The notes beneath the pieces were generated by a model that was not told where the DNA came from, did no database searches, and worked only from the letters and a program-made list of their open reading frames with translations. This document shows, piece by piece, positions 1 to 64,000 of a stretch of DNA of 64,000 nucleotides; position 1 is the stretch's first letter, and every line of letters starts with the position of its first letter. The position numbers were made by a program, and so were the translations under genes. This DNA comes from Tenggerimyces flavus (GTDB taxonomy: Bacteria > Actinomycetota > Actinomycetes > Propionibacteriales > Actinopolymorphaceae). The DNA lies in NCBI RefSeq assembly GCF_016907715.1, contig NZ_JAFBCM010000001.1, positions 7,541,420-7,605,419 of the forward strand. Direction: 5' to 3'.

Positions 1-80
1 TTGTCGCGGAGCGCGCCGGCGAGCAGGTCCGTACGGACGAACTCGTCGCCCGCCGCGAGGATCGTGAGAGCTTCGTTCAT
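1..80 (-). CDS. N-terminus of an unidentified protein, cut by the window edge
   Basis: A minus-strand frame opens with ATG at 80 and runs off the left edge after 26 codons. A GAGGTGG purine stretch lies 4 bases upstream of the ATG and fits a ribosome binding site. The visible residues (MNEALTILAAGDEFVRTDLL) are compatible with the first strand of a D-isomer 2-hydroxyacid dehydrogenase, but this is too little for a family call. It lies 44 bp downstream of, and on the same strand as, the phosphatase gene, so it may be the last visible gene of the sugar kinase operon. Confidence 0.5.
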   Translation of the reverse strand, partial: MNEALTILAAGDEFVRTDLLAGALRD

Positions 81-124
81 CGCGCCACCTCGTGAAGTCT
101 AGTGAACGTCGTCTGCTGACCTGG

Positions 125-766
125 TTAGGCCCAGATGTCGGTGGTGCGGGTCAGCGGCGGGTTCCAGGCGAGCAGGCCCCAGCGGCCGACGGCGTCGCGG
201 CGTACGACGGCGCCGGAGACGTTGCGGACCTTGGGCAGCGCGTCGCGGTAGCGGGACGGGTCGAGGCCGACCAGCGCGCAGACGAGGATGCGCAGAAACG
301 TGCTGTGGGTGACGACGAGCACGCGCCCGTTCGGCTGGGCGCGGACGAGGTCGTCCAGCGCCGCGCGCCCCCGGTCGAGCGCGTCAACGGGGTTCTCGCC
401 GCCGGGCAGCGGGTTGCCGAACGGGTCAACCTCGAACGCCGCGCGGTCCTGCGGGAACTTGGCCCGCATCTCCGCGGCCGTGAGCCCCTCCGCCTCGCCG
501 AAGTCGAGCTCGACCAGCCGTTCGTCCAACCGCACCGCGAGCCCGGCCAGCGTGGCCGACGGATTCGCGGTCTCCCGCGCCCGCCGCAGCGTCGAGCTCA
601 CGATCGCGGTGAGCCGCGCCCGCGACGACCAGCCGGCGAGCTCGGCGGCCTGGAGCTGTCCGGTTTCGGTCAGCCGAGCATCGGTGCGACCGAGATAACG
701 GTTCTCCGCGTGCGATGCCGTCTCGCCGTGCCGAACGAGAAACACCGTCACCGCGCCGTCACTCAC
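125..766 (-). CDS. histidine phosphatase (phosphoglycerate mutase-like) family protein
   Basis: This 213-residue cytosolic protein belongs to the RHG histidine phosphatase superfamily. The RHGET motif with the phospho-accepting His is at residues 12-16. The second catalytic His is near residue 154 in VVTHST, and the acidic stretch ELDFGEAEG carries the usual proton donor region. No signal peptide is visible. Its ATG overlaps the stop of the upstream FGGY kinase by 4 bp (ATGA), so the two are probably translationally coupled. The substrate cannot be read from sequence. The pairing with a sugar kinase suggests a sugar phosphate or related metabolite, which is inference. Confidence 0.85.
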   Translation of the reverse strand: MSDGAVTVFLVRHGETASHAENRYLGRTDARLTETGQLQAAELAGWSSRARLTAIVSSTLRRARETANPSATLAGLAVRLDERLVELDFGEAEGLTAAEMRAKFPQDRAAFEVDPFGNPLPGGENPVDALDRGRAALDDLVRAQPNGRVLVVTHSTFLRILVCALVGLDPSRYRDALPKVRNVSGAVVRRDAVGRWGLLAWNPPLTRTTDIWA

Positions 767-2205
767 ATATCCCCCAAGCCTGCAAGGGCGAACTGTTGGA
801 GCCGCTCACCGATCCACCCCCGCTCGGCAAGTTCGCGGACCAGCGCAGCGTAGGGCGAAACGAACCGCTCCGACACTCCCTCGCGCGGGATGAGCCGATC
901 CCGGACCCGCACCATCGCCGCCGCGGCGGCGTTCAGGCTGCCGTACGCGGTGCTCGCCGCGAGGACAGCCATGCCGAACGCGCCGTCGGCGACCTCGGGC
1001 ACGACGACCTCGCGCCCGAGCACGTCGGCCTGCAGCTGGTTCCAGTACGCGCTCTTCGTCGCGCCGCCGGTGAGCGCGACCGGTCCGTCGATGGGCGCGC
1101 CGAGGCTCGCGACGAGGTCCAGGCAGAGGCGTTCGACGTACGCGACGCCTTGCAGGACGCTCGCGTACCGCTCAGCGTCGTTGGTGGGCTGGCCGACGGT
1201 GAACGCTCTCGCCTCGGGTCTGGTGAACGGGAAGCGCTCGCCTTGGCTGACCAGCGGGTAGGTGATGGCTTTTGCCGGCTCGTACGCCTTGGCGGCCTGG
1301 TCGAGCGCGGCGAGGTCGGCTTGGGCGAAGTCCCGCGCGAGCACGCCGGCGCCGGCGCTCGAGGCGCCGCCCGGCCACCAGCTGCCGTCGGGCGCGCGGT
1401 GCGAGTAGAGCGCGCCGTCGGGGTCGCGCAGCGGCGTCTCGGTGGTGCCCTTGAGGACGAGCGTGGTGCCGAGGACGAAGTTCCAGGAGCCGTCGCCGAG
1501 CGCGCCCGACGCGACCTGGGCGGCGCAGCCGTCGGTGAGGCCGGCGACGACGGTGGTGCCAGCGTCGATGCCGGCGGTCTTCTTCGCGACGGTGCCGAGC
1601 TTGGTGCCGGGGAGGACGACGTTCGGGAGGCGCTCTTCTGGCAGGGCGTACTTGGCGAGGTCGGGCCAGGCGAGCGTCGTGAGGTCGACGCCGCTCTTCA
1701 GCGCGTTGCTGGTGTCCGTGGCGACAGGCTCGCCGACGAGGCGTTGCGTCAGCAGGTCGACCTGGTGGGCTAGGCGGGCGCCGGGCGGGACGTCGTGATT
1801 CTCCAGCAGCCAGAGCGCCTTGGCGAGCGCCCAGGTCGGCTGAGGCTTGGCTCCCGCGATTGTCCAGCCTTCGACGGGGTCCTTGATGAGGCGGTCGGCG
1901 TACGCGGCGGCGCGGGCGTCGTCGTACATGAGCGCGGGGGTGCACGGTCGTGCTTCGTCGTCGAGGAAGAGCACGGTGCCCGACGTACCACAGATCGCGA
2001 TGCCGTCGACGCGGTCGACCTGCTGGGTGACCTCGCCGGCCGCGGCGAGGAACGCGGTCCACCAGTCCTCGGGGTCCTGCTCGTGCTCTCCGCCGTCGCG
2101 GCGACTTGTCAGCGGGCGGGCAGCCGAGGCGAGCACGGCACCCTCGTCGGAGGCGGCGACGACACGTACGCCCTGGGTACCGAGATCGACGCCGAGCCAG
2201 CTCAC
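763..2205 (-). CDS. FGGY-family carbohydrate kinase (xylulokinase-like)
   Basis: This 480-residue kinase has the two actin-like ATPase halves of the FGGY family. The phosphate 1 loop is GVDLGTQGVR at residues 5-14. The catalytic-base region reads GLTDGCAAQ, and the C-terminal half carries the FGGY signature region LTGGATKSAYWNQ. Length matches xylulokinases (about 480-500), but the sugar could be another pentose or hexose. It overlaps the histidine phosphatase gene by 4 bp and both read leftwards toward the truncated gene at the edge. The upstream side is free of genes up to the IS element, so its promoter probably lies in 2206-2330. Confidence 0.85.
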   Translation of the reverse strand: MSWLGVDLGTQGVRVVAASDEGAVLASAARPLTSRRDGGEHEQDPEDWWTAFLAAAGEVTQQVDRVDGIAICGTSGTVLFLDDEARPCTPALMYDDARAAAYADRLIKDPVEGWTIAGAKPQPTWALAKALWLLENHDVPPGARLAHQVDLLTQRLVGEPVATDTSNALKSGVDLTTLAWPDLAKYALPEERLPNVVLPGTKLGTVAKKTAGIDAGTTVVAGLTDGCAAQVASGALGDGSWNFVLGTTLVLKGTTETPLRDPDGALYSHRAPDGSWWPGGASSAGAGVLARDFAQADLAALDQAAKAYEPAKAITYPLVSQGERFPFTRPEARAFTVGQPTNDAERYASVLQGVAYVERLCLDLVASLGAPIDGPVALTGGATKSAYWNQLQADVLGREVVVPEVADGAFGMAVLAASTAYGSLNAAAAAMVRVRDRLIPREGVSERFVSPYAALVRELAERGWIGERLQQFALAGLGDM

Positions 2206-2328
2206 CTGGTCGAGCTTAGGGCGTGTCTCTCAAATATCGCCGGGCGCGCGACACCCCCAGAACTCAGCAGAGGCCGCGCGAGAAGGCACTCCGTAGGTGA
2301 AGCGTCGTGGTCGCCTTACCCGGCCTGT

Positions 2329-2382
2329 GGCCGCTCTACCTGGCGTCCGCCCCACGTAAAGCGGCCAATGATCATGTAAACA
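2329..2382. repeat. family D repeat, left part, split by the IS
   Basis: A hairpin with imperfect arms GGCCGCTCTACCTG (from 2329) and CACGTAAAGCGGCC (to 2366) is followed by CAATGATCATGTAAACA. The second half of the palindrome, TGTAAACATGATCATTGGCC, lies at 3941-3960 beyond the IS. Joined at the duplicated octamer they form a near-perfect palindrome. A second, uninterrupted member with the same hairpin-plus-palindrome layout in reverse order is at 46184-46269. Confidence 0.85.
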
Positions 2383-2514
2383 GGCTCTTCTTAGCCAAGG
2401 GTGGTGGTGGGGCTGGTAGCAGACCTGTCGGCGTGTCTCCTCGTGAGGGGGGTCCTGTGCCGGTCAGTCTCGGTTGGTTGCGAATCAGCCGGGGCTGGAA
2501 GGAGCACAGGACCC

Positions 2515-3936
2515 GTGGATGACGTTACTGGGTGGACGGCCGCGTTGGGCCTTGAGGGGTTCGAGGTGACTCGGGCGGTGGAACTGCTCGGGGAGTGGAA
2601 CCTGCTGATTCAGACCACGGCCGGGTCGCAGGCGTGTCGGGAGGCGTGTCGGGGGTGTGGGGCGGTCGCGTCGCCGCATGGTCGGCGGCCGGTGGTGGTG
2701 CGGGATCTGCCGATTGCGGGTAAGCCGGTGCTGCTGGTGTGGCATAAGCGGTTGTGGCGATGCCGCGAACCTCGTTGCCTGCAAGGAAGAACGACCACGG
2801 CGACGGCCACGGCCACGACGACGACGACGACCACGGCGACGGCGGTGACGTGGTCTGAGACGAGTGAGCTGATTCGGCCGCGGCGGTGTATGACCGAGCG
2901 GGCGGTGGCCGAGGCGGTGCGCCGGGTCGGTCAGGACCAGTCCGCGGTGGCGACGGTGGCCGCGGAGTTCGGTGTGTCGTGGGGCACGGTCAACACCGCC
3001 GTCGTGGCCGCCGCGAAGGCGCTGCGCCGGCCACCGGAGGCGCGTGCGGTGACCGCGGTCGGCGTCGATGAGCACGTGTTCGGGGCCCGTGGGCCGGTGC
3101 AGTGGATGCGGTTCTGCACCACCATCGTCGACGTCGGCCGCGGGAAGCTGCTCGATGTGCTGCCGGGCCGCACCGGCCGGATCGTGTCCGACTGGTTCGC
3201 CCACCGGGACCCGGCCTGGCGGGCCGGTATCCAGGCCGCGGTGTGTGATCCGCTGCGCTCCTACCGGTCCGGGCTACGGACCGGGCTGCCGCAGGCCAGC
3301 GTGGTGCTCGACGCCTTCCACCTGGTCAAACTCGGCACCGACACGACCGAACTGGTCCGCCGCCGGGTCCAGTTCGACCAACTCGGCCGCCGCGGCCGCA
3401 AGGGCGACCCCCTGCACGACACACTGCGGCTGCTGCGCAGCAAACCCGAGGCCTTCACCCCCGACGGACACCGCGCCACCCGACTGCGCACCGTCCTACT
3501 CGACCACGACCCCACCGGCCAGGTCGGCGCCACCTGGGAGATCGCCCACCGCCTCCGCCACCTCTACCAACGCGTCGACACCACGGCGAGGCAGCGTTTC
3601 CCCAACAAAACAAGGGTCACCGCACGCCTTGACCGGCTCATCGCCGACGCCCGCTACTACGCCCACCACGACGACATCCCCGAACTAGCGACCCTGGCGA
3701 ACACCCTCACCGAGTGGCGCGACCCCATCCTCGCCCGAGCCGACCACCCCTACGCCAGCAACGGCCCCACCGAAGGCACCAACACCATCATCAAGAAGAT
3801 CAAACGCATCGGCTTCGGCTTCCGCAGCTTCACCAACTACCGCGCCCGCATCCTCCTCGCCTGCGCCGACATAGACTGGCCACCCAAACCCGCAGCCACC
3901 CACATCAGACACCGCACACCACGCTTGGCTGCGTAG
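2515..3936 (+). CDS. ISL3-family DDE transposase
   Basis: The GTG at 2515 is the best start, with AAGGAG about 11 bases upstream. The frame is open further upstream but lies close to the left inverted repeat. The 473-residue protein has an N-terminal zinc ribbon (C..CRGCG, then WRCREPRC), a helix-turn-helix region (VAAEFGVSWGTVNTAV) and the catalytic domain. Asp is in GVDEHVFGARG and VVLDAFHLVKL, and Glu in GPTEGTNTIIKK, so the DDE triad is present. Oddly, residues 93-112, just after the last zinc-ribbon Cys, are almost only Thr and Ala from a triplet-rich DNA tract. Typical members go directly from the Cys pair to a TWSE-like motif, as seen here right after the tract. Confidence 0.93.
   Translation: MDDVTGWTAALGLEGFEVTRAVELLGEWNLLIQTTAGSQACREACRGCGAVASPHGRRPVVVRDLPIAGKPVLLVWHKRLWRCREPRCLQGRTTTATATATTTTTTTATAVTWSETSELIRPRRCMTERAVAEAVRRVGQDQSAVATVAAEFGVSWGTVNTAVVAAAKALRRPPEARAVTAVGVDEHVFGARGPVQWMRFCTTIVDVGRGKLLDVLPGRTGRIVSDWFAHRDPAWRAGIQAAVCDPLRSYRSGLRTGLPQASVVLDAFHLVKLGTDTTELVRRRVQFDQLGRRGRKGDPLHDTLRLLRSKPEAFTPDGHRATRLRTVLLDHDPTGQVGATWEIAHRLRHLYQRVDTTARQRFPNKTRVTARLDRLIADARYYAHHDDIPELATLANTLTEWRDPILARADHPYASNGPTEGTNTIIKKIKRIGFGFRSFTNYRARILLACADIDWPPKPAATHIRHRTPRLAA
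2791..2850 (+). repeat. ACG-rich trinucleotide tract inside the transposase gene
   Basis: Sixty bases are built almost only from ACG, ACC, GCG and GCC codons, including five consecutive ACG triplets. They add 20 Thr/Ala/Val residues in frame between the zinc ribbon and the helix-turn-helix. The tract keeps the reading frame, so the transposase may still work with a flexible linker. Slippage expansion is the likely origin. Confidence 0.85.
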
Positions 3937-3940
3937 AGCC

Positions 3941-3960
3941 TGTAAACATGATCATTGGCC
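3941..3960. repeat. family D repeat, right half, with target duplication
   Basis: This is the right half of the palindrome split by the ISL3 element. Positions 3941-3948 repeat the octamer at 2375-2382, and the remaining bases TGATCATTGGCC mirror GGCCAATGATCA at 2363-2374. Confidence 0.85.
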
Positions 3961-4009
3961 CAGGGTGGGCCGGACCGGTCGAACCCACCGCCGGGCGAAA
4001 GATCGAGGC

Positions 4010-5101
4010 TCAGGCCGCGGCGTTCGCTTCGCCGAGCCAGGGGTCGAAGCCGTCATCCCGACCCTGCCAGCCCTGCAGGCCCTTCGCGAGCTCGGCGTCG
4101 GTGAGCAGGACGTCGTCGAAGGCCGTGCGTACGCGTTCCGGGTCGTCGATGCCGGTGACGACGAGGCGGGTGCTCGGCTGGTTGCCCTGCCACGGGCCGA
4201 CGCTGCCGATGCTGAGCTGGCCGCCGGCGCCGTCCCAGCAGCAGGTGGTGCTGGGTCTGGTCGGCAACCAGAACCTGCCGCGGCTGCGGTGCGCGCCGCT
4301 GCCGAGGTCCTGGATCCGCTGGCGGAGGCGTTCGGGGTGGAGCGGCCGCCAGGACTGCAGGTCGAGCGTCCATACGCCGTGCGCGTCCTCCGCGCCGGTC
4401 GGCTCGATCCGGTGCGGGTCGGCGGCGGCCGAGATGCGCCGGTTGGCGGGCGCCGGCTCGAGCAACGTCGACCCGTCGACCTCGTGCACGTTCTCCAGGC
4501 GTACGCCGTTGTGGGCCAGGTGTCTGAGCAGCGTGGTCGCCCGCTCCGTGGCCGTACCCGCGAGCACGACGTGGTCGGCGAACTCGATCTGGTGCGCGAG
4601 CGTCTCCCCCACGCCGCGGCGGTCGTTGTCGGAGAGCGCGAGGCCACGTTCGACCAGGAGGTCGTCGCCGAACAGGTCGTCCTCGAGACTCCGCCGGTCG
4701 ACGGCGGCGACGATGCTCTGCAGCCGTACCTGGTCAGCGACGCGCTCGCGGTCGACGACCGCGGTGGCCAGCCCGGTCACGACGGGCAGCGGCTCGGCCG
4801 CGACCGGCAGGCTGAGCACGAGGTGCTGCCAGCGGTTGGTCCTGGCCAGGCGCGCGACGGTGGGGACGATGTCCTCGCGTACGGCACAGCCCATGCACGC
4901 GTGGTCGAGCGGGACCTCGACGTCCTCGACGACGCCGTCCCGGTCATAGACGACGCGGCGCAGCGTGCCCTCCGCCTCGACGAGCGTCAGATCGTGGCTG
5001 AGCACCGCGGTGCCGGGAACGTCGAACAGCAACGTCGACGCGGCAGTCTGCCTGAGGACCTCATCCATCGACGTGACAATCGTGACCCCACTCCCCGGCA
5101 T
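4010..5101 (-). CDS. COG0523 (CobW/G3E)-like zinc-associated protein lacking the P-loop
   Basis: The 363-residue product resembles the G3E/COG0523 metallochaperones. It has a CMGC motif at residues 69-72 followed by VREDIVP, equivalent to the family metal site CxCC and its usual xLREDL continuation. A CobW C-terminal-type domain lies at about residues 230-330 (LQSWRPLHPERL, then RGRFWLPTRP). The GxxGxGKT Walker A loop that normally starts the family is absent: the N-terminus reads MPGSGVTIVTSMDEVL. GTPase activity is therefore doubtful. A Zur-like palindrome lies 20-36 bp upstream of the ATG, so zinc repression is likely. It could be a zinc-binding relative rather than a true GTPase chaperone. 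Confidence 0.75.
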   Translation of the reverse strand: MPGSGVTIVTSMDEVLRQTAASTLLFDVPGTAVLSHDLTLVEAEGTLRRVVYDRDGVVEDVEVPLDHACMGCAVREDIVPTVARLARTNRWQHLVLSLPVAAEPLPVVTGLATAVVDRERVADQVRLQSIVAAVDRRSLEDDLFGDDLLVERGLALSDNDRRGVGETLAHQIEFADHVVLAGTATERATTLLRHLAHNGVRLENVHEVDGSTLLEPAPANRRISAAADPHRIEPTGAEDAHGVWTLDLQSWRPLHPERLRQRIQDLGSGAHRSRGRFWLPTRPSTTCCWDGAGGQLSIGSVGPWQGNQPSTRLVVTGIDDPERVRTAFDDVLLTDAELAKGLQGWQGRDDGFDPWLGEANAAA

Positions 5102-5120
5102 CGGCTACTCCTCATCGCTT

Positions 5121-5137
5121 TTGAAAACCGTTGTCAA
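5121..5137 (-). promoter_or_regulatory. Zur/Fur-like operator
   Basis: TTGAAAACCGTTGTCAA is an inverted repeat with one mismatched pair and a single-base centre. It resembles actinobacterial Zur boxes of the TGAAAAnnnTTTTCA kind. It sits just upstream of the COG0523-like gene, where bound repressor would cover the promoter. The match is by eye. Family context (COG0523 genes are common Zur targets) raises the likelihood. Confidence 0.6.
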
Positions 5138-5228
5138 TAAGCTAGCAGACTCCTTCGGCATTTCGAGCGTGCTTCCATGATGACCCGACAACGCGTTCAG
5201 GTCACCGACGGATTTGGCCAGATGTCTT

Positions 5229-6902
5229 CTAGAAGCGTGCGGGCTCGCGGTATTCGCCCCAGATGGCCTTGAGGGCACCGCAGATCTCGCCCAGTGTCGC
5301 TTCGGCGCGGGCGGCTTCGAGCATCAGGGGGACCATGTTCTCGTTCGTACTCGCCGCCTCCACCAGGCGGCGCAGCGACGCGTCGACCGCGGCCTCCGAA
5401 CGGGCCGCGCGGCGCTTGGTGAGCGCGTCGACCTGGTCGACCTCGACCTCGTGCGACACCCGCAGGATCTCCAGGTCGTCCGTCACCGACGACGGGGCCA
5501 CGTTCACGCCGACGATGCGCTTGTCGCCCTTCTCCAACGACTGCTGGTACTGGAACGCGGCCTCGGCGATCTCCGCCATGAACCAGCCGTCCTCGATCCC
5601 CCGCAGCAGCCCCGACGTGACCGTGCCGTCCGCGCTCATGCCCTTGATGCGCGCGAAGACCTCCTCCGCCGCGGCCTCGAGCTCGTCGGTCAGCGCCTCG
5701 ACGTACCAGGAGCCGCCCAACGGGTCCGCGACGTTCGTGACGCCGATCTCCTCCATCAGCACCTGTTGCGTCCGCAGCGCGATCTCAGCAGCCCGCTCCG
5801 ACGGCAGTGCCAGCGTCTCGTCCAGCGCGTTCGTGTGCAGCGAGTTCGTGCCGCCCAGCACGGCGGCCAGCGCCTCGACCGCCGTACGCACGACGTTGTT
5901 GTACGGCTGCTGCGCCGTCAGCGACACCCCGGCGGTCTGGGTGTGGAAGCGCAGCCACTGCGCGCGCTCCGTACGAGCCCCGTACACGTCCCGCATCCAA
6001 CGCGCCCAGATCCGCCGTGCCGCGCGGAACTTCGCGATCTCTTCGAAGAAGTCCAGGTGGCTGTCGAAGAAGAACGACAACCCCGGCGCGAACGTCTCCA
6101 CGTCGAGCCCGCGCGAGAGCCCGAGCTCGACGTACGCGAAGCCGTCCGCCAACGTGTAAGCCAGCTCCTGCGCGGCGGTCGAGCCGGCCTCGCGGATGTG
6201 GTAGCCGGACACGGACAGCGGCTTGTAGGCCGGGATCTCGGCGGCGCAGTACTCCATCAGGTCGCCGATCAGGCGCAGGTGCGGCTGCGGCGGGAACAGC
6301 CACTCCTTCTGCGCGATGTACTCCTTGAAGATGTCCGTCTGCAGCGTGCCGTCGAGCTTGGAGAGGTCGGCGCCCTGGCGTTCGGCCGCGACGAGGTACA
6401 TGACAAACACCGGGACGGCCGGGCCGGAGATCGTCATCGACGTCGTGACCTGCTCCAGCGGGATGCCGTCGAACAGCACGTCCATGTCGGCCGCGGAGTC
6501 GATCGCCACGCCGCAGTGCCCGACCTCGCCGAGCGACTTGGGGTCGTCGGAGTCGCGGCCCATCAGCGTCGGCATGTCGAACGCGACGCTGAGCCCTCCG
6601 CCGCCCGCCGCGAGGATCTTGCGGTAGCGGTCGTTGGTCTGCTGCGCGTTCCCGAAGCCCGCGAACTGGCGGATCGTCCACGTCTTGCCGCGGTAGCCGG
6701 TGGCGTAGAGACCACGCGTGAACGGGTACTCCCCCGGCCACCCGATCCGGTCGAACCGCGGGTCGTCCGCGCCGGGCGGCGGACCGTACACGGGCTGGAC
6801 CTCGACGGCCGACAGCGTCGTGAAGTCGGCGTCGCGCTTGCGCGCCGCGTCGTAGCGCGCCTGCCACCGCTCGCGGCCGGCCTCGATGTCCTCGGGCTTC
6901 AT
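5229..6902 (-). CDS. icmA: isobutyryl-CoA mutase-type large (catalytic) subunit
   Basis: This 557-residue protein is a coenzyme B12-dependent acyl-CoA mutase barrel subunit without the C-terminal B12-binding domain. Two substrate-pocket positions separate isobutyryl-CoA mutase (Phe80, Gln198 in IcmA) from methylmalonyl-CoA mutase (Tyr89, Arg207). Here residue 80 is Phe in TIRQFAGFGN and residue 198 is Gln in KEYIAQKEWLFPP, at exactly the IcmA numbering. It should interconvert isobutyryl-CoA and n-butyryl-CoA, linking valine catabolism to butyrate. The small B12-binding partner IcmB (about 140 residues) is not next to it and must lie elsewhere. The epimerase and MeaB genes 5-7 kb away belong to related metabolism. 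Confidence 0.85.
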   Translation of the reverse strand: MKPEDIEAGRERWQARYDAARKRDADFTTLSAVEVQPVYGPPPGADDPRFDRIGWPGEYPFTRGLYATGYRGKTWTIRQFAGFGNAQQTNDRYRKILAAGGGGLSVAFDMPTLMGRDSDDPKSLGEVGHCGVAIDSAADMDVLFDGIPLEQVTTSMTISGPAVPVFVMYLVAAERQGADLSKLDGTLQTDIFKEYIAQKEWLFPPQPHLRLIGDLMEYCAAEIPAYKPLSVSGYHIREAGSTAAQELAYTLADGFAYVELGLSRGLDVETFAPGLSFFFDSHLDFFEEIAKFRAARRIWARWMRDVYGARTERAQWLRFHTQTAGVSLTAQQPYNNVVRTAVEALAAVLGGTNSLHTNALDETLALPSERAAEIALRTQQVLMEEIGVTNVADPLGGSWYVEALTDELEAAAEEVFARIKGMSADGTVTSGLLRGIEDGWFMAEIAEAAFQYQQSLEKGDKRIVGVNVAPSSVTDDLEILRVSHEVEVDQVDALTKRRAARSEAAVDASLRRLVEAASTNENMVPLMLEAARAEATLGEICGALKAIWGEYREPARF

Positions 6903-6954
6903 GAGTCCAGGATAGTAGGACGTCCAACTAAATGCCGACCGGCCGCACCATAGG

Positions 6955-7761
6955 ATGCGCGACGTGATCGACAGGTTCGTGGACGTTCCGAACGGCTACC
7001 TCTACACCCGCACCCACGGCGAGGGGCCGGACGTCGTGCTGCTCAACGCCGGGTACGCCGACCTGCGGATGTGGGACACGACCATCGCGTGGCTCGCCGG
7101 CATCGCACGGGTCACCACGTTCGACCACCGCGACACCGGGCTGTCCTCCCGCGCCATCGCGCCGTACAGCGAGCTCGACGACCTCGCCGCGGTCCTGGAC
7201 GCGGGCGGCGTGGAGACGGCGCTGGTGGTCGGCGTCTCCGACGGGGCACGGCGCGGGTTGGCGTTCACGCACAGGTACCCGGACCGCGTCGAACGGGTCG
7301 TCGCCATCGGCCCGGCGCTCGGCGGCTTCCCCGATCCGAGCCCAGAGGAGACCGAGGCGCGCCAGCCGATGCTCGAGCTGTTCGCGCCGCGAGCGGATCC
7401 GGGCGGAGGACGGCGTGTACGCCGAGGCGGAGGCGGACCTGGACACCTGGGCGCCGGCGCTGGACACGTACCACCGGCGGAAGATGCTCGGGCTGGCGTA
7501 CGCGAGCGAGTACTTCATCCGGCTCGAGGACTACTCGGCGCCGAGCTCGACCCGCCGGTCAAGACCCGGCTCGGCGAGCTCACCCGCCCGATCACCGTGC
7601 TCGCGGGCGGCCGCGACTTCCGGACCAGCGAGCTGTGGGGGCGGCGGATCGTACGCGAGGCGCCGGACGCGACGCTCACCGTGATCCCCGAGGCCGACCA
7701 CTACCCGATGCTGTCGACGCCGAAGGAGTTTGAACGCATCCTGCGCGACCTGCTCGCCTAA
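6955..7761 (+). CDS. alpha/beta hydrolase with an internal out-of-frame segment
   Basis: An open frame of 268 residues starts at ATG 6955. The N-terminal part is a normal alpha/beta hydrolase, with the nucleophile elbow GVSDG and the core HGEGPDVVLLNAG. The C-terminal part holds VLAGGRDFRTSE and the catalytic His in EADHYPML. Between about 7393 and 7541 the frame gives a low-complexity Gly/Arg/Ala run. The +1 frame there reads a normal helical segment (IRAEDGVYAEAEADLDTWAP, then ASEYFIRLEDYSAP). One extra base near 7393 and one missing base near 7541 explain this. The gene either carries compensating frameshifts or contains two sequencing errors. The stop overlaps the convergent MarR gene by 4 bp. 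Confidence 0.75.
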   Translation: MRDVIDRFVDVPNGYLYTRTHGEGPDVVLLNAGYADLRMWDTTIAWLAGIARVTTFDHRDTGLSSRAIAPYSELDDLAAVLDAGGVETALVVGVSDGARRGLAFTHRYPDRVERVVAIGPALGGFPDPSPEETEARQPMLELFAPRADPGGGRRVRRGGGGPGHLGAGAGHVPPAEDARAGVRERVLHPARGLLGAELDPPVKTRLGELTRPITVLAGGRDFRTSELWGRRIVREAPDATLTVIPEADHYPMLSTPKEFERILRDLLA

Positions 7762-8276
7762 GGAGCGTCGAAGTCGCCCGCGTCGTGGCGGACCCGGGTA
7801 AGCAGCTGGTGCACTTCCTTCAGGCCCGAGTCGTCCAGCGCCGCCAGGCCGAACTGGGCCCTGACCAGGTCGTTCGTCGCCGCCGTCACGACTGCGCGGC
7901 CCTCGTCGGTCACCTCGGCCAGCACGCCGCGGCCGTCCTCGGGGTGCGGGCGGCGGCGGATCAGGCCGCCGCGTTCCAGGCGCTGCACGATCGAGGTCAC
8001 CGACGTCGGGTGCACCTGCAGCCGCTCCCCCATCTTGCCCAGCGGCAGCGCGCCGGTCCGGGTGAACGTGAGCAGCACCAACGCCTCGTACCGGGCGAAC
8101 GTCAGCCCGTACCCGCGCAGGATCTCGTCCAAAGACGCCAGCACGAGCTGCTGCGCCCGCATCAGCGAGGTGACCGCACGCATCGCCGGGACGGCAGCAT
8201 CGACCCCGAAATGCCCCTCCCACTGCCGCGCGGCCTCCTCGACCGGGTCGAACGGCAGCGGTCTCCGCTTCGCCAT
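7758..8276 (-). CDS. MarR-family transcriptional regulator
   Basis: The 172-residue protein has the MarR winged helix-turn-helix. It has a dimer helix near LVLASLDEILRGYGLTFARY and recognition region LGKMGERLQVHPTSVTSIVQ. The wing DxR-type turn is RRRPHPEDGRGVLAEVT. MarR proteins bind palindromic operators as dimers and usually release DNA on ligand binding. It ends convergent with the hydrolase gene and lies 40 bp downstream of the PAP2 gene on the same strand, so the two may be co-transcribed. Its regulated genes are unknown. Confidence 0.88.
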   Translation of the reverse strand: MAKRRPLPFDPVEEAARQWEGHFGVDAAVPAMRAVTSLMRAQQLVLASLDEILRGYGLTFARYEALVLLTFTRTGALPLGKMGERLQVHPTSVTSIVQRLERGGLIRRRPHPEDGRGVLAEVTDEGRAVVTAATNDLVRAQFGLAALDDSGLKEVHQLLTRVRHDAGDFDAP

Positions 8277-8316
8277 GACCTGGAAGGTTACCGGCGAGGG
8301 AACTAGACGCAGACGC

Positions 8317-9186
8317 TCAGGGGGTCGGCGTCGTGGGTTCGGTCGGCCGTTGCCGGTCGAGCTTCGGCTTCGCCGCGTCCGCCGCGGCGTTCAGCAGGTC
8401 CTGCGGCGGCAGCGTCACGGCCGGCTTGACCAGGCGTACGCCCCACTCGACGCGCCGCCAGGCCGGGCCTATGACCCTTTTCACCCAGCTCCGGATCGCG
8501 ACCCACTCACGGTCGACGATCAGGCTGATCTGCAGCAGAACACCGCCCATCATCGCGCCGGCGACGAGGTCGCTCAGCCAGTGCGTGTGCCGGTACAGCG
8601 AGATCGTCGTCATCAGGATCGCGAGCAGCGGGACCGACCAGATCAGCTTGCGGGACTGCTCGGCGTTGACCTGGGCGTACCGGATCAGCAGCGCGGCGAT
8701 CAGGCCGTACACGAACACCACGTTCGCGGTGTGCCCAGACGGGAACAGCATGTTGCCGACGAACAGCTCTGGCCCGCCCGTCCGCGGGCTCTCCCGCGCC
8801 GTGGCGATCTTGATCAGCCCGACGAAGAAGTTCAGGAAGAACGTTCCGGTCGCCGCGAGCACGATCGGGCGGACGGTGTGCAGCCGGCGGCTGAGCACGT
8901 ACGCGGCGAGGAACAGCAGCGGCAACGCGACGCCCCGCTGGCCGATCCGGTCGACCACGTCGGCGATCGGCATCAGCTCGGGCAGCCGGTTGGTCTCAGT
9001 CCAGTTCGCGACCGCCGCGTCCAGCCGCAGGATGAACCCGCCGCGAGCGAGGTCGATGGTGATCAGCAGTACGCCGGCGAGGAGCACAGCCGACAGCGCC
9101 GGAATCCGGAACTTGCGGGGGGCATCCGGCCCAGATGACCCTGGTGACACTGGTCCCCGGACTTGGTCCGGGACCTGCGTGGGCAT
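8317..9186 (-). CDS. PAP2-family membrane phosphatase
   Basis: This 289-residue integral membrane protein has about six hydrophobic segments. The PAP2 catalytic motifs are visible in order: K-x6-R around KIATARESPR, PSGH in MLFPSGHTANVVF, and the H...H..D motif in YRHTHWLSDLVAG. Such enzymes dephosphorylate undecaprenyl pyrophosphate or phosphatidic acid on the outer face of the membrane. The sequence does not show which. The Pro/Thr-rich C-terminal tail (PTEPTTPTP) is not part of the domain. It starts about 200 bp from the end of the PH-domain gene, with a palindromic element between. Confidence 0.85.
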   Translation of the reverse strand: MPTQVPDQVRGPVSPGSSGPDAPRKFRIPALSAVLLAGVLLITIDLARGGFILRLDAAVANWTETNRLPELMPIADVVDRIGQRGVALPLLFLAAYVLSRRLHTVRPIVLAATGTFFLNFFVGLIKIATARESPRTGGPELFVGNMLFPSGHTANVVFVYGLIAALLIRYAQVNAEQSRKLIWSVPLLAILMTTISLYRHTHWLSDLVAGAMMGGVLLQISLIVDREWVAIRSWVKRVIGPAWRRVEWGVRLVKPAVTLPPQDLLNAAADAAKPKLDRQRPTEPTTPTP

Positions 9187-9311
9187 GACTGGACCGATTC
9201 CTCTCAGAGCGGATGCGACTCAGGCGTAGGGACCCCAAGACTACGGGTTGTGCATTCCCAGTTTCGAACGGGATATCCCTGATCGGCGTTCCCGAACCGC
9301 CCGAGTGGGGT

Positions 9312-9383
9312 TAGGCCGTGTTGCGAAAGTAGCGTCGGTCATCGCGCGTCGCGCGCCAGGCGATCCTTTCGCAACACGGCCTA
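9312..9383. repeat. MITE-like inverted repeat flanked by TA
   Basis: Perfect 18-bp inverted repeats, TAGGCCGTGTTGCGAAAG at 9312-9329 and its complement at 9366-9383, enclose 36 bp. Each outer end is TA, which could be a target duplication. The ends look like those of insertion sequences, but no transposase is inside. The right TA supplies the stop codon of the PH-domain gene at 9381-9383. A long hairpin here could also act as a terminator for that gene. Confidence 0.7.
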
Positions 9384-10046
9384 TCGCTGGATCCGCCGCG
9401 CGGTAGGCGGCCCAGGCCTGCGCGGGTGGTTGGCACGGGGACGACCGCGGCCGGCGACCACGGTGGTCGTCGTCGACGACTGCGCCGGCGCCTCGTCCTC
9501 TTCCTCGTCCCGCTCCTTCGCGGTGGCGCGGAGACCGGAACGCTGCAGCAGCCGCTGGATGGTGAGATCGCGCTGGTCGGGGTTGCCAACGTACTTGATC
9601 TCCCGCAGGCCCTGCTCCTGCGCGGCCGACTCGAAGATGAAGTGTCCGTAGCCGAGGATGCGGCCGATGAACGGCTTGTCGACAGTGATGTCGAGGATTC
9701 GCATGATCGGCGTGGTCGCGATCTTCTTGGCGAGCACGCCGCTGACGCGGAACACCCGCATGTTCGTGATCACGAACCGGTCCATGTGCTGCTCGAGCGC
9801 GTTCCAGCCCGCGTGCACGAGCAGGACGAGCATCAACAAGAGCGGGATCCAGGCGGTCTGGACGCTCATGTTCAGGCTCACGCCGAACAGGATCAGGGCG
9901 AGGGCACACTCCAGTAGAGGCACGATGTACACCACCCAGTGGTGCCGTACCTCATCGACCACGACCTCGCCCTCGTCTGCCAGCAGGTGTCGGACGACCC
10001 GCGGGTCGGCTACGGCACGCCGAAGCCAGCGGATCGGTCCGCTCAC
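9381..10046 (-). CDS. PH-domain (bPH2/YdbT-like) membrane protein
   Basis: The 221-residue protein has two membrane spans around residues 38-75 (VVYIVPLLECALALILFG and WIPLLLMLVLLVHAGW). A bacterial PH domain follows (MDRFVITNMRVFRVSGVLAK, then TTPIMRILDITVDKPFIGRILGYG split over two strands). The C-terminal 50 residues are charged and low in complexity (EEEDEAPAQSSTTTT, ending RRIQR). The function of these proteins is not established; some help export or envelope stability. The stop lies in the end of the 9312-9383 inverted repeat, so the terminal residues may derive from that insertion. The start overlaps the small upstream gene by 4 bp. Confidence 0.82.
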   Translation of the reverse strand: MSGPIRWLRRAVADPRVVRHLLADEGEVVVDEVRHHWVVYIVPLLECALALILFGVSLNMSVQTAWIPLLLMLVLLVHAGWNALEQHMDRFVITNMRVFRVSGVLAKKIATTPIMRILDITVDKPFIGRILGYGHFIFESAAQEQGLREIKYVGNPDQRDLTIQRLLQRSGLRATAKERDEEEDEAPAQSSTTTTVVAGRGRPRANHPRRPGPPTARRIQR

Positions 10047-10210
10047 TGGAAGACGGAGGTCAGGAAGGCGATGATCGACTGGAAGGCATCAGAGATGAAC
10101 CCTCCGATGCCACGCACCGCGCCTGCGGCGTCGTCGGGGTTGGTGATCAGGTAGAACGCCACCAGCGCGATGGCGAGCCACCCTACGATCTTCTTCACAC
10201 CTGCGGACAC
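10043..10210 (-). CDS. small single-span membrane protein
   Basis: Fifty-five residues are read from GTG at 10210, chosen because GGGAGGAG lies 7 bases upstream; the longer frame from 10267 has no such site. The product has one hydrophobic segment (VGWLAIALVAFYLITNP) and an amphipathic C-terminus (FISDAFQSIIAFLTSVF). Its stop overlaps the ATG of the PH-domain gene by 4 bp, so the two are probably co-translated. No known family was recognised. Confidence 0.7.
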   Translation of the reverse strand: MSAGVKKIVGWLAIALVAFYLITNPDDAAGAVRGIGGFISDAFQSIIAFLTSVFQ

Positions 10211-10419
10211 GTCCGCACTCCTCCCTGGGCTCCACGGCGGCCCCGTGTGTTGCGTGAGGTAGCCCATGGAGAACTCTAAGTGTTATCGCCGACACCGCAA
10301 AGAGGTGACGGAACGTGTCGTCGACCACGCTGAGCGAGTATCCGCTGGTCACAGCGTAAGCCAACGTGATCTACGACGTGCCGCCGAATCGGCGACCTGG
10401 GGGAAAGTTCAGGGTCTGG

Positions 10420-11646
10420 TCAGCGGCGTTTGTTCGAGGCGCTGGAGCTGGCCGCGGGCTTGGGCTGGGCCTTCTCCGGCTGCTTGGGTAGCGCGGCGGA
10501 GGCTGTCGAGGTGGCGGGCGACGGCTTCGAGGTGTCCGTCGAGCTAGTGCTCTTGCCGTTCCCGTTGTCTCCCGAGCTAGAGCTGGACGACGGCCGGACC
10601 TCGCTCGCGATCGCGATTCCGCTGGCCGAGTCCCGCAGCCGCGCGAGGCTCTGCAGCAGGTCGTCGCGCTGCCGGCGCAGCTCCGCCAGCTGGCGCTCGG
10701 CGGCCGCGACGTCGTGGCCGACGCGGGTGTGCGCCTCCTCCAGCAGCCGCTCGCCCTCGGCGCGCGCCTCGGTCCGGATCCGCTCCGCGTCTCGCCGCGA
10801 CCTGGCCAGCACCTGGTTGACCCGCTCGTCAGCGGCCCGTACGCGCTCCTCGGTCCGCGACTCCAGCTCCTCGGAGTGCTTCTCCGCCGACAGCCGCGTC
10901 TGCTCCGCCAGCGACCGCACCCGCTGCGCCTCGGCCGAAGCCGCGGCGTGCGTCGCCGCCGCCTCGCGCTGCGCCTTCTCCTGGATCCCGGCCACCGCGG
11001 AACGCTTCTCCGCCACCTCGCGCTCGGCCGACGACCGCAGCGCCGCGATCTCGTGCTCGGCGGCCTGCCGGCGGGTCAACAGCTCCTGCTCCAGCTCCCG
11101 GCGGGCTCGTACGGCCTGCTCCTTGGCCTGGTTCTGCAGCTCCTCCTGGCGCTGCCGGGCGACACCGAGCAGCCGGTCGGCCTCGGACTCGCCGGCGTTG
11201 CGCACCGCCTCGCCGTCCTCGTTGGCCCGACGGCGGATCACCGCGGCCTCGCGTTCGCCCTCGTTCTGCAGGCGCGCGGCATCGGCAGCGGCGGTGGCGC
11301 GCATCTCGGCGGCTTGGCGTTCGGCACCACTACGTACGTCGGCGGCCTGCTCCTCGGCGAGCTGGAGGATCTCCTGCGCGCGCCGACCGAGCTTGCCCCA
11401 TGTTGGCTCGCCGGACTCCTGCAACAGCCGCCGCGTCGTCGCCAGATCGCGCGTCGACTCGTGCAGCTTGGCTTCTCGGTCTGCGATGTAGGCCTCGAGC
11501 GCGCCGACCGTATGGTCGACCTCGTTCCGGTCGTAGCCGCGCATCACCGCGATGGTGAACGTGCCGACAGAGCTGCCTTTCTCCAAGATGGCCAAGCCCT
11601 CGTCAGGCTCGAACATCGGCGCCCCGCCGGTGCCTGTGTCCCTCAT
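10420..11646 (-). CDS. DivIVA/FilP-like coiled-coil protein
   Basis: This 408-residue protein begins with a short DivIVA-like N-terminal region (VMRGYDRNEVDHTVGALEAY, about residues 34-53). About 270 residues of nearly unbroken coiled coil follow (repeated AERQAAE, AEAQRVRSLAEQ, EELQNQAKEQ). The last 65 residues are a Ser/Pro/Lys-rich tail (SSSSSSGDNGNGKS). In Streptomyces such proteins (DivIVA, FilP, Scy) organise polar growth as cytoskeletal filaments. A start at the internal Met of MFEPDEG (residue 11) is also possible. It stands alone, 88 bp from the epimerase gene on the same strand. Confidence 0.8.
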   Translation of the reverse strand: MRDTGTGGAPMFEPDEGLAILEKGSSVGTFTIAVMRGYDRNEVDHTVGALEAYIADREAKLHESTRDLATTRRLLQESGEPTWGKLGRRAQEILQLAEEQAADVRSGAERQAAEMRATAAADAARLQNEGEREAAVIRRRANEDGEAVRNAGESEADRLLGVARQRQEELQNQAKEQAVRARRELEQELLTRRQAAEHEIAALRSSAEREVAEKRSAVAGIQEKAQREAAATHAAASAEAQRVRSLAEQTRLSAEKHSEELESRTEERVRAADERVNQVLARSRRDAERIRTEARAEGERLLEEAHTRVGHDVAAAERQLAELRRQRDDLLQSLARLRDSASGIAIASEVRPSSSSSSGDNGNGKSTSSTDTSKPSPATSTASAALPKQPEKAQPKPAASSSASNKRR

Positions 11647-11734
11647 CGTGAAGTCCTATCAGTCGCTGCGTGCCCGAAAGCCAATGTAGGGGACAACCTT
11701 GACACGTCCGGTACGGGTAGGGACATATCCACCA

Positions 11735-12199
11735 CTACGGCTGCCTCCGTGTCGTTCCATCATCGCTTGCTTGCTCGACAAGTTCGACCAGGACGCCGCC
11801 CGCGTTCTTGGGATGAATGAAATTCACCCGTGAGCCCGCGGTCCCCGTTCGTGGCTCGTCATAGAGCACCTCTACTCCACGTTCCCTCAACTGTGCTGTC
11901 GCAATCTCGATGTTGTCGACCGTGTACGCGATCTGCTGGACACCCTCGCCGCGCTTGCCGAGGAACTTGGTGAGGGGCGAGTCCTCCCGCAACGGCGCGA
12001 GCAGTTGAAGCGGTGGTCCGTCCCCGTCACCGACCGTCAACATCGCCTCCACCACGCCCTGGTCGTCGTTGACCTCGATGTGCGTGACGTGCATTCCGAA
12101 CCGCTGCTCGTACTCCTTCAACGCCGCCTCGAGATCGTGAACGGCGATCCCCACATGGTCGATCGCACGAAAAACCGGCTGCTGAACTTCGTCGTTCAT
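11735..12199 (-). CDS. mce: methylmalonyl-CoA epimerase
   Basis: The 154-residue protein has two beta-alpha-beta-beta-beta modules of the VOC fold. IDHVGIAVHDLEAAL carries the first metal His, LQLLAPL the Gln, and GVLVELVE the Glu. The third metal ligand region reads GEGVQQIAYTVDN, where many epimerases have HH; Gln replaces His at that site. ATG 12199 was preferred over 12217 because family members start close to the first motif. The enzyme interconverts (R)- and (S)-methylmalonyl-CoA in propionate metabolism. It is divergent from the thiolase across about 100 bp. Confidence 0.85.
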   Translation of the reverse strand: MNDEVQQPVFRAIDHVGIAVHDLEAALKEYEQRFGMHVTHIEVNDDQGVVEAMLTVGDGDGPPLQLLAPLREDSPLTKFLGKRGEGVQQIAYTVDNIEIATAQLRERGVEVLYDEPRTGTAGSRVNFIHPKNAGGVLVELVEQASDDGTTRRQP

Positions 12200-12302
12200 G
12201 GGTCCATCGTGCGCCATGGGTACCCGTGCCGTCCGTAGGTAGGGTGATCGGACAGCATGAACCCGCTGGATGAACCTGTCGAAAACGAGCGGAGACAACG
12301 CC

Positions 12303-13487
12303 ATGACCGCGGTCATCCTTGCCGGCGCGCGCACCCCGATGGGCCGGCTGCTCGGCAACCTGAAGAGCTTCTCGGCCGTAGAGCTGGGCGGTTTCGCGAT
12401 CGCGGCCGCGCTCGAACGGTCCGGGCTGGCGCCCGAGCACGTGCAGTACGTGATCATGGGCCACGTCCTGCAAGCCGGTACGGGGCAGATCACCGCCCGC
12501 CAGGCCGCCGTCAAGGGCGGATTGTCGATGTCCGTACCCGCATTGACGATCAACAAGGTCTGCCTGTCGGGGCTGGACTCGATCGCGTTGGCGGCGCAAG
12601 TGATCCGGGCGGGCGAGTTCGAGGTCGTGGTGGCCGGCGGCATGGAGTCGATGACGAACGCCCCGCACGTTCTGCCCAAGTCACGTGAGGGTGTGAAGTA
12701 CGGCGACGCCCGGTTGATCGACTCGATGGCGTACGACGGACTTTTCGATGTCTTTACCGACGCGGTGATGGGCGAGCTCACCGAGAAGCACAACGCTCAG
12801 CTCGGGATCTCGCGGGAGGAGCAGGACGCGTTCGCCGCTCGGTCGCATCAGCTGGCGGCGGTGGCGCAGAAGAACGGTGGGTTCGAGGGCGAGATCGTGC
12901 CGGTGTCCATTCCGCAGCGGCGGGGCGAGCCGGTCGTGGTGTCGGAGGACGAGGGGATCCGGCCGGACACCTCGGTCGAGGTGCTCGCGGGGCTGCGGCC
13001 CTCGTTCGCCGCGGACGGAACGATCACCGCCGGCTCGGCGTCGCCGATCTCCGACGGCGCGTGTGCGGTCGTGGTGACGTCGAAGGCGTACGCCGAGGAG
13101 AACGGTCTCCCCTGGCTCGCCGAGATCGGCGCGCACGGGGTGGTGGCCGGGCCGGACTCGACGTTGCAGTCGCAGCCTTCGAACGCGATCCGCGCGGCTT
13201 GCGCGAAGGAGGGCATCTCGCCTTCTGACCTGGATCTGGTGGAGATCAACGAGGCGTTCGCCTCGGTGGCGATCCAGTCGATGCGCGAGCTGTCGCTGGA
13301 TCCTGACCGGGTGAACGTGGCCGGCGGCGCGATCGCTCTGGGGCACCCGCTCGGGATGTCGGGGGCGCGGATCGTTCTGCACCTGGCGCTGGAGCTGTCC
13401 CGGCGGGGCGGCGGGGTCGGTGCCGCCGCTTTGTGTGGTGGCGGTGGCCAGGGGGATGGGCTGATCGTTCGGGTGCCGCGCTCGTGA
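12303..13487 (+). CDS. acetyl-CoA C-acetyltransferase (thiolase)
   Basis: The 394-residue thiolase starts at ATG 12303 with GGAGA upstream. The nucleophile Cys87 is in [38 protein letters not shown] (catalytic His) and [11 protein letters not shown] (second Cys) complete the active site. It condenses two acetyl-CoA or cleaves 3-ketoacyl-CoA. The stop overlaps the GTG of meaB (GTGA), so the two are coupled. Thiolase next to meaB and a methylmalonyl-CoA epimerase suggests branched-chain or odd-chain acyl-CoA catabolism. Confidence 0.93.
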
Positions 13488-14458
13488 CGCGGACGGCTCG
13501 GCGGCGGCCGACGGTTGCCGAGCTTGTGGATGAAGCGCGTTCCGGCTCCGCGCGGGCGGTCGGGCGGCTGATCTCGCTGGTCGAGGACGCCTCGCCGCTG
13601 TTGCGCGAGGTGGCCGCCGCGCTGGCGCCGCACGCCGGGAAGGCCGAGGTCATCGGGCTGACCGGGGCTCCGGGGGTGGGCAAGTCGACCTGTACGGCAG
13701 CGCTGGTGTCTGCTTTCCGTTCGGCCGGCCGGCGGGTGGGCGTGCTGGCGGTGGACCCGTCGTCCCCGTTCTCCGGCGGCGCACTGCTCGGCGACCGGGT
13801 CCGGATGCAGGACCACGCGACGGACGACGGGGTGTTCATCCGTTCGATGGCCACGCGGGGGCACCTGGGCGGGCTGTCGTGGGCGACACCCCAGGCGTTG
13901 CGGGTGCTGGACGCGGCCGGGTGCGACGTGATCCTGGTCGAGACGGTCGGCGTCGGGCAGTCGGAGGTGGAGATCGCCGGCCTCGCCGACACGACCGTCG
14001 TCCTGCTCGCGCCGGGCATGGGCGACGCGATCCAGGTGGCGAAGGCGGGCGTGCTCGAGGTCGGCGACCTGTACGTCGTCAACAAGGCCGACCGCGACGG
14101 CGCCGAGCTGGTCACCCGCGACCTCCGGCACATGCTCGCGCTTGGTACTCGTTCGGCCGACGGGTGGAAGCCTTTGATCCTGAAGCTGGTGGCGTCGGTG
14201 GGTACGGGCGTGCCCGAGCTGGTCTCGGCAATCGCGGCGCACCGCGCCCACCTCTCTTCCAGCGGCGAGCTGGACGCCCGGCGGCGACGCCGGATCCACG
14301 ACGAGATCGAGATCTTGGCCTTGACTGCTTTGCGGGAACGGTTCGGCCAGCTCCCGGCTGGGCACCAGGTGGATGCTTTGGTCGACCGCGTCCTCGCCGG
14401 CAAGCTCGACCCCTACGCCGCTGCTGATGAGCTGGTCACGGAGCTGACCCAGCCGTAG
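13484..14458 (+). CDS. meaB: MeaB/ArgK-family GTPase chaperone of a B12-dependent mutase
   Basis: The 324-residue G3E GTPase starts at GTG 13484, which overlaps the thiolase stop. Walker A is [12 protein letters not shown], with [18 protein letters not shown] and [13 protein letters not shown] marking switch regions, and NKAD giving guanine specificity. MeaB proteins load and protect adenosylcobalamin in methylmalonyl- or isobutyryl-CoA mutases. The likely client in this window is the IcmA-type subunit at 5229-6902, though a methylmalonyl-CoA mutase elsewhere is equally possible. A family B palindrome begins 23 bp after the stop and may end transcription. Confidence 0.92.
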
Positions 14459-14481
14459 CCGCCGCTGGGTGCGCTCAGCGA

Positions 14482-14561
14482 CCGTGATCATGAACGTGAT
14501 CATGAAGCTGGACTGGTCGTATACGCCGGGTTTGGCTTCATGATCACGTTCATGATCACGG
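14482..14561. repeat. family B palindrome, copy 1
   Basis: Perfect 26-bp inverted arms lie at 14482-14507 and 14536-14561. Each arm contains two GTGATCATGA-type units, and a 28-base loop contains GTATACG. Related copies are at 29609-29687 and, inverted and truncated, at 51942-52008. It is 23 bp after meaB, a terminator-like position. Confidence 0.9.
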
Positions 14562-14575
14562 ACGGGGGCTGAGGT

Positions 14576-14630
14576 TTGGGTGAGGGGCGCCCTGGTCCCA
14601 TAGGTTCGGACCGGGGTGCCCCCGACCCAG
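14576..14630. repeat. family C palindrome, copy 1
   Basis: An imperfect inverted repeat: GGGTGAGGGGCGCCCTGGTC against GGACCGGGGTGCCCCCGACC, with loop CCATAGGTTC. The same element is inverted at 51869-51923, and relatives lie at 38475-38531 and 38554-38612. Confidence 0.85.
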
Positions 14631-14643
14631 CCACCGCTCCGCT

Positions 14644-14699
14644 TTGAATGAAGGGCACCTTCATTCAATAGGTTGAGATGAAGGTGCCCTTCATTCGAA
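14644..14699. repeat. family A double palindrome, copy 1
   Basis: The arm GAATGAAGGGCACCTTCATT is itself nearly palindromic and is followed, after AATAGGTT-type spacer, by its inverted complement. Five more copies are at 15098, 29293, 29706, 51314 and 51766. Here it marks the left border of a 398-bp non-coding core. Confidence 0.9.
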
Positions 14700-14836
14700 G
14701 GATCTCGGGTGGCGCCGTCTTGTGCGGCGCATGTTCTTGGCGAAGCGCTCTGGCGTTGGTGCTGTCTTGGCGCGGTCCTCGATGAGCGCTCTCCGGGCGT
14801 TGGGTGCTCTCGTGGGCTGTTGCGGCGGTCGAGTGT

Positions 14837-14952
14837 GGTGGCCGGTCCGGGGCGCGTCAAGGGCGCCTCACTGGGGGGCGCTTCGCGCAGACGGAGAGAG
14901 GCGTCGCTTCGCGATCGCTTTGCGACCCTTGACTCGCCCCGGCCCGGCCACC
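14837..14952 (+). ncRNA. cloverleaf-like structured element, copy 1
   Basis: A 27-bp closing stem (14837-14863 with 14926-14952, 25 of 27 paired) ends in GTCAAGGG/CCCTTGAC. Inside are three hairpins: P2 (GCCTCACT with AGAGAGGC, tip GCGCTTCGCGC), P3 (TCGCTTCGCGA) and P4 (TCGCTTTGCGA). Copies at 29431-29529 and, inverted, at 51504-51615 keep this layout with compensating base changes. Whether it acts as RNA or as a DNA cruciform is unknown; no promoter was identified. Longer homology to the inverted copy extends over about 14710-15090. Confidence 0.55.
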
Positions 14953-15097
14953 TGCTCTTCACGCGCCGCCCCTGCCCCCGGGAACGGGTGCCCGGGGAGG
15001 TTCCTTCTTGCTCGGGTTTGTTGCCGTGCTCGCGTCTCTTGTTGGCCCCCGGCTTCTTGTGGCTCAGATGAAGCCGGGCCTTCCGTCCCCCGTTTTT

Positions 15098-15153
15098 TTG
15101 AATGAAGGGCACCTTCATTCAATAGGTTCGAATGAAGGTGCCCTTCATTCAAA
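15098..15153. repeat. family A double palindrome, copy 2
   Basis: Same structure as the copy at 14644, with spacer AATAGGTTCG. It closes the first non-coding core on the right and ends 27 bp before the next start codon. Confidence 0.9.
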
Positions 15154-15179
15154 CCTCGGGGAGGCTTAGCTTCAGGGGT

Positions 15180-15662
15180 ATGGACGAGCTGCCGCCGGTC
15201 ATGCTCGAGCAGGGTCGGCTCCGGGCGACGCTCGAGGGGGCGCGGGTGTACGGGCGGGAGCATCCCGATGAGTTCGGCGGGCTGAACTGGATCAACGACG
15301 AGCCCGTCCGCGTCGTCTTCTGGGCCACCGACCACCTCGACGACCACCGCCGCGCGCTGGCGGCGGGCCGGGTCGAGCACCCGGAGCGGGTCGTGGTCCG
15401 ACAATGCCGCTACACCGAGCGGCAGGTGGACGCGTGGCTGGACGAGGTGCATCGGCTGCTGGTCGATCGACCCAGGACACCACGAGTGACCAGCTGGGGT
15501 CAGCACCTCGGCGAGGATGGCATCGGCATCCAGGTCACGATCTGGCCGTGGTCGGACGAGGGCGCCGAGTGGGTACGGGACAAGCTCGCGCCGATCCCGA
15601 TCGAGGTCGCGGCGATGCCTCCCGCCAAGTTCCTCGGGCCCTACTCCGCCGGCCAGCCGTGA
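15180..15662 (+). CDS. hypothetical protein, 160 residues
   Basis: No family was recognised. ATG 15180 was chosen because the frame upstream runs into a family A palindrome, and GGGGAGG precedes it at a somewhat long distance. The soluble product has an even mix of charged and hydrophobic residues and two Trp-rich stretches (LNWINDEPVRVVFWATDHL and VTIWPWSDEGAEWVRD). There is no signal peptide or membrane segment. It converges with the membrane protein gene, and their ends overlap by 22 bp. Codon use is like the neighbours, so it is probably a real gene. Confidence 0.6.
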   Translation: MDELPPVMLEQGRLRATLEGARVYGREHPDEFGGLNWINDEPVRVVFWATDHLDDHRRALAAGRVEHPERVVVRQCRYTERQVDAWLDEVHRLLVDRPRTPRVTSWGQHLGEDGIGIQVTIWPWSDEGAEWVRDKLAPIPIEVAAMPPAKFLGPYSAGQP

Positions 15663-16021
15663 CGCCATTCGAGCAGAGCGAAGGCCGCGCACAGCAGCGC
15701 CACCGCGGCTAGTAGGAAGCGGGCCGGTGACTGCAGCCCGGGGATGAGATTGAAGAGCAGCACGACCGGCACCGAGACGGCGTTCGCGATCGCGCCGAAT
15801 CGGCAGATGGCGAGGGTCGAGCGACCGCGTACGCCGAGGAGGAGCAGGCCCGCGTAGCCGAAGCAGGCGGCGCCGAGCACGAGGAACAGCGGCCAGAGCT
15901 CGCCGGGAGCCAGGCCGAACCACGAGTGCACCGTCCACGGCGTCAGGCACAACAGTACGCCGAGGGCGGCGACCCAGGCGGCGTCGAGCGCCAGCACTCG
16001 CCTCGTCGAAGCCCCGTTCAC
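15641..16021 (-). CDS. four-span membrane protein, unknown function
   Basis: The 126 residues form four hydrophobic segments: AAWVAALGVLLCLTPW, LWPLFLVLGAACFGYAGLLL, ANAVSVPVVLLFNLI and FLLAAVALLCAAFALLEW. The charge pattern suggests both ends are in the cytosol. No conserved catalytic motif is seen. It resembles small uncharacterised actinobacterial membrane proteins. It starts just upstream of a terminator hairpin that closes the neighbouring polysaccharide operon, so it is probably transcribed separately from its own promoter in 16022-16046. Confidence 0.65.
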   Translation of the reverse strand: MNGASTRRVLALDAAWVAALGVLLCLTPWTVHSWFGLAPGELWPLFLVLGAACFGYAGLLLLGVRGRSTLAICRFGAIANAVSVPVVLLFNLIPGLQSPARFLLAAVALLCAAFALLEWRHGWPAE

Positions 16022-16046
16022 AGAACTAACAAAAGCACAACAGAAC

Positions 16047-16083
16047 GGGCCTGGTCGACACTGCCGGACGGCCGACCAGGCCC
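16047..16083 (-). terminator. terminator-like hairpin after the polysaccharide operon
   Basis: A perfect 11-bp stem, GGGCCTGGTCG with CGACCAGGCCC, lies 40 bp after the last gene of the minus-strand cluster. No long T tract follows, which is normal for high-GC actinobacteria. Confidence 0.7.
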
Positions 16084-16122
16084 AGTCAAAGGAGCACTAC
16101 AGCCGGGACAAAGCCCGATCGC

Positions 16123-16788
16123 TCACCACGGGATGCAACCCGAACTGCCGGGCCCGCCTTCAGCGAAGGCCGCCATGCCGGTGTCGTCCGCGTAGTCCAG
16201 CGCGTACAGGTCGAGGTCCAGCTCCAGCAGCCGCTCCGCCAGCCGCGCGTGGTGCTCCAGCGTCTCCTGCGGCCAAGGCGCATACCCACTGGTCACCCAG
16301 CGCACCGTGAACGACTCGAACAGGATCCCGTCCACGATCTCCGCCAGCTGCGGCAGCAGCCCGAAGCCGCGGTTCGCCAGGATGTAGCCCGTCCCCACGA
16401 CCTCCCGCAGCGCCGCGATCAGGGTGAGCAGGTGCGGCACGTCCTCGGGGAACGTCAGCTCCACGTTGAGCGCGTCGAGGAACAGCCCCTTGAAGCCCTT
16501 CGCCAACGCCGATCGTGCCTGCGACAGCACGTGCTCGACCCAGTCCGGGTGGTCGACGTGTACGAACGCGCCGCCCCAGTCCGGGTTCCGCGACGTCCGC
16601 TGCCAGGGCGCGGGCGGTCCCGGGTCCTCCGAAAGCGACAGGTACGCGAGGAGTTCCACCCCGCGACCGCGCAGCGTCGCCAACTCCTCTTCGGAGTATC
16701 CGTAAGGCTGCAGCACGACGCGCTTGTACGCGGACAGCCGGTCGAGCTCGCCCGTGCCGTAGTAGAAGACGATCGGCAGCGCTGTCAT
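16123..16788 (-). CDS. GH114-like glycosidase (endo-alpha-1,4-polygalactosaminidase family), no signal peptide
   Basis: The 221-residue protein is a TIM-barrel of the GH114/TM1410 type. It begins MTALPIVFYYGTGELDRLSA, with strands ELLAYLSLSEDPG, GFKGLFLDALNVE and GYILANRGFG; the Asp in FLDALN is in the usual catalytic position. GH114 enzymes hydrolyse galactosamine-rich polymers such as Pel. Unlike most, this one has neither signal peptide nor lipobox, so it appears cytosolic or is exported by another route. Its ATG overlaps the epimerase stop by 4 bp. It is the last gene of the polysaccharide cluster. Confidence 0.75.
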   Translation of the reverse strand: MTALPIVFYYGTGELDRLSAYKRVVLQPYGYSEEELATLRGRGVELLAYLSLSEDPGPPAPWQRTSRNPDWGGAFVHVDHPDWVEHVLSQARSALAKGFKGLFLDALNVELTFPEDVPHLLTLIAALREVVGTGYILANRGFGLLPQLAEIVDGILFESFTVRWVTSGYAPWPQETLEHHARLAERLLELDLDLYALDYADDTGMAAFAEGGPGSSGCIPW

Positions 16789-17750
16789 CCCCGCCAACTC
16801 TCCCGGTACCACTCGAAGGTCCGCCGGACGCCCTCCTCCAGCGGTACGGACGGCTCGTACCCGGTGAGCCGCCGCAACTTGCCAAGGTCCGGGCACCGCC
16901 GCGCGACCGAGCCGGCCGGCGCGTCCAGCAGCGACAGCGTAGGACTCACGTTCGCGATCCGCAGCACGAGCTTGGCCAGATCCGCGATGTTCGTCTCCGC
17001 GGTGTCGTCGCCGATGTGCACGATCTCGCCGATCGCCTCGTCGGACGCCATCAGCCGCAGCATCGCCTCGACCGCGTCGTCGACGTGGCAGAACGCGCGG
17101 AACTGGTCGGCACCCCAGACGCGGAACGGCTCCTCGCCGTTCTGTGCACGCAGTGCCATCTCCGGGATCACGTGGTCGGCGCCCATGCGATCCCCGTACA
17201 CGTTGTGGAAACGCCCCACCACAGCCTTCAGACCCTGAGCCCGAGCACCATGGATGAACGCGGACTCCCCGAGCAGCTTGGAGATCGCGTACGCGAACCG
17301 CGGCGACGTGACGTCGGCGATCATCACCGGAACGTCCTCGGCGGTCGGTACGGGAACGATCCCCGCGTCGACACCGCCGGCGTACACCTCGCTCGTCGAG
17401 GCGAAGAAGATCCGGTCGCCCTCCTGCGCCCAGTCCAGCAGGTGCAGGGCCGCGAGCGTGTTGACCCGAACGACGCGCGCCGGGTCCTTCTCGACGTTCC
17501 GGACACCGACGACCGCGGCCAGCAGGTAGATCTGGTCGAACCCGTGCGGAAGAGACGCCCACGTCGCCGGCGACGTCAGGTCACCGGAGATCACCTCGAC
17601 CGACTCGTGCGCACGCACCGCGTCGAGGTCGGCGTCCTCCCGCCCGCGGGAGAAGTCGTCGACGATCGTGACCTCATGCCCATCGGCGAGAAGTCGTTTC
17701 GCCAGGTGCAGGCCGATGAAGCCCGCACCTCCCAGCAGCAAAGCCTTCAT
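16785..17750 (-). CDS. NAD-dependent nucleotide-sugar epimerase/dehydratase
   Basis: A 321-residue extended short-chain dehydrogenase. The Rossmann loop is GGAGFIGLHLAKRL (residues 7-20), the active-site Ser is in FFASTSEVYAGG and the catalytic Tyr/Lys in FAYAISKLLGE. The region HNVYGDRMGADHVIP matches sugar-nucleotide binding loops of GalE/UXS/RmlB relatives. It likely makes a UDP-sugar for the polymer built by this locus, but C4-epimerase, decarboxylase and dehydratase cannot be told apart by eye. It overlaps both neighbours by 4 bp, placing it between the dehydrogenase and GH114 genes in one transcript. Confidence 0.85.
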   Translation of the reverse strand: MKALLLGGAGFIGLHLAKRLLADGHEVTIVDDFSRGREDADLDAVRAHESVEVISGDLTSPATWASLPHGFDQIYLLAAVVGVRNVEKDPARVVRVNTLAALHLLDWAQEGDRIFFASTSEVYAGGVDAGIVPVPTAEDVPVMIADVTSPRFAYAISKLLGESAFIHGARAQGLKAVVGRFHNVYGDRMGADHVIPEMALRAQNGEEPFRVWGADQFRAFCHVDDAVEAMLRLMASDEAIGEIVHIGDDTAETNIADLAKLVLRIANVSPTLSLLDAPAGSVARRCPDLGKLRRLTGYEPSVPLEEGVRRTFEWYRESWRG

Positions 17751-19057
17751 GCCGCGTCCACACCCTTCGGGAGGTAACCGAGACCGGCGTAGCGGACACC
17801 AGCTGCCGCGATCGCCTTCTCGTCGAGGATTCGCCAGGAGTCGTAGATGAACAGCGGCCTGTTGTCGGCGAGGATGTCGTCGACGAGCAACGCGCGGTAG
17901 TCCGGGTGGTCGTTGATCACGAGGATCGCATCGGTCTCGGCGAACGCTTTCGTCAGCGCGACGGGCTCACCGCCGTACCAGCGGATCGTCTCGTCGGTGA
18001 CCAGCGGGTCGTGGCCCAGCACGGTGATCCCGGCGTCGGTGAAGACCGGCATCATCGAGGCGATCGGCGTGCCGCGCATGTCGTCGGTCGCCGGCCAGCC
18101 CTTGTACGCCCAGCCGAGTACGGACAGCCGCGCGCCCTCGGTCGAGCCGCGCTCGGCCTGGAACAGCTCGACGATCTTCTGCGCGACGTGCACCGGCATG
18201 TACTCGTTCAGCTCGCGCGCCTTGCCGACCAGGAACGGCTTCCGCTCGCCGCGGGAGCTGCTCATCATGATGTACGGGTCCTTCGACAGGCAGCCGCCGC
18301 CGACGTAGCCCGGCTTGGACAGGTCGGGCCGCGGGTAGTCGACGTTCGTCGCGCGGATGACCTCGAGCGGGTCGAGCCCGTTCTCCTCGGCGATCAGCGC
18401 GAGCTCGTTGCCGAACGAGTAGATCAGGTCGGTGTGGCAGTTGTTCGACAGCTTCACCATCTCCGCGGTCTCCAGCGTGGAGACCGGGACGATCTGCTTG
18501 GACAGTTGAGAGAACACCTCGATGCCGGCCGCCAGGCTGGCCTCGTCCAGGCCGCCGACGACCTGCGGGAGCTCGACGAGCTCGCGCAGTGCCTGGCCCT
18601 GGATCGTGCGCTCGGGCGCCATCACGAGCAGCGCCTTGCCCCACGCGCGCAGCAGCGGCGGGAGAACGACCTCGCGACTGGTGCCGATCGGCACCGTGCT
18701 GCGGACGACGACGAGCGTCTCCGGGCCACACCACTCGGCGATGTTGCGCGCCGCCGCGGCGAGGAACGTGAGGTTCGGCTCGTGCGTGGACTCGTCGATC
18801 GGCGTCGCGACGCAGATCATCACCGCGTCCAGGCCCTCCCGCGGAAGCTCGGTGCCGATGAACAGGTTCTTGCCGATCAGCTCGGCGAACACCTCGTCCA
18901 CGCCCGGCTCGAAGATGTGCGGCTTCCCTTGGGACAACGACTCGATCACTGCTGGTTTCACGTCCACGCCGTGGACCACGTGACCCGCGCGAGCGAGTGC
19001 GGCGGCCAGGGTCAGGCCGACGTAGCCCATCCCGACTACCCCGATTGTCTTGGGCAT
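17747..19057 (-). CDS. UDP-sugar dehydrogenase (UDP-Glc/UDP-ManNAc/UDP-GalNAc dehydrogenase family)
   Basis: Start ATG 19057 has AAAGGA upstream; it begins MPKTIGVVGMGYVGLTLAAA with the NAD-binding GxGxxG. The catalytic Cys lies in KPGYVGGGCLSKDPY and the conserved Lys/Asn in MVKLSNNCHTDLIYSFGNEL, as in nucleotide-sugar dehydrogenases that oxidise C6 to a carboxylate. The 436-residue length fits. The product would be a UDP-uronic acid, so the polymer may carry acidic sugars in addition to amino sugars. It follows a directly repeated non-coding stretch that separates it from the upstream part of the cluster. Confidence 0.88.
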   Translation of the reverse strand: MPKTIGVVGMGYVGLTLAAALARAGHVVHGVDVKPAVIESLSQGKPHIFEPGVDEVFAELIGKNLFIGTELPREGLDAVMICVATPIDESTHEPNLTFLAAAARNIAEWCGPETLVVVRSTVPIGTSREVVLPPLLRAWGKALLVMAPERTIQGQALRELVELPQVVGGLDEASLAAGIEVFSQLSKQIVPVSTLETAEMVKLSNNCHTDLIYSFGNELALIAEENGLDPLEVIRATNVDYPRPDLSKPGYVGGGCLSKDPYIMMSSSRGERKPFLVGKARELNEYMPVHVAQKIVELFQAERGSTEGARLSVLGWAYKGWPATDDMRGTPIASMMPVFTDAGITVLGHDPLVTDETIRWYGGEPVALTKAFAETDAILVINDHPDYRALLVDDILADNRPLFIYDSWRILDEKAIAAAGVRYAGLGYLPKGVDAA

Positions 19058-19084
19058 CGTCAGATTCCTTTCTTGAATCCCTGG

Positions 19085-19207
19085 GTCTCGGACGTTCACC
19101 GCGCCATCCCCTGGCGCAGCTCAGGCCCGTGATTCTTTTCTGGGTGCCGGTCTCGGACGTTCACCGCGCTCTCCCCCCAGCGCAGCCTGAGGCCGGTGAT
19201 CCCTTCT
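19085..19207. repeat. two tandem copies of a 65-bp intergenic repeat
   Basis: GTCTCGGACGTTCACCGCGC occurs at 19085 and again at 19150. The match continues imperfectly through GGCGCAG..CAGGCCCGTGAT. Both copies lie in the only sizeable gap inside the polysaccharide cluster, just upstream of the dehydrogenase gene, so they may hold a promoter, a processing site or a protein-binding site. Confidence 0.8.
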
Positions 19208-19237
19208 GTGGTGGTGCTGTCGTCAATGGTGGCGCCG

Positions 19238-20359
19238 TCACGGGCACGGCGGACGGATCCGGTCCAGTTCGAGATCCGTCGCATAGCCCGCGAACCGTTC
19301 ATTCGCGTACTTCTCGCAGGCGTTCTCACGATTCGTCTTGGCGCTGACGTAGTCGACGGCAAGAACGATCTTGCCCGCGTCCCTCAGTGCCCGTGTGTTG
19401 TCGAGGTTCTCGCGGCAGTACGACTCGGTGCATGCTTCATCGGTGGCGAGGAAGAACAGCTCTTCCATGCCGATACCGTCGATGGCCTCGGTATAGCCCT
19501 TATGGTGACGCAGCTCTGGGGAGTTCTGCGGGAATATCCAGAAATCAGCGTTGTGACTCTTGCTGTACGAGCTCATCCGCATGATCAGGTCGACCATCTT
19601 GCGGCCGAGGGTCGAACGCGACTCTCCGGGAACCTCCGAGAGTTCGATCTCCTCGTACGCCAAGGGAGTGTCCAGGTACACCCCGTCGAAACCGGCCTTG
19701 CGCGCCTGGTCGAGCCGCGGCCGGATGACGTTGTCCCACCACCACTTGTCCCAGTACTTCACGAAGTACTCCTGCGGCCAGTCGTCCCAGCGGTTGAGGA
19801 TCAACGAGGGAGCCTCGCGTTGCATCTCGGCGTACTCGTGCCGGAAGTTCTCGATGCTGCCGATCTCGAAGTAGGCAAGGACCTTCTTGCCCGACCCACG
19901 AAGCTTGGAGATCTCCGAGCTGGCCCAGTAGTCGGTGTTCGCGTCACGGGCAAGATCGATGACGGCCAGCTGGTGCGGGGCGGCAGCCAACGCGTCCAGC
20001 CGGTCGTTCTGGTAACCCTGCAACTGGTAGACCCAGTTGGTGATTCGCGGCTTCACCCTCGGCTTCCTCGGTGGTGTGGGCTCCGGCTTGGGACGTGGCT
20101 TACGCGTAGCTGTCGGCTTCGGCTGGGGCTTGGTCGGCTTGGCTGTCGGCGGCCGCGGTGTCTTGGACGCAACCTTGGGTGTCGTCGTCGCGCCCGGCGT
20201 ACCGGTCGTCGATCCCGGTGCCGTCGAACCGTTCGGTGTGGTGGGGTTTGTGGTGCTACGGCCTGCCGCGTCTGGGTTGTCGTCCCCTCCCCTGGAACAA
20301 CCCGTAGCGACAAGTCCCAACAGCAGCAGGAAATACAACCCCACCAGGCGTTTCGACAC
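19238..20359 (-). CDS. GH114-family lipoprotein (polygalactosaminidase-like)
   Basis: Start GTG 20359 has GGAG upstream. The 373-residue product has an N-terminal hydrophobic segment ending in a lipobox-like VATGC, so Cys would be lipidated. About 85 residues of Pro/Thr/Lys-rich spacer follow, then the GH114 barrel (ITNWVYQLQGYQ, LAVIDLARDANTDYW, VLAYFEIGSIENF, GFDGVYLDTPLAYEE). Asp in DLARDA and in VYLDTPL are the expected catalytic-site acids. The enzyme would sit on the outer face of the membrane and cut or edit a galactosamine-containing polymer during export. It lies 17 bp after the epimerase gene in the same direction. Confidence 0.85.
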   Translation of the reverse strand: MSKRLVGLYFLLLLGLVATGCSRGGDDNPDAAGRSTTNPTTPNGSTAPGSTTGTPGATTTPKVASKTPRPPTAKPTKPQPKPTATRKPRPKPEPTPPRKPRVKPRITNWVYQLQGYQNDRLDALAAAPHQLAVIDLARDANTDYWASSEISKLRGSGKKVLAYFEIGSIENFRHEYAEMQREAPSLILNRWDDWPQEYFVKYWDKWWWDNVIRPRLDQARKAGFDGVYLDTPLAYEEIELSEVPGESRSTLGRKMVDLIMRMSSYSKSHNADFWIFPQNSPELRHHKGYTEAIDGIGMEELFFLATDEACTESYCRENLDNTRALRDAGKIVLAVDYVSAKTNRENACEKYANERFAGYATDLELDRIRPPCP

Positions 20360-20376
20360 TGCGTGTTTCTCCCGAC

Positions 20377-21276
20377 TCAGCTTGCTTCCGCCAAGGCGGA
20401 CCAGATCGATGTGACGGTGTCGTCGAGATCGTGCTGTGGCTGCCATCCGAACACGGTAGCGGCGCGGCTGATGTCCGCCCGGATCCAGCTGACGCTGGCC
20501 GAACGGGCCGAACCCGTTCCTACTTCCTCGATCTCACCCTTGAACCCGGCGACCTCGGCGAGCCGCTCGACAGCCGTGCGTACGGTGACCGCACGACCGC
20601 TCGCGATGTTGAACACCGAGTACGGCAAGGACGAAGCGACCGTGGCGGTCGCCACACCACGAGCGACGTCACGAACGTCGACGAAGTCGCGGTACGCCGT
20701 CAGCGGACCGAGCGTGAGGACCGATTCGCCTTGCTCGACTGCATCTTTGAGCTTCGCGGCCGCCCTGCCGAGAACGTTCGCGCTCGACACGCCACCGCCG
20801 ATCGGGTTGAACACCCGCAGCGTCGCGCCACTCACCCGACCGTCCTGGGTGGCAAGGCTGAGTTGACGCGTCGCCGCCCAGTGACTGAGGCCGTAGTCGC
20901 TGACCGGGTTGACCGCGCTGTTCTCGGTGACCGACTCGCCCTCCGGGACGGGTCCGTACTCGCCGGCCGAGCCGAGGCGGACCAGCCGGATGCCGGGTCG
21001 AATCCGGGCGCACGCGTCGATCAGCTTCGCGACCACCATCGTGTTGGACTGCAGCAGCTCCGAGCTCGAACCGTCCAACAGCCCTGTGCAGTTGACGATC
21101 GCGTCCGGCTGATGCGAGCGCAGCACGGCCTCCAGGCCGTCGACATCGACGGCCTGGAGGTCACAGGTGGCGCGGCCGACCGGCCGGACCGAGGTCACGG
21201 TCGGGTCGGCCTCGAGCGCAGTAGCCACGTACCGCCCGATGAACCCCGACGCACCGAACAGCACAACCCTGGTCAT
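20377..21276 (-). CDS. NAD-dependent epimerase/dehydratase-like protein with altered active-site Lys
   Basis: The 299-residue extended SDR has the Rossmann loop [11 protein letters not shown] at residues 8-18 and active-site Ser in RLGSAGEYG. The Tyr motif reads [12 protein letters not shown], so where the family has YxxxK there is Tyr then His. [10 protein letters not shown] and [13 protein letters not shown] match sugar-nucleotide enzymes. It probably acts on the nucleotide sugar made by the adjacent nucleotidyltransferase, whose stop it overlaps by 4 bp. Loss of the Lys may mean low activity or a different chemistry. Confidence 0.78.
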
Positions 21277-22004
21277 ACCGCGCGTTCCGTGATCCGCTCT
21301 GGTAGCAACATCGGACGCAGGCTCTCGAACTGCGCGTTGGCCTCGTCGTAGTCCTCGGGACGGCCGATGTCGAGCCAGTAGCCGTCGAACTCGTACGAGA
21401 GCGGGTTGCGCTGCTGGTCGAGCAGGTCGAGCACGAGCTGGTCGAAGCCCAGCGACATGCCCTCCGGGTACGGGTCGATCGTCTTACGGGACATGCCGTA
21501 GACGCCCATGCTGACCCGGTACGGGAGCGAAGGCTTCTCGGTGAACCCCACGACGTGACCGTCGAGGATGTCCAACACACCAAAATCGATCTTCGCCGCA
21601 CGCCCCGCGGTGGCCACCGTGAGCGGCGCGCCGGAGAGCGCGTGCGTGTGCAGAAGATCGCTGTAGTCGAGGTTCGTCAGCACGTCGCCGTTCATCACGA
21701 TGAAGTGCTCGGGCAGTCGGTCCCTGAGGTTGAACAGCGGTCCAACGGTCGACAGCGGCTTGTCTTCCTCCGCGTAGTCGATCTCCATCCCCCACCGCGA
21801 TCCATCACCGACGAACGCCCGAATCAGGTGTCCCAGATGGTTGATCGCAATCGTCGCCGACGTAAAGCCGTAGGTCGACAGCTGCTGAAGCACGATCTCG
21901 AGGATCGCGTGGCTGTTACCGATCGGCACGAGCGGCTTCGGCAGCGCTGTCGTGTACGGCATCAGCCGCACTCCCCTGCCGCCCGCAAGTATCACTGCGT
22001 GCAT
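21273..22004 (-). CDS. sugar-1-phosphate nucleotidyltransferase
   Basis: The 243-residue enzyme shows the nucleotidyltransferase signature [11 protein letters not shown]...PKPLVPIG at residues 8-28. Metal-binding Asp is in VMNGDVLTN, and FTEKP with [15 protein letters not shown] completes the fold. It activates a sugar-1-phosphate with an NTP; RmlA-, GalU- and ManC-type specificity cannot be distinguished reliably. The short length and lack of a left-handed helix domain favour a simple NDP-sugar pyrophosphorylase. It begins 23 bp after the membrane protein gene and overlaps the epimerase gene by 4 bp, so it belongs to the polysaccharide operon. Confidence 0.88.
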
Positions 22005-22027
22005 TTCATCCCCACCCTCTAGTTGAA

Positions 22028-23611
22028 CTACTTGTGATATCTAGCCTGCCCCAGTCGCTGGCTCATCGCGGCTAGAAAGAGCACGAACAACAGCAACGAG
22101 CTCCCTAGGAAAACGGTTGTATCGGCCAACGGAGATGGCCTCCCCGGTGACAACAAGGTGAAGGCGATGTGAAGACCCGCACACGCGGCGAGCGATCCAC
22201 ACAACCACCCGTATCTCGCCATCTCGGCAAGACGAAACCCAAGAAAGAACGTGCCGGCCAGCACGACCCCAGACGCCGTCATGACCACGGCGGCGGGAGT
22301 CAACATGTCGGCGGCCCGGAGCGCGAACAGCAGAATCACTGCCAGCAAGGCCGCCACCCCCAAACACACACCCACGTTGCGGGCGAGTAGAACCCAGATC
22401 TTACCGACGAACTCTCTCGGGTATCGCACCTTTGCAAGTAATGCTCGGGCTTCCGTTCCGAACTCCTTGGCCCGCCATTCGACCACCCCCATGGCCGTGA
22501 TCAGCGGCACGAACCCGAGCAGGATCTCGAGATTCGTCAGCATGTAAGGAGCCTGCGAGTGCAGGAAGAAAACCGCCATCAAAGCGGCATAGGACAGCAC
22601 CGCAGGGAGCTGGACGAATTCTCCACGTAGGCCCGCGCGAATGTTTGGCTCTTTGCCCTCCTTCTTTTTCAAGGTTTGGCAAAGCGCGACCACGAATGCG
22701 GCCACGACCGATATCACGACTTCGATGATCGCGATGTACAGCATCGGCCGGCCGACGATGAGATAGCACACGCCGACGATCGCCGCCGGCGTCATCGCGA
22801 GCAGCAGCAGGTCCTCGCGCCGGTAGAACATCAACAACCCCGACGCCATCTGGTACATCATCTGGCCCGCGGCGAGCAGCACCAGCTGGTAGCCGGCGCC
22901 GGTCGTCACGACCACGATCACGCTCGCGCCGACGCCGATCGGGATGGCGAGGAACGACGAGATCGCCAGCAGCTTCGCCGCCGCGCCGGGGAAGCCGCGG
23001 CCAAGCAGCCGGTACGCCATCCACGTCGCACCGCCGGCCCAGACCCAGCCGATCGCGCCGGCGAGGATCAGTCCGAGGGAAAGGGAGCGCGGGCCGACGA
23101 ACGCCATCGCGGCCGGGAAGACCGCGGCCGGCATCAGGTAGAGCAGGCCGTGTCCGATGTCGCGGATCGCGGCGCGCCACTCGATCGGCGTCCGCACCTT
23201 GGTCGCGACGATCGGCTGGGTCGAGCCGACCCGGTACCGCACCTCGTCGGCGAGCGCGAAGACGTCCGGGTAGCCGTACTGGTCGCGGGCGATCTGGTCG
23301 GTGATGCCCTCGGACTCGAGGGTCGCGGCGACGTGCAGCCCGTCGACGGCGTGGAGCACCGTGGAGCGCATCTTCTCGGCGAGGTGGTCCACCGGGTCGC
23401 CGCTCACACTGTGCGTCGCCATCGCGGCGGCGTCGTCGACCATCGTGGTCATGGCGCGCTGGGCGCCGACGTGCGCCTCCGCGACGGCGGCAGCGTCAAG
23501 CTCGGCTTGACGGACTCGCTCGATGGCCGTACGTACCGCCTGGGAACGGGCTTCGACCTCCTGCGCCACCCGTACCTTGGCGTCTTCGGCACCCTGGTGG
23601 TCATCGGTCAC
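22028..23611 (-). CDS. 12-TM membrane protein in the PelG position, with N-terminal soluble domain
   Basis: The 527-residue protein has about 150 soluble residues, the first 60 likely coiled coil ([20 protein letters not shown]). About twelve membrane spans follow from [20 protein letters not shown] to [20 protein letters not shown]. Pel operons place a 12-span MATE-like translocase, PelG, directly after PelF, and this gene overlaps the pelF-like gene by 4 bp. I do not see clear PelG sequence motifs, and PelG has no such N-terminal extension, so the role in moving the polymer across the membrane is inferred from topology and position. PelG is usually about 450 residues. Confidence 0.6.
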
Positions 23612-25167
23612 GGATGCTCTCCCGCGGGCATCATGGCGGCTGTCCGAACGAGCGACTCGCTGGCTTCGGAGTCCGGATCGGTGTCGGTCTCGGGCTCGGT
23701 CCGCTGCGCTCCGATCTTCACGGACTCGGTGGAGGCCGGCTCTTCCTCCTCGGTGACGTGCTCGTAGACCGCGCGGTAGGCGTTCAGCGACTGGATCAGG
23801 GTGAACCGAGCCATCACACGCTCGTGCGCCTTGGTCGCGAGCTCGTTGCGCATCGCGTCGTCCGCGAGCAGCTTGACGCAGGCGTCCGCGACCGCCTTGA
23901 AGTCACGGGGGGCGACGACGAAACCCGTGTCGGCGACGGCCTCAGCGACGCCGCCGACATTGGTTGCCACGACCGAACGTCCGCAGGCCATCGCTTCCAC
24001 CACGGTGTAAGGGAATCCCTCCGAGATGCTCGTCAAGGCGACGATGCTTCCCGCGTGGTAGGCGTGTACGGGCGTGGACACTCTTCCTTCCAGCACGGCG
24101 ATTCCGGTGAGGTCGAGCTCCTCGATCAGATCCACGCAGCTCTCGTGGTAGACCTCGTTGCCGTGCGGGGTGGAGCCGAACATCCGCAGCTTCGCCTCGG
24201 GAATCTCCTTGTGCACGAGCGCGAACGCGCGGATCAGCGTGTGCAGATCCTTCAACGGGTCGATGCGACCCATGAACACGATCGTCGGCTCGTCAGGCTC
24301 GGAGTCCGCCTTGGGGAACTCGTCCGGCGGAACTCCGTTGTACATCGTCCACATGCGCTCAGGATCCGCGCCGTTCTGCAGCTGCCAGCGCCGGTTGTAG
24401 CTCGAGTGCGGCGCGAGTGCGTCCGCGACGAGGTAGCCGGCGCCGGCCAGCATGCGGAAGAAACTGAGGATGAGGACCTTCACCCCGTGCGGGGCGTTGT
24501 CGTTGACGTAGGAGAGGTACCGCTCGCGGAGGTAGATGCCGTGCTCCGACATCACCACCGGCGTGCCGTACCGCCACTTCGACGCCATCGCGACCAACAT
24601 CGACAGGCCGTTCATCGACGCGTGCACGATGTCGGCCTCGACCGGCTTGGCGGCGAGCGGGCGCAGCATGTGCTCGATCAGCCAGGCCGCCTCGAGTGCG
24701 TCCGCGAGGGAGAGGTGCGTGGTCTGCACCTCGCTCCAGGCGTCCATCATCACGGTCAAGGCGTCGTTCGAGGTCAGCGCGTGGGACAGGTTGCCCCCAC
24801 CCGCCGCGTAGTCGTACAGACCACGCAGCGCGTGGAGGAAACGGCGGCGGACGACCGACTGGTCCTCGACCGACTGCCGCAGCGGACTGATCAGCGTGGC
24901 GAGGAACTCCTCGTACGCATGGGCAAACGCTGGTCCGGGTGACCTCGACCGGCGACCGCCGGTCGGGGTCGGGCCCCAGAGCTCGATGGAGCGAACCCGA
25001 ACCAAGTTGTCCGGAGACTCCCACACCTGCTCCTCCTCGCCGTCCACCGTGAGAGCGACCATCTCCCACTCGTAGTCGTCGAGGCCTCGGATGAGCTGGT
25101 CACACCAAACGCTGACTCCGCCCATCGCAAACGGGTAGGTCCCTTCCGAGACCAGCGCGACTCTCAC
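23608..25167 (-). CDS. pelF: PelF-type GT4 glycosyltransferase
   Basis: The 519-residue cytosolic glycosyltransferase begins MRVALVSEGTYPFAMGGVSV, followed by WCDQLIRGL, the characteristic opening of PelF. The GT-B C-terminal half has VFMGRIDPLKDLHTLIRAF and the donor-site ISEGFPYTVVEAMACGRSVV with both conserved Glu residues. PelF polymerises UDP-activated N-acetylhexosamine (GalNAc/GlcNAc) in Pel synthesis. The C-terminal 40 residues are acidic and variable. It overlaps the deacetylase gene upstream and the membrane protein gene downstream by 4 bp each, so polymerase, translocator and deacetylase are made together. Confidence 0.88.
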   Translation of the reverse strand: MRVALVSEGTYPFAMGGVSVWCDQLIRGLDDYEWEMVALTVDGEEEQVWESPDNLVRVRSIELWGPTPTGGRRSRSPGPAFAHAYEEFLATLISPLRQSVEDQSVVRRRFLHALRGLYDYAAGGGNLSHALTSNDALTVMMDAWSEVQTTHLSLADALEAAWLIEHMLRPLAAKPVEADIVHASMNGLSMLVAMASKWRYGTPVVMSEHGIYLRERYLSYVNDNAPHGVKVLILSFFRMLAGAGYLVADALAPHSSYNRRWQLQNGADPERMWTMYNGVPPDEFPKADSEPDEPTIVFMGRIDPLKDLHTLIRAFALVHKEIPEAKLRMFGSTPHGNEVYHESCVDLIEELDLTGIAVLEGRVSTPVHAYHAGSIVALTSISEGFPYTVVEAMACGRSVVATNVGGVAEAVADTGFVVAPRDFKAVADACVKLLADDAMRNELATKAHERVMARFTLIQSLNAYRAVYEHVTEEEEPASTESVKIGAQRTEPETDTDPDSEASESLVRTAAMMPAGEHP

Positions 25168-27383
25168 GGCAGGATGCTGGGAGTGAACGTCACCGGGGTG
25201 TTGGCGGCCAGGGTGATCGGCGCGGACTTCTCCGCACCGTAGGTCGTGAACCCGGCCGTCGTCGCTCCGGTCATCGTGACCGATCCAGCCTGCGGGGACG
25301 TCACCGTGACCTTGTTCGTGGTCCGGTCGTACACCGCACGCGCACCCGCGGCCAGCGTCTCGAAGTGCACGTTGCGCTTCGACACGTTGTCAGCCAGCTT
25401 GGTCCAGCCCGGCGACAGCAGCGGCACCTTGTAGTACGAGGTGTACTTCGCCATCACCTGGTCGGCCCAGTCGCCGAGCAGCGTCTTGTTCTGCGTGCTG
25501 CAGAACTTCAGCCCGAGGATGTTGATGCACTTGTAGCTGTAGTCGCGCAGGTTGCCGATGTGGAACGTGTGCGTGTACATCGAGCCGGTCGCGACGTGCT
25601 GCATCGCGACGTCGGTCTCGAAGTTCATCAGCTGGGTGTACGTCTGGTTCACCGGGAAGAACGGGAACTTGCCGTTCGGCCCGTAGTACATGTTGTAGAA
25701 GTACGTCTCTTCCTCAGGCGTGGTGCTGAAGTACGCGATGTTCGTGGGCCAGTCCGGCACGATCATCAGGCTCGGGTCCATCGGGTGCCGCACGCCGCAG
25801 TTGAAGCAGGACGGCTGGTGGCTGACGAAGGACATGTTGCCGTGGAAGTACTTCACGCCCGCGGCCTTGGCAGCCGCGATGAGGTTCGGGTTCGACGCCA
25901 TCAGGCCGTAGTCGGTCGGCGGGTCGATGTCGTTGTTGGGGTCCGGGTGGAACACTCCGAGTCCGGAGTACTCGCCGGTCTTGAGGATCTGCTTGTCGGT
26001 CGGCAGACCGAGCTGAGCACCGCGGGTGAGGTTGTTGTTGATCTCAGCGAGGGTGCTGGCGTAGTCCGAGGCGTTCAGCTTCGGGTGCGTCAACGTGTGG
26101 TTGACCCAGCGGAAGTTGTTCCGCAGGCAGCGCGACGTCGAGGTCAGCTGCGCGACGGTCCCGTTCGGGTAGCACGTCGTGTTGGAGCTCGTTGCCGCGT
26201 CGCCGGCGTTGTACGCCAGGTCCATCGTGAACGCCGAACCGAGCGGGTACTTCTGCCGCAGCTTCTTCTGCACCTCGTTGGCGTTGTACGCGTCGTGCGC
26301 GGTCATCTGGAAACCGGGCTCGGGCTTGTACGTGCCGTTCGGCAGCAGCTCGTCGGAGCTGTTGAACCAGTCGTCGACGTCGGTCATCAGGTAGTGCTTG
26401 TACTCGCCGAAGTACATACCGCGAGTCGCCCACCGGAACATGCCGTACACGAGCAGGTTCGTCTGCAGCAGGTACTGGTTGTTGGAGAACGAGAACGCCA
26501 TGCGCTCGCGGCCGTCGGTCGAGGTGGACGTGACGCCGAGGATGCTGCTGCCGGTCTGGATGATCGACTTGGCGTTGCAACCAGCCTGCAGGGTGTTGCG
26601 GTAGACGTACGACTGCAGGATCGGGATCTTCACGCCGTTCTTCAGGTCGCTGAAGGCGGCCTGGCCGGTCGCGGTGAGCGTGGCCTGGAGGGGGGTGTCG
26701 CCGACGCCGACCTCGGTGCCCTGCCGCAGGCAGTAGTCCTCGGGGTAGGTGCCGTAGCTCGAGTAGACCGTCGCCTGGCGGACCTTGTAGTCACGCTCGT
26801 ACGCCCAGAGCACGTTCCACTCGGTGCCGTCGAACGCGCTGGTCCCTGCCGAAGCGTCGAACAGCATCGCGTCGGTCAGCAGGATCGCGTTGTACTTGCC
26901 GGTGCCGTCCGCGCCGACGAGCTTGTCCGCGGTGAGCGGCGTGCTCTTCGCGTACAGGACGTCGTACCCGGCGCCGACGCGGTCCAGCGTCGTCTTCCAG
27001 GTCGGAAGGTGGATGTCGTTCGCGTCGAAGGCGACGACCAGGGCGCGCAAGGCGACCTTGTCCGTCGCGGCGAGCGTCGCGGCCTTCGGCGTCAGCGAAC
27101 GAATCTTGATGTTGCGCTGGACGGGCACCGCGGCCTTGTTCTTCGGCTTGGCCATCGGCTTGGCCGGCTTGGCCTTCTGCGGCTTGACGGCAGACTTTGC
27201 CGGAAGTTGGTGATCGTGGTCACCCACGCGATCCCGCGCGAGCGGGTTGCCGGTGACTTGTTGGGTTGGGCCAGGGCCAGCGGTCTGGCCGGCCACCGCC
27301 GTGGCCCCGACGCCTGCCGTGACGATGGTCACGGTCAGCGCGAGGCGCAGCAGTACACGACGAAGTTGGGCAGGGTGGTTCAT
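25164..27383 (-). CDS. secreted Agd3/PelA-type polysaccharide deacetylase (CE18-like)
   Basis: ATG 27383 gives a 739-residue protein with a signal peptide (LRRVLLRLALTVTIVTAG... to about residue 32) and a Lys/Pro-rich spacer to residue 85. A Rossmann-like domain occupies about 105-320. The catalytic domain has the metal Asp in MTDVDDWFN (335-338) and the His pair in VNHTLTHPKL (His429, His433), the NodB-like arrangement of Agd3 and PelA. The stretch VPDWPTNIAYFSTTPEE also fits Agd3 relatives. It should de-N-acetylate a GalNAc-containing exopolysaccharide outside the cell, making it cationic. A beta-rich domain closes the protein. The promoter probably lies in the gene-free stretch 27384-27639. 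Confidence 0.8.
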   Translation of the reverse strand: MNHPAQLRRVLLRLALTVTIVTAGVGATAVAGQTAGPGPTQQVTGNPLARDRVGDHDHQLPAKSAVKPQKAKPAKPMAKPKNKAAVPVQRNIKIRSLTPKAATLAATDKVALRALVVAFDANDIHLPTWKTTLDRVGAGYDVLYAKSTPLTADKLVGADGTGKYNAILLTDAMLFDASAGTSAFDGTEWNVLWAYERDYKVRQATVYSSYGTYPEDYCLRQGTEVGVGDTPLQATLTATGQAAFSDLKNGVKIPILQSYVYRNTLQAGCNAKSIIQTGSSILGVTSTSTDGRERMAFSFSNNQYLLQTNLLVYGMFRWATRGMYFGEYKHYLMTDVDDWFNSSDELLPNGTYKPEPGFQMTAHDAYNANEVQKKLRQKYPLGSAFTMDLAYNAGDAATSSNTTCYPNGTVAQLTSTSRCLRNNFRWVNHTLTHPKLNASDYASTLAEINNNLTRGAQLGLPTDKQILKTGEYSGLGVFHPDPNNDIDPPTDYGLMASNPNLIAAAKAAGVKYFHGNMSFVSHQPSCFNCGVRHPMDPSLMIVPDWPTNIAYFSTTPEEETYFYNMYYGPNGKFPFFPVNQTYTQLMNFETDVAMQHVATGSMYTHTFHIGNLRDYSYKCINILGLKFCSTQNKTLLGDWADQVMAKYTSYYKVPLLSPGWTKLADNVSKRNVHFETLAAGARAVYDRTTNKVTVTSPQAGSVTMTGATTAGFTTYGAEKSAPITLAANTPVTFTPSILP

Positions 27384-27639
27384 GAGATTGGCCCCCCACA
27401 GGCGCGATCCGTAATGAAGAAATGTGGCCCCGTACCAATGTAGCTCTGCGGCTACCAGGTAGTCGCAGCCCGACGTTAACAGTCGCCACTGAGAGCCGGA
27501 GTCGCTTTTGATCAATCGATGGGAAACATCGTCGTCACAAAGAGCGAACAAGCATCGCCGTGGCACGAACCGGACAATGTCCCCAGCGTCACAAGAGGTA
27601 CGAAGTGTACGAACTATCTATTTTGTGCCGGGCCGGAAG

Positions 27640-27864
27640 TTAGCCGGCCGGGCTTGGGCGGGTTTGGGCGGCCAGCGCGACGGCGATCTCGCACGCCTCG
27701 AGCATGGCCTGGGCGATACCTCGCGCGTCTTCGAGCGCGTACGGCCGTTCCGTCCCGTCCTGCGTGATGATCACCATGTCGCCGGCGTCGGCCTTGACCA
27801 GGCTGACTTCCACCGGACCGCCCCAGCGCGCGGGTATGCGCCAGATGCGTTGAACTTCCGCCAT
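27640..27864 (-). CDS. small hypothetical protein, 74 residues
   Basis: The frame starts at ATG 27864 behind a purine-rich GGGGAGGGGGAGGGG stretch, a strong candidate ribosome binding site. The product is soluble and compact, with strands VEVSLVKADAGDMVIITQ and a helix LEDARGIAQAMLEACEIAVA. No family was recognised. It lies between the polysaccharide operon and a divergent transporter gene, and could be a conserved actinobacterial orphan. Confidence 0.6.
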   Translation of the reverse strand: MAEVQRIWRIPARWGGPVEVSLVKADAGDMVIITQDGTERPYALEDARGIAQAMLEACEIAVALAAQTRPSPAG

Positions 27865-28040
27865 GAGCGGACCCCTCCCCCTCCCCGACCCTTCTGCGCG
27901 GAGAGAACGAGCGTAGCCGCGCGCCGCTCCGTACCGGGTCGGATTCGGCTGAACGGGCCGTGTGGGCGCCCATCGGACGCTCTGGAAGGATCTGCTGTCT
28001 TGGCAGGGGGCGAGACACGGGATCGGAGCGAGCAGGGTCG

Positions 28041-29273
28041 ATGACAGGCAGCGACGAACGGCACGAGACGTCGGCCGAGAAGGCTCCGGCGGCGGATGCT
28101 GCGCAGACCGCCGCTCCGGCTCCGGCTCCGGAGAAGGGGTCCGGCTCCGGTTCTGGCTCTGGTTCTGGCTCTGGGTCGGACGAAGGCGGCGGCCAGGGCG
28201 GCGGTCAGGGCGGCGGGCTGCCGTTCGGACGGCCCGGCGCGCGGATCTCCCGTACGTCGCCGTTCTATCTGGGCTTCTTCGGCGCGTTCGGCGTCTTCGT
28301 CGCCTGGGGCCTCGCGAACATGCTCGTCAACGCCCGCAGCGTCGTCGTGCTCGTCATCGTCGCGATCTACCTCGCGATCGGCCTCAACCCGCTCGTCGAG
28401 TGGCTGATCCGGCGCCGTGTCAAGCGTGGGTTGGCAGTGCTGATCGTGTTCGTTCTGGTGATCGCGGTCTTCGGGCTCGTGGCGGTCGCGATCGTGCCGC
28501 TGCTCACCGACCAGATCAACGGCCTGATCACGCAGGCGCCGACCTGGCTGGACGAGTTGCAGCGGAACGAACGGATCCGCGAGCTCGACGAGCAGTACAA
28601 GATCATCGAGAAGGTCCAGGAGTACATCACCAACGGCGAGCTGTGGACCCAGGTGTTCGGCGGCATCGTCGGCGTCGGCCGGGTCGTGCTGAGCACGTTG
28701 TTCAGCGCGTTCACGCTGCTCGTTCTGACGCTGTACTTCCTGGCGTCACTGCCGCGGACGAAGAGTGCGGTCTACACGCTGGTCCCGCAGTCGCGGCGCG
28801 AGCGGGTCACCAAGCTCGGCGACGAGATCGTCGAGCGGATCGGCGCGTACGTCGGCGGGCAGCTGCTCGTCGCGGGACTCGCCGCGGGTTCCTCGTTCCT
28901 GTTCACGACGATCGCCGGACTGGGCGAGTACTCCGTCGCGCTGTCGATCGTGGTGGGCGTACTGGGCATGGTGCCGATGATCGGCGGCCTGCTCGGCGCG
29001 GCCATCGTCACCGCGATCGGCTTCGTGTCGGACCTGAAGATCGGCATCGCCTGCGTGATCTTCTACCTGATCTACCAGCAGGTGGAGAACTACTTCATCT
29101 ACCCACGCATCATGCAGCGCTCGGTGAGCGTGCCCGGGACGATCACGATCGTGGCGGCCATGCTGGGCGGCTCGATGCTCGGCATCACCGGCGCCCTCCT
29201 GGCCGTCCCCACCGCCGCCGCCCTGCTGCTGATCATCCGCGAGGTCATCATCCCGCGCCAGCAACGCATCTGA
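28041..29273 (+). CDS. AI-2E (PerM/TqsA)-family transporter
   Basis: ATG 28041 opens a 410-residue protein. About 70 N-terminal residues are low in complexity, including a GSGSGS run and GGGQGGGQGGG, before the first span. The membrane part has paired spans at the start (FYLGFFGAFGVFVAWGLANM, VVLVIVAIYLAIGLNPLV), a mid soluble helix (LDELQRNERIRELDEQ) and a C-terminal group ending MLGITGALLAVPTAAALLLI, typical of AI-2E exporters. The substrate is unknown; family members move autoinducer-2, ions or other small molecules. A family A palindrome begins 20 bp after the stop. Confidence 0.85.
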   Translation: MTGSDERHETSAEKAPAADAAQTAAPAPAPEKGSGSGSGSGSGSGSDEGGGQGGGQGGGLPFGRPGARISRTSPFYLGFFGAFGVFVAWGLANMLVNARSVVVLVIVAIYLAIGLNPLVEWLIRRRVKRGLAVLIVFVLVIAVFGLVAVAIVPLLTDQINGLITQAPTWLDELQRNERIRELDEQYKIIEKVQEYITNGELWTQVFGGIVGVGRVVLSTLFSAFTLLVLTLYFLASLPRTKSAVYTLVPQSRRERVTKLGDEIVERIGAYVGGQLLVAGLAAGSSFLFTTIAGLGEYSVALSIVVGVLGMVPMIGGLLGAAIVTAIGFVSDLKIGIACVIFYLIYQQVENYFIYPRIMQRSVSVPGTITIVAAMLGGSMLGITGALLAVPTAAALLLIIREVIIPRQQRI

Positions 29274-29292
29274 CGCTGGTCGCTGCCGGGGT

Positions 29293-29347
29293 TTGGATGA
29301 AGGGCACCTTCATCCAATAGGTTCGAATGAAGGTGCCCTTCATCCAA
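29293..29347. repeat. family A double palindrome, copy 3
   Basis: Variant arms with GGATGAAGGGCACCTTCATC and spacer AATAGGTTCG. It lies 20 bp after the AI-2E gene and marks the left border of the second core. Confidence 0.9.
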
Positions 29348-29430
29348 TGTCGCGGCCCGAGGGCTGCTCCAGCCGGGGATTCTCGGCGCGACGAGCTCGT
29401 GATGCGTCCTTCTCGTCCGCCAGGGTTTTA

Positions 29431-29529
29431 GCCGGAGCCGCACGCGTCAAGGGCGCCATAGGCGGCGCTTCGCGCGGGATGGCGTCGCTTCGCGATCGCA
29501 AGCGACCCCTTGACCCGTACGGCTCCGGC
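29431..29529 (+). ncRNA. cloverleaf-like structured element, copy 2
   Basis: Closing arms at 29431-29453 and 29507-29529 pair at 21 of 23 positions, ending in GTCAAGGG/CCCTTGAC. The outer arm sequence GCCGGAGCCG/CGGCTCCGGC differs entirely from copies 1 and 3, yet pairs. P2 is GCCAT/ATGGC with the same GCGCTTCGCGC tip, P3 is TCGCTTCGCGA and P4 is TCGCAAGCGA. It sits between convergent genes within family A borders. Confidence 0.55.
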
Positions 29530-29608
29530 CAAAGGGCGGCGGGGACGAGAACGACGCCGCCCCTGGTCGACGCCCCCACCCCCTCGCGCCGCCAGCTCTC
29601 CGCGCCCG

Positions 29609-29687
29609 CCGTGATCATGTACGTGATCATGAAGCTGGAGCCGTCCTATACGCCGCTCAGCCTTCATGATCACGTTCATGATCACGG
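29609..29687. repeat. family B palindrome, copy 2
   Basis: Arms at 29609-29634 and 29662-29687 match at 25 of 26 positions and are nearly identical to copy 1, with CTATACG in the loop. It lies between core 2 and family A copy 4. Confidence 0.9.
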
Positions 29688-29705
29688 GACGGGGCGCTCG
29701 AGCGT

Positions 29706-29761
29706 TTGAATGAAGGGCACCTTCATTCAATAGGTTCGTATGAAGGTGCCCTTCATCCAAA
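29706..29761. repeat. family A double palindrome, copy 4
   Basis: Same unit as the other family A copies, with mixed arm variants (CATTCAA left, CATCCAA right). It is immediately followed by a terminator hairpin. Confidence 0.9.
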
Positions 29762-29764
29762 GCC

Positions 29765-29793
29765 GGACGCCCCGCTGGTGCTGCGGGGCGTCC
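29765..29793 (-). terminator. terminator hairpin after the ThuA-like gene
   Basis: A perfect 11-bp stem, GGACGCCCCGC with GCGGGGCGTCC and a 7-base loop, lies 15 bp beyond the stop of the minus-strand ThuA-like gene. Confidence 0.75.
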
Positions 29794-29808
29794 TCGACAA
29801 CGGAGCGG

Positions 29809-30588
29809 TCAGGACTGAGCGAGCCGCGGGTCGGTCGAGCTGAGCTGCTCGCCCGTCTCGTACCAGCCCGTCGGGCGCCGCGACACGGTCGGGAGCACGC
29901 GCTCCGCGTCGGTCGGGGCAGCCCAGCGGACGCCGTTGGCCAGCACCTGTCGGATCTCCTTCTGGTGGTACGTGGGGTACTCCTGGTCGCCAGGGCGGAA
30001 GTAGAACACCCGGCCGCGACCGCGACGCCACGTCGCGCCCGAGCGGAAAACCTCACCACCGCTGAAAGAACTGATGAAGATCAGCTCGTCCGGCTGCGGC
30101 ACGTCGAACAGCTCCCCGTACATCTCGTCCTCGGGGATGATCAACGGATGCGGGATGCCCTGCGCGATCGGGTGTCCCGGCGCGACCGTCCAGATCAGCT
30201 CCCGGTCGTGCTCCGAACGCCAGTCCAGCGTGCACGTCGTCCCCATCAGCTTGATGAAGATCTTCGAGAAGTGCGCGGAGTGCATGACGATCAGGCCCAT
30301 GCCGCCGAGGACGGCCTTGTGCACGCGCTCGACGACCTCGTCCGAGACCTCGCCGTGGGCGGCGTGTCCCCACCAGGTCAGGACGTCCGTCGAGTCGATG
30401 ACCTCCTGCGTCAGCCCGTGCTCGGGGTCGGCGAGCGTCGCCGTACGCACCTCGACGTCGTCGCCGAGGTTCTCCTTGATCCCGGCCGCGACCGCGCCGT
30501 GGATGCCCTCGGGGTAGAGCTTCTGCACCGAGGCGTCCCTGGTCTCGTGGACGCCCTCGTTCCACACTGTCACCCGAATCGGGCTCAT
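29809..30588 (-). CDS. ThuA-like domain protein (trehalose utilisation family)
   Basis: ATG 30588 with GGGAGAAAA upstream gives 259 residues. The ThuA fold resembles class I glutamine amidotransferases without the catalytic triad. Visible features are [46 protein letters not shown] and the C-terminal [19 protein letters not shown]. The family is linked to disaccharide and sugar catabolism, but its reaction is uncertain. It lies 29 bp after a Gfo/Idh/MocA oxidoreductase on the same strand; such pairs occur in keto-sugar pathways, so a joint role is likely. Confidence 0.85.
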
Positions 30589-30617
30589 GCTTTTCTCCCA
30601 ATGAAATAGAGGCAAAG

Positions 30618-31742
30618 TCACGGTGCGTCGGTGATCGCGACCTCGCGACCCTCGAGCGCCGACGCGTAGCACGCGTCGATGATGCGGGCGCGCGTGAGCG
30701 CGTCGCGACCGACGTGCGAGGACCAGTCCCCCGCGCGGATGATGTCGACGAACTCGCTCACCACGGCGCTGTGGCCGCCGCCGCGCTGGGTCGCGGGCCG
30801 CACCTCGGCCGGCACGCCGGCGACGTCGGTGTAGATCCGCAGCGTGTCCTCCGGCGCGTAGTTCTCGACCGCGATCTCGGCGCCGCCGTCGGTGCCGTAC
30901 AGCGTGACGCCGAAGTCGTCGCCGGGCTTGCGGAACGAGGCCCAGCTCGTCTCGACGAGCAGCGTGCCGCCGCCCTCGAGGCGGATGAACGCGGTCGCGA
31001 GATCCTCGACCTCGTACGCCGAACCGACCTGGAGCTTGCTCGACGTCGACCCGCCGAGGCCACGCGGGCCGAGCTCGGCGAACGTCGACGCGGTCACGGT
31101 CAGGACCTTCGGCTCGCCCAGCAGGTAGAGCGCCATGTCGAGGATGTGCACGCCGAGGTCGATCAGCGGCCCGCCGCCCGCGAGCTCACGGTTGGTGAAC
31201 CAGCTGCCAAGGCCCGGGATGCCGTTGCGGCGCAGCCAGCGCGCCTTGGCGTAGTAGACCCGCCCGAGCTGACCGGCGTCGATCTGCTGCTTGAGTACGG
31301 CGACGTCGCCACGCTCGCGGTGGTTGAAGATCACCTTGAGAACGCGGCCGGCCTTCACCGCCGCGTTGACGATCTCCTCGGCCTCCGCGCCGGACCGGGC
31401 GAGCGGCTTCTCGCACAGCACGTGCCGGCCGCTCTCCAGCGCGGCGATCGAGATCGGCGCGTGCAGCTTGGTGGGGGTCGCGACGCTGACGGCGTCCAGC
31501 TCGTCCAGGGCGAGCAGATCCTCGTACCTCTCGAACAGGTGCGGGATGTTGTGTTCCTCGCCCAGCTGCTTGAGCCGGTCGGTCTCGAGGCCGGCGATGC
31601 CGACGACCTCGACTCCCGGGAGGGCGAGATATCCGCGGAGCGCGGCCTGGCCGGCGAAGCCGAGACCGATTACACCGACGCGGAGGGGCGTTTGGACGGC
31701 AGCATCGGAGGCAGCCGCCAAGTCATCTGATGTCATCAGCAT
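30618..31742 (-). CDS. Gfo/Idh/MocA-family oxidoreductase
   Basis: About 374 residues. The start could be ATG 31742 or 31736; neither has a strong ribosome binding site. The N-terminal Rossmann motif is [16 protein letters not shown], and the family motif EKPLA ([17 protein letters not shown]) carries the catalytic Lys. [15 protein letters not shown] holds the His of the C-terminal domain. These enzymes oxidise or reduce sugars or inositols with NAD(P). It probably forms one transcript with the ThuA-like gene downstream. The substrate cannot be read from sequence. Confidence 0.88.
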
Positions 31743-31822
31743 CCAGTCTATGGAGATGTTCCCGCGGCCGCGCGCGAGCGGATCATGACCGGCTCCGGCC
31801 AACCCGCGACCATGAGGGCTAC

Positions 31823-32623
31823 TCAGGCAGATTCGTCCGCCTGTGGCATCGGAACATCGGCGAATGCGGCGACTGTTCTGTCAGCGTACGCGCTGGCGTC
31901 GGCGTACTCCATCGGACCCGCCCACGTACGTGGCAGCGGTCCCACATCGGGGGTGAGCCGGGCCACGACCTCGTCCAGGGCGCGCTCGGCGTTGCCCACC
32001 CAGAGGTGCTTTCCACCGTCGATCGGGAGCACCTCGGCCTGCGGGATCGCTTTGAATCGCTCGATCGCCTCCGGCGGCTTCAGGTAGTCGTCGAACTCGG
32101 GGACGAGCGCCACCACCGGCTTGCCGGACTCCGCCCAGACGGCCAGGTCCGCAGGCTGGGAGAAGCGCAGGCTCGGCGACATCAGGATCGCGCCCTGGAC
32201 GGCGGGGTCGCAGCCGTACTTGAGCACGAGGTCGGTGCCGAACGACCAACCCAGCAACCAGATTCTCGGCAGGTCGTGGAACTCCGCGTACTCGATCGCC
32301 GCCGCGACGTCGTGCCGTTCGCCCTTCGCGTTGTCGAACGCGCCCTCGCTCTTGCCCTGCACGCTCTCGGTGCCGCGGGTGTTGAACCGGAGCACCGCGA
32401 TGCCGGCGAGCGCGGGGAGGCGGTAGGCGGCCTTGCGGAAGACGTGGCTGTCCATCATGCCGCCGTGGGTGGGCAGCGGGTGGACGCAGACCAGCGTGGC
32501 GACCGGGTCACGGTCGACGGGTACGGACAGCTCGGCGACCAGCTTCAGGCCGTCGGCGGTCTCCAACGTCAGCGGCGTCCGGGTGGCGGGCAGCACGCTG
32601 TTGGCTTTGATGGGGGTGCTCAC
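31823..32623 (-). CDS. alpha/beta hydrolase (dienelactone hydrolase-like)
   Basis: GTG 32623 has GGAGAA upstream. The 266-residue protein has the oxyanion HPLPTHGGMMDSHV segment, the nucleophile elbow GWSFGTDLV and a late His in GGKHLWVG that completes the triad. Asp is probably in LVPEFDDYL. The HPxPxxGGxMD pattern is typical of the group that includes YsdA/YitV-like and CocE-related hydrolases. No signal peptide is visible. It lies 13 bp after the small zinc-binding protein gene in the same direction, so they are probably co-transcribed. Confidence 0.85.
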   Translation of the reverse strand: MSTPIKANSVLPATRTPLTLETADGLKLVAELSVPVDRDPVATLVCVHPLPTHGGMMDSHVFRKAAYRLPALAGIAVLRFNTRGTESVQGKSEGAFDNAKGERHDVAAAIEYAEFHDLPRIWLLGWSFGTDLVLKYGCDPAVQGAILMSPSLRFSQPADLAVWAESGKPVVALVPEFDDYLKPPEAIERFKAIPQAEVLPIDGGKHLWVGNAERALDEVVARLTPDVGPLPRTWAGPMEYADASAYADRTVAAFADVPMPQADESA

Positions 32624-32636
32624 GGGGCTGATTCTC

Positions 32637-32945
32637 CTACTTCGGCCGCCTGTGCCCGCGGGCGCGCCAGCAGGCGGTGTGCCAGTGGCGGCGGGCGTCG
32701 AGGCCCTCGGGGGCGCCGTACGACGGCGGGTTGGCCGGCCACGTGACCAGGTGCGGCGTGGCGGGCGGGATCAGCTGGTTGCACCCGGGACAGCGGTACG
32801 CCTTGGTGGCCGCGCTCCCGGTGACGTTGCGCACGTTCCAGTCGCCGTCGGCCCACTCCTCCACGCGCTGATGTCCCCCGAACAGCGGCCTGGGCTCGGG
32901 AGCGCGAGGGGACGAACGCGGACGACGACGGGGCACGTGCTCCAT
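32637..32945 (-). CDS. small zinc-binding protein with CxxC and HWHxxCW
   Basis: The 102-residue product has an Arg/Pro-rich N-terminus, then WNVRNVTGSAATKAYRCPGC and a C-terminal RRHWHTACWRARGHR. Two Cys plus His/Cys would bind one zinc ion. It matches a conserved actinobacterial family often labelled ATP/GTP-binding protein without experimental support. The start lies only 20 bp from the divergent fmdB-like gene, so the two share a compact promoter region. Confidence 0.75.
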   Translation of the reverse strand: MEHVPRRRPRSSPRAPEPRPLFGGHQRVEEWADGDWNVRNVTGSAATKAYRCPGCNQLIPPATPHLVTWPANPPSYGAPEGLDARRHWHTACWRARGHRRPK

Positions 32946-32965
32946 TCTCCCTCTAGGGTGGAGCC

Positions 32966-33175
32966 ATGCCGCGCTACGACTACCGGTGCCGCGCTTGTGG
33001 CGACACGTTCGAGGCCACCCGCCCGATGAGCGAGGCGAGCGCGCCCGCGACCTGCCCGGCCGGTCACGACGACACGGTGAAGCTGCTCTCCACCGTCGCC
33101 CTGGGCGGCCGCGCCCCCGCCGGTGGTGGCGGCGGAGGCGGCTGTTGCGGCGGCTCCTGCGGCTGCGGCAGCTAG
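32966..33175 (+). CDS. FmdB-family zinc ribbon protein
   Basis: Sixty-nine residues from ATG 32966, with GGTGGAG upstream. The N-terminal zinc ribbon reads MPRYDYRCRACGDTFEATRP and continues ATCPAGH. The tail is Gly-rich and ends CCGGSCGCGS. FmdB-type proteins are small putative regulators of unknown mechanism. It is divergent from the small zinc protein gene and converges with the membrane protein gene, overlapping its stop by 4 bp. Confidence 0.9.
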   Translation: MPRYDYRCRACGDTFEATRPMSEASAPATCPAGHDDTVKLLSTVALGGRAPAGGGGGGGCCGGSCGCGS

Positions 33176-33873
33176 CGCTCGTCCGGCGCGCCCCGGGAGG
33201 GGACCAGCCCGGACAGGAACTGGATCACGTTCTCCGAGAACAGCCCCGCCAGCGCGCCCATCACGACGAGCACGGCGATCCGCGGCTGTGCGGACGACTG
33301 CTGGTCCAGCGCGATCAGGCCGGCGGTCACCGCGAGCCCGAAGAACGACCCGAGCAGGCCGGCGGCGAACGGCGTCACGAAGTACCAGGGCACCCAGCTG
33401 CGCTCGACCCCGCCACGGCCCATCCAGGCCGCGAACTTCTGGATGATCCGGATCACGCTGCCCGCCACCCCGGCCAGTCCGGTCACCACGATCGTCGCCG
33501 TGGTCGCGGTCAGGCGAACGCCCGGCAGGATGCCCGGCGCGGGCTCGACCGAGCCGGCGGACAGCGCCTGTTCGGCCAGCGGGTACGCCCACAGGATCCC
33601 GACGAACACCGCGAGCGCGGCCATGACCAGCCACAGGATGAGGAAGAACGCGCCGAAAGCCCCGACCCGCTTGCCGGGCTTGGCCGCCGCGACGGGAGCC
33701 GGCGGCTCCCCCGGCTCGACCGGGACCGGCACTACCGCCTCGACCGTCTGCACCGGCGCGGCACTCACAGGCGTCGGCTCCTCGCGATCGAGCTGATCGG
33801 GCGTCTCGTCCTCCTGCGGCGGCCCGGCTGCCCGGATGATCGGTTGGCCGGCATCTGCCGGAATGGATGTCAT
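33172..33873 (-). CDS. membrane protein with disordered N-terminus
   Basis: ATG 33873 was chosen because GGGGAGG lies 5 bases upstream; ATG 33876 is too close. The first 68 of 233 residues are Pro/Ala/Glu-rich. Three or four membrane spans follow: FGAFFLILWLVMAALAVFVG, TATTATIVVTGLAGVAGSVI, FVTPFAAGLLGSFFGLAVTA and RIAVLVVMGALAGLFSENV. The last span is followed by LSGLVPSRGA. No family was recognised with certainty. It lies 32 bp after the M16-like gene in the same direction. Confidence 0.7.
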   Translation of the reverse strand: MTSIPADAGQPIIRAAGPPQEDETPDQLDREEPTPVSAAPVQTVEAVVPVPVEPGEPPAPVAAAKPGKRVGAFGAFFLILWLVMAALAVFVGILWAYPLAEQALSAGSVEPAPGILPGVRLTATTATIVVTGLAGVAGSVIRIIQKFAAWMGRGGVERSWVPWYFVTPFAAGLLGSFFGLAVTAGLIALDQQSSAQPRIAVLVVMGALAGLFSENVIQFLSGLVPSRGAPDER

Positions 33874-33905
33874 CATCGCCTCCCCAGCTCTGACGGCGAC
33901 ACAAC

Positions 33906-35414
33906 CTACTCCTGGTCCTCGGCGTCGAAGAACCGCAATGCTTCGGGAGCCGGAAAGAACAACGACGCGGGTACGTGAGCACGGACCGCGTCGACCACCG
34001 CCTGCCCGCCGCGCCAGTCCCGCGCGCGGATCGGGATCGAGTCGCCGGCACCCGACCGAAGCCCGAGCAGTTCGTCGCCGTCGCCCTCCGGACCGGGCTC
34101 CGTACTCACCCCGACCACGTCCGCGAACCGGATCGTAACGGTCGGCCCGCCCGCCTTGCCGGCAACGAACGTGACGCCCTCCGCGCCGAGCACCAGGCGG
34201 GACCCACGGGCCGGGAACGCGAACGCGCGGCGCCGGAACGCCGTGCCGCGAACCTCGGGCACCGGGCTGTGCGGCAGCTCCGGCAGCGACCTCGCCCGGT
34301 GCCCCTCGGCGAGGCCGAGGATCAACGTGGACCGGGCGGCGGTCATGGCCGCGGCTACCTCGGCCGCCTCGACGTCGCCCGCGAGCAGCGACACATGCTC
34401 CGCCGAGCCGCTGACCTCGCCGCGGAGCCAGGCCGCCGCCTCGTCGTACGCCGCGTACAGCACGAAGTCGTCCGACCCGACGTCCTCGGCGAAGCCCGCG
34501 CGGACGAACGCCAGCTCCTCCGCGTTCGGTCCGTCGGCGCACAGCGCGTCGAGCGCGTACAGCACGGCCGCGGACATCCGGTCGACCTCGCCGTTCTCGA
34601 CGTCGCTCCCGAGGCCGATCGCGAGCTGGTTCTCCGGGATCGCGGTGGTCGCCGTGCTGAGCTCGTAGACGACACCGAGCTTCTGCCGCAGCAGCTTGGT
34701 GAGGCGCCGTTCGAGAACGTGCACACCGGTCGTCAGCGCCACGGACCGTGGCCCGAACATCGCGACGATCACGCCGCCCTCGATCTCCCGCCACCCGGGC
34801 GCCGACCAGTCGAGCGGCGTCGGCGGCGCGCGGCGTACGGGCTCGCCGTCGGGCATCGGCAGCCGCAGGCCGTCGGGCAAGGGACCGGTCAGGACGAGCG
34901 CCGCGTTCGCGCGGTGGAACCACTGGCGGCACCAGTCGGCGACCTCGGTCGGGTCGGCGCGGCTCGGCGCGATGTGCGGACTCGCGATCAGCCCCGGCCC
35001 ACGGGCGCCGTACCGCATGCTCAACGGCCAGGCGACGACCGGGTTCGCGCCGCGGTCGCGGTGCCGTTCCTCGACCCGGATCACGCTCCGCTCCACGTCG
35101 AGCGGCTCGAGGTCGAGCTCGGCCAGGCTGCGACAGACCTTGGCGAGGTGCTCGGTGACGACCTCCGGAGAGCTGCTGACCTCGAACTCGGTGACGAACG
35201 TGCCGACCGAGGCGTTCGCCGCGTACGGGTGCTCGCCCACCTGCCGCATCGTCAGGTGCTCGATGACGTGGCTGATCCCGGTCGTCAGCAGCGTCTCGTC
35301 GGCCAGGCCCACCCCGAACAGCAGGCGTGCGGTCAGGCGGCGGCCAGGGGTGTCGACCCAGAACACCGGCACGCCGTCGACGACCGTGCGATGGACCTCC
35401 GGGAGGGTCGCCAT
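33906..35414 (-). CDS. M16-type metallopeptidase-like protein with C-terminal PH-like domain
   Basis: ATG 35414 gives 502 residues. The inverted zinc motif HVIEH is at residues 49-53, and the downstream Glu is probably 115 or 116 in RVEERHRD, as in M16 peptidases (pitrilysin, mitochondrial processing peptidase). A second M16-like region follows to about residue 370. The last 110 residues (RLVLGAEGVTFVAGKAGG, TIRFADVVGVSTEP, SIPIRARDWRGGQ) look like a bacterial PH-like barrel, an unusual addition. No signal peptide is present, so it should act in the cytosol. It is divergent from the sigma factor gene across 129 bp. Confidence 0.75.
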   Translation of the reverse strand: MATLPEVHRTVVDGVPVFWVDTPGRRLTARLLFGVGLADETLLTTGISHVIEHLTMRQVGEHPYAANASVGTFVTEFEVSSSPEVVTEHLAKVCRSLAELDLEPLDVERSVIRVEERHRDRGANPVVAWPLSMRYGARGPGLIASPHIAPSRADPTEVADWCRQWFHRANAALVLTGPLPDGLRLPMPDGEPVRRAPPTPLDWSAPGWREIEGGVIVAMFGPRSVALTTGVHVLERRLTKLLRQKLGVVYELSTATTAIPENQLAIGLGSDVENGEVDRMSAAVLYALDALCADGPNAEELAFVRAGFAEDVGSDDFVLYAAYDEAAAWLRGEVSGSAEHVSLLAGDVEAAEVAAAMTAARSTLILGLAEGHRARSLPELPHSPVPEVRGTAFRRRAFAFPARGSRLVLGAEGVTFVAGKAGGPTVTIRFADVVGVSTEPGPEGDGDELLGLRSGAGDSIPIRARDWRGGQAVVDAVRAHVPASLFFPAPEALRFFDAEDQE

Positions 35415-35543
35415 CCAGCACGGTAACTCCGATTCGGGCGGCTGAGCCGAAGATCGGCCAAACTTGGCTGTGACGCGATCGGTGGTCCGAGGCGTCGTGA
35501 CTAGTGAGGAGCCACCATCCCGAAAGGCCGGAAGGGCGACCGA

Positions 35544-36050
35544 GTGAGCGCAGAACCCGATCCTGGGGACTTCGTGGAGTTCGCGTCGGCACGTACGCCT
35601 CAGCTGTTCCGGAGCGCGTACCTGCTGACGGGTGACTACCACCTGGCCGAGGACCTGGTGCAGACGACGCTGGGCAAGCTGTACCGCGGCTGGAAGCGGA
35701 TCCAGCGCGCGGAGAACCCGGTCGCCTACGCCCACACGGTGCTGGCGCGGACGTACATCTCCTACCGCCGGCTTCGCCGTTCGACGGAGGCACCGACACA
35801 GGACGTGCCGGAGCAAGTCGCGGTTGACAGCGATCCGGCACTGCGGATGACGTTGCTCGGCGGGCTGGAGCAGCTTTCCGTACGGGACCGTACGGTGCTC
35901 GTCCTGCGGTTCTGGGAGGACCGCAGCGTCGAGGACACCGCGCAGATGTTGGGCGTACGACCTGGCGCGGTGCGTTCGCAGACGATGCGCGCGCTCGGCC
36001 GGCTGCGGGAGCTCCTCGGAAACGACGTCCACGTTTTCGCGGACCGCTGA
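35544..36050 (+). CDS. SigE-family RNA polymerase sigma factor
   Basis: GTG 35544 starts a 168-residue group 4 sigma factor. Region 2 is FRSAYLLTGDYHLAEDLVQT with KLYRGWKRI. Region 4 is VRDRTVLVLRFWEDRSVEDT and GAVRSQTMRALGRLRELL. The SigE (Streptomyces-type) subfamily is recognised by the FVEFASARTPQLFRSAY opening. The membrane protein gene 14 bp downstream probably encodes its regulator, suggesting an envelope-stress or similar response. Confidence 0.88.
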   Translation: MSAEPDPGDFVEFASARTPQLFRSAYLLTGDYHLAEDLVQTTLGKLYRGWKRIQRAENPVAYAHTVLARTYISYRRLRRSTEAPTQDVPEQVAVDSDPALRMTLLGGLEQLSVRDRTVLVLRFWEDRSVEDTAQMLGVRPGAVRSQTMRALGRLRELLGNDVHVFADR

Positions 36051-36064
36051 GAGGGCAACGAACC

Positions 36065-36904
36065 ATGAAGCTCGAGGAAGAACTCCCGGACGCGATGCGC
36101 GACACTGTGAGCGGGGTGCGCCCCGACGTCGCCGCGCTGGTCGCCGGAGGCATCGAACGAGGCCGCCGCGACTCCCGCCGCGCCCGGATCGCCCAGCTGG
36201 TCGGGACCGGAGCGGTCGTCGCGCTGGTCGGCGGTCTCGCGATCGCCCTGCCCCTGAGCGGATCGCCGAAGCCGGCCGACCAACAGGTCGCCGGAACGAC
36301 GCAGGTCGTCACTCCCACGCCGACCACGAAGCCCGCCGCGCCAGCGCCGCGGGTCAAGACCACCTCGCAGGCACTCTTGCAGCAGCTGCTCGACGAGCTC
36401 CCGGAAGGCGCCAAGACTGGCACGTACGGCGGGATCACGCATCCCACCTGGATCGACGCCCAGCTCCTCTGGACCACCCCCAAGGGCGACTCGCGAGTGA
36501 GCGTGAGCCTCACGTTCGACGGCCGAACCGAGCCCGACAGCGGCTGGGACAAGGACGCCTGCGACCAGAGAAGCCCCGAGGACCAGGACGAGTTCTGCAG
36601 CGTCGAGTCCTTCGACGACGGCTCCTGGCTGCTGCTGGAGAAGACGGACTATCCCGACGGCCGGAAGGACCAGCTCTACACCGCGGTGTTCACCCGAGCC
36701 GACAATGTCGTGGTCAGCCTGACCGCTTCGGGGACGGAGCAACTGGCCCCACCGCACCACACGATCGCCGAGCTCGCGAAGCTCGTCAGGAGCCCGGTGT
36801 GGCAGCCGAAGGTCGACCAGGCCTTCGCGGACGCGGCGGCGAAGCGCTTCGGCGAGCTGCCGACGGATCCGATGCATCCCGAGTCCGGGGACACCCCGAA
36901 GTAG
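36065..36904 (+). CDS. single-span membrane protein, probable regulator of the adjacent sigma factor
   Basis: The 279-residue product has a short cytosolic N-terminus (about 45 residues, Arg-rich DSRRARIAQL) and one membrane span (VGTGAVVALVGGLAIALPL). A Thr/Pro linker follows, then an extracellular domain of about 170 residues with four Cys in DACDQRSPE..FCSVES-like positions. No zinc-binding HxxxCxxC anti-sigma motif is visible, so anti-sigma function is inferred from topology and the 14-bp spacing to the sigma gene. Confidence 0.7.
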   Translation: MKLEEELPDAMRDTVSGVRPDVAALVAGGIERGRRDSRRARIAQLVGTGAVVALVGGLAIALPLSGSPKPADQQVAGTTQVVTPTPTTKPAAPAPRVKTTSQALLQQLLDELPEGAKTGTYGGITHPTWIDAQLLWTTPKGDSRVSVSLTFDGRTEPDSGWDKDACDQRSPEDQDEFCSVESFDDGSWLLLEKTDYPDGRKDQLYTAVFTRADNVVVSLTASGTEQLAPPHHTIAELAKLVRSPVWQPKVDQAFADAAAKRFGELPTDPMHPESGDTPK

Positions 36905-36953
36905 AGCGCACGGCAACGCGACCTCGCGACGCGTGGGGGTACGCTCCGGGGGC

Positions 36954-37760
36954 GTGAGCCACGACCCGGATCGGCCCCCACGCGTTCGTCTGCTCATCGT
37001 CGTCGACGACCAGCTGGCGTTGATCAAGCGAGTCCGCGACGGCCACACCTACTACGTGCTCCCCGGCGGCGGCGTCGAGGCCGGCGAGACGTTCGAGGAG
37101 GCGGGCCGCCGCGAGGCGATGGAGGAGCTCGGCGTCGAGATCGCCTACGACCGGCTGGCGTACGACGAGTCGTTCGGTGGGCAGCGGTACCTCTACTACT
37201 TCGCCCACATCACCGGCGGCGAGTTCGGCACCGGCGAGTGGCCGGACTTCGCCGACCGCGACGAGGAGAAGCGGGCGGCGCACGGCTCGTACGAGGCGGT
37301 CTGGATGCCGCTCGCCGAGCTCGACGCGCACGACGTCACGGTTGCCGTACGGCCGCTGCTCGACGGGCGGCCGATCGTTCGTATGGACCGGCTCGACCAC
37401 GTCGTACTGACCGTGCGCGACATCGAGGCGTCGGCCGCGTTCTACGGCCGGCTCGGGCTCGACCGCGGCACGTTCGCGATGGGGCGGACCAACCTCAGCT
37501 TCGGCGGCCAGAAGCTCAACCTGCACCAGGCCGGCACGGAGTTCTCGCCGAAGGCCGCCGTCCCGACACCGGGCTCGATGGACCTGTGCTTCGTTGCCGC
37601 GGTGTCGCTGGACGTCGTTCTCGCGCTGCTCGAGCGGGACCGGATCCCTGTGGTGGAAGGGCCGGTCACGAAGGTCGGCGCGCTCGGGAAGATGACGTCG
37701 GTGTACGTACGCGACCCGGACGGCAACCTGGTGGAGATCGCGACGTACGACCGCCGGTAG
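36954..37760 (+). CDS. NUDIX hydrolase fused to a glyoxalase/VOC domain
   Basis: GTG 36954 opens 268 residues. Residues 10-135 form a NUDIX domain, with the box GGGVEAGETFEEAGRREAME then ELGVEI matching Gx5Ex7REUxEExGU. The second half, from LDHVVLTVRDIEASAAFYGR to DPDGNLVEIATYDR, is a vicinal oxygen chelate domain with His in LDHVV and KLNLHQ and Glu in LVEIA. A single protein that both hydrolyses a nucleoside diphosphate derivative and carries a glyoxalase-like domain is unusual. The joint substrate is unknown. It lies 9 bp before nucS in the same direction. Confidence 0.88.
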   Translation: MSHDPDRPPRVRLLIVVDDQLALIKRVRDGHTYYVLPGGGVEAGETFEEAGRREAMEELGVEIAYDRLAYDESFGGQRYLYYFAHITGGEFGTGEWPDFADRDEEKRAAHGSYEAVWMPLAELDAHDVTVAVRPLLDGRPIVRMDRLDHVVLTVRDIEASAAFYGRLGLDRGTFAMGRTNLSFGGQKLNLHQAGTEFSPKAAVPTPGSMDLCFVAAVSLDVVLALLERDRIPVVEGPVTKVGALGKMTSVYVRDPDGNLVEIATYDRR

Positions 37761-37769
37761 CGTGGCCCG

Positions 37770-38444
37770 ATGCGTCTCGTCATCGCCGACTGCCAGGTCG
37801 ACTACATCGGCCGGTTGACCGCCCACCTCCCGACCGCGACCCGGCTGATCCTCGTGAAGGCCGACGGTTCGGTGTCGATCCACAACGACGACCGCGCGTA
37901 CAAGCCGCTGAACTGGATGAGCCCGCCCTGCAAGCTGTCCGAGGCGCCCTTCGAGGACGGCGCGGCGACGTGGACCGTCACCGGCAAGGACGGCGGGCAG
38001 CTGGTGATCTCGATCTCGAACGTGCTGCACGACTCCTCGCACGAGCTCGGCGTCGATCCCGGGCTGCAGAAGGACGGCGTCGAGGCGCACCTGCAGGAGC
38101 TGCTGGCCGAGCACCCGGAGACACTGGGTGAGGGCTGGACCCTCGTACGCCGCGAGTACCCCACCGCGATCGGCCCGGTGGACCTCCTCTGCCGCGACGC
38201 TTCCGGCGGCGCGATCGCCGTGGAGATCAAGCGGCGTGGCGAGATCGACGGGGTGGAGCAGCTGACCCGCTACCTCGAGCTGATGAACCGCGACCCGCTG
38301 CTGGCCCCGGTCCGCGGCGTCTTCGCGGCCCAGGAGATCAAGCCCCAAGCCAAGGTGTTGGCCGGCGACCGCGGCATCACCTGCATCACCGTCGACTACG
38401 ACGCCCTGCGCGGCATGGACGACCCCTCCCTGCGCCTGTTCTGA
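37770..38444 (+). CDS. nucS: mismatch-specific endonuclease NucS
   Basis: The 224-residue protein starts [20 protein letters not shown], the typical actinobacterial NucS opening. The C-terminal nuclease domain has [29 protein letters not shown] and the D-x(n)-ExK triad of RecB-like nucleases. NucS cuts mismatched DNA with the beta clamp and replaces MutS/MutL in most Actinobacteria, supporting the taxonomic call. Two family C palindromes follow the stop and separate it from the convergent carboxylase gene. Confidence 0.95.
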
Positions 38445-38474
38445 GCCACCCAGCCGCGTCGCGGGGATCTGTGG

Positions 38475-38531
38475 TTTGGGTCGGGGGCACCCCGGTCCCA
38501 TAGGTCCGGACAAGGGGGCCCCCGACCCAAA
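38475..38531. repeat. family C palindrome, copy 2
   Basis: TTTGGGTCGGGGGC and its complement GCCCCCGACCCAAA enclose the shared loop CCCATAGGTCCGG. It lies 30 bp after nucS, between convergent genes. Confidence 0.85.
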
Positions 38532-38553
38532 CTCAGGCAGCGGCGACGGCGGT

Positions 38554-38612
38554 GGTTGGGTGAGGGGCACCCCAGTCCCATAGGTCCGGACAAGGGTGCC
38601 CCCGACCCAAAC
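38554..38612. repeat. family C palindrome, copy 3
   Basis: A tandem neighbour of copy 2 with the same loop and slightly different arms. Two copies between convergent stops suit a bidirectional terminator role. Confidence 0.85.
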
Positions 38613-38622
38613 GGGGGCGCGC

Positions 38623-41600
38623 CTAGTCCGACGTCTCCAGGCCGCGTTCGATTGCTTCGATCAGGCGGGGCCGGAGCTCGTGGGCGCTGATCACGGCGTC
38701 GACGGAGCCGACGGCGACGGCGCGTTGGATGCTGTGGACGCGGTCGAAGTTCGCCGCCACCTCGCCCAGCTTCTCCGCGCGTACGGCGGTCCGGACCTCG
38801 GCCAGCGAGGTCGCCAGCGCCGCTCGTTCCGCCCCCACCGCCTTCGCCACCCGCGCGGCCAAGCCAGAGACGCGCGGGTCCGACGACGTCAGCCCGTCCA
38901 CCTCGCGGGCGAAGACGACCGCCGCCGCCGGCGCGCCGCCGATCACCGAGGCGAACGAGCCCTCCACCGCGAGCACGGTCAGCCGCGGGTTCAGCGCCTT
39001 CGAGAAGACCACGAAAGCCCCGCCGTGGTAGCGCGAAACGACACAGAACACGATCGGCCCGGAGAAGTTGACGATCGCTCGACCGATCTCCGCGCCGTAC
39101 TCCAGCTGCAGGTTGCGCATCGAGTCCGGTGATCCGTCGAAGCCGGACAGGTTCGCCAGCACCACCAGGGGCCGGTTCCCCGAGGCGGCGTTGATCGCTC
39201 GCGCCACCTTCTTCGACGACCGCGGGAACAACGTCCCCGAGGTGTACGTGTCCGGCCCGTCGGAAGGCGGGAAGCCCCGCCGCGGCACGGACTTCGACTC
39301 GATCCCCAACAGGCACACGGGATACCCGCCGAGCCGCGCGTCCTGCACCACCGCGGTCTCGGCGTCGGCCATCCCCGCCCAGCGCTCCAGCACCGGGTGG
39401 TCCTGGTCGGACACCGCACGCATCACCGTACGGATGTCGAACGCCTTCTTGCGATCCGGGTTCGTCGACGCGGAGAAGATCTCGCCCACCGTACGGAAGT
39501 CCGACCCCGCCGCCTCGTGCGGGTACGAGCGCACATCTCTGTCCACCGGGTCCGAGGTCTCCGCCCGCCGCGGCCCCGTCTCCCCCGGCACCACGTACGT
39601 GTGGTCGTAGTGCGTCATCAGCACGTCCCACGCGCGCCGAAGATCCGGCGCCCAGTACTGCGCCTGCCCGTTCGGCCCCATCACCCGGTCGTAGCCGCCG
39701 ATGCCGAAGTTGTCCTCGGCCGACACGCCACCGGAGAAGTCCAGCGACTGCTTGCCGGTCAGCACCATCGCGCTGTCCGGCGTCATCACCAGAATCCCCT
39801 TGGTGTGCATGAGCATCGTCGCCTCGGCGTTCCAGTACGGCTGCGCGCCGACGTTGATGCCGACCACGATGACGTTGATCTCGCCGCCGTTCTGGGTGAA
39901 CTCGACGATCCGCTTCAGCGCCTTCGCGATCCAGTCCATGTTCTCGGTGCCGGAGTCCATCGAGATCCGCGCACCGGCGGACAGCGCGTACCACTCGACC
40001 GGCACGCCCATCCGCTCGGCGAGGTCGAGCGCCGCGATCACCCGCGTGCACTCGGCCTCCGCGAGCGCGCCGAGCGACTTGGTCGGGTCGCCGCTGAGCA
40101 GCACCCGGGTGATGCCGTCGGGGTAGCGCGAACGCGGCGTGCTCACCACACCGACGATCAAGCCGGCTTTGTTCAACCCGCGCGGGCGATCGACCGGCAC
40201 CAGCGTGCCGGTGTCGTCGAGGTCGTACTCGACGACCGAGCCGCGCCGGCCGGCGATCAGGTCGGTCAGCTCGTACGGGTAGACCATGTTCCGACGCCGC
40301 GACCGCAGCACGTTCTGGCCGTAGTCGTCGAGCGGCTTGAGCCGTTCCGCCGCCGGCGGCTCGACAGACGTGACGACGCCCGTTCCGGACTGGTACGAGA
40401 AGCGCGCGACCACCGGCGCGATCGTGCCATCGGACCCGCGTACGCGGCCCTGCGCCAGCACCTCCTCGACGCCGGCGCCGGCCGTCAGCGGCGCGATGTT
40501 GCGCTGCAGCGCGGCGAGCTCGTCCACCTGGACGTCGACGACCGGCCACACGTGCAGCCAGACGTGGTTGACGTCGAGCCGCGCACCGGCGGTCCCACGC
40601 GCCGAACGGGCCCGGCGGATCGCCTCCACGCAGTTCGTGATCGCCCGCTCCACGTGCGGCAGCGACGTCACGTGCCCCTTCTCGTCGCGCGTGGCGGAGA
40701 ACTGGCGAACCTGGGCGAGCGCGACCAGCCGCCGGTCGGCGTCGTTCTCCCGCGCGACGCAGTGGTACAGCAGCACGTCCTCGGGCGCCTCGAGGCGAGT
40801 GAGCCGGAATTCGCCGAGCCGCCACAGGTTCAGCCGCTGGGCGACCATCGGATGCAGGCCGCGCACGTGGTCGTCCTCGACGACCGAGCCGTTCTCCGGC
40901 CGGTACGTGAAGTACTCGACCTCGCGGCCGCCGCCGCGCGCGATCGCCACGGTCAGCCGGCGTACGCGCCGAGCCAACGGCAGCGCCACGATCAGCTCGC
41001 GGATCGCGTCCGACGCCTCCTGCTCGTCCTCCGGAACGTCCGGCCCGAACAGGTAGAGGTCCACCACCGCCTCGTGCCCGGCCGGCCCGGCCTCGATCTG
41101 CGCGCTCAGCGCTCGGGCCAGCCCGCCAGCGGGATCGACGAGCTCCGCCACCGTGCCGACCGTGCTGACCAGATGCGTCGGCTGGTCGTCCAGCGAGTAG
41201 TCGGCGGTCGCGAACGGCCGTCCGTCGACGGCGGACTCGCCGAGGTCGCGCAGCTCGTACTCGCGGTAGTGCCGCCGGATCAGGACCTCGAGCATCGGCT
41301 CGCGTTCGTCCCAGCCGTGCTCGATGTGGGCCGCCAGGAACCGCACGATCTTCTCGGGGATCGCCGCGAGCGCCTCGATGCGCTGCTGCCGCTCCGGCCC
41401 GTCCGGGCTCTCGGCGAGTGCCTCGAGCTCGGGCGCGACGCCCGCCAGCACCTCGGCGCGCGCCTCGTCCACCAGGGGCTGGTCGTACCACCGGAACCGC
41501 ACGCTCCGGGCAAGGTCGCCGACGATCGGGAACCGCAGCTGGGTCGCGAGCACGAGCCGGTCCAGAACGTCGTGCACCCGCCCCTCCAGCGGCGGGGCCG

Positions 41601-44133
41601 GCCGCGGCTCGGTGCTCCAGGCCTGCAGCAGCGAGGTCACCAGCAGCACGTCCGGCGTCGACCGCTGCTGCGCGAGGAAGATGCGGAACACCGCGCCTTC
41701 CAGCTCCGCGCTGCGTTCCAGATCGGTGACGCCGTAGTGGTCGAGCACGCGCGCGAGCCGGCCGCGGAACTCCTCCGGCAGGCCGCCGCGGTCCGGGTCG
41801 AGGCTCTGCAGGTACGTGTGGAAGTGCTCGCGCGGGCTGTGCACCTGGTTCTCGGTGCTGACGTCCTCGCCGACCGGCCGGTTACGGCTCAGCTCGGCGA
41901 AGTCCGCGAACACCTGCAGCAGCTCGATCTCCGCGACCATCGGCGCCTCGCCCACGGCGCCGAGGTCGGCCCGCGCGGCGAGGTAGCTGGTCAGCACCTT
42001 GCCCTCGTCGCGCGGGTCGAGGTCGAAGCCGAGCAGCATGCTGCGCAGGTCGTCCAGGCCGCGCGCGGCACGTTCGGCGGCGGACCGCTGCCCGTTCTCG
42101 GTGGGCAGCTCGAGGTCGACCCCGGCCGAGGTCGGCGCGACCTCGGCGGCCTCGCCCTCGGCGACCGGCTCGAGGCGTACGAGCGGCGCGCTGGTCTCGA
42201 CCTGGCTGCCGGTCGACACCAGCAGCTCGCGCACGATCGCCCGGAACGGCGCGTACAGCACCGTCTCCATCTTCATGCTCTCCAGCACCAGCACGGGCGC
42301 GCCCGCCTCGACCTCGGTGCCGGGCGCGACCGGGGTCGCGACGACCAGCGCCGGCGCGGGCGAGCGCAGCACGCCGCCCTCGTCCCGGCTGACCCGGTGG
42401 GTGACGCCGTCCACCTCCACCAGGTGGACCGGGCCGTGGGTGGCGGTGACGAGGCGGAAGCTGCGGTCGCCGACGACCAGCCGGCTCGTGTACGGGCCGA
42501 GCCGGTCCAGATCGCCGTAGACCACCTGCGCCTCATGGCCGTTGCCGACGCCGACGCGGAACCGCTTCGGGCCGATCTGCGCGACGGTCACGCGGTACGC
42601 CGCGCCCCGCAGCGTGAGGTCGATCGCCCGGCCGACCTCGTGCTGCACCTGCGGCCGGCCTCCGTGCGCGGTCGACAGCAGCCGCAGCCGCTCGACCTGC
42701 TCGGCGTCCTTGTAGCCCTCGATCGCGGCCGCTACCAGCCCGACGCCGGAGTGCCGGTGCGAGACCAGCCGGCCCTCGCCGCGGACGCGGTCGATCCAGC
42801 CGGTGTCGGCGCTGCCGTCGATCACCTCGGGCTGGGCGAGCAGGTCGAGCAGGAAGCTCTTGTTGGTGACGCCGCCCTCGATGATCACCGTGGTCGCGCC
42901 GACGGCCCTGCGGAGGCGGGCGAGCGCCTCGTCGCGGGTACGGCCGTACGCGATGATCTTCGCGATCATCGAGTCGAACTCCGCCGGGATCGTGTCGCCC
43001 TCGCTGACGCCGGTGTCGACCCGTACGCCGGGTCCCGTCGGCAGGTCGAGCAGCGCGATCCTTCCCGGCGCCGGCGCGAAGTCGCGGTCCGGGTCCTCGG
43101 CGTTCAGCCTCGCCTCGACCGCGTGCCCGCTCTCGGTCGGCCGCTCCCCCTCGAGCTTCGCGCCGGCGGCGACGCGGAGCTGGAGCTTCACCAGGTCGAC
43201 GGCGGTGGTGACCTCGGTGATCGGGTGCTCGACCTGCAGGCGGGTGTTGACCTCGAGGAACGCGAAGACCTTGTCACTCGGGCGGTAGAGGAACTCGACC
43301 GTTCCGGCGCCGCGGTAGCCGACCGCGAGCGCGAGCCGCTCGGCCGCGCCCTTCAGCGCCTCGACCTGCTCGGCGTTCAGGACCGGAGAGGACGACTCCT
43401 CGATGACCTTCTGGTTACGGCGCTGCACCGAGCAGTCCCGGACGCCCAGCGCCCAGGCGGTGCCCTGGCCGTCGGCGATGATCTGCACCTCGACGTGGCG
43501 AGCGCCGCTCACCAGCTTCTCCAGGTAGACCACGCCGCTGCCGAACGCGCGGGCCGCCTCGTCGCGGGTGCGGTCGTACGCCTCCTGGAGGTCCTCGGCC
43601 TGGCGGATGACGCGGATGCCCCGGCCACCTCCGCCCGCCGCGGCCTTGAGCATCAAGGGGTAGCCGATCTTGTCGGCCGCCGCGAGCGCCGCCTCCAGCG
43701 ACTCGCACGGGCCGCCGCTCCAGGGCGCGACGGGGACGCCGACCGACTCGGCCATGAGCTTGGAGGCGATCTTGTCGCCGAGCTGGCGCATCGCGTCGGG
43801 CGCCGGCCCGATGAACGTGACACCAACCCGTTCGCACAGCTCGGCGAAGGCGGGGTCCTCGGCGACGAAGCCCCAGCCGACCCAGGCGGCGTCCGCCTTG
43901 GTCTCGAGGAGGGCTCGTTCGAGCACAGCGTGGTCGACGTACGGCCGGTTCGAGGCGGGTCCGAGGGCGTACGCGAGGTCGGCCTCCCGGACGAACGTGG
44001 CCGTCCGCTCCCCGTCGGTGTAGAGCGCGACCGTCTCGATCGGCTCGCCACCCTCCGCGTTGAGCTCACGAACGGCGTTGACGATCCTCATCGCCGCCTC
44101 GCCACGGTTCACGACCGCGATCCGCCTGAACAC
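38623..44133 (-). CDS. single-chain biotin-dependent acetyl/acyl-CoA carboxylase
   Basis: GTG 44133 with GGGAGGA upstream gives 1836 residues. The biotin carboxylase (about 1-460) opens with RIAVVNRGEAAMRIVNAV and has the ATP-grasp loop KAAAGGGGRGIRVI. The biotin carrier motif ESMKM places biotinyl-Lys at 621. About 600 residues of central region follow, then both carboxyltransferase lobes from about 1260 (DYGQNVLRSRRRNMVYPYEL; GIGGYDRVMGPNGQ; ESKSVPRRGFPPSDGPDTYT). One polypeptide carrying all parts and a long central domain is the eukaryotic ACC design. Most actinobacteria use separate AccA and AccB/PccB chains. It presumably makes malonyl-CoA or another alkylmalonyl-CoA. It stands alone. 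Confidence 0.85.
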   Translation of the reverse strand: MFRRIAVVNRGEAAMRIVNAVRELNAEGGEPIETVALYTDGERTATFVREADLAYALGPASNRPYVDHAVLERALLETKADAAWVGWGFVAEDPAFAELCERVGVTFIGPAPDAMRQLGDKIASKLMAESVGVPVAPWSGGPCESLEAALAAADKIGYPLMLKAAAGGGGRGIRVIRQAEDLQEAYDRTRDEAARAFGSGVVYLEKLVSGARHVEVQIIADGQGTAWALGVRDCSVQRRNQKVIEESSSPVLNAEQVEALKGAAERLALAVGYRGAGTVEFLYRPSDKVFAFLEVNTRLQVEHPITEVTTAVDLVKLQLRVAAGAKLEGERPTESGHAVEARLNAEDPDRDFAPAPGRIALLDLPTGPGVRVDTGVSEGDTIPAEFDSMIAKIIAYGRTRDEALARLRRAVGATTVIIEGGVTNKSFLLDLLAQPEVIDGSADTGWIDRVRGEGRLVSHRHSGVGLVAAAIEGYKDAEQVERLRLLSTAHGGRPQVQHEVGRAIDLTLRGAAYRVTVAQIGPKRFRVGVGNGHEAQVVYGDLDRLGPYTSRLVVGDRSFRLVTATHGPVHLVEVDGVTHRVSRDEGGVLRSPAPALVVATPVAPGTEVEAGAPVLVLESMKMETVLYAPFRAIVRELLVSTGSQVETSAPLVRLEPVAEGEAAEVAPTSAGVDLELPTENGQRSAAERAARGLDDLRSMLLGFDLDPRDEGKVLTSYLAARADLGAVGEAPMVAEIELLQVFADFAELSRNRPVGEDVSTENQVHSPREHFHTYLQSLDPDRGGLPEEFRGRLARVLDHYGVTDLERSAELEGAVFRIFLAQQRSTPDVLLVTSLLQAWSTEPRPAPPLEGRVHDVLDRLVLATQLRFPIVGDLARSVRFRWYDQPLVDEARAEVLAGVAPELEALAESPDGPERQQRIEALAAIPEKIVRFLAAHIEHGWDEREPMLEVLIRRHYREYELRDLGESAVDGRPFATADYSLDDQPTHLVSTVGTVAELVDPAGGLARALSAQIEAGPAGHEAVVDLYLFGPDVPEDEQEASDAIRELIVALPLARRVRRLTVAIARGGGREVEYFTYRPENGSVVEDDHVRGLHPMVAQRLNLWRLGEFRLTRLEAPEDVLLYHCVARENDADRRLVALAQVRQFSATRDEKGHVTSLPHVERAITNCVEAIRRARSARGTAGARLDVNHVWLHVWPVVDVQVDELAALQRNIAPLTAGAGVEEVLAQGRVRGSDGTIAPVVARFSYQSGTGVVTSVEPPAAERLKPLDDYGQNVLRSRRRNMVYPYELTDLIAGRRGSVVEYDLDDTGTLVPVDRPRGLNKAGLIVGVVSTPRSRYPDGITRVLLSGDPTKSLGALAEAECTRVIAALDLAERMGVPVEWYALSAGARISMDSGTENMDWIAKALKRIVEFTQNGGEINVIVVGINVGAQPYWNAEATMLMHTKGILVMTPDSAMVLTGKQSLDFSGGVSAEDNFGIGGYDRVMGPNGQAQYWAPDLRRAWDVLMTHYDHTYVVPGETGPRRAETSDPVDRDVRSYPHEAAGSDFRTVGEIFSASTNPDRKKAFDIRTVMRAVSDQDHPVLERWAGMADAETAVVQDARLGGYPVCLLGIESKSVPRRGFPPSDGPDTYTSGTLFPRSSKKVARAINAASGNRPLVVLANLSGFDGSPDSMRNLQLEYGAEIGRAIVNFSGPIVFCVVSRYHGGAFVVFSKALNPRLTVLAVEGSFASVIGGAPAAAVVFAREVDGLTSSDPRVSGLAARVAKAVGAERAALATSLAEVRTAVRAEKLGEVAANFDRVHSIQRAVAVGSVDAVISAHELRPRLIEAIERGLETSD

Positions 44134-44248
44134 CGACTCGTCCTCCCAGCCCTCGCCCTGTGCTTCGCGGCCCCAGGCTGTCAGGCCAGGGCGTTCTCGT
44201 CGAGTTAACCCCCAGTCCGACGCGCGTTCCAACCACGCCACACGCGAA

Positions 44249-44282
44249 ACAGCCCCGCCGGGACATGCGCCGGCAGGGCTGT
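44249..44282 (-). terminator. terminator-like hairpin after the dioxygenase gene
   Basis: ACAGCCCCGCCGG and CCGGCAGGGCTGT pair at 12 of 13 positions around an 8-base loop, 15 bp beyond the minus-strand stop at 44298. Confidence 0.7.
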
Positions 44283-44297
44283 TGTCGCGCGAACGAG

Positions 44298-45119
44298 CTA
44301 GTGCGGCCCCATCGCCTCGACCTCGTCGCCGCACGGGCCGCCGCCGTCAGCCTCGGGCACCTGGAAGCGGGCGCCGTCCATGGTCCGGGTCGGGTACCAG
44401 ACCGAGATCTTCTCCGACGAACGGCCGACGTAGTGGCAGATGAACGAGCGCCGGAACCGGTCGGCGGTCGCGTTCGGCCCCGAGCCGTGCACGAGGCTGC
44501 CGTTGAAGAACAGCACGTCGCCCGGCGACAGGTCGACGGGCACCGGCTCCAGGCCGGGCGGCGGCGGGACGTAGTCGCGGGTGAACGACACCGACGAGTC
44601 CGACTCCTCCGGGCAGAAGACGTCCATCGCGTGCGTGCCGGGGACGACCTCGAGTCCACCGTTCGTCCGGTCGATCTCGTCGCAGGCGATCCACGCCGCG
44701 ATGCAGGTGCCGGGCTCGACGCGCAGGTAGAAGTTGTCCTGGTGCAGCGCCTGGCCGCGGGCGCCCGGCGGCTTGAAGTAGAACATGCTCTGGGCTGCCA
44801 GGACCTCCTCGCCGAACAGGTCCCGCAGGATCGTCTCGAGCCGGTCGTCGAGCAGGTACCGCAGCGCGAGCTCGTTGATCTCCTGCGGGTGCATCACCCG
44901 GGGGAACGCGAGCAGCGGGTCGTTGTGCTGGTTCTCGTTCTGCGGCTTCGGCTCGAAATGGCCCTTGATGAACCCGCCCGCCTGCATGGCCATGAACTCG
45001 GCCACGATCGTGTCGATCTCGGACTGGTCGAACAGGCCGCGCGCGATCGCGTAGCCCTGGTCGAAGAAGCGCTGCCGTTCACTCGGCGGCAGGGGGGCCG
45101 GCTTGGTGAGCGTCGTCAT
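44298..45119 (-). CDS. phytanoyl-CoA dioxygenase family protein
   Basis: The 273-residue protein is a non-haem Fe(II)/2-oxoglutarate oxygenase. The facial triad is His and Asp in LHQDNFYLRVEPGT, with the distal His in SLVHGSGPNATADRFRRSF; the Arg that binds 2-oxoglutarate follows it. Members hydroxylate small molecules, including ectoine and phytanoyl-CoA; the substrate is not obvious here. The ATG is only 17 bp from the divergent AraC-type regulator gene, which probably controls it in response to the substrate. Confidence 0.85.
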   Translation of the reverse strand: MTTLTKPAPLPPSERQRFFDQGYAIARGLFDQSEIDTIVAEFMAMQAGGFIKGHFEPKPQNENQHNDPLLAFPRVMHPQEINELALRYLLDDRLETILRDLFGEEVLAAQSMFYFKPPGARGQALHQDNFYLRVEPGTCIAAWIACDEIDRTNGGLEVVPGTHAMDVFCPEESDSSVSFTRDYVPPPPGLEPVPVDLSPGDVLFFNGSLVHGSGPNATADRFRRSFICHYVGRSSEKISVWYPTRTMDGARFQVPEADGGGPCGDEVEAMGPH

Positions 45120-45136
45120 GGTTCGACGGTAGGTCG

Positions 45137-46075
45137 ATGACGCAGACTGTGTGGATGCCCGACGAGGCTGCGAACCTGCCTGATCCTGCTGCGACCACGC
45201 CCTCTCCGCCAGCGGAGCTGCTCGTGGTGGGGTGGTTCGACGAGCGTCCGGGGTACGCCGCGCGCCGCGCCGGCGGGGCGTCGAGCTGGCTGCTGACCTG
45301 GACACTCGCCGGCGCTGGGCGGATCCGGCAGGGTGGGGCCGAGGTGCTCGCCCGGCCCGGTGACCTGGTCGTTCTCGGCGCGGAGGTCGACCACGAGTAC
45401 GGGGTCGCGCCTGACGCGGACCGCTGGACGTTCTGGTGGGTGCACTTCCAGCCGCGTACGTCCTGGCACGGCTGGCTCCGGCCGGTGGAGGTGGGTGACC
45501 GGGTGTTCGTCGTACGGTCCGTGCCCGCTGCTGTGCACGGGCGGATCGACGCGGCGTTCGAGCGCATGCACGCCGACGCGCGCTGGTCGGGGGTGGGCGC
45601 GCCGCCGCCTCCGTCCGCTCTGCCGGCCGTGCCGGCGATGGCGGTCCCGACCGCGGCGCGCGAGCTCGCGACCGGGCGGGTCGAGGAGATCCTGCTGCTC
45701 GCCACCGCGGCCGGCGCGACGGGTGAGCCGGGCGATCCGGGCGACGCGCGGGTCCGGCGGGCCGAGGCGATCCTCGCCGCCGACCCCGGGTCGCCGCACA
45801 CCGTCCGGTCGCTGGCCCGCGAGGTCGCGCTGTCGCCGTCGCGGTTCGCGCACCTGTTCGCCGAGGAGACCGGCCGCACGCCGATGCAGGCGCTCCGCGA
45901 CGTCCGCCTCCGCCACGCCGCGACCCTGCTCGAGGCCACGAACCTCGCGGTCGGCCAGGTCGCGACCGCGTGCGGCTTCGTCAGCGCGTTCCACTTCAGC
46001 CGCGTCTTCCGCGCCCGCTTCGGCACCTCACCACGCGCCTTCCGAGCCGAGCTGCACTCCCCCGAGCGCCTGTGA
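45137..46075 (+). CDS. AraC-family transcriptional regulator
   Basis: The 312-residue protein has an N-terminal cupin-like sensing domain (SSWLLTWTLAGAGRIRQGG, then RPGDLVVLGAEVDHEYGV) and two C-terminal helix-turn-helix motifs (VRSLAREVALSPSRFAHLFA, and VGQVATACGFVSAFHFSRVF). The assigned ATG leaves only 17 bp to the divergent dioxygenase gene; a later start such as ATG 45155 is possible. The arrangement suggests direct ligand-dependent control of the dioxygenase. Confidence 0.87.
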   Translation: MTQTVWMPDEAANLPDPAATTPSPPAELLVVGWFDERPGYAARRAGGASSWLLTWTLAGAGRIRQGGAEVLARPGDLVVLGAEVDHEYGVAPDADRWTFWWVHFQPRTSWHGWLRPVEVGDRVFVVRSVPAAVHGRIDAAFERMHADARWSGVGAPPPPSALPAVPAMAVPTAARELATGRVEEILLLATAAGATGEPGDPGDARVRRAEAILAADPGSPHTVRSLAREVALSPSRFAHLFAEETGRTPMQALRDVRLRHAATLLEATNLAVGQVATACGFVSAFHFSRVFRARFGTSPRAFRAELHSPERL

Positions 46076-46183
46076 CGAAAGTGGCTGGAGCGACGCAGCG
46101 GCGTCTTGGCATCGCCGACGAGCAGGCTGCCCCGGGTACTCCTGGACGGCTCTCCGGTGGCTCCCGACCGACTCCCCAGCGAC

Positions 46184-46269
46184 GGCAAATGATCATGTTT
46201 ACATGATCATTTGCCGCTCTACCTGGGATACACCCCGCGTGAAGCACCCACATGCCAGGTAAAGCGGCA
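46184..46269. repeat. family D repeat, intact copy
   Basis: Perfect 15-bp arms GGCAAATGATCATGT and ACATGATCATTTGCC (46184-46215) enclose two T bases. A second hairpin, TGCCGCTCTACCTGG with CCAGGTAAAGCGGCA at 46255-46269, overlaps its end. The copy at 2329-2382 and 3941-3960 has the same parts in reverse order and is split by an ISL3 element. It lies in the otherwise featureless gap 46076-46390. Confidence 0.88.
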
Positions 46270-46390
46270 TCGGCGCCATCCGCCAGCACCACCGACGTAC
46301 GCCACAGGTCCTAGCCGCTCTCCAGTTCCGATGAGTTTTCGGCGGCGCGTCGTCAGTACGAGGCGACCACCCACCGGAAGGGACACGCAC

Positions 46391-46570
46391 ATGACCACGC
46401 GAGGCAAGGTCGTCTGGGGCACCTCGATGTCGCTGGACGGGTTCGTCGCCGGACCCGACCACGCGATGGGCTGGATGGCGGCCGACTGGCTGCCGCCGGC
46501 CCCGCCCAGCGAGCTCGCGAAGGACCTCGCCGGCGAGATCGGACTGCGCTATCGCGTCGTGCGGTCCTGA
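46391..46570 (+). pseudogene. truncated dihydrofolate reductase/RibD C-terminal-like fragment
   Basis: From ATG 46391 the frame reads TTRGKVVWGTSMSLDGFVAG and PDHAMGWMAADW, the opening of RibD-C/DHFR-like proteins, which are normally about 180-200 residues. Similarity stops after about 50 residues, and the last codons run into the 3' end of the convergent amino-acid oxidase gene. Only 59 codons are open, so the gene lost its C-terminal two thirds, probably by a deletion joined at about 46550. Confidence 0.75.
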
Positions 46571-47490
46571 ACCAGCGCGAGGACCTCGTCGGCGCAGCCC
46601 CAGGCGATCGTGTAGCCGGAGCCGCCGGTGCCGTAGCAGTGCACGCGGAGCTGCGCGCCGACCCGTTCGGCCTCCAGCCGGACGCTCGGCCGCGTGGGGC
46701 GCAGCCCGACGTTCTCGGTGATCACCCGCGCCGATGCGAGCTGCGGCACCAGCGCGGCGGCACGTTCGCGGATCGCGGCCGTCGTCTCCGGGCGCGGGTC
46801 CGGCTCCCAGTCACCCTCGTCGGCCGTACCGCCGAGCACGATGTCGTTCTCCCGCGGCACGATCATCGTCAGCTCGTTGCGGTCCTTGTGCGCGAGCATC
46901 CACTCGGTCAGCCCGACCTGCTCGACCACGACGACCTGCCCGCGGACGGGCGTCACGGTCCTGTCGTTGGCGAAGTGCCGGGACGCGAGGCCGGTGCAGT
47001 TCAGCAGGATCGGCGCCCGGTCGGGCAGCTGCGAGAACGCCATCCGCGTCACCGTTCCGCCGAGGCTCTCCAGACGTTCGACCAGCCACGGCAGGTACGT
47101 CGGAGTGTCGATCACCGGCGACTCGAACCGCCAGCCGTCCACGTAGCCCTCCCGCGGCGAGGCCACCCGGGACAGCTTCGGCACAGCCTCGATCCACCAC
47201 GGGTCCGGCGCCGCCTGCCCGAACAGCTCCGTCCCCCACCGCATCCGTACGCCGGAGCCGGGCGCCTCGTCGGCCAGACCCGCGTACACCTTCATCGACC
47301 GCGCCGACCAGGCCGTGACCTGCACGTGCGGGAAGGCTCGGTACGGATACCAGAGCGCGGGCGCGACCGCGGACGTCGTCTCCAGCGGCAGGTCGCGCGC
47401 GAACACGTCGACCTCGTAGCCCGCCTCGGCCAACCGGATGGCGCAGGTCAGCCCGACGACGCCCGCACCGACCACCAGGACCCGTGTCAT
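46549..47490 (-). CDS. FAD-dependent D-amino-acid oxidase-like protein
   Basis: The 313-residue flavoprotein opens with VLVVGAGVVGLTCAIRLAEA, the ADP-binding fold. Substrate-side features of DAO are present: ALWYPYRAFP, the Arg in GLRPTRPSVRLE, and the signature VHCYGTGGSGYTIAWGCADEV. It oxidatively deaminates D-amino acids to 2-oxo acids with release of hydrogen peroxide. No peroxisome-like tail or signal peptide applies. Its 3' end overlaps the decayed DHFR-like fragment by 22 bp. It lies 19 bp from the next gene in the same direction. Confidence 0.88.
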   Translation of the reverse strand: MTRVLVVGAGVVGLTCAIRLAEAGYEVDVFARDLPLETTSAVAPALWYPYRAFPHVQVTAWSARSMKVYAGLADEAPGSGVRMRWGTELFGQAAPDPWWIEAVPKLSRVASPREGYVDGWRFESPVIDTPTYLPWLVERLESLGGTVTRMAFSQLPDRAPILLNCTGLASRHFANDRTVTPVRGQVVVVEQVGLTEWMLAHKDRNELTMIVPRENDIVLGGTADEGDWEPDPRPETTAAIRERAAALVPQLASARVITENVGLRPTRPSVRLEAERVGAQLRVHCYGTGGSGYTIAWGCADEVLALVQDRTTR

Positions 47491-47509
47491 GAGGCGATCA
47501 TGGTGCGGC

Positions 47510-48637
47510 TCAGTCGGTCCAGTCCAGCCTCAGGGTCTTGTCGAGATAGCCGCTCAGCCGCTCGGCCTCCCGTTCGACGGCCTTGCGGGTCTTCGCCGAG
47601 AACGGGACGAACGGCTCGACGGAGACCTCGACGGCGTTGCCCTTGATCTCGTGCTTCCAGATCCCGTCCATCCGGCCGTCGACGAGCACGACCGCGCTCA
47701 GCCAGCCCTGCTTGCGGTAGATGCGGTCGCCCACGTCGGCGGGGGTGAAGTGCTCGACCTGCTTGGTCGCGGTGATGACGTACTGGTCGAACGCTGGGAG
47801 CAGCTTGACGTGGCCTTTCGGCGGCTTGGCCTTGCTGATCGCTGTGAGCTGGTCGGTGAGCGCGTACGTCTTCGTGCCCTCGACGTCGACCTCTTGGACC
47901 GTGTCGCCGAGGCCCTTCAGCACGCGTCCGGCATCGGCCGGCTGGTGGCCCCACCAGCGGGCGAGCTCCTCCCTCGTACTCGGGCCGGAGGCGGCGAGGT
48001 AGCGGGTGATCACCTCGTCCAGCGCTTCGGCCGGGTCGTGGGCGAGCAGGTCTGTCTGGTCGAGCCATTGGTCGGGGCGAACGAAGCGGACGCGTTGTCC
48101 GTCGCTCGGACCGAACGCGAGGGCGCCCTCGAACGCGGCCGGCTTGAGCAGCGCGCCCCAGCTCTCGCGGAGCTTCTCGCCGAGGTGCTCGCCTGCTTGG
48201 TTGCCGACCTTGGTGGCGAGCTGCTCGCGGGTGAGCATGCCCTTGTGCAGGGCTTTGCGTACCGAGGCGATGATCGTGTCGAGCTCGTCGTTGTCGACGC
48301 CGAAGGCGCGGAACCAGACCGGCTTCCGGTAGTGCGTACGGGTGCGCTGGGCGTTCTGCCAGACGGCGAACTCGCGGGCCGGCAGCAGGTGGAGCGTGCC
48401 GCGCATCGACCAGGTCTTGATCAGGTCGCGGCTGTCTTCGAGCGCGTTCTGGACTGTTGTTTTGTCCAGGTCTTTGATGCGTGCCCAGAGCGTGAGCTCG
48501 GCGGAGCTGGCGACCTGGGCGTGCAGGCCGGCGATCCGTTCGACGACGTCGAGGAACTGCTTGGCGGGCGCCGGCTCGAGCAGCTGGTGCTGCTGGAGCC
48601 GCCAGGCGCGCACGTTGTCCCACGTCAGCGTGGTCAT
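47510..48637 (-). CDS. winged-helix DNA-binding protein, AlkZ/YcaQ-like DNA glycosylase family
   Basis: ATG 48637 with GAGGAGGAA upstream gives 375 residues. The HTH_42-type fold begins WDNVRAWRLQQHQL and has RIAGLHAQVASSAELTLWAR. Known AlkZ proteins have a catalytic Q-x-Q/D motif in this family; the corresponding residues here are uncertain. The C-terminal YRKQGWLSAVVLVDGRMDGI strand is typical. Some members unhook DNA crosslinks made by natural products, but most are uncharacterised. It overlaps the CGNR regulator gene by 4 bp, so both are co-expressed. Confidence 0.8.
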   Translation of the reverse strand: MTTLTWDNVRAWRLQQHQLLEPAPAKQFLDVVERIAGLHAQVASSAELTLWARIKDLDKTTVQNALEDSRDLIKTWSMRGTLHLLPAREFAVWQNAQRTRTHYRKPVWFRAFGVDNDELDTIIASVRKALHKGMLTREQLATKVGNQAGEHLGEKLRESWGALLKPAAFEGALAFGPSDGQRVRFVRPDQWLDQTDLLAHDPAEALDEVITRYLAASGPSTREELARWWGHQPADAGRVLKGLGDTVQEVDVEGTKTYALTDQLTAISKAKPPKGHVKLLPAFDQYVITATKQVEHFTPADVGDRIYRKQGWLSAVVLVDGRMDGIWKHEIKGNAVEVSVEPFVPFSAKTRKAVEREAERLSGYLDKTLRLDWTD

Positions 48638-49242
48638 CGGGTTCCTCCTCCTTCGGTGCCTGTGCGCTGGCGGTCGCGGAACTCGCGGATCTTGGCGCGG
48701 TTGCCGCAGCGCTGCATCGAGCACCAGCGGCGCTTTCCGGGGCGGGAGGTGTCGACGAAGATCAGCTCGCAGTGGCCTTCACACTGCCGGACCCTGTCGG
48801 CGTACGGGCCGGAGAACAGCTCGATCGCGTCGCGGGCGATGGTCCCGGTGAACTGGCTGGCGGTCATGGGCTTCTGCCAGTGCTTGTTCTGGTGCTCGTC
48901 GATCTGCGGCACGGCGGAGGTGGTGGCGCGCTCGTTCAGCCTGGCCAGGTCACGCGGGGGCGGTGGGTCGCTGGCCATGACGGCCTTGGCGACGTTCCAC
49001 ACGGCCTCGCGGAGTCCCCGCAGCTCGTCGAGTCCGTCCTCGTCGACCGCCAACTCGTCCGCGTTCACCCGCGAGGCCTTGGCCCATTCCTGGACGTCGG
49101 TCGGCGTGCGCAGGAACTCCTCGTACCCCCAGGACAGCTCACCGCCGGTGGTGAGCAGCTCCAGGCACACCGCACCCGCGTCGAACCAGAACGCCTGACT
49201 CTCCGGCGTCCACTGCAGTCTCAGTCCCCTGGAGTCGCTCAC
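48634..49242 (-). CDS. CGNR zinc finger protein (ABATE-domain regulator)
   Basis: GTG 49242 opens 202 residues. The C-terminal zinc finger has RQCEGHCELIFVDTSRPGKR, RWCSMQRCGNRAKIREFRDR, the CGNR motif of actinobacterial regulators. The N-terminal domain (WFDAGAVCLELLTTGG) is of the ABATE (putative stress-induced) type. It probably regulates the downstream AlkZ-like gene with which it overlaps by 4 bp. Confidence 0.88.
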   Translation of the reverse strand: MSDSRGLRLQWTPESQAFWFDAGAVCLELLTTGGELSWGYEEFLRTPTDVQEWAKASRVNADELAVDEDGLDELRGLREAVWNVAKAVMASDPPPPRDLARLNERATTSAVPQIDEHQNKHWQKPMTASQFTGTIARDAIELFSGPYADRVRQCEGHCELIFVDTSRPGKRRWCSMQRCGNRAKIREFRDRQRTGTEGGGTR

Positions 49243-49337
49243 GTAACCACTATAACAAGTTACGGGCGCCAGGCGTTGACGGGAGGTGAGCGTTCAATTA
49301 CGGTCGTGACCTCAAGGACCGCGCGCTGGAGGCTGCC

Positions 49338-51278
49338 ATGCGACGCATCTGCCTTGCCGTACTCGTGCTCGCCGCTCTCGTCGCCGGGCTCGGTGCGCCC
49401 GTTCTCGCCGACTCCGCGCCGGAGCCGGCGCCGGTGATCGAGGACCTCGGACCGGCGTCGCTCACCGCGCCGATCGGCGCCGCCGAACCGGTGGGCGAGG
49501 AGATCTGGCTCGCGACCACGGGGCTCTCCCCGAACGTGATCAGCGCGTACGACCCGCGGACGAAGCGGGCCGTCGAGAAGGCGCGCCTGCCGAAGGGCGA
49601 CAGCATCAACCAGCTGGCGGTGATCGGCGACTACCTGTACGCCGGCACTGGCTCGCCCGGCATCCTCTACCGCGTCGACCTGCGCACGAACGAGGTCACC
49701 GAACTCCTCGACGCGGCGCCGGACAGCATCATCTGGAGCATCTCGGCGTCGCCCGACGGCAAGCTGTTCATGGGCACCTACCCGAACGCCCGCGTGATCG
49801 AGTACGACCCCGCGACCGGCGCGATCACGGACCACGGGCGGGTCTATCCGAACGAGAAGTACGTCCGGGCGATCGTCGCGAACGAGCACACGATCTACGC
49901 GGGCATCGGGGCACGCGCCCACCTCGTCGCGATCGACCGGGCGACCGGGGAACGGCGCGACATCCTGCCGCCGGAGGCGCTCGACGCGACGTTCGTCGGC
50001 ACGCTCGCGCTCGCCGGCGACACCTTGCTCGGCAGCCTGTCCGACCGCGGCGACCTGCTGGTGTTGGACACGAACGACCCGTCGCGCTACCGGCTCGTCG
50101 ACCTGCCCGGCGACCTGTACGTCGTCGCGATCACCCCGCACGGCGACACCGCGTACCTCGGGCTGCGCCCGTCCGGAACGATCTACTCGTACAAGCTGTG
50201 GGACGCGACCGCCCAGAAGCTCGCGGTGCCGCTGCCCGAGGCGTACACCGACCGGCTGGTCGTCCGCGGCGACAAGGTCATCGGGATCACCGACGGGCTG
50301 GCGTACGAGCTCGATCCGGTGAGCGGCGTGCTGGACGCGACCGACCTGGTCGCGGCCGGGATGGTGCCGGCGCCGGAGCAGCCGATGGCGATCTCGGCGG
50401 ATCGCTCGTACGCGTACGTGAGCGGCAAGGGCGGGGTGCAGACGCACAGCCTGCTGTCCCCGGGCGAGAGCACGCGGACGTTCGTGCCCGGCGAGGCGAA
50501 GGTGATCACGCCGATCCATGGCTCCACATACCTGTCGATCTACACGCTGGCGCAGGTGCACCGGATGTCGCCGGGCGATCCGTGGTCGACGTTCCGGGCC
50601 AAGGTCGGGCAGGCGTTGGAGCAGACGCGGCCGATGGACGCCGTGTACAGCCGCGGCGCGAACGCGCTGCTGGTGTCGACGCAGCCGGACTACGGAAAGT
50701 TCAACGGGGCGCTGTCGGTGTTCCGGCTCGGGACGGGCGCGCTGGAGACGTACCGGAACATCCTGCCGTCGCAGACCGTGCACGGGATCGCGGCGCTCGG
50801 TCGGTACGCGTACCTCGGCGGCAACATCAACCACGGCATCGGCGCGATCCCGCCGTCGACGACGACCGAGGCCAAGCTGGCGCGGTTCGACCTCGTAACG
50901 CGGCAGGTGACCTGGTTGGCCGTGTTGCCGGGGATCAAGCAGGTCGTCGATGTGGTCGCGCTGGACTCGGTGCTGATCGGTCTCACCGAGCGCGGCGTAG
51001 TCTTCGGCGCGTCGCCGTCGACCGGGGCGCTGCTGTGGACGGTGCCGACAGGAACGGGCGTCGGCCGGCTGGTCGAGACCGCGCGCGGCGAGGTGTACGG
51101 CGCGGACCGCGACCGGGTGTACCGGATCGACCCGGCGACGCGGAGCGTGACCCCCATCGTCACCGCCCTCAACGGCGCCTGGTTCGGCGGCGGCCACGGC
51201 CCCTTCGCCGCCTCGGTCGACGGAGGCTCCCTCTTCACGTTGCGCGGCCGCAACCTGGTCCGCATCCGCCTGCCCTAA
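49338..51278 (+). CDS. secreted beta-propeller protein
   Basis: GGAGG precedes ATG 49338. The 646-residue product has a cleavable signal peptide (MRRICLAVLVLAALVAGLG to about ADSA). Repeated blades of about 45 residues follow, for example INQLAVIGDYLYAGTGSPG, IIWSISASPDGKLFMGTYPN and VAITPHGDTAYLGLRPSG, like PQQ/YVTN propellers. There is no anchor, so it is probably secreted. No catalytic motif was recognised; it may bind a polymer or ligand, or be part of a lyase-like group. A family A palindrome begins 36 bp after the stop. Confidence 0.8.
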   Translation: MRRICLAVLVLAALVAGLGAPVLADSAPEPAPVIEDLGPASLTAPIGAAEPVGEEIWLATTGLSPNVISAYDPRTKRAVEKARLPKGDSINQLAVIGDYLYAGTGSPGILYRVDLRTNEVTELLDAAPDSIIWSISASPDGKLFMGTYPNARVIEYDPATGAITDHGRVYPNEKYVRAIVANEHTIYAGIGARAHLVAIDRATGERRDILPPEALDATFVGTLALAGDTLLGSLSDRGDLLVLDTNDPSRYRLVDLPGDLYVVAITPHGDTAYLGLRPSGTIYSYKLWDATAQKLAVPLPEAYTDRLVVRGDKVIGITDGLAYELDPVSGVLDATDLVAAGMVPAPEQPMAISADRSYAYVSGKGGVQTHSLLSPGESTRTFVPGEAKVITPIHGSTYLSIYTLAQVHRMSPGDPWSTFRAKVGQALEQTRPMDAVYSRGANALLVSTQPDYGKFNGALSVFRLGTGALETYRNILPSQTVHGIAALGRYAYLGGNINHGIGAIPPSTTTEAKLARFDLVTRQVTWLAVLPGIKQVVDVVALDSVLIGLTERGVVFGASPSTGALLWTVPTGTGVGRLVETARGEVYGADRDRVYRIDPATRSVTPIVTALNGAWFGGGHGPFAASVDGGSLFTLRGRNLVRIRLP

Positions 51279-51313
51279 CCCCGCAGTCGCCACCCCCACC
51301 AGCTGCCGGCTCA

Positions 51314-51368
51314 TTGAATGAAGGGCACCTTCATTCGAACCTATTGAATGAAGGTGCCCTTCATTCAA
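51314..51368. repeat. family A double palindrome, copy 5
   Basis: Arms GAATGAAGGGCACCTTCATT and the complement are separated by CGAACCTATT, the reverse of the spacer in copies 1-4, so the array is inverted relative to 14.6 kb. Confidence 0.9.
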
Positions 51369-51503
51369 AAGGGACGGCCCGGCTTCATCGACACCACAAG
51401 AGACCGGGGGCCAACAAGAAGCCCAAGCACGGCAACAAACCCCAACAAGAAGGAACCTCCCCCGGGCACCCGTTCCCGGGGGCAGGGGCGGCGCGTGAAA
51501 ACA

Positions 51504-51615
51504 GGTGGCCGGCCCGGGGCGAGTCAAGGGCCGCAAAGCGGTCGCGAAGCGACGTCTCTCTCCCGCGCGAAGCGCCCCCAGAGAGGCGCCCTTGACGCGC
51601 CCCGGACCGGCCACC
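51504..51615 (-). ncRNA. cloverleaf-like structured element, copy 3 (inverted)
   Basis: Read on the minus strand, arms 51589-51615 and 51504-51530 pair at nearly all of 27 positions and are almost identical to copy 1. P2 has CTCTCT/AGAGAG, P3 TCGCTTCGCGA, and P4 CCGCTTTGCGG, where copy 1 has TCGCTTTGCGA: a T-A pair changed to C-G. Similarity to copy 1 extends over about 51370-51760 in reverse. Confidence 0.55.
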
Positions 51616-51765
51616 AAAATCGACCGCCGCAACAGCCCACGGACAGCACCAAACGCCCGGAGAGATCTCAGCGAACACCGCACCAAGAGAGCACCAAAAG
51701 CCGGCGAGCTTCGCCAAGAACATGAGCCGCACCCGCAGCACAAACAGCGACACTCCGCGGGCCCC

Positions 51766-51820
51766 TTGGATGAAGGGCACCTTCATCCAAACCTATTGGA
51801 TGAAGGTGCCCTTCATCCAA
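51766..51820. repeat. family A double palindrome, copy 6
   Basis: Variant arms with GGATGAAGGGCACCTTCATC and spacer AACCTATT. It closes the third core on the right. Confidence 0.9.
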
Positions 51821-51868
51821 CCGTGGCGGGGTAGCTGGTGCGGGTGGTGCTGGTGTGACGAGGCCTAC

Positions 51869-51923
51869 CTGGGTCGGGGGCACCCTGGTCCGAACCTATG
51901 GGACCAGGGCGCCCCTCACCCAG
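51869..51923. repeat. family C palindrome, copy 4 (inverted)
   Basis: The reverse complement is nearly identical to copy 1 at 14576-14630, including the loop read as GAACCTATGG on this strand. Confidence 0.88.
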
Positions 51924-51941
51924 AACCTCAGCGCGCCCCGT

Positions 51942-52008
51942 CCATGATCATGAACGTGATCATGAAGCCAAACCCGCCGTATACGACCAGTCCAGCTTCA
52001 TGATCACG
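51942..52008. repeat. family B palindrome, copy 3 (inverted, truncated)
   Basis: The left arm 51942-51967 is complete, but the right arm keeps only CTTCATGATCACG (51996-52008). The loop on the minus strand matches copy 1, including GTATACG. It is the last unit of the mirrored array. The following 110 bp hold no repeat and lead into the ABC transporter gene. Confidence 0.85.
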
Positions 52009-52119
52009 CGGCGCAGAGCGCACCCAAGATCCACGGGGCGTTGCCTCCACCGTTCGGTGGACCCCGGACCGGTCCTCCGGTCGTCCCGCCAGGCCCCCAC
52101 CAAGCGCGATGCTCAACTC

Positions 52120-53001
52120 ATGGAACCAGTCATCGAAGTCCGCGGGCTTCGCAAGGCGTACCAGGATGTCAAAGCCGTCGACGGCGTCGACCTCACCGTT
52201 CAGCGCGGGGAGATCTTCGCGCTGCTCGGGCCAAACGGTGCTGGTAAGACGACCACGGTCGAGATCCTCGAGGGCTACCGCCGGCGTGACGAGGGTGAGG
52301 TCAGGGTGCTCGGGGAGGATCCCAGCACCGCCGGGGCGAGCTGGCGGGCAAAGACCGGGGTCGTCCTCCAGGAGGCCACCGACGCCGGGGAGCTGAGCGT
52401 CAAGGAGATGGTCGAGCACTTCGCCTGCTACTACCCCAGTCCCCGCAACCCCCAGGCGGTCTGCGAGCTGGTCGGCCTCACCGAGAAGTGGGGTACGCGG
52501 ATCAGCAAGCTCTCCGGCGGCCAGCGCCGCAGGCTCGACGTCGCGCTCGGCATCCTCGGGCACCCCGAGCTCGTCTTCCTCGACGAGCCCACCACCGGCT
52601 TCGACCCCAAGGCGCGCAGGCAGTTCTGGGACCTCGTACGCATGTTGGCCAAAGAGGGCACCACAGTCCTGCTCACCACCCACTACCTCGACGAGGCCGA
52701 AGCCCTCGCCGACCGGGCCGCGGTGATCGTACGCGGCAAGGTCGTCGCCGAAGGACCGCCCAGCGAGCTCGGCGGAAGGCAGACCGGCCGGGCGCACGTG
52801 CACTGGCTGGAGGACGGCGCCGACCACGTCGTCGAAACCGACGAGCCGACCCGCATCGTGCTCGAGCTCGCGCACCGGCTCGGCGGCGAGGTCCCCGAGC
52901 TGTCGATCAAGCGCCCGACGCTGGAGGACATCTACCTCGAGCTCGTCGGCACCGACGCCGAGACCAAAGACCAGAAGACCAAGGAAGAGGTCGCCGCATG
53001 A
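52120..53001 (+). CDS. ABC transporter ATP-binding protein (DrrA-like)
   Basis: ATG 52120 opens 293 residues beginning MEPVIEVRGLRKAYQDVKAV. Walker A is LLGPNGAGKTTTVEIL, the signature is KLSGGQRRRLDVA and Walker B is LVFLDEPTTGFDPKAR. The H-loop follows in LLTTHYLDEAEAL. The C-terminal 60 residues bind the permease in this subfamily. It energises an ABC-2 exporter with the gene that overlaps it by 4 bp; drugs or lipids are possible substrates. No clear ribosome binding site precedes the ATG. Confidence 0.93.
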   Translation: MEPVIEVRGLRKAYQDVKAVDGVDLTVQRGEIFALLGPNGAGKTTTVEILEGYRRRDEGEVRVLGEDPSTAGASWRAKTGVVLQEATDAGELSVKEMVEHFACYYPSPRNPQAVCELVGLTEKWGTRISKLSGGQRRRLDVALGILGHPELVFLDEPTTGFDPKARRQFWDLVRMLAKEGTTVLLTTHYLDEAEALADRAAVIVRGKVVAEGPPSELGGRQTGRAHVHWLEDGADHVVETDEPTRIVLELAHRLGGEVPELSIKRPTLEDIYLELVGTDAETKDQKTKEEVAA

Positions 53002-53837
53002 CCGCCGTGACCACGCCAACCCAGCAGCAGCAACAGCTGCCGTCGATGTGGAACGTGGGCATTGCCCGCGGTCTGCTCGAGGTGAAGCTGTTCTTCCGGC
53101 AACGCGACGCCGTCGTGTTCTCGTTCGCGATGCCGATCGGCCTGTTCATCTTCTTCGCCGGCATCTTCGGCGGGAACGACCTCGGCGGCGGCGTCGACTA
53201 CAACCAGGTCCTGCTCCCGTCGATGCTCACCGCCGGCCTCGCCTCGACCACGTTGACGAACCTCGCGATCTGGATCGCGATCGACCGCGACAACGGCACG
53301 TTGCGCCGCCTCGTCACCACGCCGATGCCGCGCGGCGCGTACTTCCTCGGCAAGGTCATCCAGATGGTGATCGTCGGAGCACTGGAGTCCATTGCCCTGT
53401 TGGCGGTGGGCGTCTTCGTGTACGGGGTCGACCTGCCCGCGACACCCGGCAAGTGGTTCACGTTCGGCTGGGTGACGCTGATGGCGTTCGCAACGTTCGG
53501 CATCCTCGGCGTCGCGCTGTCGAGCCTCCCGCGTACGTCCAAGTCGGCGCCCGCGGTCATCAACGCACCGGTGATGCTGCTGCTGTTCATCTCCGGCATC
53601 TACCTGCCGCTCACGATGCTGCCGGGCTGGCTGCAGGACGCGTCGGGGTTCTTCCCGCTCCGCTGGGTCGCGCAGGGCCTGCGGTCGGCGTTCCTGCCCG
53701 ACGACGTCGCCAGCGCGACCGAGGCGGCGGGCTCCTGGGAGCACGGCCGGATCCTGCTCGTGCTGCTGGCCTGGTTCGTCGCCGGACTCGTGGTCTGCGT
53801 GACCACGTTCCGCTGGAAGCGCCGCGGCGACGGCTGA
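52998..53837 (+). CDS. ABC-2 type transporter permease
   Basis: The 279-residue permease starts at ATG 52998 inside the end of the ATPase gene. After a Gln-rich N-terminus (TTPTQQQQQL) come about six spans: VVFSFAMPIGLFIFFAGIF, LLPSMLTAGLASTTLTNLAI, MVIVGALESIALLAVGVFV, WVTLMAFATFGILGVALSSL, VMLLLFISGIYLPLTMLPG and ILLVLLAWFVAGLVVC. The ABC-2 signature region around LRWVAQGLRSAFLP is present. It exports an unknown substrate. The two-component genes start 15 bp later, so the transporter and the kinase are probably one operon. Confidence 0.9.
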   Translation: MTAVTTPTQQQQQLPSMWNVGIARGLLEVKLFFRQRDAVVFSFAMPIGLFIFFAGIFGGNDLGGGVDYNQVLLPSMLTAGLASTTLTNLAIWIAIDRDNGTLRRLVTTPMPRGAYFLGKVIQMVIVGALESIALLAVGVFVYGVDLPATPGKWFTFGWVTLMAFATFGILGVALSSLPRTSKSAPAVINAPVMLLLFISGIYLPLTMLPGWLQDASGFFPLRWVAQGLRSAFLPDDVASATEAAGSWEHGRILLVLLAWFVAGLVVCVTTFRWKRRGDG

Positions 53838-53852
53838 AACTAGGCTAGGACC

Positions 53853-55004
53853 ATGACGACGGCAAGGGAGGAGCGCTCGTTCATCGAGCGCTCCGTCCCG
53901 TGGTGGTACGTGGCGTTCGCCCTCACGATGGCGGCGACCGCCTTCGCGCTGGTCGCGTCCACGGACCTCCCGGCGAGGACGCGACTGCTCGGCGGCGGCC
54001 TGATCGTGCTCGTCGTCGCGGCGTTCCTGCTGGTCGGCCGCCGGGTGTACGTCACGTACAACCTCCGCACCGCGTTCCTCTACATCGGCTTCTTCTGCCT
54101 CGCGACGCTCACGATGATCGGCCTCGCCCCGGCCGGCTACCTCATGCTGTTCGCCCTGTTCCCGCAGATCTGGTCGATGTTGCCGCTCCGCTGGGCGATC
54201 GGCACCTCGAGCGCACTCGTCCTCTGCATGTCCGGGATCACCATCGTCAAGGCGGGCTGGACGACCGACGTGATCCTCAGCGCCGCGCTCACGGGCGTCC
54301 TGGTCCTCGGCATGGGCATGCTGATGGGACTGTGGATCCACGGCATCGTCGTCGAGAGCGAACGCCGCAAGGCGCTGATCGCCGAGCTCCAGGAGACCCG
54401 TACCGAGCTGGCCGACGCGCACCACCGCGAGGGCGTTCTCGCCGAACGGGAACGTCTCGCCGCCGAGATCCACGACACACTGACCCAGGGCTTCCTCTCG
54501 ATCCTCGTACACGCCCAGGCGACCGACGCCGTCACCAAGGACGAAGCTGTACGCGAGCGGCTCAGCCTGATCGAGCAAACAGCGCGGGAGAATCTCAACG
54601 AAGCACGCTCCCTCGTCGCCGCGCTCGCGCCGGAGGACCTCCGCGGACGGACCCTGGCCGATGCGTTGCAACGGGTCGCCGACCGGTCGAACGCGCAAGT
54701 AAAGATCGACGGCGAGCCGCGCACGCTGCCGGCCAACGCCGAGGTGGTGCTGTTGCGTGCGGCGCAGGAGGCGTTGACCAACGTCCGCAAGCACGCGGAC
54801 GCCACCAACGTCGAAGTGACCCTCGGCTACGACGATGACCAGACCACGTTGGAGATTCGCGACGACGGCGTCGGGTTCGACGCCGACAGCGCCGACGGGT
54901 TCGGGCTGCGCGGCATGCGCAGCCGCGTGGAGCAGGTGTCCGGCACGATGACGATCGAGACCGCGCCGGGCAACGGAACGACGATTCGACTGGTGGTCAC
55001 GTGA
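53853..55004 (+). CDS. NarL-type sensor histidine kinase
   Basis: The 383-residue kinase has five or six hydrophobic segments in the first 165 residues and no large extracellular domain, so it probably senses membrane or intracellular signals. The HisKA_3 motif ERERLAAEIHDTLTQGFLSI puts the phospho-His at 207. The ATPase domain has LLRAAQEALTNVRKHADATN (N box) and LEIRDDGVGFD with GFGLRGMRSR (G boxes). The stop overlaps the response regulator start by 4 bp. Position suggests it controls the adjacent ABC-2 exporter, like antibiotic- or envelope-stress systems. Confidence 0.92.
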   Translation: MTTAREERSFIERSVPWWYVAFALTMAATAFALVASTDLPARTRLLGGGLIVLVVAAFLLVGRRVYVTYNLRTAFLYIGFFCLATLTMIGLAPAGYLMLFALFPQIWSMLPLRWAIGTSSALVLCMSGITIVKAGWTTDVILSAALTGVLVLGMGMLMGLWIHGIVVESERRKALIAELQETRTELADAHHREGVLAERERLAAEIHDTLTQGFLSILVHAQATDAVTKDEAVRERLSLIEQTARENLNEARSLVAALAPEDLRGRTLADALQRVADRSNAQVKIDGEPRTLPANAEVVLLRAAQEALTNVRKHADATNVEVTLGYDDDQTTLEIRDDGVGFDADSADGFGLRGMRSRVEQVSGTMTIETAPGNGTTIRLVVT

Positions 55005-55642
55005 TCCGCGTACTCCTCGCCGACGACCATCCCGTCGTCCGGAGCGGGCTCGCCGCGCTCCTGGAGGTCGAGCAGGACCTCGAGATCGCGGGCGAGGCCG
55101 GCGACGGCGAGGAGGCCGTGTCGCTGGCGAAGGTGCTGCGGCCGGACGTCGTCCTGATGGACCTGCGGATGCCTCGGATGGACGGCGCCGCCGCGACCGC
55201 CCGGATCGTCGCGGAGGTGCCGGGTACGCGGGTGCTGGTACTGACCACGTACGACACCGACGCCGACATCGTGCGCGCGGTCGAGGCCGGGGCGACCGGC
55301 TACCTGCTGAAGGACACGCCGCGCCGGGAGCTGGCCGACGCCGTACGCGCGGCCGCCCGCGGCGAGACCGTTCTCGCTCCGCCGGTCGCGGCGAAGCTGG
55401 TGACGCGGATGCGTTCGCCCGCCCCGGAGGCGCTCACACCGCGCGAGCTGCAGGTGCTGGCCGGGGTGGCGCGCGGGCTGACGAACGCCGATATCGGGCG
55501 CGAACTGTTCATCGGCGAGTCCACCGTGAAGACCCATCTGCTGAAGGTCTTCGCGAAGTTGGGAGTCGATGACCGGACCCGAGCCGTTACCGTGGCGTTG
55601 GAACGTGGTCTGCTACCGGCGCCGGGTGCCGGACGGTCGTGA
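55001..55642 (+). CDS. NarL/LuxR-type response regulator
   Basis: The start codon overlaps the kinase stop (GTGA). The receiver domain holds the acidic pair in VLLADDHPVV, the phospho-acceptor Asp54 in VVLMDLRMPRMD, and Lys in GYLLKDTPRREL. The C-terminal helix-turn-helix is LTPRELQVLAGVARGLTNAD and GESTVKTHLLKVFAKL. It should activate or repress the ABC exporter and perhaps the DUF1707 gene 13 bp downstream. Length 213 is standard. Confidence 0.93.
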   Translation: MIRVLLADDHPVVRSGLAALLEVEQDLEIAGEAGDGEEAVSLAKVLRPDVVLMDLRMPRMDGAAATARIVAEVPGTRVLVLTTYDTDADIVRAVEAGATGYLLKDTPRRELADAVRAAARGETVLAPPVAAKLVTRMRSPAPEALTPRELQVLAGVARGLTNADIGRELFIGESTVKTHLLKVFAKLGVDDRTRAVTVALERGLLPAPGAGRS

Positions 55643-55655
55643 CAGGGAGATGTTT

Positions 55656-56297
55656 GTGACGGATGCGGACGAATCGCAGATCCGGGCGTCGGACGCCGAA
55701 CGGGATCGCGTCGTCGACCTACTGAGCGAGCACGCGGCGACCGGTCGGCTCACGCTCGCCGAGCTGGAGGAACGCGCCGAGCAGGCGTACACCGCGAAGA
55801 CGCACGCCGAGCTCGAGGTGCTGACTCGCGACCTGCCGCGCGAGGTCGTCCAGCCGAAGACGCGCCGGACGATCCGGCGCTGGTTCGTGGCGATCATGGG
55901 CGGCTCGGACCACAAGGGCCGGTACCGGCTGTCCGGCAGCGTGCACTCGCTCTCGATCATGGGCGGCGACAACATCGACCTGCGCGACGCCGAGATCGAC
56001 GGCGACGAGGTGACGATCAACGCGATCGCGATCATGGGCGGCTCGGAGATCTTCGTGCCGGACTCGGTCGAGGTCGAGGTGAACGGCTTCTCCCTGATGG
56101 GCGGCGACGAACAACGCGGCAGCCGCCGCAAGCCCCGCCCGGGCGCTCCCGTGATCCGCATCCGCACCTTCAACCTCATGGGCGGCGCCGAGATCTGGCG
56201 CCTCCCGGCGGAGACGCGGGACATGTCGCTGAAGGAGGCGAAGAAGTTCGCCAAGGCGATCGAGAAGGGCCAGACCCCGCCGCAACTGTCTCGCTGA
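55656..56297 (+). CDS. DUF1707 (SHOCT-like) protein with LiaF-like beta repeats
   Basis: GTG 55656 was chosen because AGGGAG lies 6 bases upstream; ATG 55650 overlaps that site. The first 60 residues are DUF1707 (IRASDAERDRVVDLLSEHAA, RLTLAELEERAEQAY). The rest repeats a strand pattern with IMGGS/IMGGD/LMGGD/LMGGA about every 30-40 residues, as in cell-wall-active antibiotic response (LiaF-like) proteins. It follows a two-component system directly, so it is probably part of the same stress operon. Confidence 0.85.
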   Translation: MTDADESQIRASDAERDRVVDLLSEHAATGRLTLAELEERAEQAYTAKTHAELEVLTRDLPREVVQPKTRRTIRRWFVAIMGGSDHKGRYRLSGSVHSLSIMGGDNIDLRDAEIDGDEVTINAIAIMGGSEIFVPDSVEVEVNGFSLMGGDEQRGSRRKPRPGAPVIRIRTFNLMGGAEIWRLPAETRDMSLKEAKKFAKAIEKGQTPPQLSR

Positions 56298-56312
56298 GCT
56301 CGCGGCCCGATC

Positions 56313-56718
56313 GTGGAGCGACGACTGAGGCGCCTTCTCGACCTGCTCGACGAAGCCGGCTCGGGCACCGCGGGGACCTCACTACGGCTGCCCGTCAATC
56401 TGCGTGAGGCCGCGGCCGTCGCGACCGACCTGGGCATGGCCACGTCGACGACAGAGCTCACTGTTCAGGGGCTGCGCGATGCGCTGGAGGCCTACGCGCA
56501 GCGTGCGGTCTTGGATGCCCACTATCGCGAGTACCCGGAGGCGCGCCCGGACCTCGCCGAGATCGCCCTGGCTGGCGCCAAGCTGGACGGCAACCCGTTG
56601 GCGTCTCGGCCCGAGCTGGTCCGACGCGCCGCCGAACGAGATCGGTGCGATCAAGCCCGACGCCACGCCTGAAGACGTGCTCCTGTTCGCCGCGGGCCTC
56701 GCGGCGGCCGCGCCCTGA
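56313..56718 (+). pseudogene. small antitoxin-like gene with a single-base frameshift
   Basis: The GTG 56313 frame reads a soluble helical protein (LREAAAVATDLGMATSTTEL) up to ELVRRAAE. There one extra base near 56637 shifts it, and the frame ends at 56672. In the +1 frame the natural continuation, EIGAIKPDATPEDVLLFAAG, runs to a stop at 56718. The length and position just upstream of a broken PIN-domain gene suggest the antitoxin of a former type II pair. A sequencing error would restore it. Confidence 0.55.
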
Positions 56719-56730
56719 CGGCGGGCCGAG

Positions 56731-56998
56731 GTGAGACCGACCACGACGGTGTTGCTCGACGACGAGGCCGTTCGAGCCCTCGCGCAACCGACACACCGAT
56801 CGGCGTGTCCCCCGCGCGGTCGCGCTCAACCGATTGCGCATCCAGGATGCCGAACTGGGTACGACGACTGCCGACGCACACCTGGCCGCCTGTATCCAGC
56901 AAACGGCCGGACCTCACGCCGTCCTCACGAGCGATGCCGATGACCTGGCCAGGATCGCGGCCTACCTCAACGTCGACGTGAGAATCGTCGCCGTGTGA
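56731..56998 (+). pseudogene. PIN-domain toxin remnant (VapC-like) with internal deletion
   Basis: The GTG 56731 frame gives RPTTTVLLDDEAVRALAQPT, the first PIN strand with its Asp. At about 56800-56812 the frame changes, and the reading phase ending at 56998 continues RAVALNRLRIQDAELGTTTA, HLAACIQQTAGPHAVLTSDA, DDLARIAAYLNVDV, the C-terminal PIN half. About 50 central residues are missing, including the middle acidic residue. The toxin is therefore probably dead. Confidence 0.65.
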
Positions 56999-57025
56999 CC
57001 ATCCCGCGATGATTCGGCGAGGAGG

Positions 57026-57754
57026 TCACGTTCCGGCTGGAGCGGCGGCCGACGTGAGCAGGACGTGGGTGTCGACGGGCCGGAAGCCGAGGCGCGCGTA
57101 CATCGGGTGCAGCTCGGACGCTGCCGCGAGCCAGACCAGGCGGGGCTGGGTGGCGAGGGCCGCGTGGGTGGCGGCCGCGGAGATCGCGAGGCCGAAGCCC
57201 TGGCCACGGTACGCCGGGAGGACGGTGATCGCGGAGACGTACGCGGTGCCGGCCGCGCGGCGGATCCGGGCGCACGCGACGGGCTGCCCGTCGACGCGCC
57301 CGACGAGGTGGTCGTACGCGGCGTCGGCGAGCGTGCCCGCCGTGACGAGCGGCGCCAACTCCTGCCCGTACACGGCGAGGAACTCCTCCGCCGAAGCGGC
57401 CGGCCCGACCTCCAACGGCACCGTCCGCGCGGCCCGGAGCGCGGCGGCCCGCACGAGCACCAGCACGGGCAGCTCCGTCCACGGCGTGAGCCCGCGCGAG
57501 GTGAAGACGTCCAGCGAGGCGAACTTCTGCCGCGTCATCACCGACCACGCCGGCGCCCGGGCGGACAGCCACGAGAGAGCCGCGTCCAGCGCCGCGGGCG
57601 CCGGCGGCAACAGGGCCTTGGCCTGCGAAGCCCACGCCTCACCGAGTGGATAGGTGGCGCACGGGATGCCCTGGACGAGCTCGGACTCCCCGGAAGACGA
57701 CAACAAGCCCAAAGCGGCTTCGGCACGTGCCACGAGATCGGCGACGTCGGTCAT
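57026..57754 (-). CDS. GNAT-family N-acetyltransferase
   Basis: ATG 57754 opens 242 residues; upstream frame extension into the next gene is not used. The C-terminal GNAT core has the acetyl-CoA loop in ITVLPAYRGQGFGLAISAAA (R-x-x-G-x-G) and the strand LVWLAAASELHPMYARLGFR. The N-terminal half is a second, degenerate GNAT-like or helical domain. The acceptor molecule is unknown. It is divergent from a small secreted protein gene. Confidence 0.82.
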   Translation of the reverse strand: MTDVADLVARAEAALGLLSSSGESELVQGIPCATYPLGEAWASQAKALLPPAPAALDAALSWLSARAPAWSVMTRQKFASLDVFTSRGLTPWTELPVLVLVRAAALRAARTVPLEVGPAASAEEFLAVYGQELAPLVTAGTLADAAYDHLVGRVDGQPVACARIRRAAGTAYVSAITVLPAYRGQGFGLAISAAATHAALATQPRLVWLAAASELHPMYARLGFRPVDTHVLLTSAAAPAGT

Positions 57755-57835
57755 CCGCGGCCCCTCACAGCCAGCACGATATCGGCGCGGACGATCTTCG
57801 CGGAACGGATAGCGCCCAGGCGGTGTACATCGGCC

Positions 57836-58375
57836 ATGAGACGACTCGCGTTCGCCCTCGCGCTGGCCCTCGGAATCGTCCTCCTCGGGGCACCCGTCGC
57901 GCAGGCCAAGGCCCCGACCGAGGCCGTCGTCAGCGGCCCCGGCCTCGACAGCCCGCTGATCGTCGAACAGGCGCCCGGCGTGGAGATCTGGGGCCCGACC
58001 GACCCGGTCCGCCGGCTCTGCGTCGCGACCGGCCTGTGCGGAACGCTCGGCATGGACCCCGGCGGCGGCGCGGCCTGGGTCGTCGACGAGGCGCCGCCGG
58101 GCGAGCTGGGTGCGGTGTACGAGGTCGACTTCGGCGCGTTCGGCAGCGCGCGCGTCTACTCGTTCGCGGCGGACGGCCCGTGGGTCGAGATCGACGGCAT
58201 GAACGTCGGCTGGTTCCAGGCCGGTGCCGACCTCGTTCCACTGCTGCGCGAGCTCGGGGTGCCGGTCGAGGAGCCCACCGACCCGCTCGGCGCGCCGGCG
58301 GTCACCGCGGGAATCGCGGCGATCGTGCTTGTCCCGTTGGCGATTCTGCTGGTACGTCGCCGCCGGTTCGCGTAG
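57836..58375 (+). CDS. secreted or anchored hypothetical protein
   Basis: The 179-residue product has a signal peptide (MRRLAFALALALGIVLLGAPVAQA). A domain of about 120 residues with two Cys (RRLCVATGLCGTLG) follows, and the C-terminus has a membrane span plus positive tail (AIVLVPLAILLVRRRRFA). It is thus an extracellular domain held by a C-terminal anchor. No family was recognised. The C-terminal end overlaps the convergent gene by 74 bp. Confidence 0.75.
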   Translation: MRRLAFALALALGIVLLGAPVAQAKAPTEAVVSGPGLDSPLIVEQAPGVEIWGPTDPVRRLCVATGLCGTLGMDPGGGAAWVVDEAPPGELGAVYEVDFGAFGSARVYSFAADGPWVEIDGMNVGWFQAGADLVPLLRELGVPVEEPTDPLGAPAVTAGIAAIVLVPLAILLVRRRRFA

Positions 58376-58922
58376 CCAACCACGCCGCCGCGGCGTCCAC
58401 CTCGGTACGGGAGTCGGCGGGGATCCGCAGCTCGCGGACCTCCTTCGGCTCCTTGCCGCGCAGCCGCAGAGCGTACGGCGACCGCAGCACCACCCGTACC
58501 TGCGCGGCACCGTTGCTCTCGACCGTCAGCACCCCGTCCTTGATCGCCGCTGTCCCCTCCTGGTTCACCATCCGCGACGACCAGCCGATCGACTCCACCA
58601 GGTCCGTCGGCACCGCGACATCGAGCGCGACGCCCCACCGGACCCGCAGCCGCGACGCCTCCAGCGTGTGCGGGAAGACCCGTGTGGCGGACACGAAACC
58701 CACCATCCAGACGAGCCCGACCAGGCCGAGGACGAACAACGCCCAGCGCACCGGCTCCCATGGCACGAGCACGTGGGCCGCGGCCATCTCGACCGGCCCG
58801 AGCCCGACCAGGATCCACAGCAGCGGCCGGAGGTCCTTGCCGTACGAGATCGCGACCCCGTCCGCGGGTACGTCCCGCCGCCGGCGCATCGTCAACCACA
58901 GCGCACGCCACGCCCCGTTCAT
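58302..58922 (-). CDS. two-span membrane protein, unknown function
   Basis: The 206-residue protein has spans LLWILVGLGPVEMAAAHVLV and WALFVLGLVGLVWMVGFVSA, and a cytosolic C-terminal domain rich in strands (LTVESNGAAQVRVVLRSPYA). Its last 25 residues overlap the anchored protein gene on the other strand. It overlaps the MerR regulator gene upstream by 4 bp, so it is probably part of that regulator's operon. Confidence 0.7.
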   Translation of the reverse strand: MNGAWRALWLTMRRRRDVPADGVAISYGKDLRPLLWILVGLGPVEMAAAHVLVPWEPVRWALFVLGLVGLVWMVGFVSATRVFPHTLEASRLRVRWGVALDVAVPTDLVESIGWSSRMVNQEGTAAIKDGVLTVESNGAAQVRVVLRSPYALRLRGKEPKEVRELRIPADSRTEVDAAAAWLATRTGGDVPAESPTGQARSPRFPR

Positions 58923-59662
58923 GACCCGCCCACCTTTCCTGCCACCAGCTCGTACAACCGCCGCTGCACCGGTCGCAGCTCGGCCATCACGAGGCCGAGC
59001 ACCAGGCTGTCCGACGCCGTCGAGCTCGACTCGTTCGACGGGAGCCGGAAGACGTCAACCAGCGCTTGCGCGAGCGGCTTGAGCTCGGCATCGCTTGCGT
59101 CGTTGGGCAAACGCTCGATCCGGTCGCCGAGCTCGACCATCCGGGAAGCGGAAGAGGAGTCGGAGAGCAGCGTCCGGTAGAACTCCGCCACCTCGCCGGC
59201 CCGGTCGGGCGCCAACGAGGTGAGCAGCTGCAGCGCGTCCCGTTCCCGCGCCAGCCCCGGGTGCCCGGGAGCGACCGCCGCGAGCTCGCGCAGAACGCCC
59301 GCGAGGTCGGCGGTCAGCGTCGGCTCGTCCGCGTGCGTGGTGCGCATCGCCGCGAGCAGCGCCCGCCGGTCCCGGATGGCGGTCTCCTGCCGAGCCAGCT
59401 CGGCGTCCAGCTCTTCCAGCACGTCGGGCAACTCGGTCTCCGGCGAGGCGAGCACGTCGCGGATCTCGTCCAGAGCGAGGCCGAGCTCGACGAAGCGCCG
59501 GACCCGGAGCAGTTGGACGAGCTCGCGCACCGAGTACGTGCGGTACCCGTTGTCCTTCCGCTCCGGCTCCGGCAGCAGGCCCACCTGGTGGTAGTGCCGG
59601 ATCGCCCGCGTCGTCGTGCCGGCGATCCGGGCCACCTCACCGATCCGCAGCCCTGTGGTCAT
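58919..59662 (-). CDS. MerR-family transcriptional regulator
   Basis: The 247-residue protein opens with LRIGEVARIAGTTTRAIRHY, HQVGLLPEPERKDNGYRTYS, the MerR winged helix. A coiled-coil dimer helix follows (ELPDVLEELDAELARQETAI). The C-terminal 120 residues form an unidentified domain. No metal-binding Cys pair is visible, so it probably senses an organic ligand. It likely controls the overlapping membrane protein gene. Confidence 0.9.
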   Translation of the reverse strand: MTTGLRIGEVARIAGTTTRAIRHYHQVGLLPEPERKDNGYRTYSVRELVQLLRVRRFVELGLALDEIRDVLASPETELPDVLEELDAELARQETAIRDRRALLAAMRTTHADEPTLTADLAGVLRELAAVAPGHPGLARERDALQLLTSLAPDRAGEVAEFYRTLLSDSSSASRMVELGDRIERLPNDASDAELKPLAQALVDVFRLPSNESSSTASDSLVLGLVMAELRPVQRRLYELVAGKVGGS

Positions 59663-59744
59663 GAGGCAAGTCTGAACCTTAACGTCGCGTCAAGGTCAAG
59701 CCTCGATGCTCACGGGCGTTGCTTCTACGGAGCCGTTGCAGCCC

Positions 59745-60005
59745 CTACGCGAGCTGTTCGTCCAGGAAGCACCAGCGCCAGGTCTCGCCGGGCTCGAACG
59801 AACGCATCACCGGGTGCCGTTCCTCCCCGAAGTGCGCGGTGGCGTGCCGGCGCGGGGAGGAGTCGCAGCACGCGACCAGCCCGCACTCCAGGCACAGCCG
59901 CAGGTGCACCCAGTCCCGCTCCCCCGCCGCCAGGCAGGGCATGCAGCCCTCGGTGCTGAGCGGCTCCACGTCGGCAGGTGCTTCGTCCAGATGTTGGCAG
60001 CTCAC
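59745..60005 (-). CDS. UBP-type zinc finger protein
   Basis: Eighty-six residues from GTG 60005, which overlaps the antiporter stop by 4 bp. The zf-UBP metal ligands are in GCMPCLAAGERDWVHLRLCL, ECGLVACCDSSPRRHATAHF and RHPVMRSF. In eukaryotes this finger binds ubiquitin; bacterial copies often accompany Na+/H+ antiporters, as here, and may act as accessory domains. Its role is unknown. Confidence 0.88.
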   Translation of the reverse strand: MSCQHLDEAPADVEPLSTEGCMPCLAAGERDWVHLRLCLECGLVACCDSSPRRHATAHFGEERHPVMRSFEPGETWRWCFLDEQLA

Positions 60006-61582
60006 AATGTCGCCTCATCCCGTGCGGTCTTCACCAACAGAATCTCCTCCAGGTCGAGCTCGCCTTGGATCCGGCGGAGCAGCTCGTCCTCCAGCCTGCC
60101 TTCGTCGCGGGCTTCGATCAGCACCTGGCGTTCGGCCCGAAGCATCTCCAGCCGCAGCCGCCGGAGCGCCTCCGAGGGCGTCTCCCGGTTGGGGTCGCCG
60201 AGCCGTTCCCACGCCTGGTTCGCCCTGTTCTCCGCCAGCGTCCGGAGCCGGTCGACCACGTACCCAGCCACCTCGCTGTCCTCGATCAGCTCGTCGAGCC
60301 TGCGTACGGCCGCGCGGTACGCCTGCTGCCGGACGTTCGCCTCGGACAGGATGTCAGCCTGCGGGTCGTCGCGATGCACGTTCAGCCAGCGCGCCACGAT
60401 CGGCAGCGTCAATCCCTGCCCGACGAGCGTCACGATGATCACCACGAACGTGATCCAGACGAGCAGCCCCCGGTACGGGAAGTCGATCGACAGACTCAGC
60501 ACCGCGCCGAGCGACACGACGCCGCGCGGCCCGGCCCAGGCGACGACAGCGACCTGGCCCGGCGGTCGCGGCCCCTCGCGTTCGCGGAGCTTGCGACTCA
60601 GCCGCGGGAGGTACGCCGCCGGGTAGACCCAGACGAACCGGCCGATGATCACCGCCAGCACGACCACGACGGTCGCGGCCACGACCGTGCCGAGGTCGAG
60701 CCCGATGTTCGTCGCGGCCGACCGGATCTGCAGCCCCACAAGGAGGAACACCGCTCCCTCGAGGAGGAAGTTCACGACCCGGAAGACCGAGTCCATCTGC
60801 AGCCGCGAGCCAGCCGACATCAGCAGCGGCTTACGATGGCCGATGTAGAGCCCGCAGGTGACGACGGCCGCGACGCCCGAGGCGTGCACGTACTCCGCCG
60901 GAACGAACGCGGCGAACGGCAGCAGCAGCGAGATCGTGTTGTCCAGCAGCTTGTCGTCGGTCTTCTTGTGCAGGAACGCGCCGATCAGCGCGACCACGGC
61001 GCCGATCGCGACGCCGCCGATCGCGGCGATCGCGGCCTCGCGGCCCACCGCCTGCCAGGTGACCGCCGCGCCGGTCGCGGCGGCCGCGACGACCCGCAGC
61101 GTGACGAGCGCGGTCGCGTCGTTGATCAGCGCCTCTCCCTCGAGGATCGTCACCGTACGGCGCGGCAGCCCGATCCGCTTGGCGATCGAGCTCGCCGCGA
61201 CGGCGTCCGGCGGCGCGACGATCGCCCCGAGCGCGAACGCCGCCGCGAGCGGGATGTCCGGCACGACGGCGTGCAGCGCGAAGCCCACCAGCGCCGCGAT
61301 GAACAGCACGTGCCCGACCGCGAGCAGCATGACCGGCCGGATGTTGCTGCGCAGTCCCGGCACCGACAGACCGACCGCCGCGATGTAGACGAGCAGTGGC
61401 AGGACGACCTGGAGGATCAGATCCGGATCGAGCGCGTACTCCGGGAAGAACGGCAGGAACGACAGCCCGATGCCGACGATCACGAGCACGACCGGCCGGA
61501 TCAGCCCGAACCTACGCGCGAAGCCGGAGACGACGCCGACGACCGCCAGCAGGAGAACGACGCGGAGCAGGGTCTCAGCCAC
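60002..61582 (-). CDS. CPA1-type Na+/H+ antiporter (NhaP-like)
   Basis: GTG 61582 opens 526 residues, starting just after the dehydrogenase stop. About twelve spans are visible, with the ion-site region VAPPDAVAASSIAKRIGLPR and EGEALINDATALVTLRV typical of CPA1 antiporters, and VVAWAGPRGVVSLGAVLSL near the end. A cytosolic tail of about 110 residues (QAYRAAVRRLDELIEDSEVA) follows. It exchanges Na+ or K+ for H+. The zf-UBP gene downstream overlaps it and is presumably functionally linked. Confidence 0.9.
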   Translation of the reverse strand: MAETLLRVVLLLAVVGVVSGFARRFGLIRPVVLVIVGIGLSFLPFFPEYALDPDLILQVVLPLLVYIAAVGLSVPGLRSNIRPVMLLAVGHVLFIAALVGFALHAVVPDIPLAAAFALGAIVAPPDAVAASSIAKRIGLPRRTVTILEGEALINDATALVTLRVVAAAATGAAVTWQAVGREAAIAAIGGVAIGAVVALIGAFLHKKTDDKLLDNTISLLLPFAAFVPAEYVHASGVAAVVTCGLYIGHRKPLLMSAGSRLQMDSVFRVVNFLLEGAVFLLVGLQIRSAATNIGLDLGTVVAATVVVVLAVIIGRFVWVYPAAYLPRLSRKLREREGPRPPGQVAVVAWAGPRGVVSLGAVLSLSIDFPYRGLLVWITFVVIIVTLVGQGLTLPIVARWLNVHRDDPQADILSEANVRQQAYRAAVRRLDELIEDSEVAGYVVDRLRTLAENRANQAWERLGDPNRETPSEALRRLRLEMLRAERQVLIEARDEGRLEDELLRRIQGELDLEEILLVKTARDEATL

Positions 61583-61590
61583 GGCCGTCT

Positions 61591-62457
61591 CTACTTGCCA
61601 TAGTCGTAGAACCCATGGCCGGACTTGCGGCCGAGCGCACCCGCGTCGACCATCCGCGCCAGCAGCTCGGGCGGGAAGAACTTCGGGTCGGCGGTCTCGT
61701 TCCAGATGTTCTCGGTCGCGTGCTTGAGCACGTCGACACCGGTGAGGTCGGTCGTGGCGAGCGGACCCATCGCGTGGCCGAAGCCGAGCTTGCAGGCGAT
61801 GTCGATGTCCTCCGCGGACGCGACGCCCGACTCGTACAGCTTGACCGCCTCGACGACCAGCGCGGAGATCAGTCTCGTGGTGACGAAGCCAGCGACGTCC
61901 CTGGTGACGACGATGCAGGTCTTGCCGGCGTCCTCGGCGAACGACTTGGCGCGGGCGAGGGTCTCGTCGGACGTACGGTGGCCGCGCACCAGCTCGCACA
62001 GCGCCATCATCGGCACCGGAGAGAAGAAATGCGTACCGACGACCGACTCGGGCCGCTGGGTGACCGCGGCGATCTTGGTGATCGGGAGCGCGGAGGTGTT
62101 CGTGGCGAGGACCGCGTCGTCCTTGGCGAGGCGGTCGAGCTCCTTGAAGACCTCGTGCTTGAGCTCGATCCGTTCGAACACCGCCTCGACCACCAGGTCG
62201 GCGTCCGCGACCGCGTCGAGGTCGGTCGTGGTCGTGATCCGGCCGAGCGCCGCGTCGGCTTCCTCGGCCGTGAGCTTGTCCTTCGACACGAACTTGTCGA
62301 GCGAGGCCTTGATGCCGCCGAGTCCGCGGTCGAGAGCCTCTTGTGTGACGTCGCGTACGACGACGTTCCAGCCACCAGTCGCGGCGACCTGGGCGATTCC
62401 GGAACCCATCAGTCCCGCGCCGACGACGGCGACCTTTCCTGCACCCTGCTGAGCCAT
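61591..62457 (-). CDS. 3-hydroxybutyryl-CoA dehydrogenase
   Basis: The 288-residue enzyme has the NAD-binding motif VAVVGAGLMGSGIAQVAA and catalytic His in VVGTHFFSPVPMMALCELV. Later motifs are GKTCIVVTRDVAGFVTTRLI and LGFGHAMGPLATTDLTGVDV. It interconverts acetoacetyl-CoA and 3-hydroxybutyryl-CoA in butyrate/polyhydroxybutyrate or beta-oxidation metabolism, and could work with the thiolase at 12303-13487 and the IcmA-type mutase. It lies 8 bp upstream of the antiporter gene in the same direction, though functions are unrelated. Confidence 0.9.
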   Translation of the reverse strand: MAQQGAGKVAVVGAGLMGSGIAQVAATGGWNVVVRDVTQEALDRGLGGIKASLDKFVSKDKLTAEEADAALGRITTTTDLDAVADADLVVEAVFERIELKHEVFKELDRLAKDDAVLATNTSALPITKIAAVTQRPESVVGTHFFSPVPMMALCELVRGHRTSDETLARAKSFAEDAGKTCIVVTRDVAGFVTTRLISALVVEAVKLYESGVASAEDIDIACKLGFGHAMGPLATTDLTGVDVLKHATENIWNETADPKFFPPELLARMVDAGALGRKSGHGFYDYGK

Positions 62458-62631
62458 GAGGGCACCCTAACGACCGGCGGCAATTCGCGATCACTACGGT
62501 ATGTCTCGCTTGCCGAATCATCGCATGGGGTCTATATCCGGCATTTCCCGCATGAGCGCAACCATCATGCGTCCAGATGCGTCTTAGCTTGCACGACGCG
62601 TCGGCGCATCACCGTGAAGGGATCCCGCAGC

Positions 62632-63951
62632 ATGTCGGCAGAGGACGTTCTCGTCGTTTCCGGCGGCAACCCACTGGTGGGTGAGATCACCGTGCGCGGC
62701 GCCAAGAACCTGGTGCCGAAGGCGATGGTCGCGGCCGTACTCGGCGACGATCCCTCGACGCTGTCGAACGTGCCGCGCATCCGCGACGTCGAGATCGTGC
62801 GCAACCTGCTCGAGCTGCACGGTGTGACCGTTCGCGACGGCCTGTCCTCTGACTCGCTCGTACTCGATCCCACGCGGGTGGAGCGGGCGGCGGTCGCCGA
62901 CATCGAGGTGCACGCCGGCGCGAGCCGGATCCCGATCCTGTTGTGTGGTCCGCTGCTGCACCGGCTCGGCCGGGCGTTCATCCCCGACCTGGGCGGCTGC
63001 CGGATCGGCGACCGGCCGATCAACTTCCACCTCGACGCGCTGCGTCAGTTCGGCGCGGTGGTGGAGAAGCGGCCGGAGGGCCTGCTGCTGTCGGCTCCTC
63101 AGGGGCTGTCGGGGACGAGGATCTCGCTGCCGTACCCGTCCGTCGGCACCACTGAGCAGGTGCTCTTGACGGCTGTGCGCGCGTCCGGCGCGACCGAGCT
63201 TTTGAACGCGGCTGTCGAGCCGGAGATCATCGACCTGATCTGCGTCCTGCAGAAGATGGGCGCGATCATCAACCTCGACACCGACCGCACGATCCGCATC
63301 GAGGGAGTGTCGCGGCTGTCCGGGTACGTGCACGACGCGCTGCCGGACCGGATGGAGGCCGCGTCGTGGGCCTGCGCCGCGCTGGCGACGGGCGGCGACG
63401 TGTTCGTACGGAACGCGCGGCAGACCGACCTGATGACGTTCCTCAACGTTTTCCGCCGTGTGGGTGGGGAGTTCTCGGTCACGCGCGACGGGATCCGGTT
63501 CTGGCATCCCGGCTCGAAGCTCGCCTCGATCGCGCTGGAGACCGACGTTCATCCGGGCTTCATGACCGACTGGCAGCAGCCGCTGGTCGTGGCGTTGACG
63601 CAGTCGACGGGGCTGTCGATCGTGCACGAGACCGTGTACGAGAACCGGCTCGGCTTCACCTCGGCCCTGGTCGACCTGGGCGCGCAGATCCAGGCGTACT
63701 CGGAGTGCCTCGGGCCGACGCCCTGCCGCTTCGGGCGGGGCAACTTCGTGCACTCCGCGGTGATCTCGGGCCCCTCGCCGTTGCACGGCGCGGACTTGAC
63801 GGTGCCCGACCTGCGCGGCGGCTTCTCGTACATGATCGCCGCGCTGGCCGCCTCGGGGCGGTCGACCGTTCGCGGTGTGGGCATCTTCCGCCGCGGCTAC
63901 GAGAACTTCGAAGCCAAGCTCGAGTCCCTCGGCGCCTCGGTCTCGGGCTAG
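62632..63951 (+). CDS. murA: UDP-N-acetylglucosamine 1-carboxyvinyltransferase
   Basis: ATG 62632, with GAAGGG upstream, gives 439 residues. The EPSP-synthase-like fold has Lys25 in VRGAKNLVPKAM and the fosfomycin-target Cys123 in LGGCRIGDRPINFHL. MurA transfers enolpyruvate from PEP to UDP-GlcNAc, the first step of peptidoglycan precursor synthesis. Later motifs DRMEAASWACAAL and DLRGGFSYMIAALAASG match the family. It is complete, and nothing further is seen in the last 49 bases. Confidence 0.93.
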   Translation: MSAEDVLVVSGGNPLVGEITVRGAKNLVPKAMVAAVLGDDPSTLSNVPRIRDVEIVRNLLELHGVTVRDGLSSDSLVLDPTRVERAAVADIEVHAGASRIPILLCGPLLHRLGRAFIPDLGGCRIGDRPINFHLDALRQFGAVVEKRPEGLLLSAPQGLSGTRISLPYPSVGTTEQVLLTAVRASGATELLNAAVEPEIIDLICVLQKMGAIINLDTDRTIRIEGVSRLSGYVHDALPDRMEAASWACAALATGGDVFVRNARQTDLMTFLNVFRRVGGEFSVTRDGIRFWHPGSKLASIALETDVHPGFMTDWQQPLVVALTQSTGLSIVHETVYENRLGFTSALVDLGAQIQAYSECLGPTPCRFGRGNFVHSAVISGPSPLHGADLTVPDLRGGFSYMIAALAASGRSTVRGVGIFRRGYENFEAKLESLGASVSG

Positions 63952-64000
63952 GTCGTTCCAGGTCACAACTGAGCGACTTTGATCGGCCCTAGGCGGGTCG

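Follow-up and report, generated by a model that had tools for sequence, protein, structure and literature searches.

The question raised by this locus of Tenggerimyces flavus is what a COG0523-like protein may do when it has no Walker A motif and its gene stands behind a Zur-type palindrome. The first-pass annotation of this DNA had read the protein as a truncated form that could not be an ordinary G3E GTPase and that might serve as a zinc-sparing metal carrier under Zur control. Our analysis agrees that, by its motifs, this is no ordinary GTPase and that Zur control is likely, whereas neither the novelty of the form nor the metal carrier was supported by it.

Organization of the locus

Within the window, i.e., the whole stretch of 64,000 nucleotides analyzed here, the open reading frame at 4010..5101 on the minus strand is intact and encodes 363 amino acids. 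The following features were assigned:

4010..5101, minus strand: Mrf-like, Walker-less COG0523-like protein, 363 aa, ATG start
4109..4366, minus strand: CobW_C domain, residues 246-331 (Pfam PF07683)
4802..4816, minus strand: LSLPV codons at the Walker B place (alignment)
4886..4897, minus strand: codons of the CxxC motif, C69-M-G-C72, invariant across aligned relatives
5048..5071, minus strand: SMDEVLRQ codons at the Walker A place (alignment; predicted model)
5105..5107, minus strand: TAG stop, in frame, two codons 5' of the ATG
5108..5113, minus strand: ribosome-binding-site-like GAGGAG (direct reading of the letters)
5121..5137, no strand assigned: Zur-type box TTGAAAACCGTTGTCAA, 17-mer, with a 15-mer core at 5122-5136, 35 nt upstream of the ATG

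The in-frame TAG at 5105..5107 rules out an N-terminal extension of the 363-aa protein. The pattern [AG]xxxxGK[ST] is absent from all three gene-strand frames between 600 nt upstream of the gene and 360 nt inside it, and its sole match in the six frames of 3.9-7.0 kb, ATGYRGKT, lies within a mutase gene. A missed upstream frame supplying Walker A, which had been named as one observation that would overturn the first reading, was thus rejected on the in-frame stop and the lack of the motif in three frames. Since the frame is intact, the N-terminus complete and no P-loop is found upstream, the absent Walker A and the Zur-like palindrome are both real.

An ISL3-family insertion sequence occupies window positions 2363-3960 (transposase ORF at 2401-3936; 44-nt inverted ends, 86% complementary) and stops about 50 bp beyond the 3' end of the Mrf-like gene. 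Elsewhere in the window, an alpha/beta-hydrolase-like ORF at 6955-7761 appears by eye to change frame near 7380-7420 and 7550, with fitting residues in different frames, possibly reflecting a frameshift or a sequencing error. A composite palindrome of two facing copies of about GAATGAAGGGCACCTTCATTC, 9-13 nt apart, occurs at 14643-14699, 15097-15153, 29705-29761, and 51313-51369 and looks like a repeat family.

Nucleotide-binding motifs and predicted structure

At the place of the Walker A motif GxxGxGKT the protein reads SMDEVLRQ, at that of the Walker B motif ExxG it reads LSLPV, and in place of CxCC it has CMGC, without the middle cysteine; seven outgroup GTPases, in contrast, read GFLGAGKT, IESTG or VESTG, and CICC. 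Pfam detected CobW_C (PF07683) with 47.5 bits and a partial cobW match from profile position 55 onward only. Pfam, the alignment, and the frame scan together confirm that CxxC and CobW_C are kept and Walker A is missing, and the loss of Walker A and Walker B alike bears out that the protein is not an ordinary G3E GTPase.

An AlphaFold2 model, computed with the 47 aligned sequences as input, was confident (pLDDT 94.7, pTM 0.92) and displayed the YjiA-like fold with a CobW_C domain that characterizes COG0523/G3E proteins. At the P-loop place of this model, strand 1 stops at residue 11 and residue 14 already opens helix 1, so that a P-loop of usual length would have no room between them. The best solved structure was YjiA, with a Z of 14.1, 259 residues aligned, and an rmsd of 8.7 across both domains; three YjiA chains (Z 13.9-14.1, rmsd 8.2-8.7, 259-269 residues) were the only strong solved matches, the next chain following at Z 9.9, and Foldseek gave an E of 7.8e-14 for the model against YjiA. 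To judge from the high rmsd, the modeled protein may have its two domains placed differently from those of YjiA. A single-sequence search of solved structures returned no meaningful match; a profile search returned YjiA (E 8.4e-07) over the second half of the protein, so kinship to YjiA is supported by a sequence profile besides the fold.

Among curated families, the top match was Mrf (NF047431, NCBIfam) with 164.2 bits, below the cut-off of 375, followed by ZigA (NF038288) with 117.5 bits, below the cut-off of 600. Because the curated Mrf cut-off is not reached, we name the protein only "Mrf-like". All 47 aligned members, that of the window included, match the Mrf model at E <= 1e-5, and all 47 match ZigA too. 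The identity of the window protein to Mrf proteins that pass the cut-off is 26-27%.

Distribution of the Walker-less form

Whether the same form exists in relatives was checked, and all 115 rows, which stand for 107 distinct proteins including that of the window, lack Walker A, a count that applies to the clade and not to COG0523 as a whole, since the relatives were gathered with a Walker-less, Mrf-like profile. In the joint alignment, each of the 112 Mrf-like rows has C-x-x-C, and C69, C72, R75, and D160 as well as CobW_C residues are invariant over 47 sequences. In a sample of the phylum, the Mrf model was matched at E <= 1e-10 in 30 of 246 genomes, with 4 above the cut-off. Many of these matches are ordinary G3E proteins with GFLGAGKT, seven of which served as the outgroup; the four proteins passing the cut-off (L037-L040) are without a P-loop, as are the Mrf-like proteins of family f4. 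Order-wide, 81 of 147 genomes showed a match and 66 none. In a quick tree without bootstrap, whose long branches carry warnings and from which L066, L068, L069, and L070 (duplicates of named loci) and identical proteins had been dropped, seven other Actinopolymorphaceae rows form the sister group of the window protein (SH-aLRT 99).

These observations indicate that the absence of Walker A is a stable character of a clade spread across many actinomycetes; the word "GTPase" in the curated NCBIfam family name is doubtful. The Walker-less form is in fact the already known Rv0106/Mrf type, because the relatives lack Walker A and because an earlier report (Haas 2009; PMC2770081) states that Rv0106 misses both GTPase motifs, suggesting no GTPase activity. 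A new truncated form, as first supposed, is therefore not supported.

Zur-type box and likely zinc regulation

The palindrome TTGAAAACCGTTGTCAA is complementary at seven of eight arm positions. A Zur matrix built on 28 boxes upstream of related genes, with the Actinopolymorphaceae wholly left out, gave it 29.9 bits at 5119..5139, within the range of the training sites (23.0 to 38.4 bits), compared to 2.55 for the runner-up in the 64 kb; 200 first-order Markov sequences yielded no score as high (mean maximum 5.4). A chance palindrome at 5121..5137 was rejected on the matrix score and the Markov sequences, and the Zur-type box noticed at first pass is thereby confirmed. An earlier pattern count, which took the site itself as the pattern, is weaker evidence than the matrix. 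The overlap of the palindrome with a promoter, as stated at first pass, found no confirmation: a sigma-70-type scan of 3900..5300 gave no promoter-like site, a result of little weight in an actinomycete.

In the genome of the window, the box TGAGAATGATTCTCA (L278, 30.8 bits) lies ahead of znuA, with a Fur-family gene as Zur candidate three genes further, and the box TGAAAACGGTTCCCA (L081, 26.1 bits) lies ahead of a cysteine-free bL33. Given the strong box of the window gene, the boxed znuA near a Fur-family gene, and the boxed bL33, Zur control is likely as far as the sequence allows, and the gene is probably switched on by zinc starvation.

About 80 kb past the window end, a further locus of this genome (L284, 6004-10818) holds two neighboring YcaO genes alongside a 37-aa precursor-like peptide (..GTNALVHNPFAWDESK); the Zur-like box TGAAAACGGTTTCGA, about 22-36 nt before the ATG of the peptide, scores 22.5 bits, a little less than the lowest-scoring training site (23.0). 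A similar small peptide (..ALVENPFDDAV..) lies next to ORFs that by eye look transporter-like in L077 (family f4), near the Mrf-like and zinc-free ribosomal genes of that locus. The YcaO/peptide locus is a possible zinc-regulated RiPP; a search of the literature brought up no paper fitting by title.

Genomic neighborhood in relatives

Outside the Actinopolymorphaceae, at least one zinc-free (C-) ribosomal marker lies within the 10 kb around the gene in 86 of 98 distinct relatives; in 76 of them there are two or more. The markers counted with regular expressions were bL28, bL33, bL31B, and bL36; those for bL32 and bS18 were removed and the counts redone, since they cannot separate zinc-free from zinc types. 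NCBIfam confirmed bL28, bL33, uS14, bL31B, bL36, and bL32 in one cluster and bS18 in another.

Near the window gene there is no such marker. It stands alone, as do L112, L113, L116, L118, and L129 (f66) and a few Nocardioides and Kineosporia copies. Ten of the 12 relatives without a marker have a Zur box at most 400 bp upstream, so the layout of the window, a solo gene with its own box, is recurrent. With a narrow pattern run on the gene strand only, a Zur box was seen near by in 39 of the 98 relatives, and owing to this narrowness its absence in the others proves little.

The f66 copies come from the order of the window species. These solitary Mrf-like genes group in a separate long-branched clade, and 27 nt upstream of each lies a Zur palindrome that is perfect or nearly so. 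In G256, G266, G330, and G351, a second Mrf-like copy adjoins zinc-free ribosomal markers.

The gene in Actinopolymorphaceae

All eight Actinopolymorphaceae genomes carry the Mrf-like gene, Fur-family genes, and a long HPF, the window's genome having a single one with both S30AE domains. A single joined query for seven proteins served to look for zinc-free ribosomal proteins in these genomes, zinc-type bL36 not being among its targets. In the window's genome, bL33 was the only zinc-free ribosomal protein found, 4.35 Mb from the window gene in contig coordinates, and six other ribosomal matches were of the zinc type. In G003 the query gave a full zinc-free uS14, a bL36, and, next to a second Mrf-like copy with its own Zur box, bL28 and uS14 genes that are broken. 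In the remaining six genomes (G001, G002, G004-G007), the joined query revealed no zinc-free ribosomal protein and every ribosomal match read was of the zinc-binding type, though the query may miss such proteins, since neither form of bL31 came up in G004, nor any bL28 in G007.

The main copies in the seven other genomes show no Zur box within 400 bp upstream (best matrix score <= -9.75 bits), and a regular-expression search on both strands of 11.9-16 kb around the main Actinopolymorpha copies found none; Zur control of these copies from elsewhere was rejected on this search of their surroundings. In six of the seven (G002-G007), the main copy is convergent to its neighbor egtD, and the two can therefore form no operon; egtD, egtC, and egtB were named by NCBIfam in G004 only, and the window's species and G001 have no egt neighbor. 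A role in ergothioneine metabolism was not adopted, the link being one of neighborhood only, to a convergent gene that is absent in two of the genomes.

As all eight genomes have the gene and six show zinc-type proteins only, the Mrf-like gene seems to have been kept in this family while zinc-free ribosomal proteins were lost. Based on the six genomes with zinc-type proteins only and no box, we tentatively suggest, as a possibility rather than an expectation, that the Actinopolymorphaceae Mrf-like pseudo-GTPase outlived zinc-free ribosomes and might act on ordinary ribosomes or another client, outside Zur-driven remodeling. These copies thereby provide a natural experiment on whether zinc-free ribosomes are required by Mrf-like proteins.

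Possible function

We lean towards regarding the window protein as an Mrf-like, Zur-derepressed, zinc-gated, and nucleotide-free ribosome factor in zinc starvation, a reading that we hold to be probable with some reserve. A protein of the COG0523/YjiA fold that has lost its nucleotide-binding motifs and kept CxxC could hold zinc; at low zinc, Zur would leave the box at 5121..5137 and the gene would be transcribed, the zinc-free protein would help to place the long hibernation factor (Mpy/HPF) on ribosomes, and the zinc-bound form would be removed. Zur repression, zinc binding, and the ribosome step are inferred here by analogy with mycobacterial Mrf. In published work, MSMEG_6069 (Mrf) has a predicted Zur box and is strongly induced (PMC7174638), while Mrf contains CxxC, recruits Mpy, and in its zinc-bound state is turned over by Clp (review, PMC13418864). 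An Mrf-like factor is favored by Mrf being the best curated match, by the association of the protein family with zinc-free ribosomal proteins, and by the presence of znuA, Fur-family, and HPF genes in the window's genome. Against it stand the low Mrf score, the identity of 26-27%, the lack of ribosomal neighbors, the single zinc-free ribosomal protein in the genome, the six family genomes in which neither a zinc-free ribosomal protein nor a box was detected, and the incomplete spread of this type of gene through the order. The window gene is thus largely ordinary, as a member of an already described actinobacterial group including the mycobacterial ribosome-hibernation helper Mrf.

The YjiA fold (Z 14.1), the Zur box, the retained CxxC, and ZigA as second-best curated match, its model being matched by all aligned members, would also suit a zinc carrier similar to ZigA, YeiR, or YciC that needs no GTP or acts together with a partner and gives zinc to an essential client in starvation. 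We consider this unlikely: Walker A and Walker B are gone, helix 1 of the model begins at the loop place, the middle cysteine of CxCC is missing, and the usual neighbors of the family are ribosomal proteins. The carrier proposed by the first-pass annotation is unsupported by the curated scores as well, with Mrf at 164 bits above ZigA at 117 and neither score anywhere near its cut-off; zinc-free ribosomal proteins are encoded close to the genes of most relatives, and the published precedent is a ribosome-hibernation recruiter. A GTP-free metal carrier is hence less supported than the Mrf-like ribosome factor.

It appears improbable that the protein has, in Actinopolymorphaceae, a job without need of zinc-free ribosomes, the Zur box of the window's species being a leftover or a retained input. 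Six of the seven other genomes, with the gene but with neither a zinc-free protein found nor a box, would fit this, as would the adjoining egtD in six of seven; yet egtD is convergent and has no counterpart beside the gene in the window's species or G001, the box in the window's species is strong and a zinc-free bL33 there has one too, and the search can miss small proteins, as G004 and G007 illustrate. A decaying, functionless G3E GTPase, for which the loss of both nucleotide motifs and the insertion sequence ending close to the 3' end of the gene could be adduced, is scarcely credible in view of its conservation, as the ORF is intact, the gene occurs in all eight family genomes, C69, C72, R75, D160, and CobW_C residues are invariant over 47 sequences, and the model reaches a pLDDT of 94.7.

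Comparison with known systems

YjiA, ZigA, and YciC share with the window protein the two-domain fold, CobW_C, and a cysteine motif in the equivalent place. Proteins of this kind have Walker A, Walker B, and CxCC, YciC among them. The seven outgroup COG0523 GTPases show all three motifs, none of which the window protein has in full. The Mrf-like proteins of Nocardioides, Cellulomonas, Kineosporia, Aeromicrobium, and other actinomycetes are of the same type as the window protein, with 40-53% identity in the set of one search; most of their genes sit with C- ribosomal proteins, whereas the window gene is alone. Like Mrf itself (Rv0106/MSMEG_6069; NF047431), the window protein is a Walker-less COG0523-like protein with CxxC (C69-M-G-C72), CobW_C, and an upstream Zur box (29.9 bits); it differs in that its gene is not adjacent to ribosomal protein genes and in that it is without the 26-residue stretch that cut-off-passing Mrf proteins have in their C-terminal domain.
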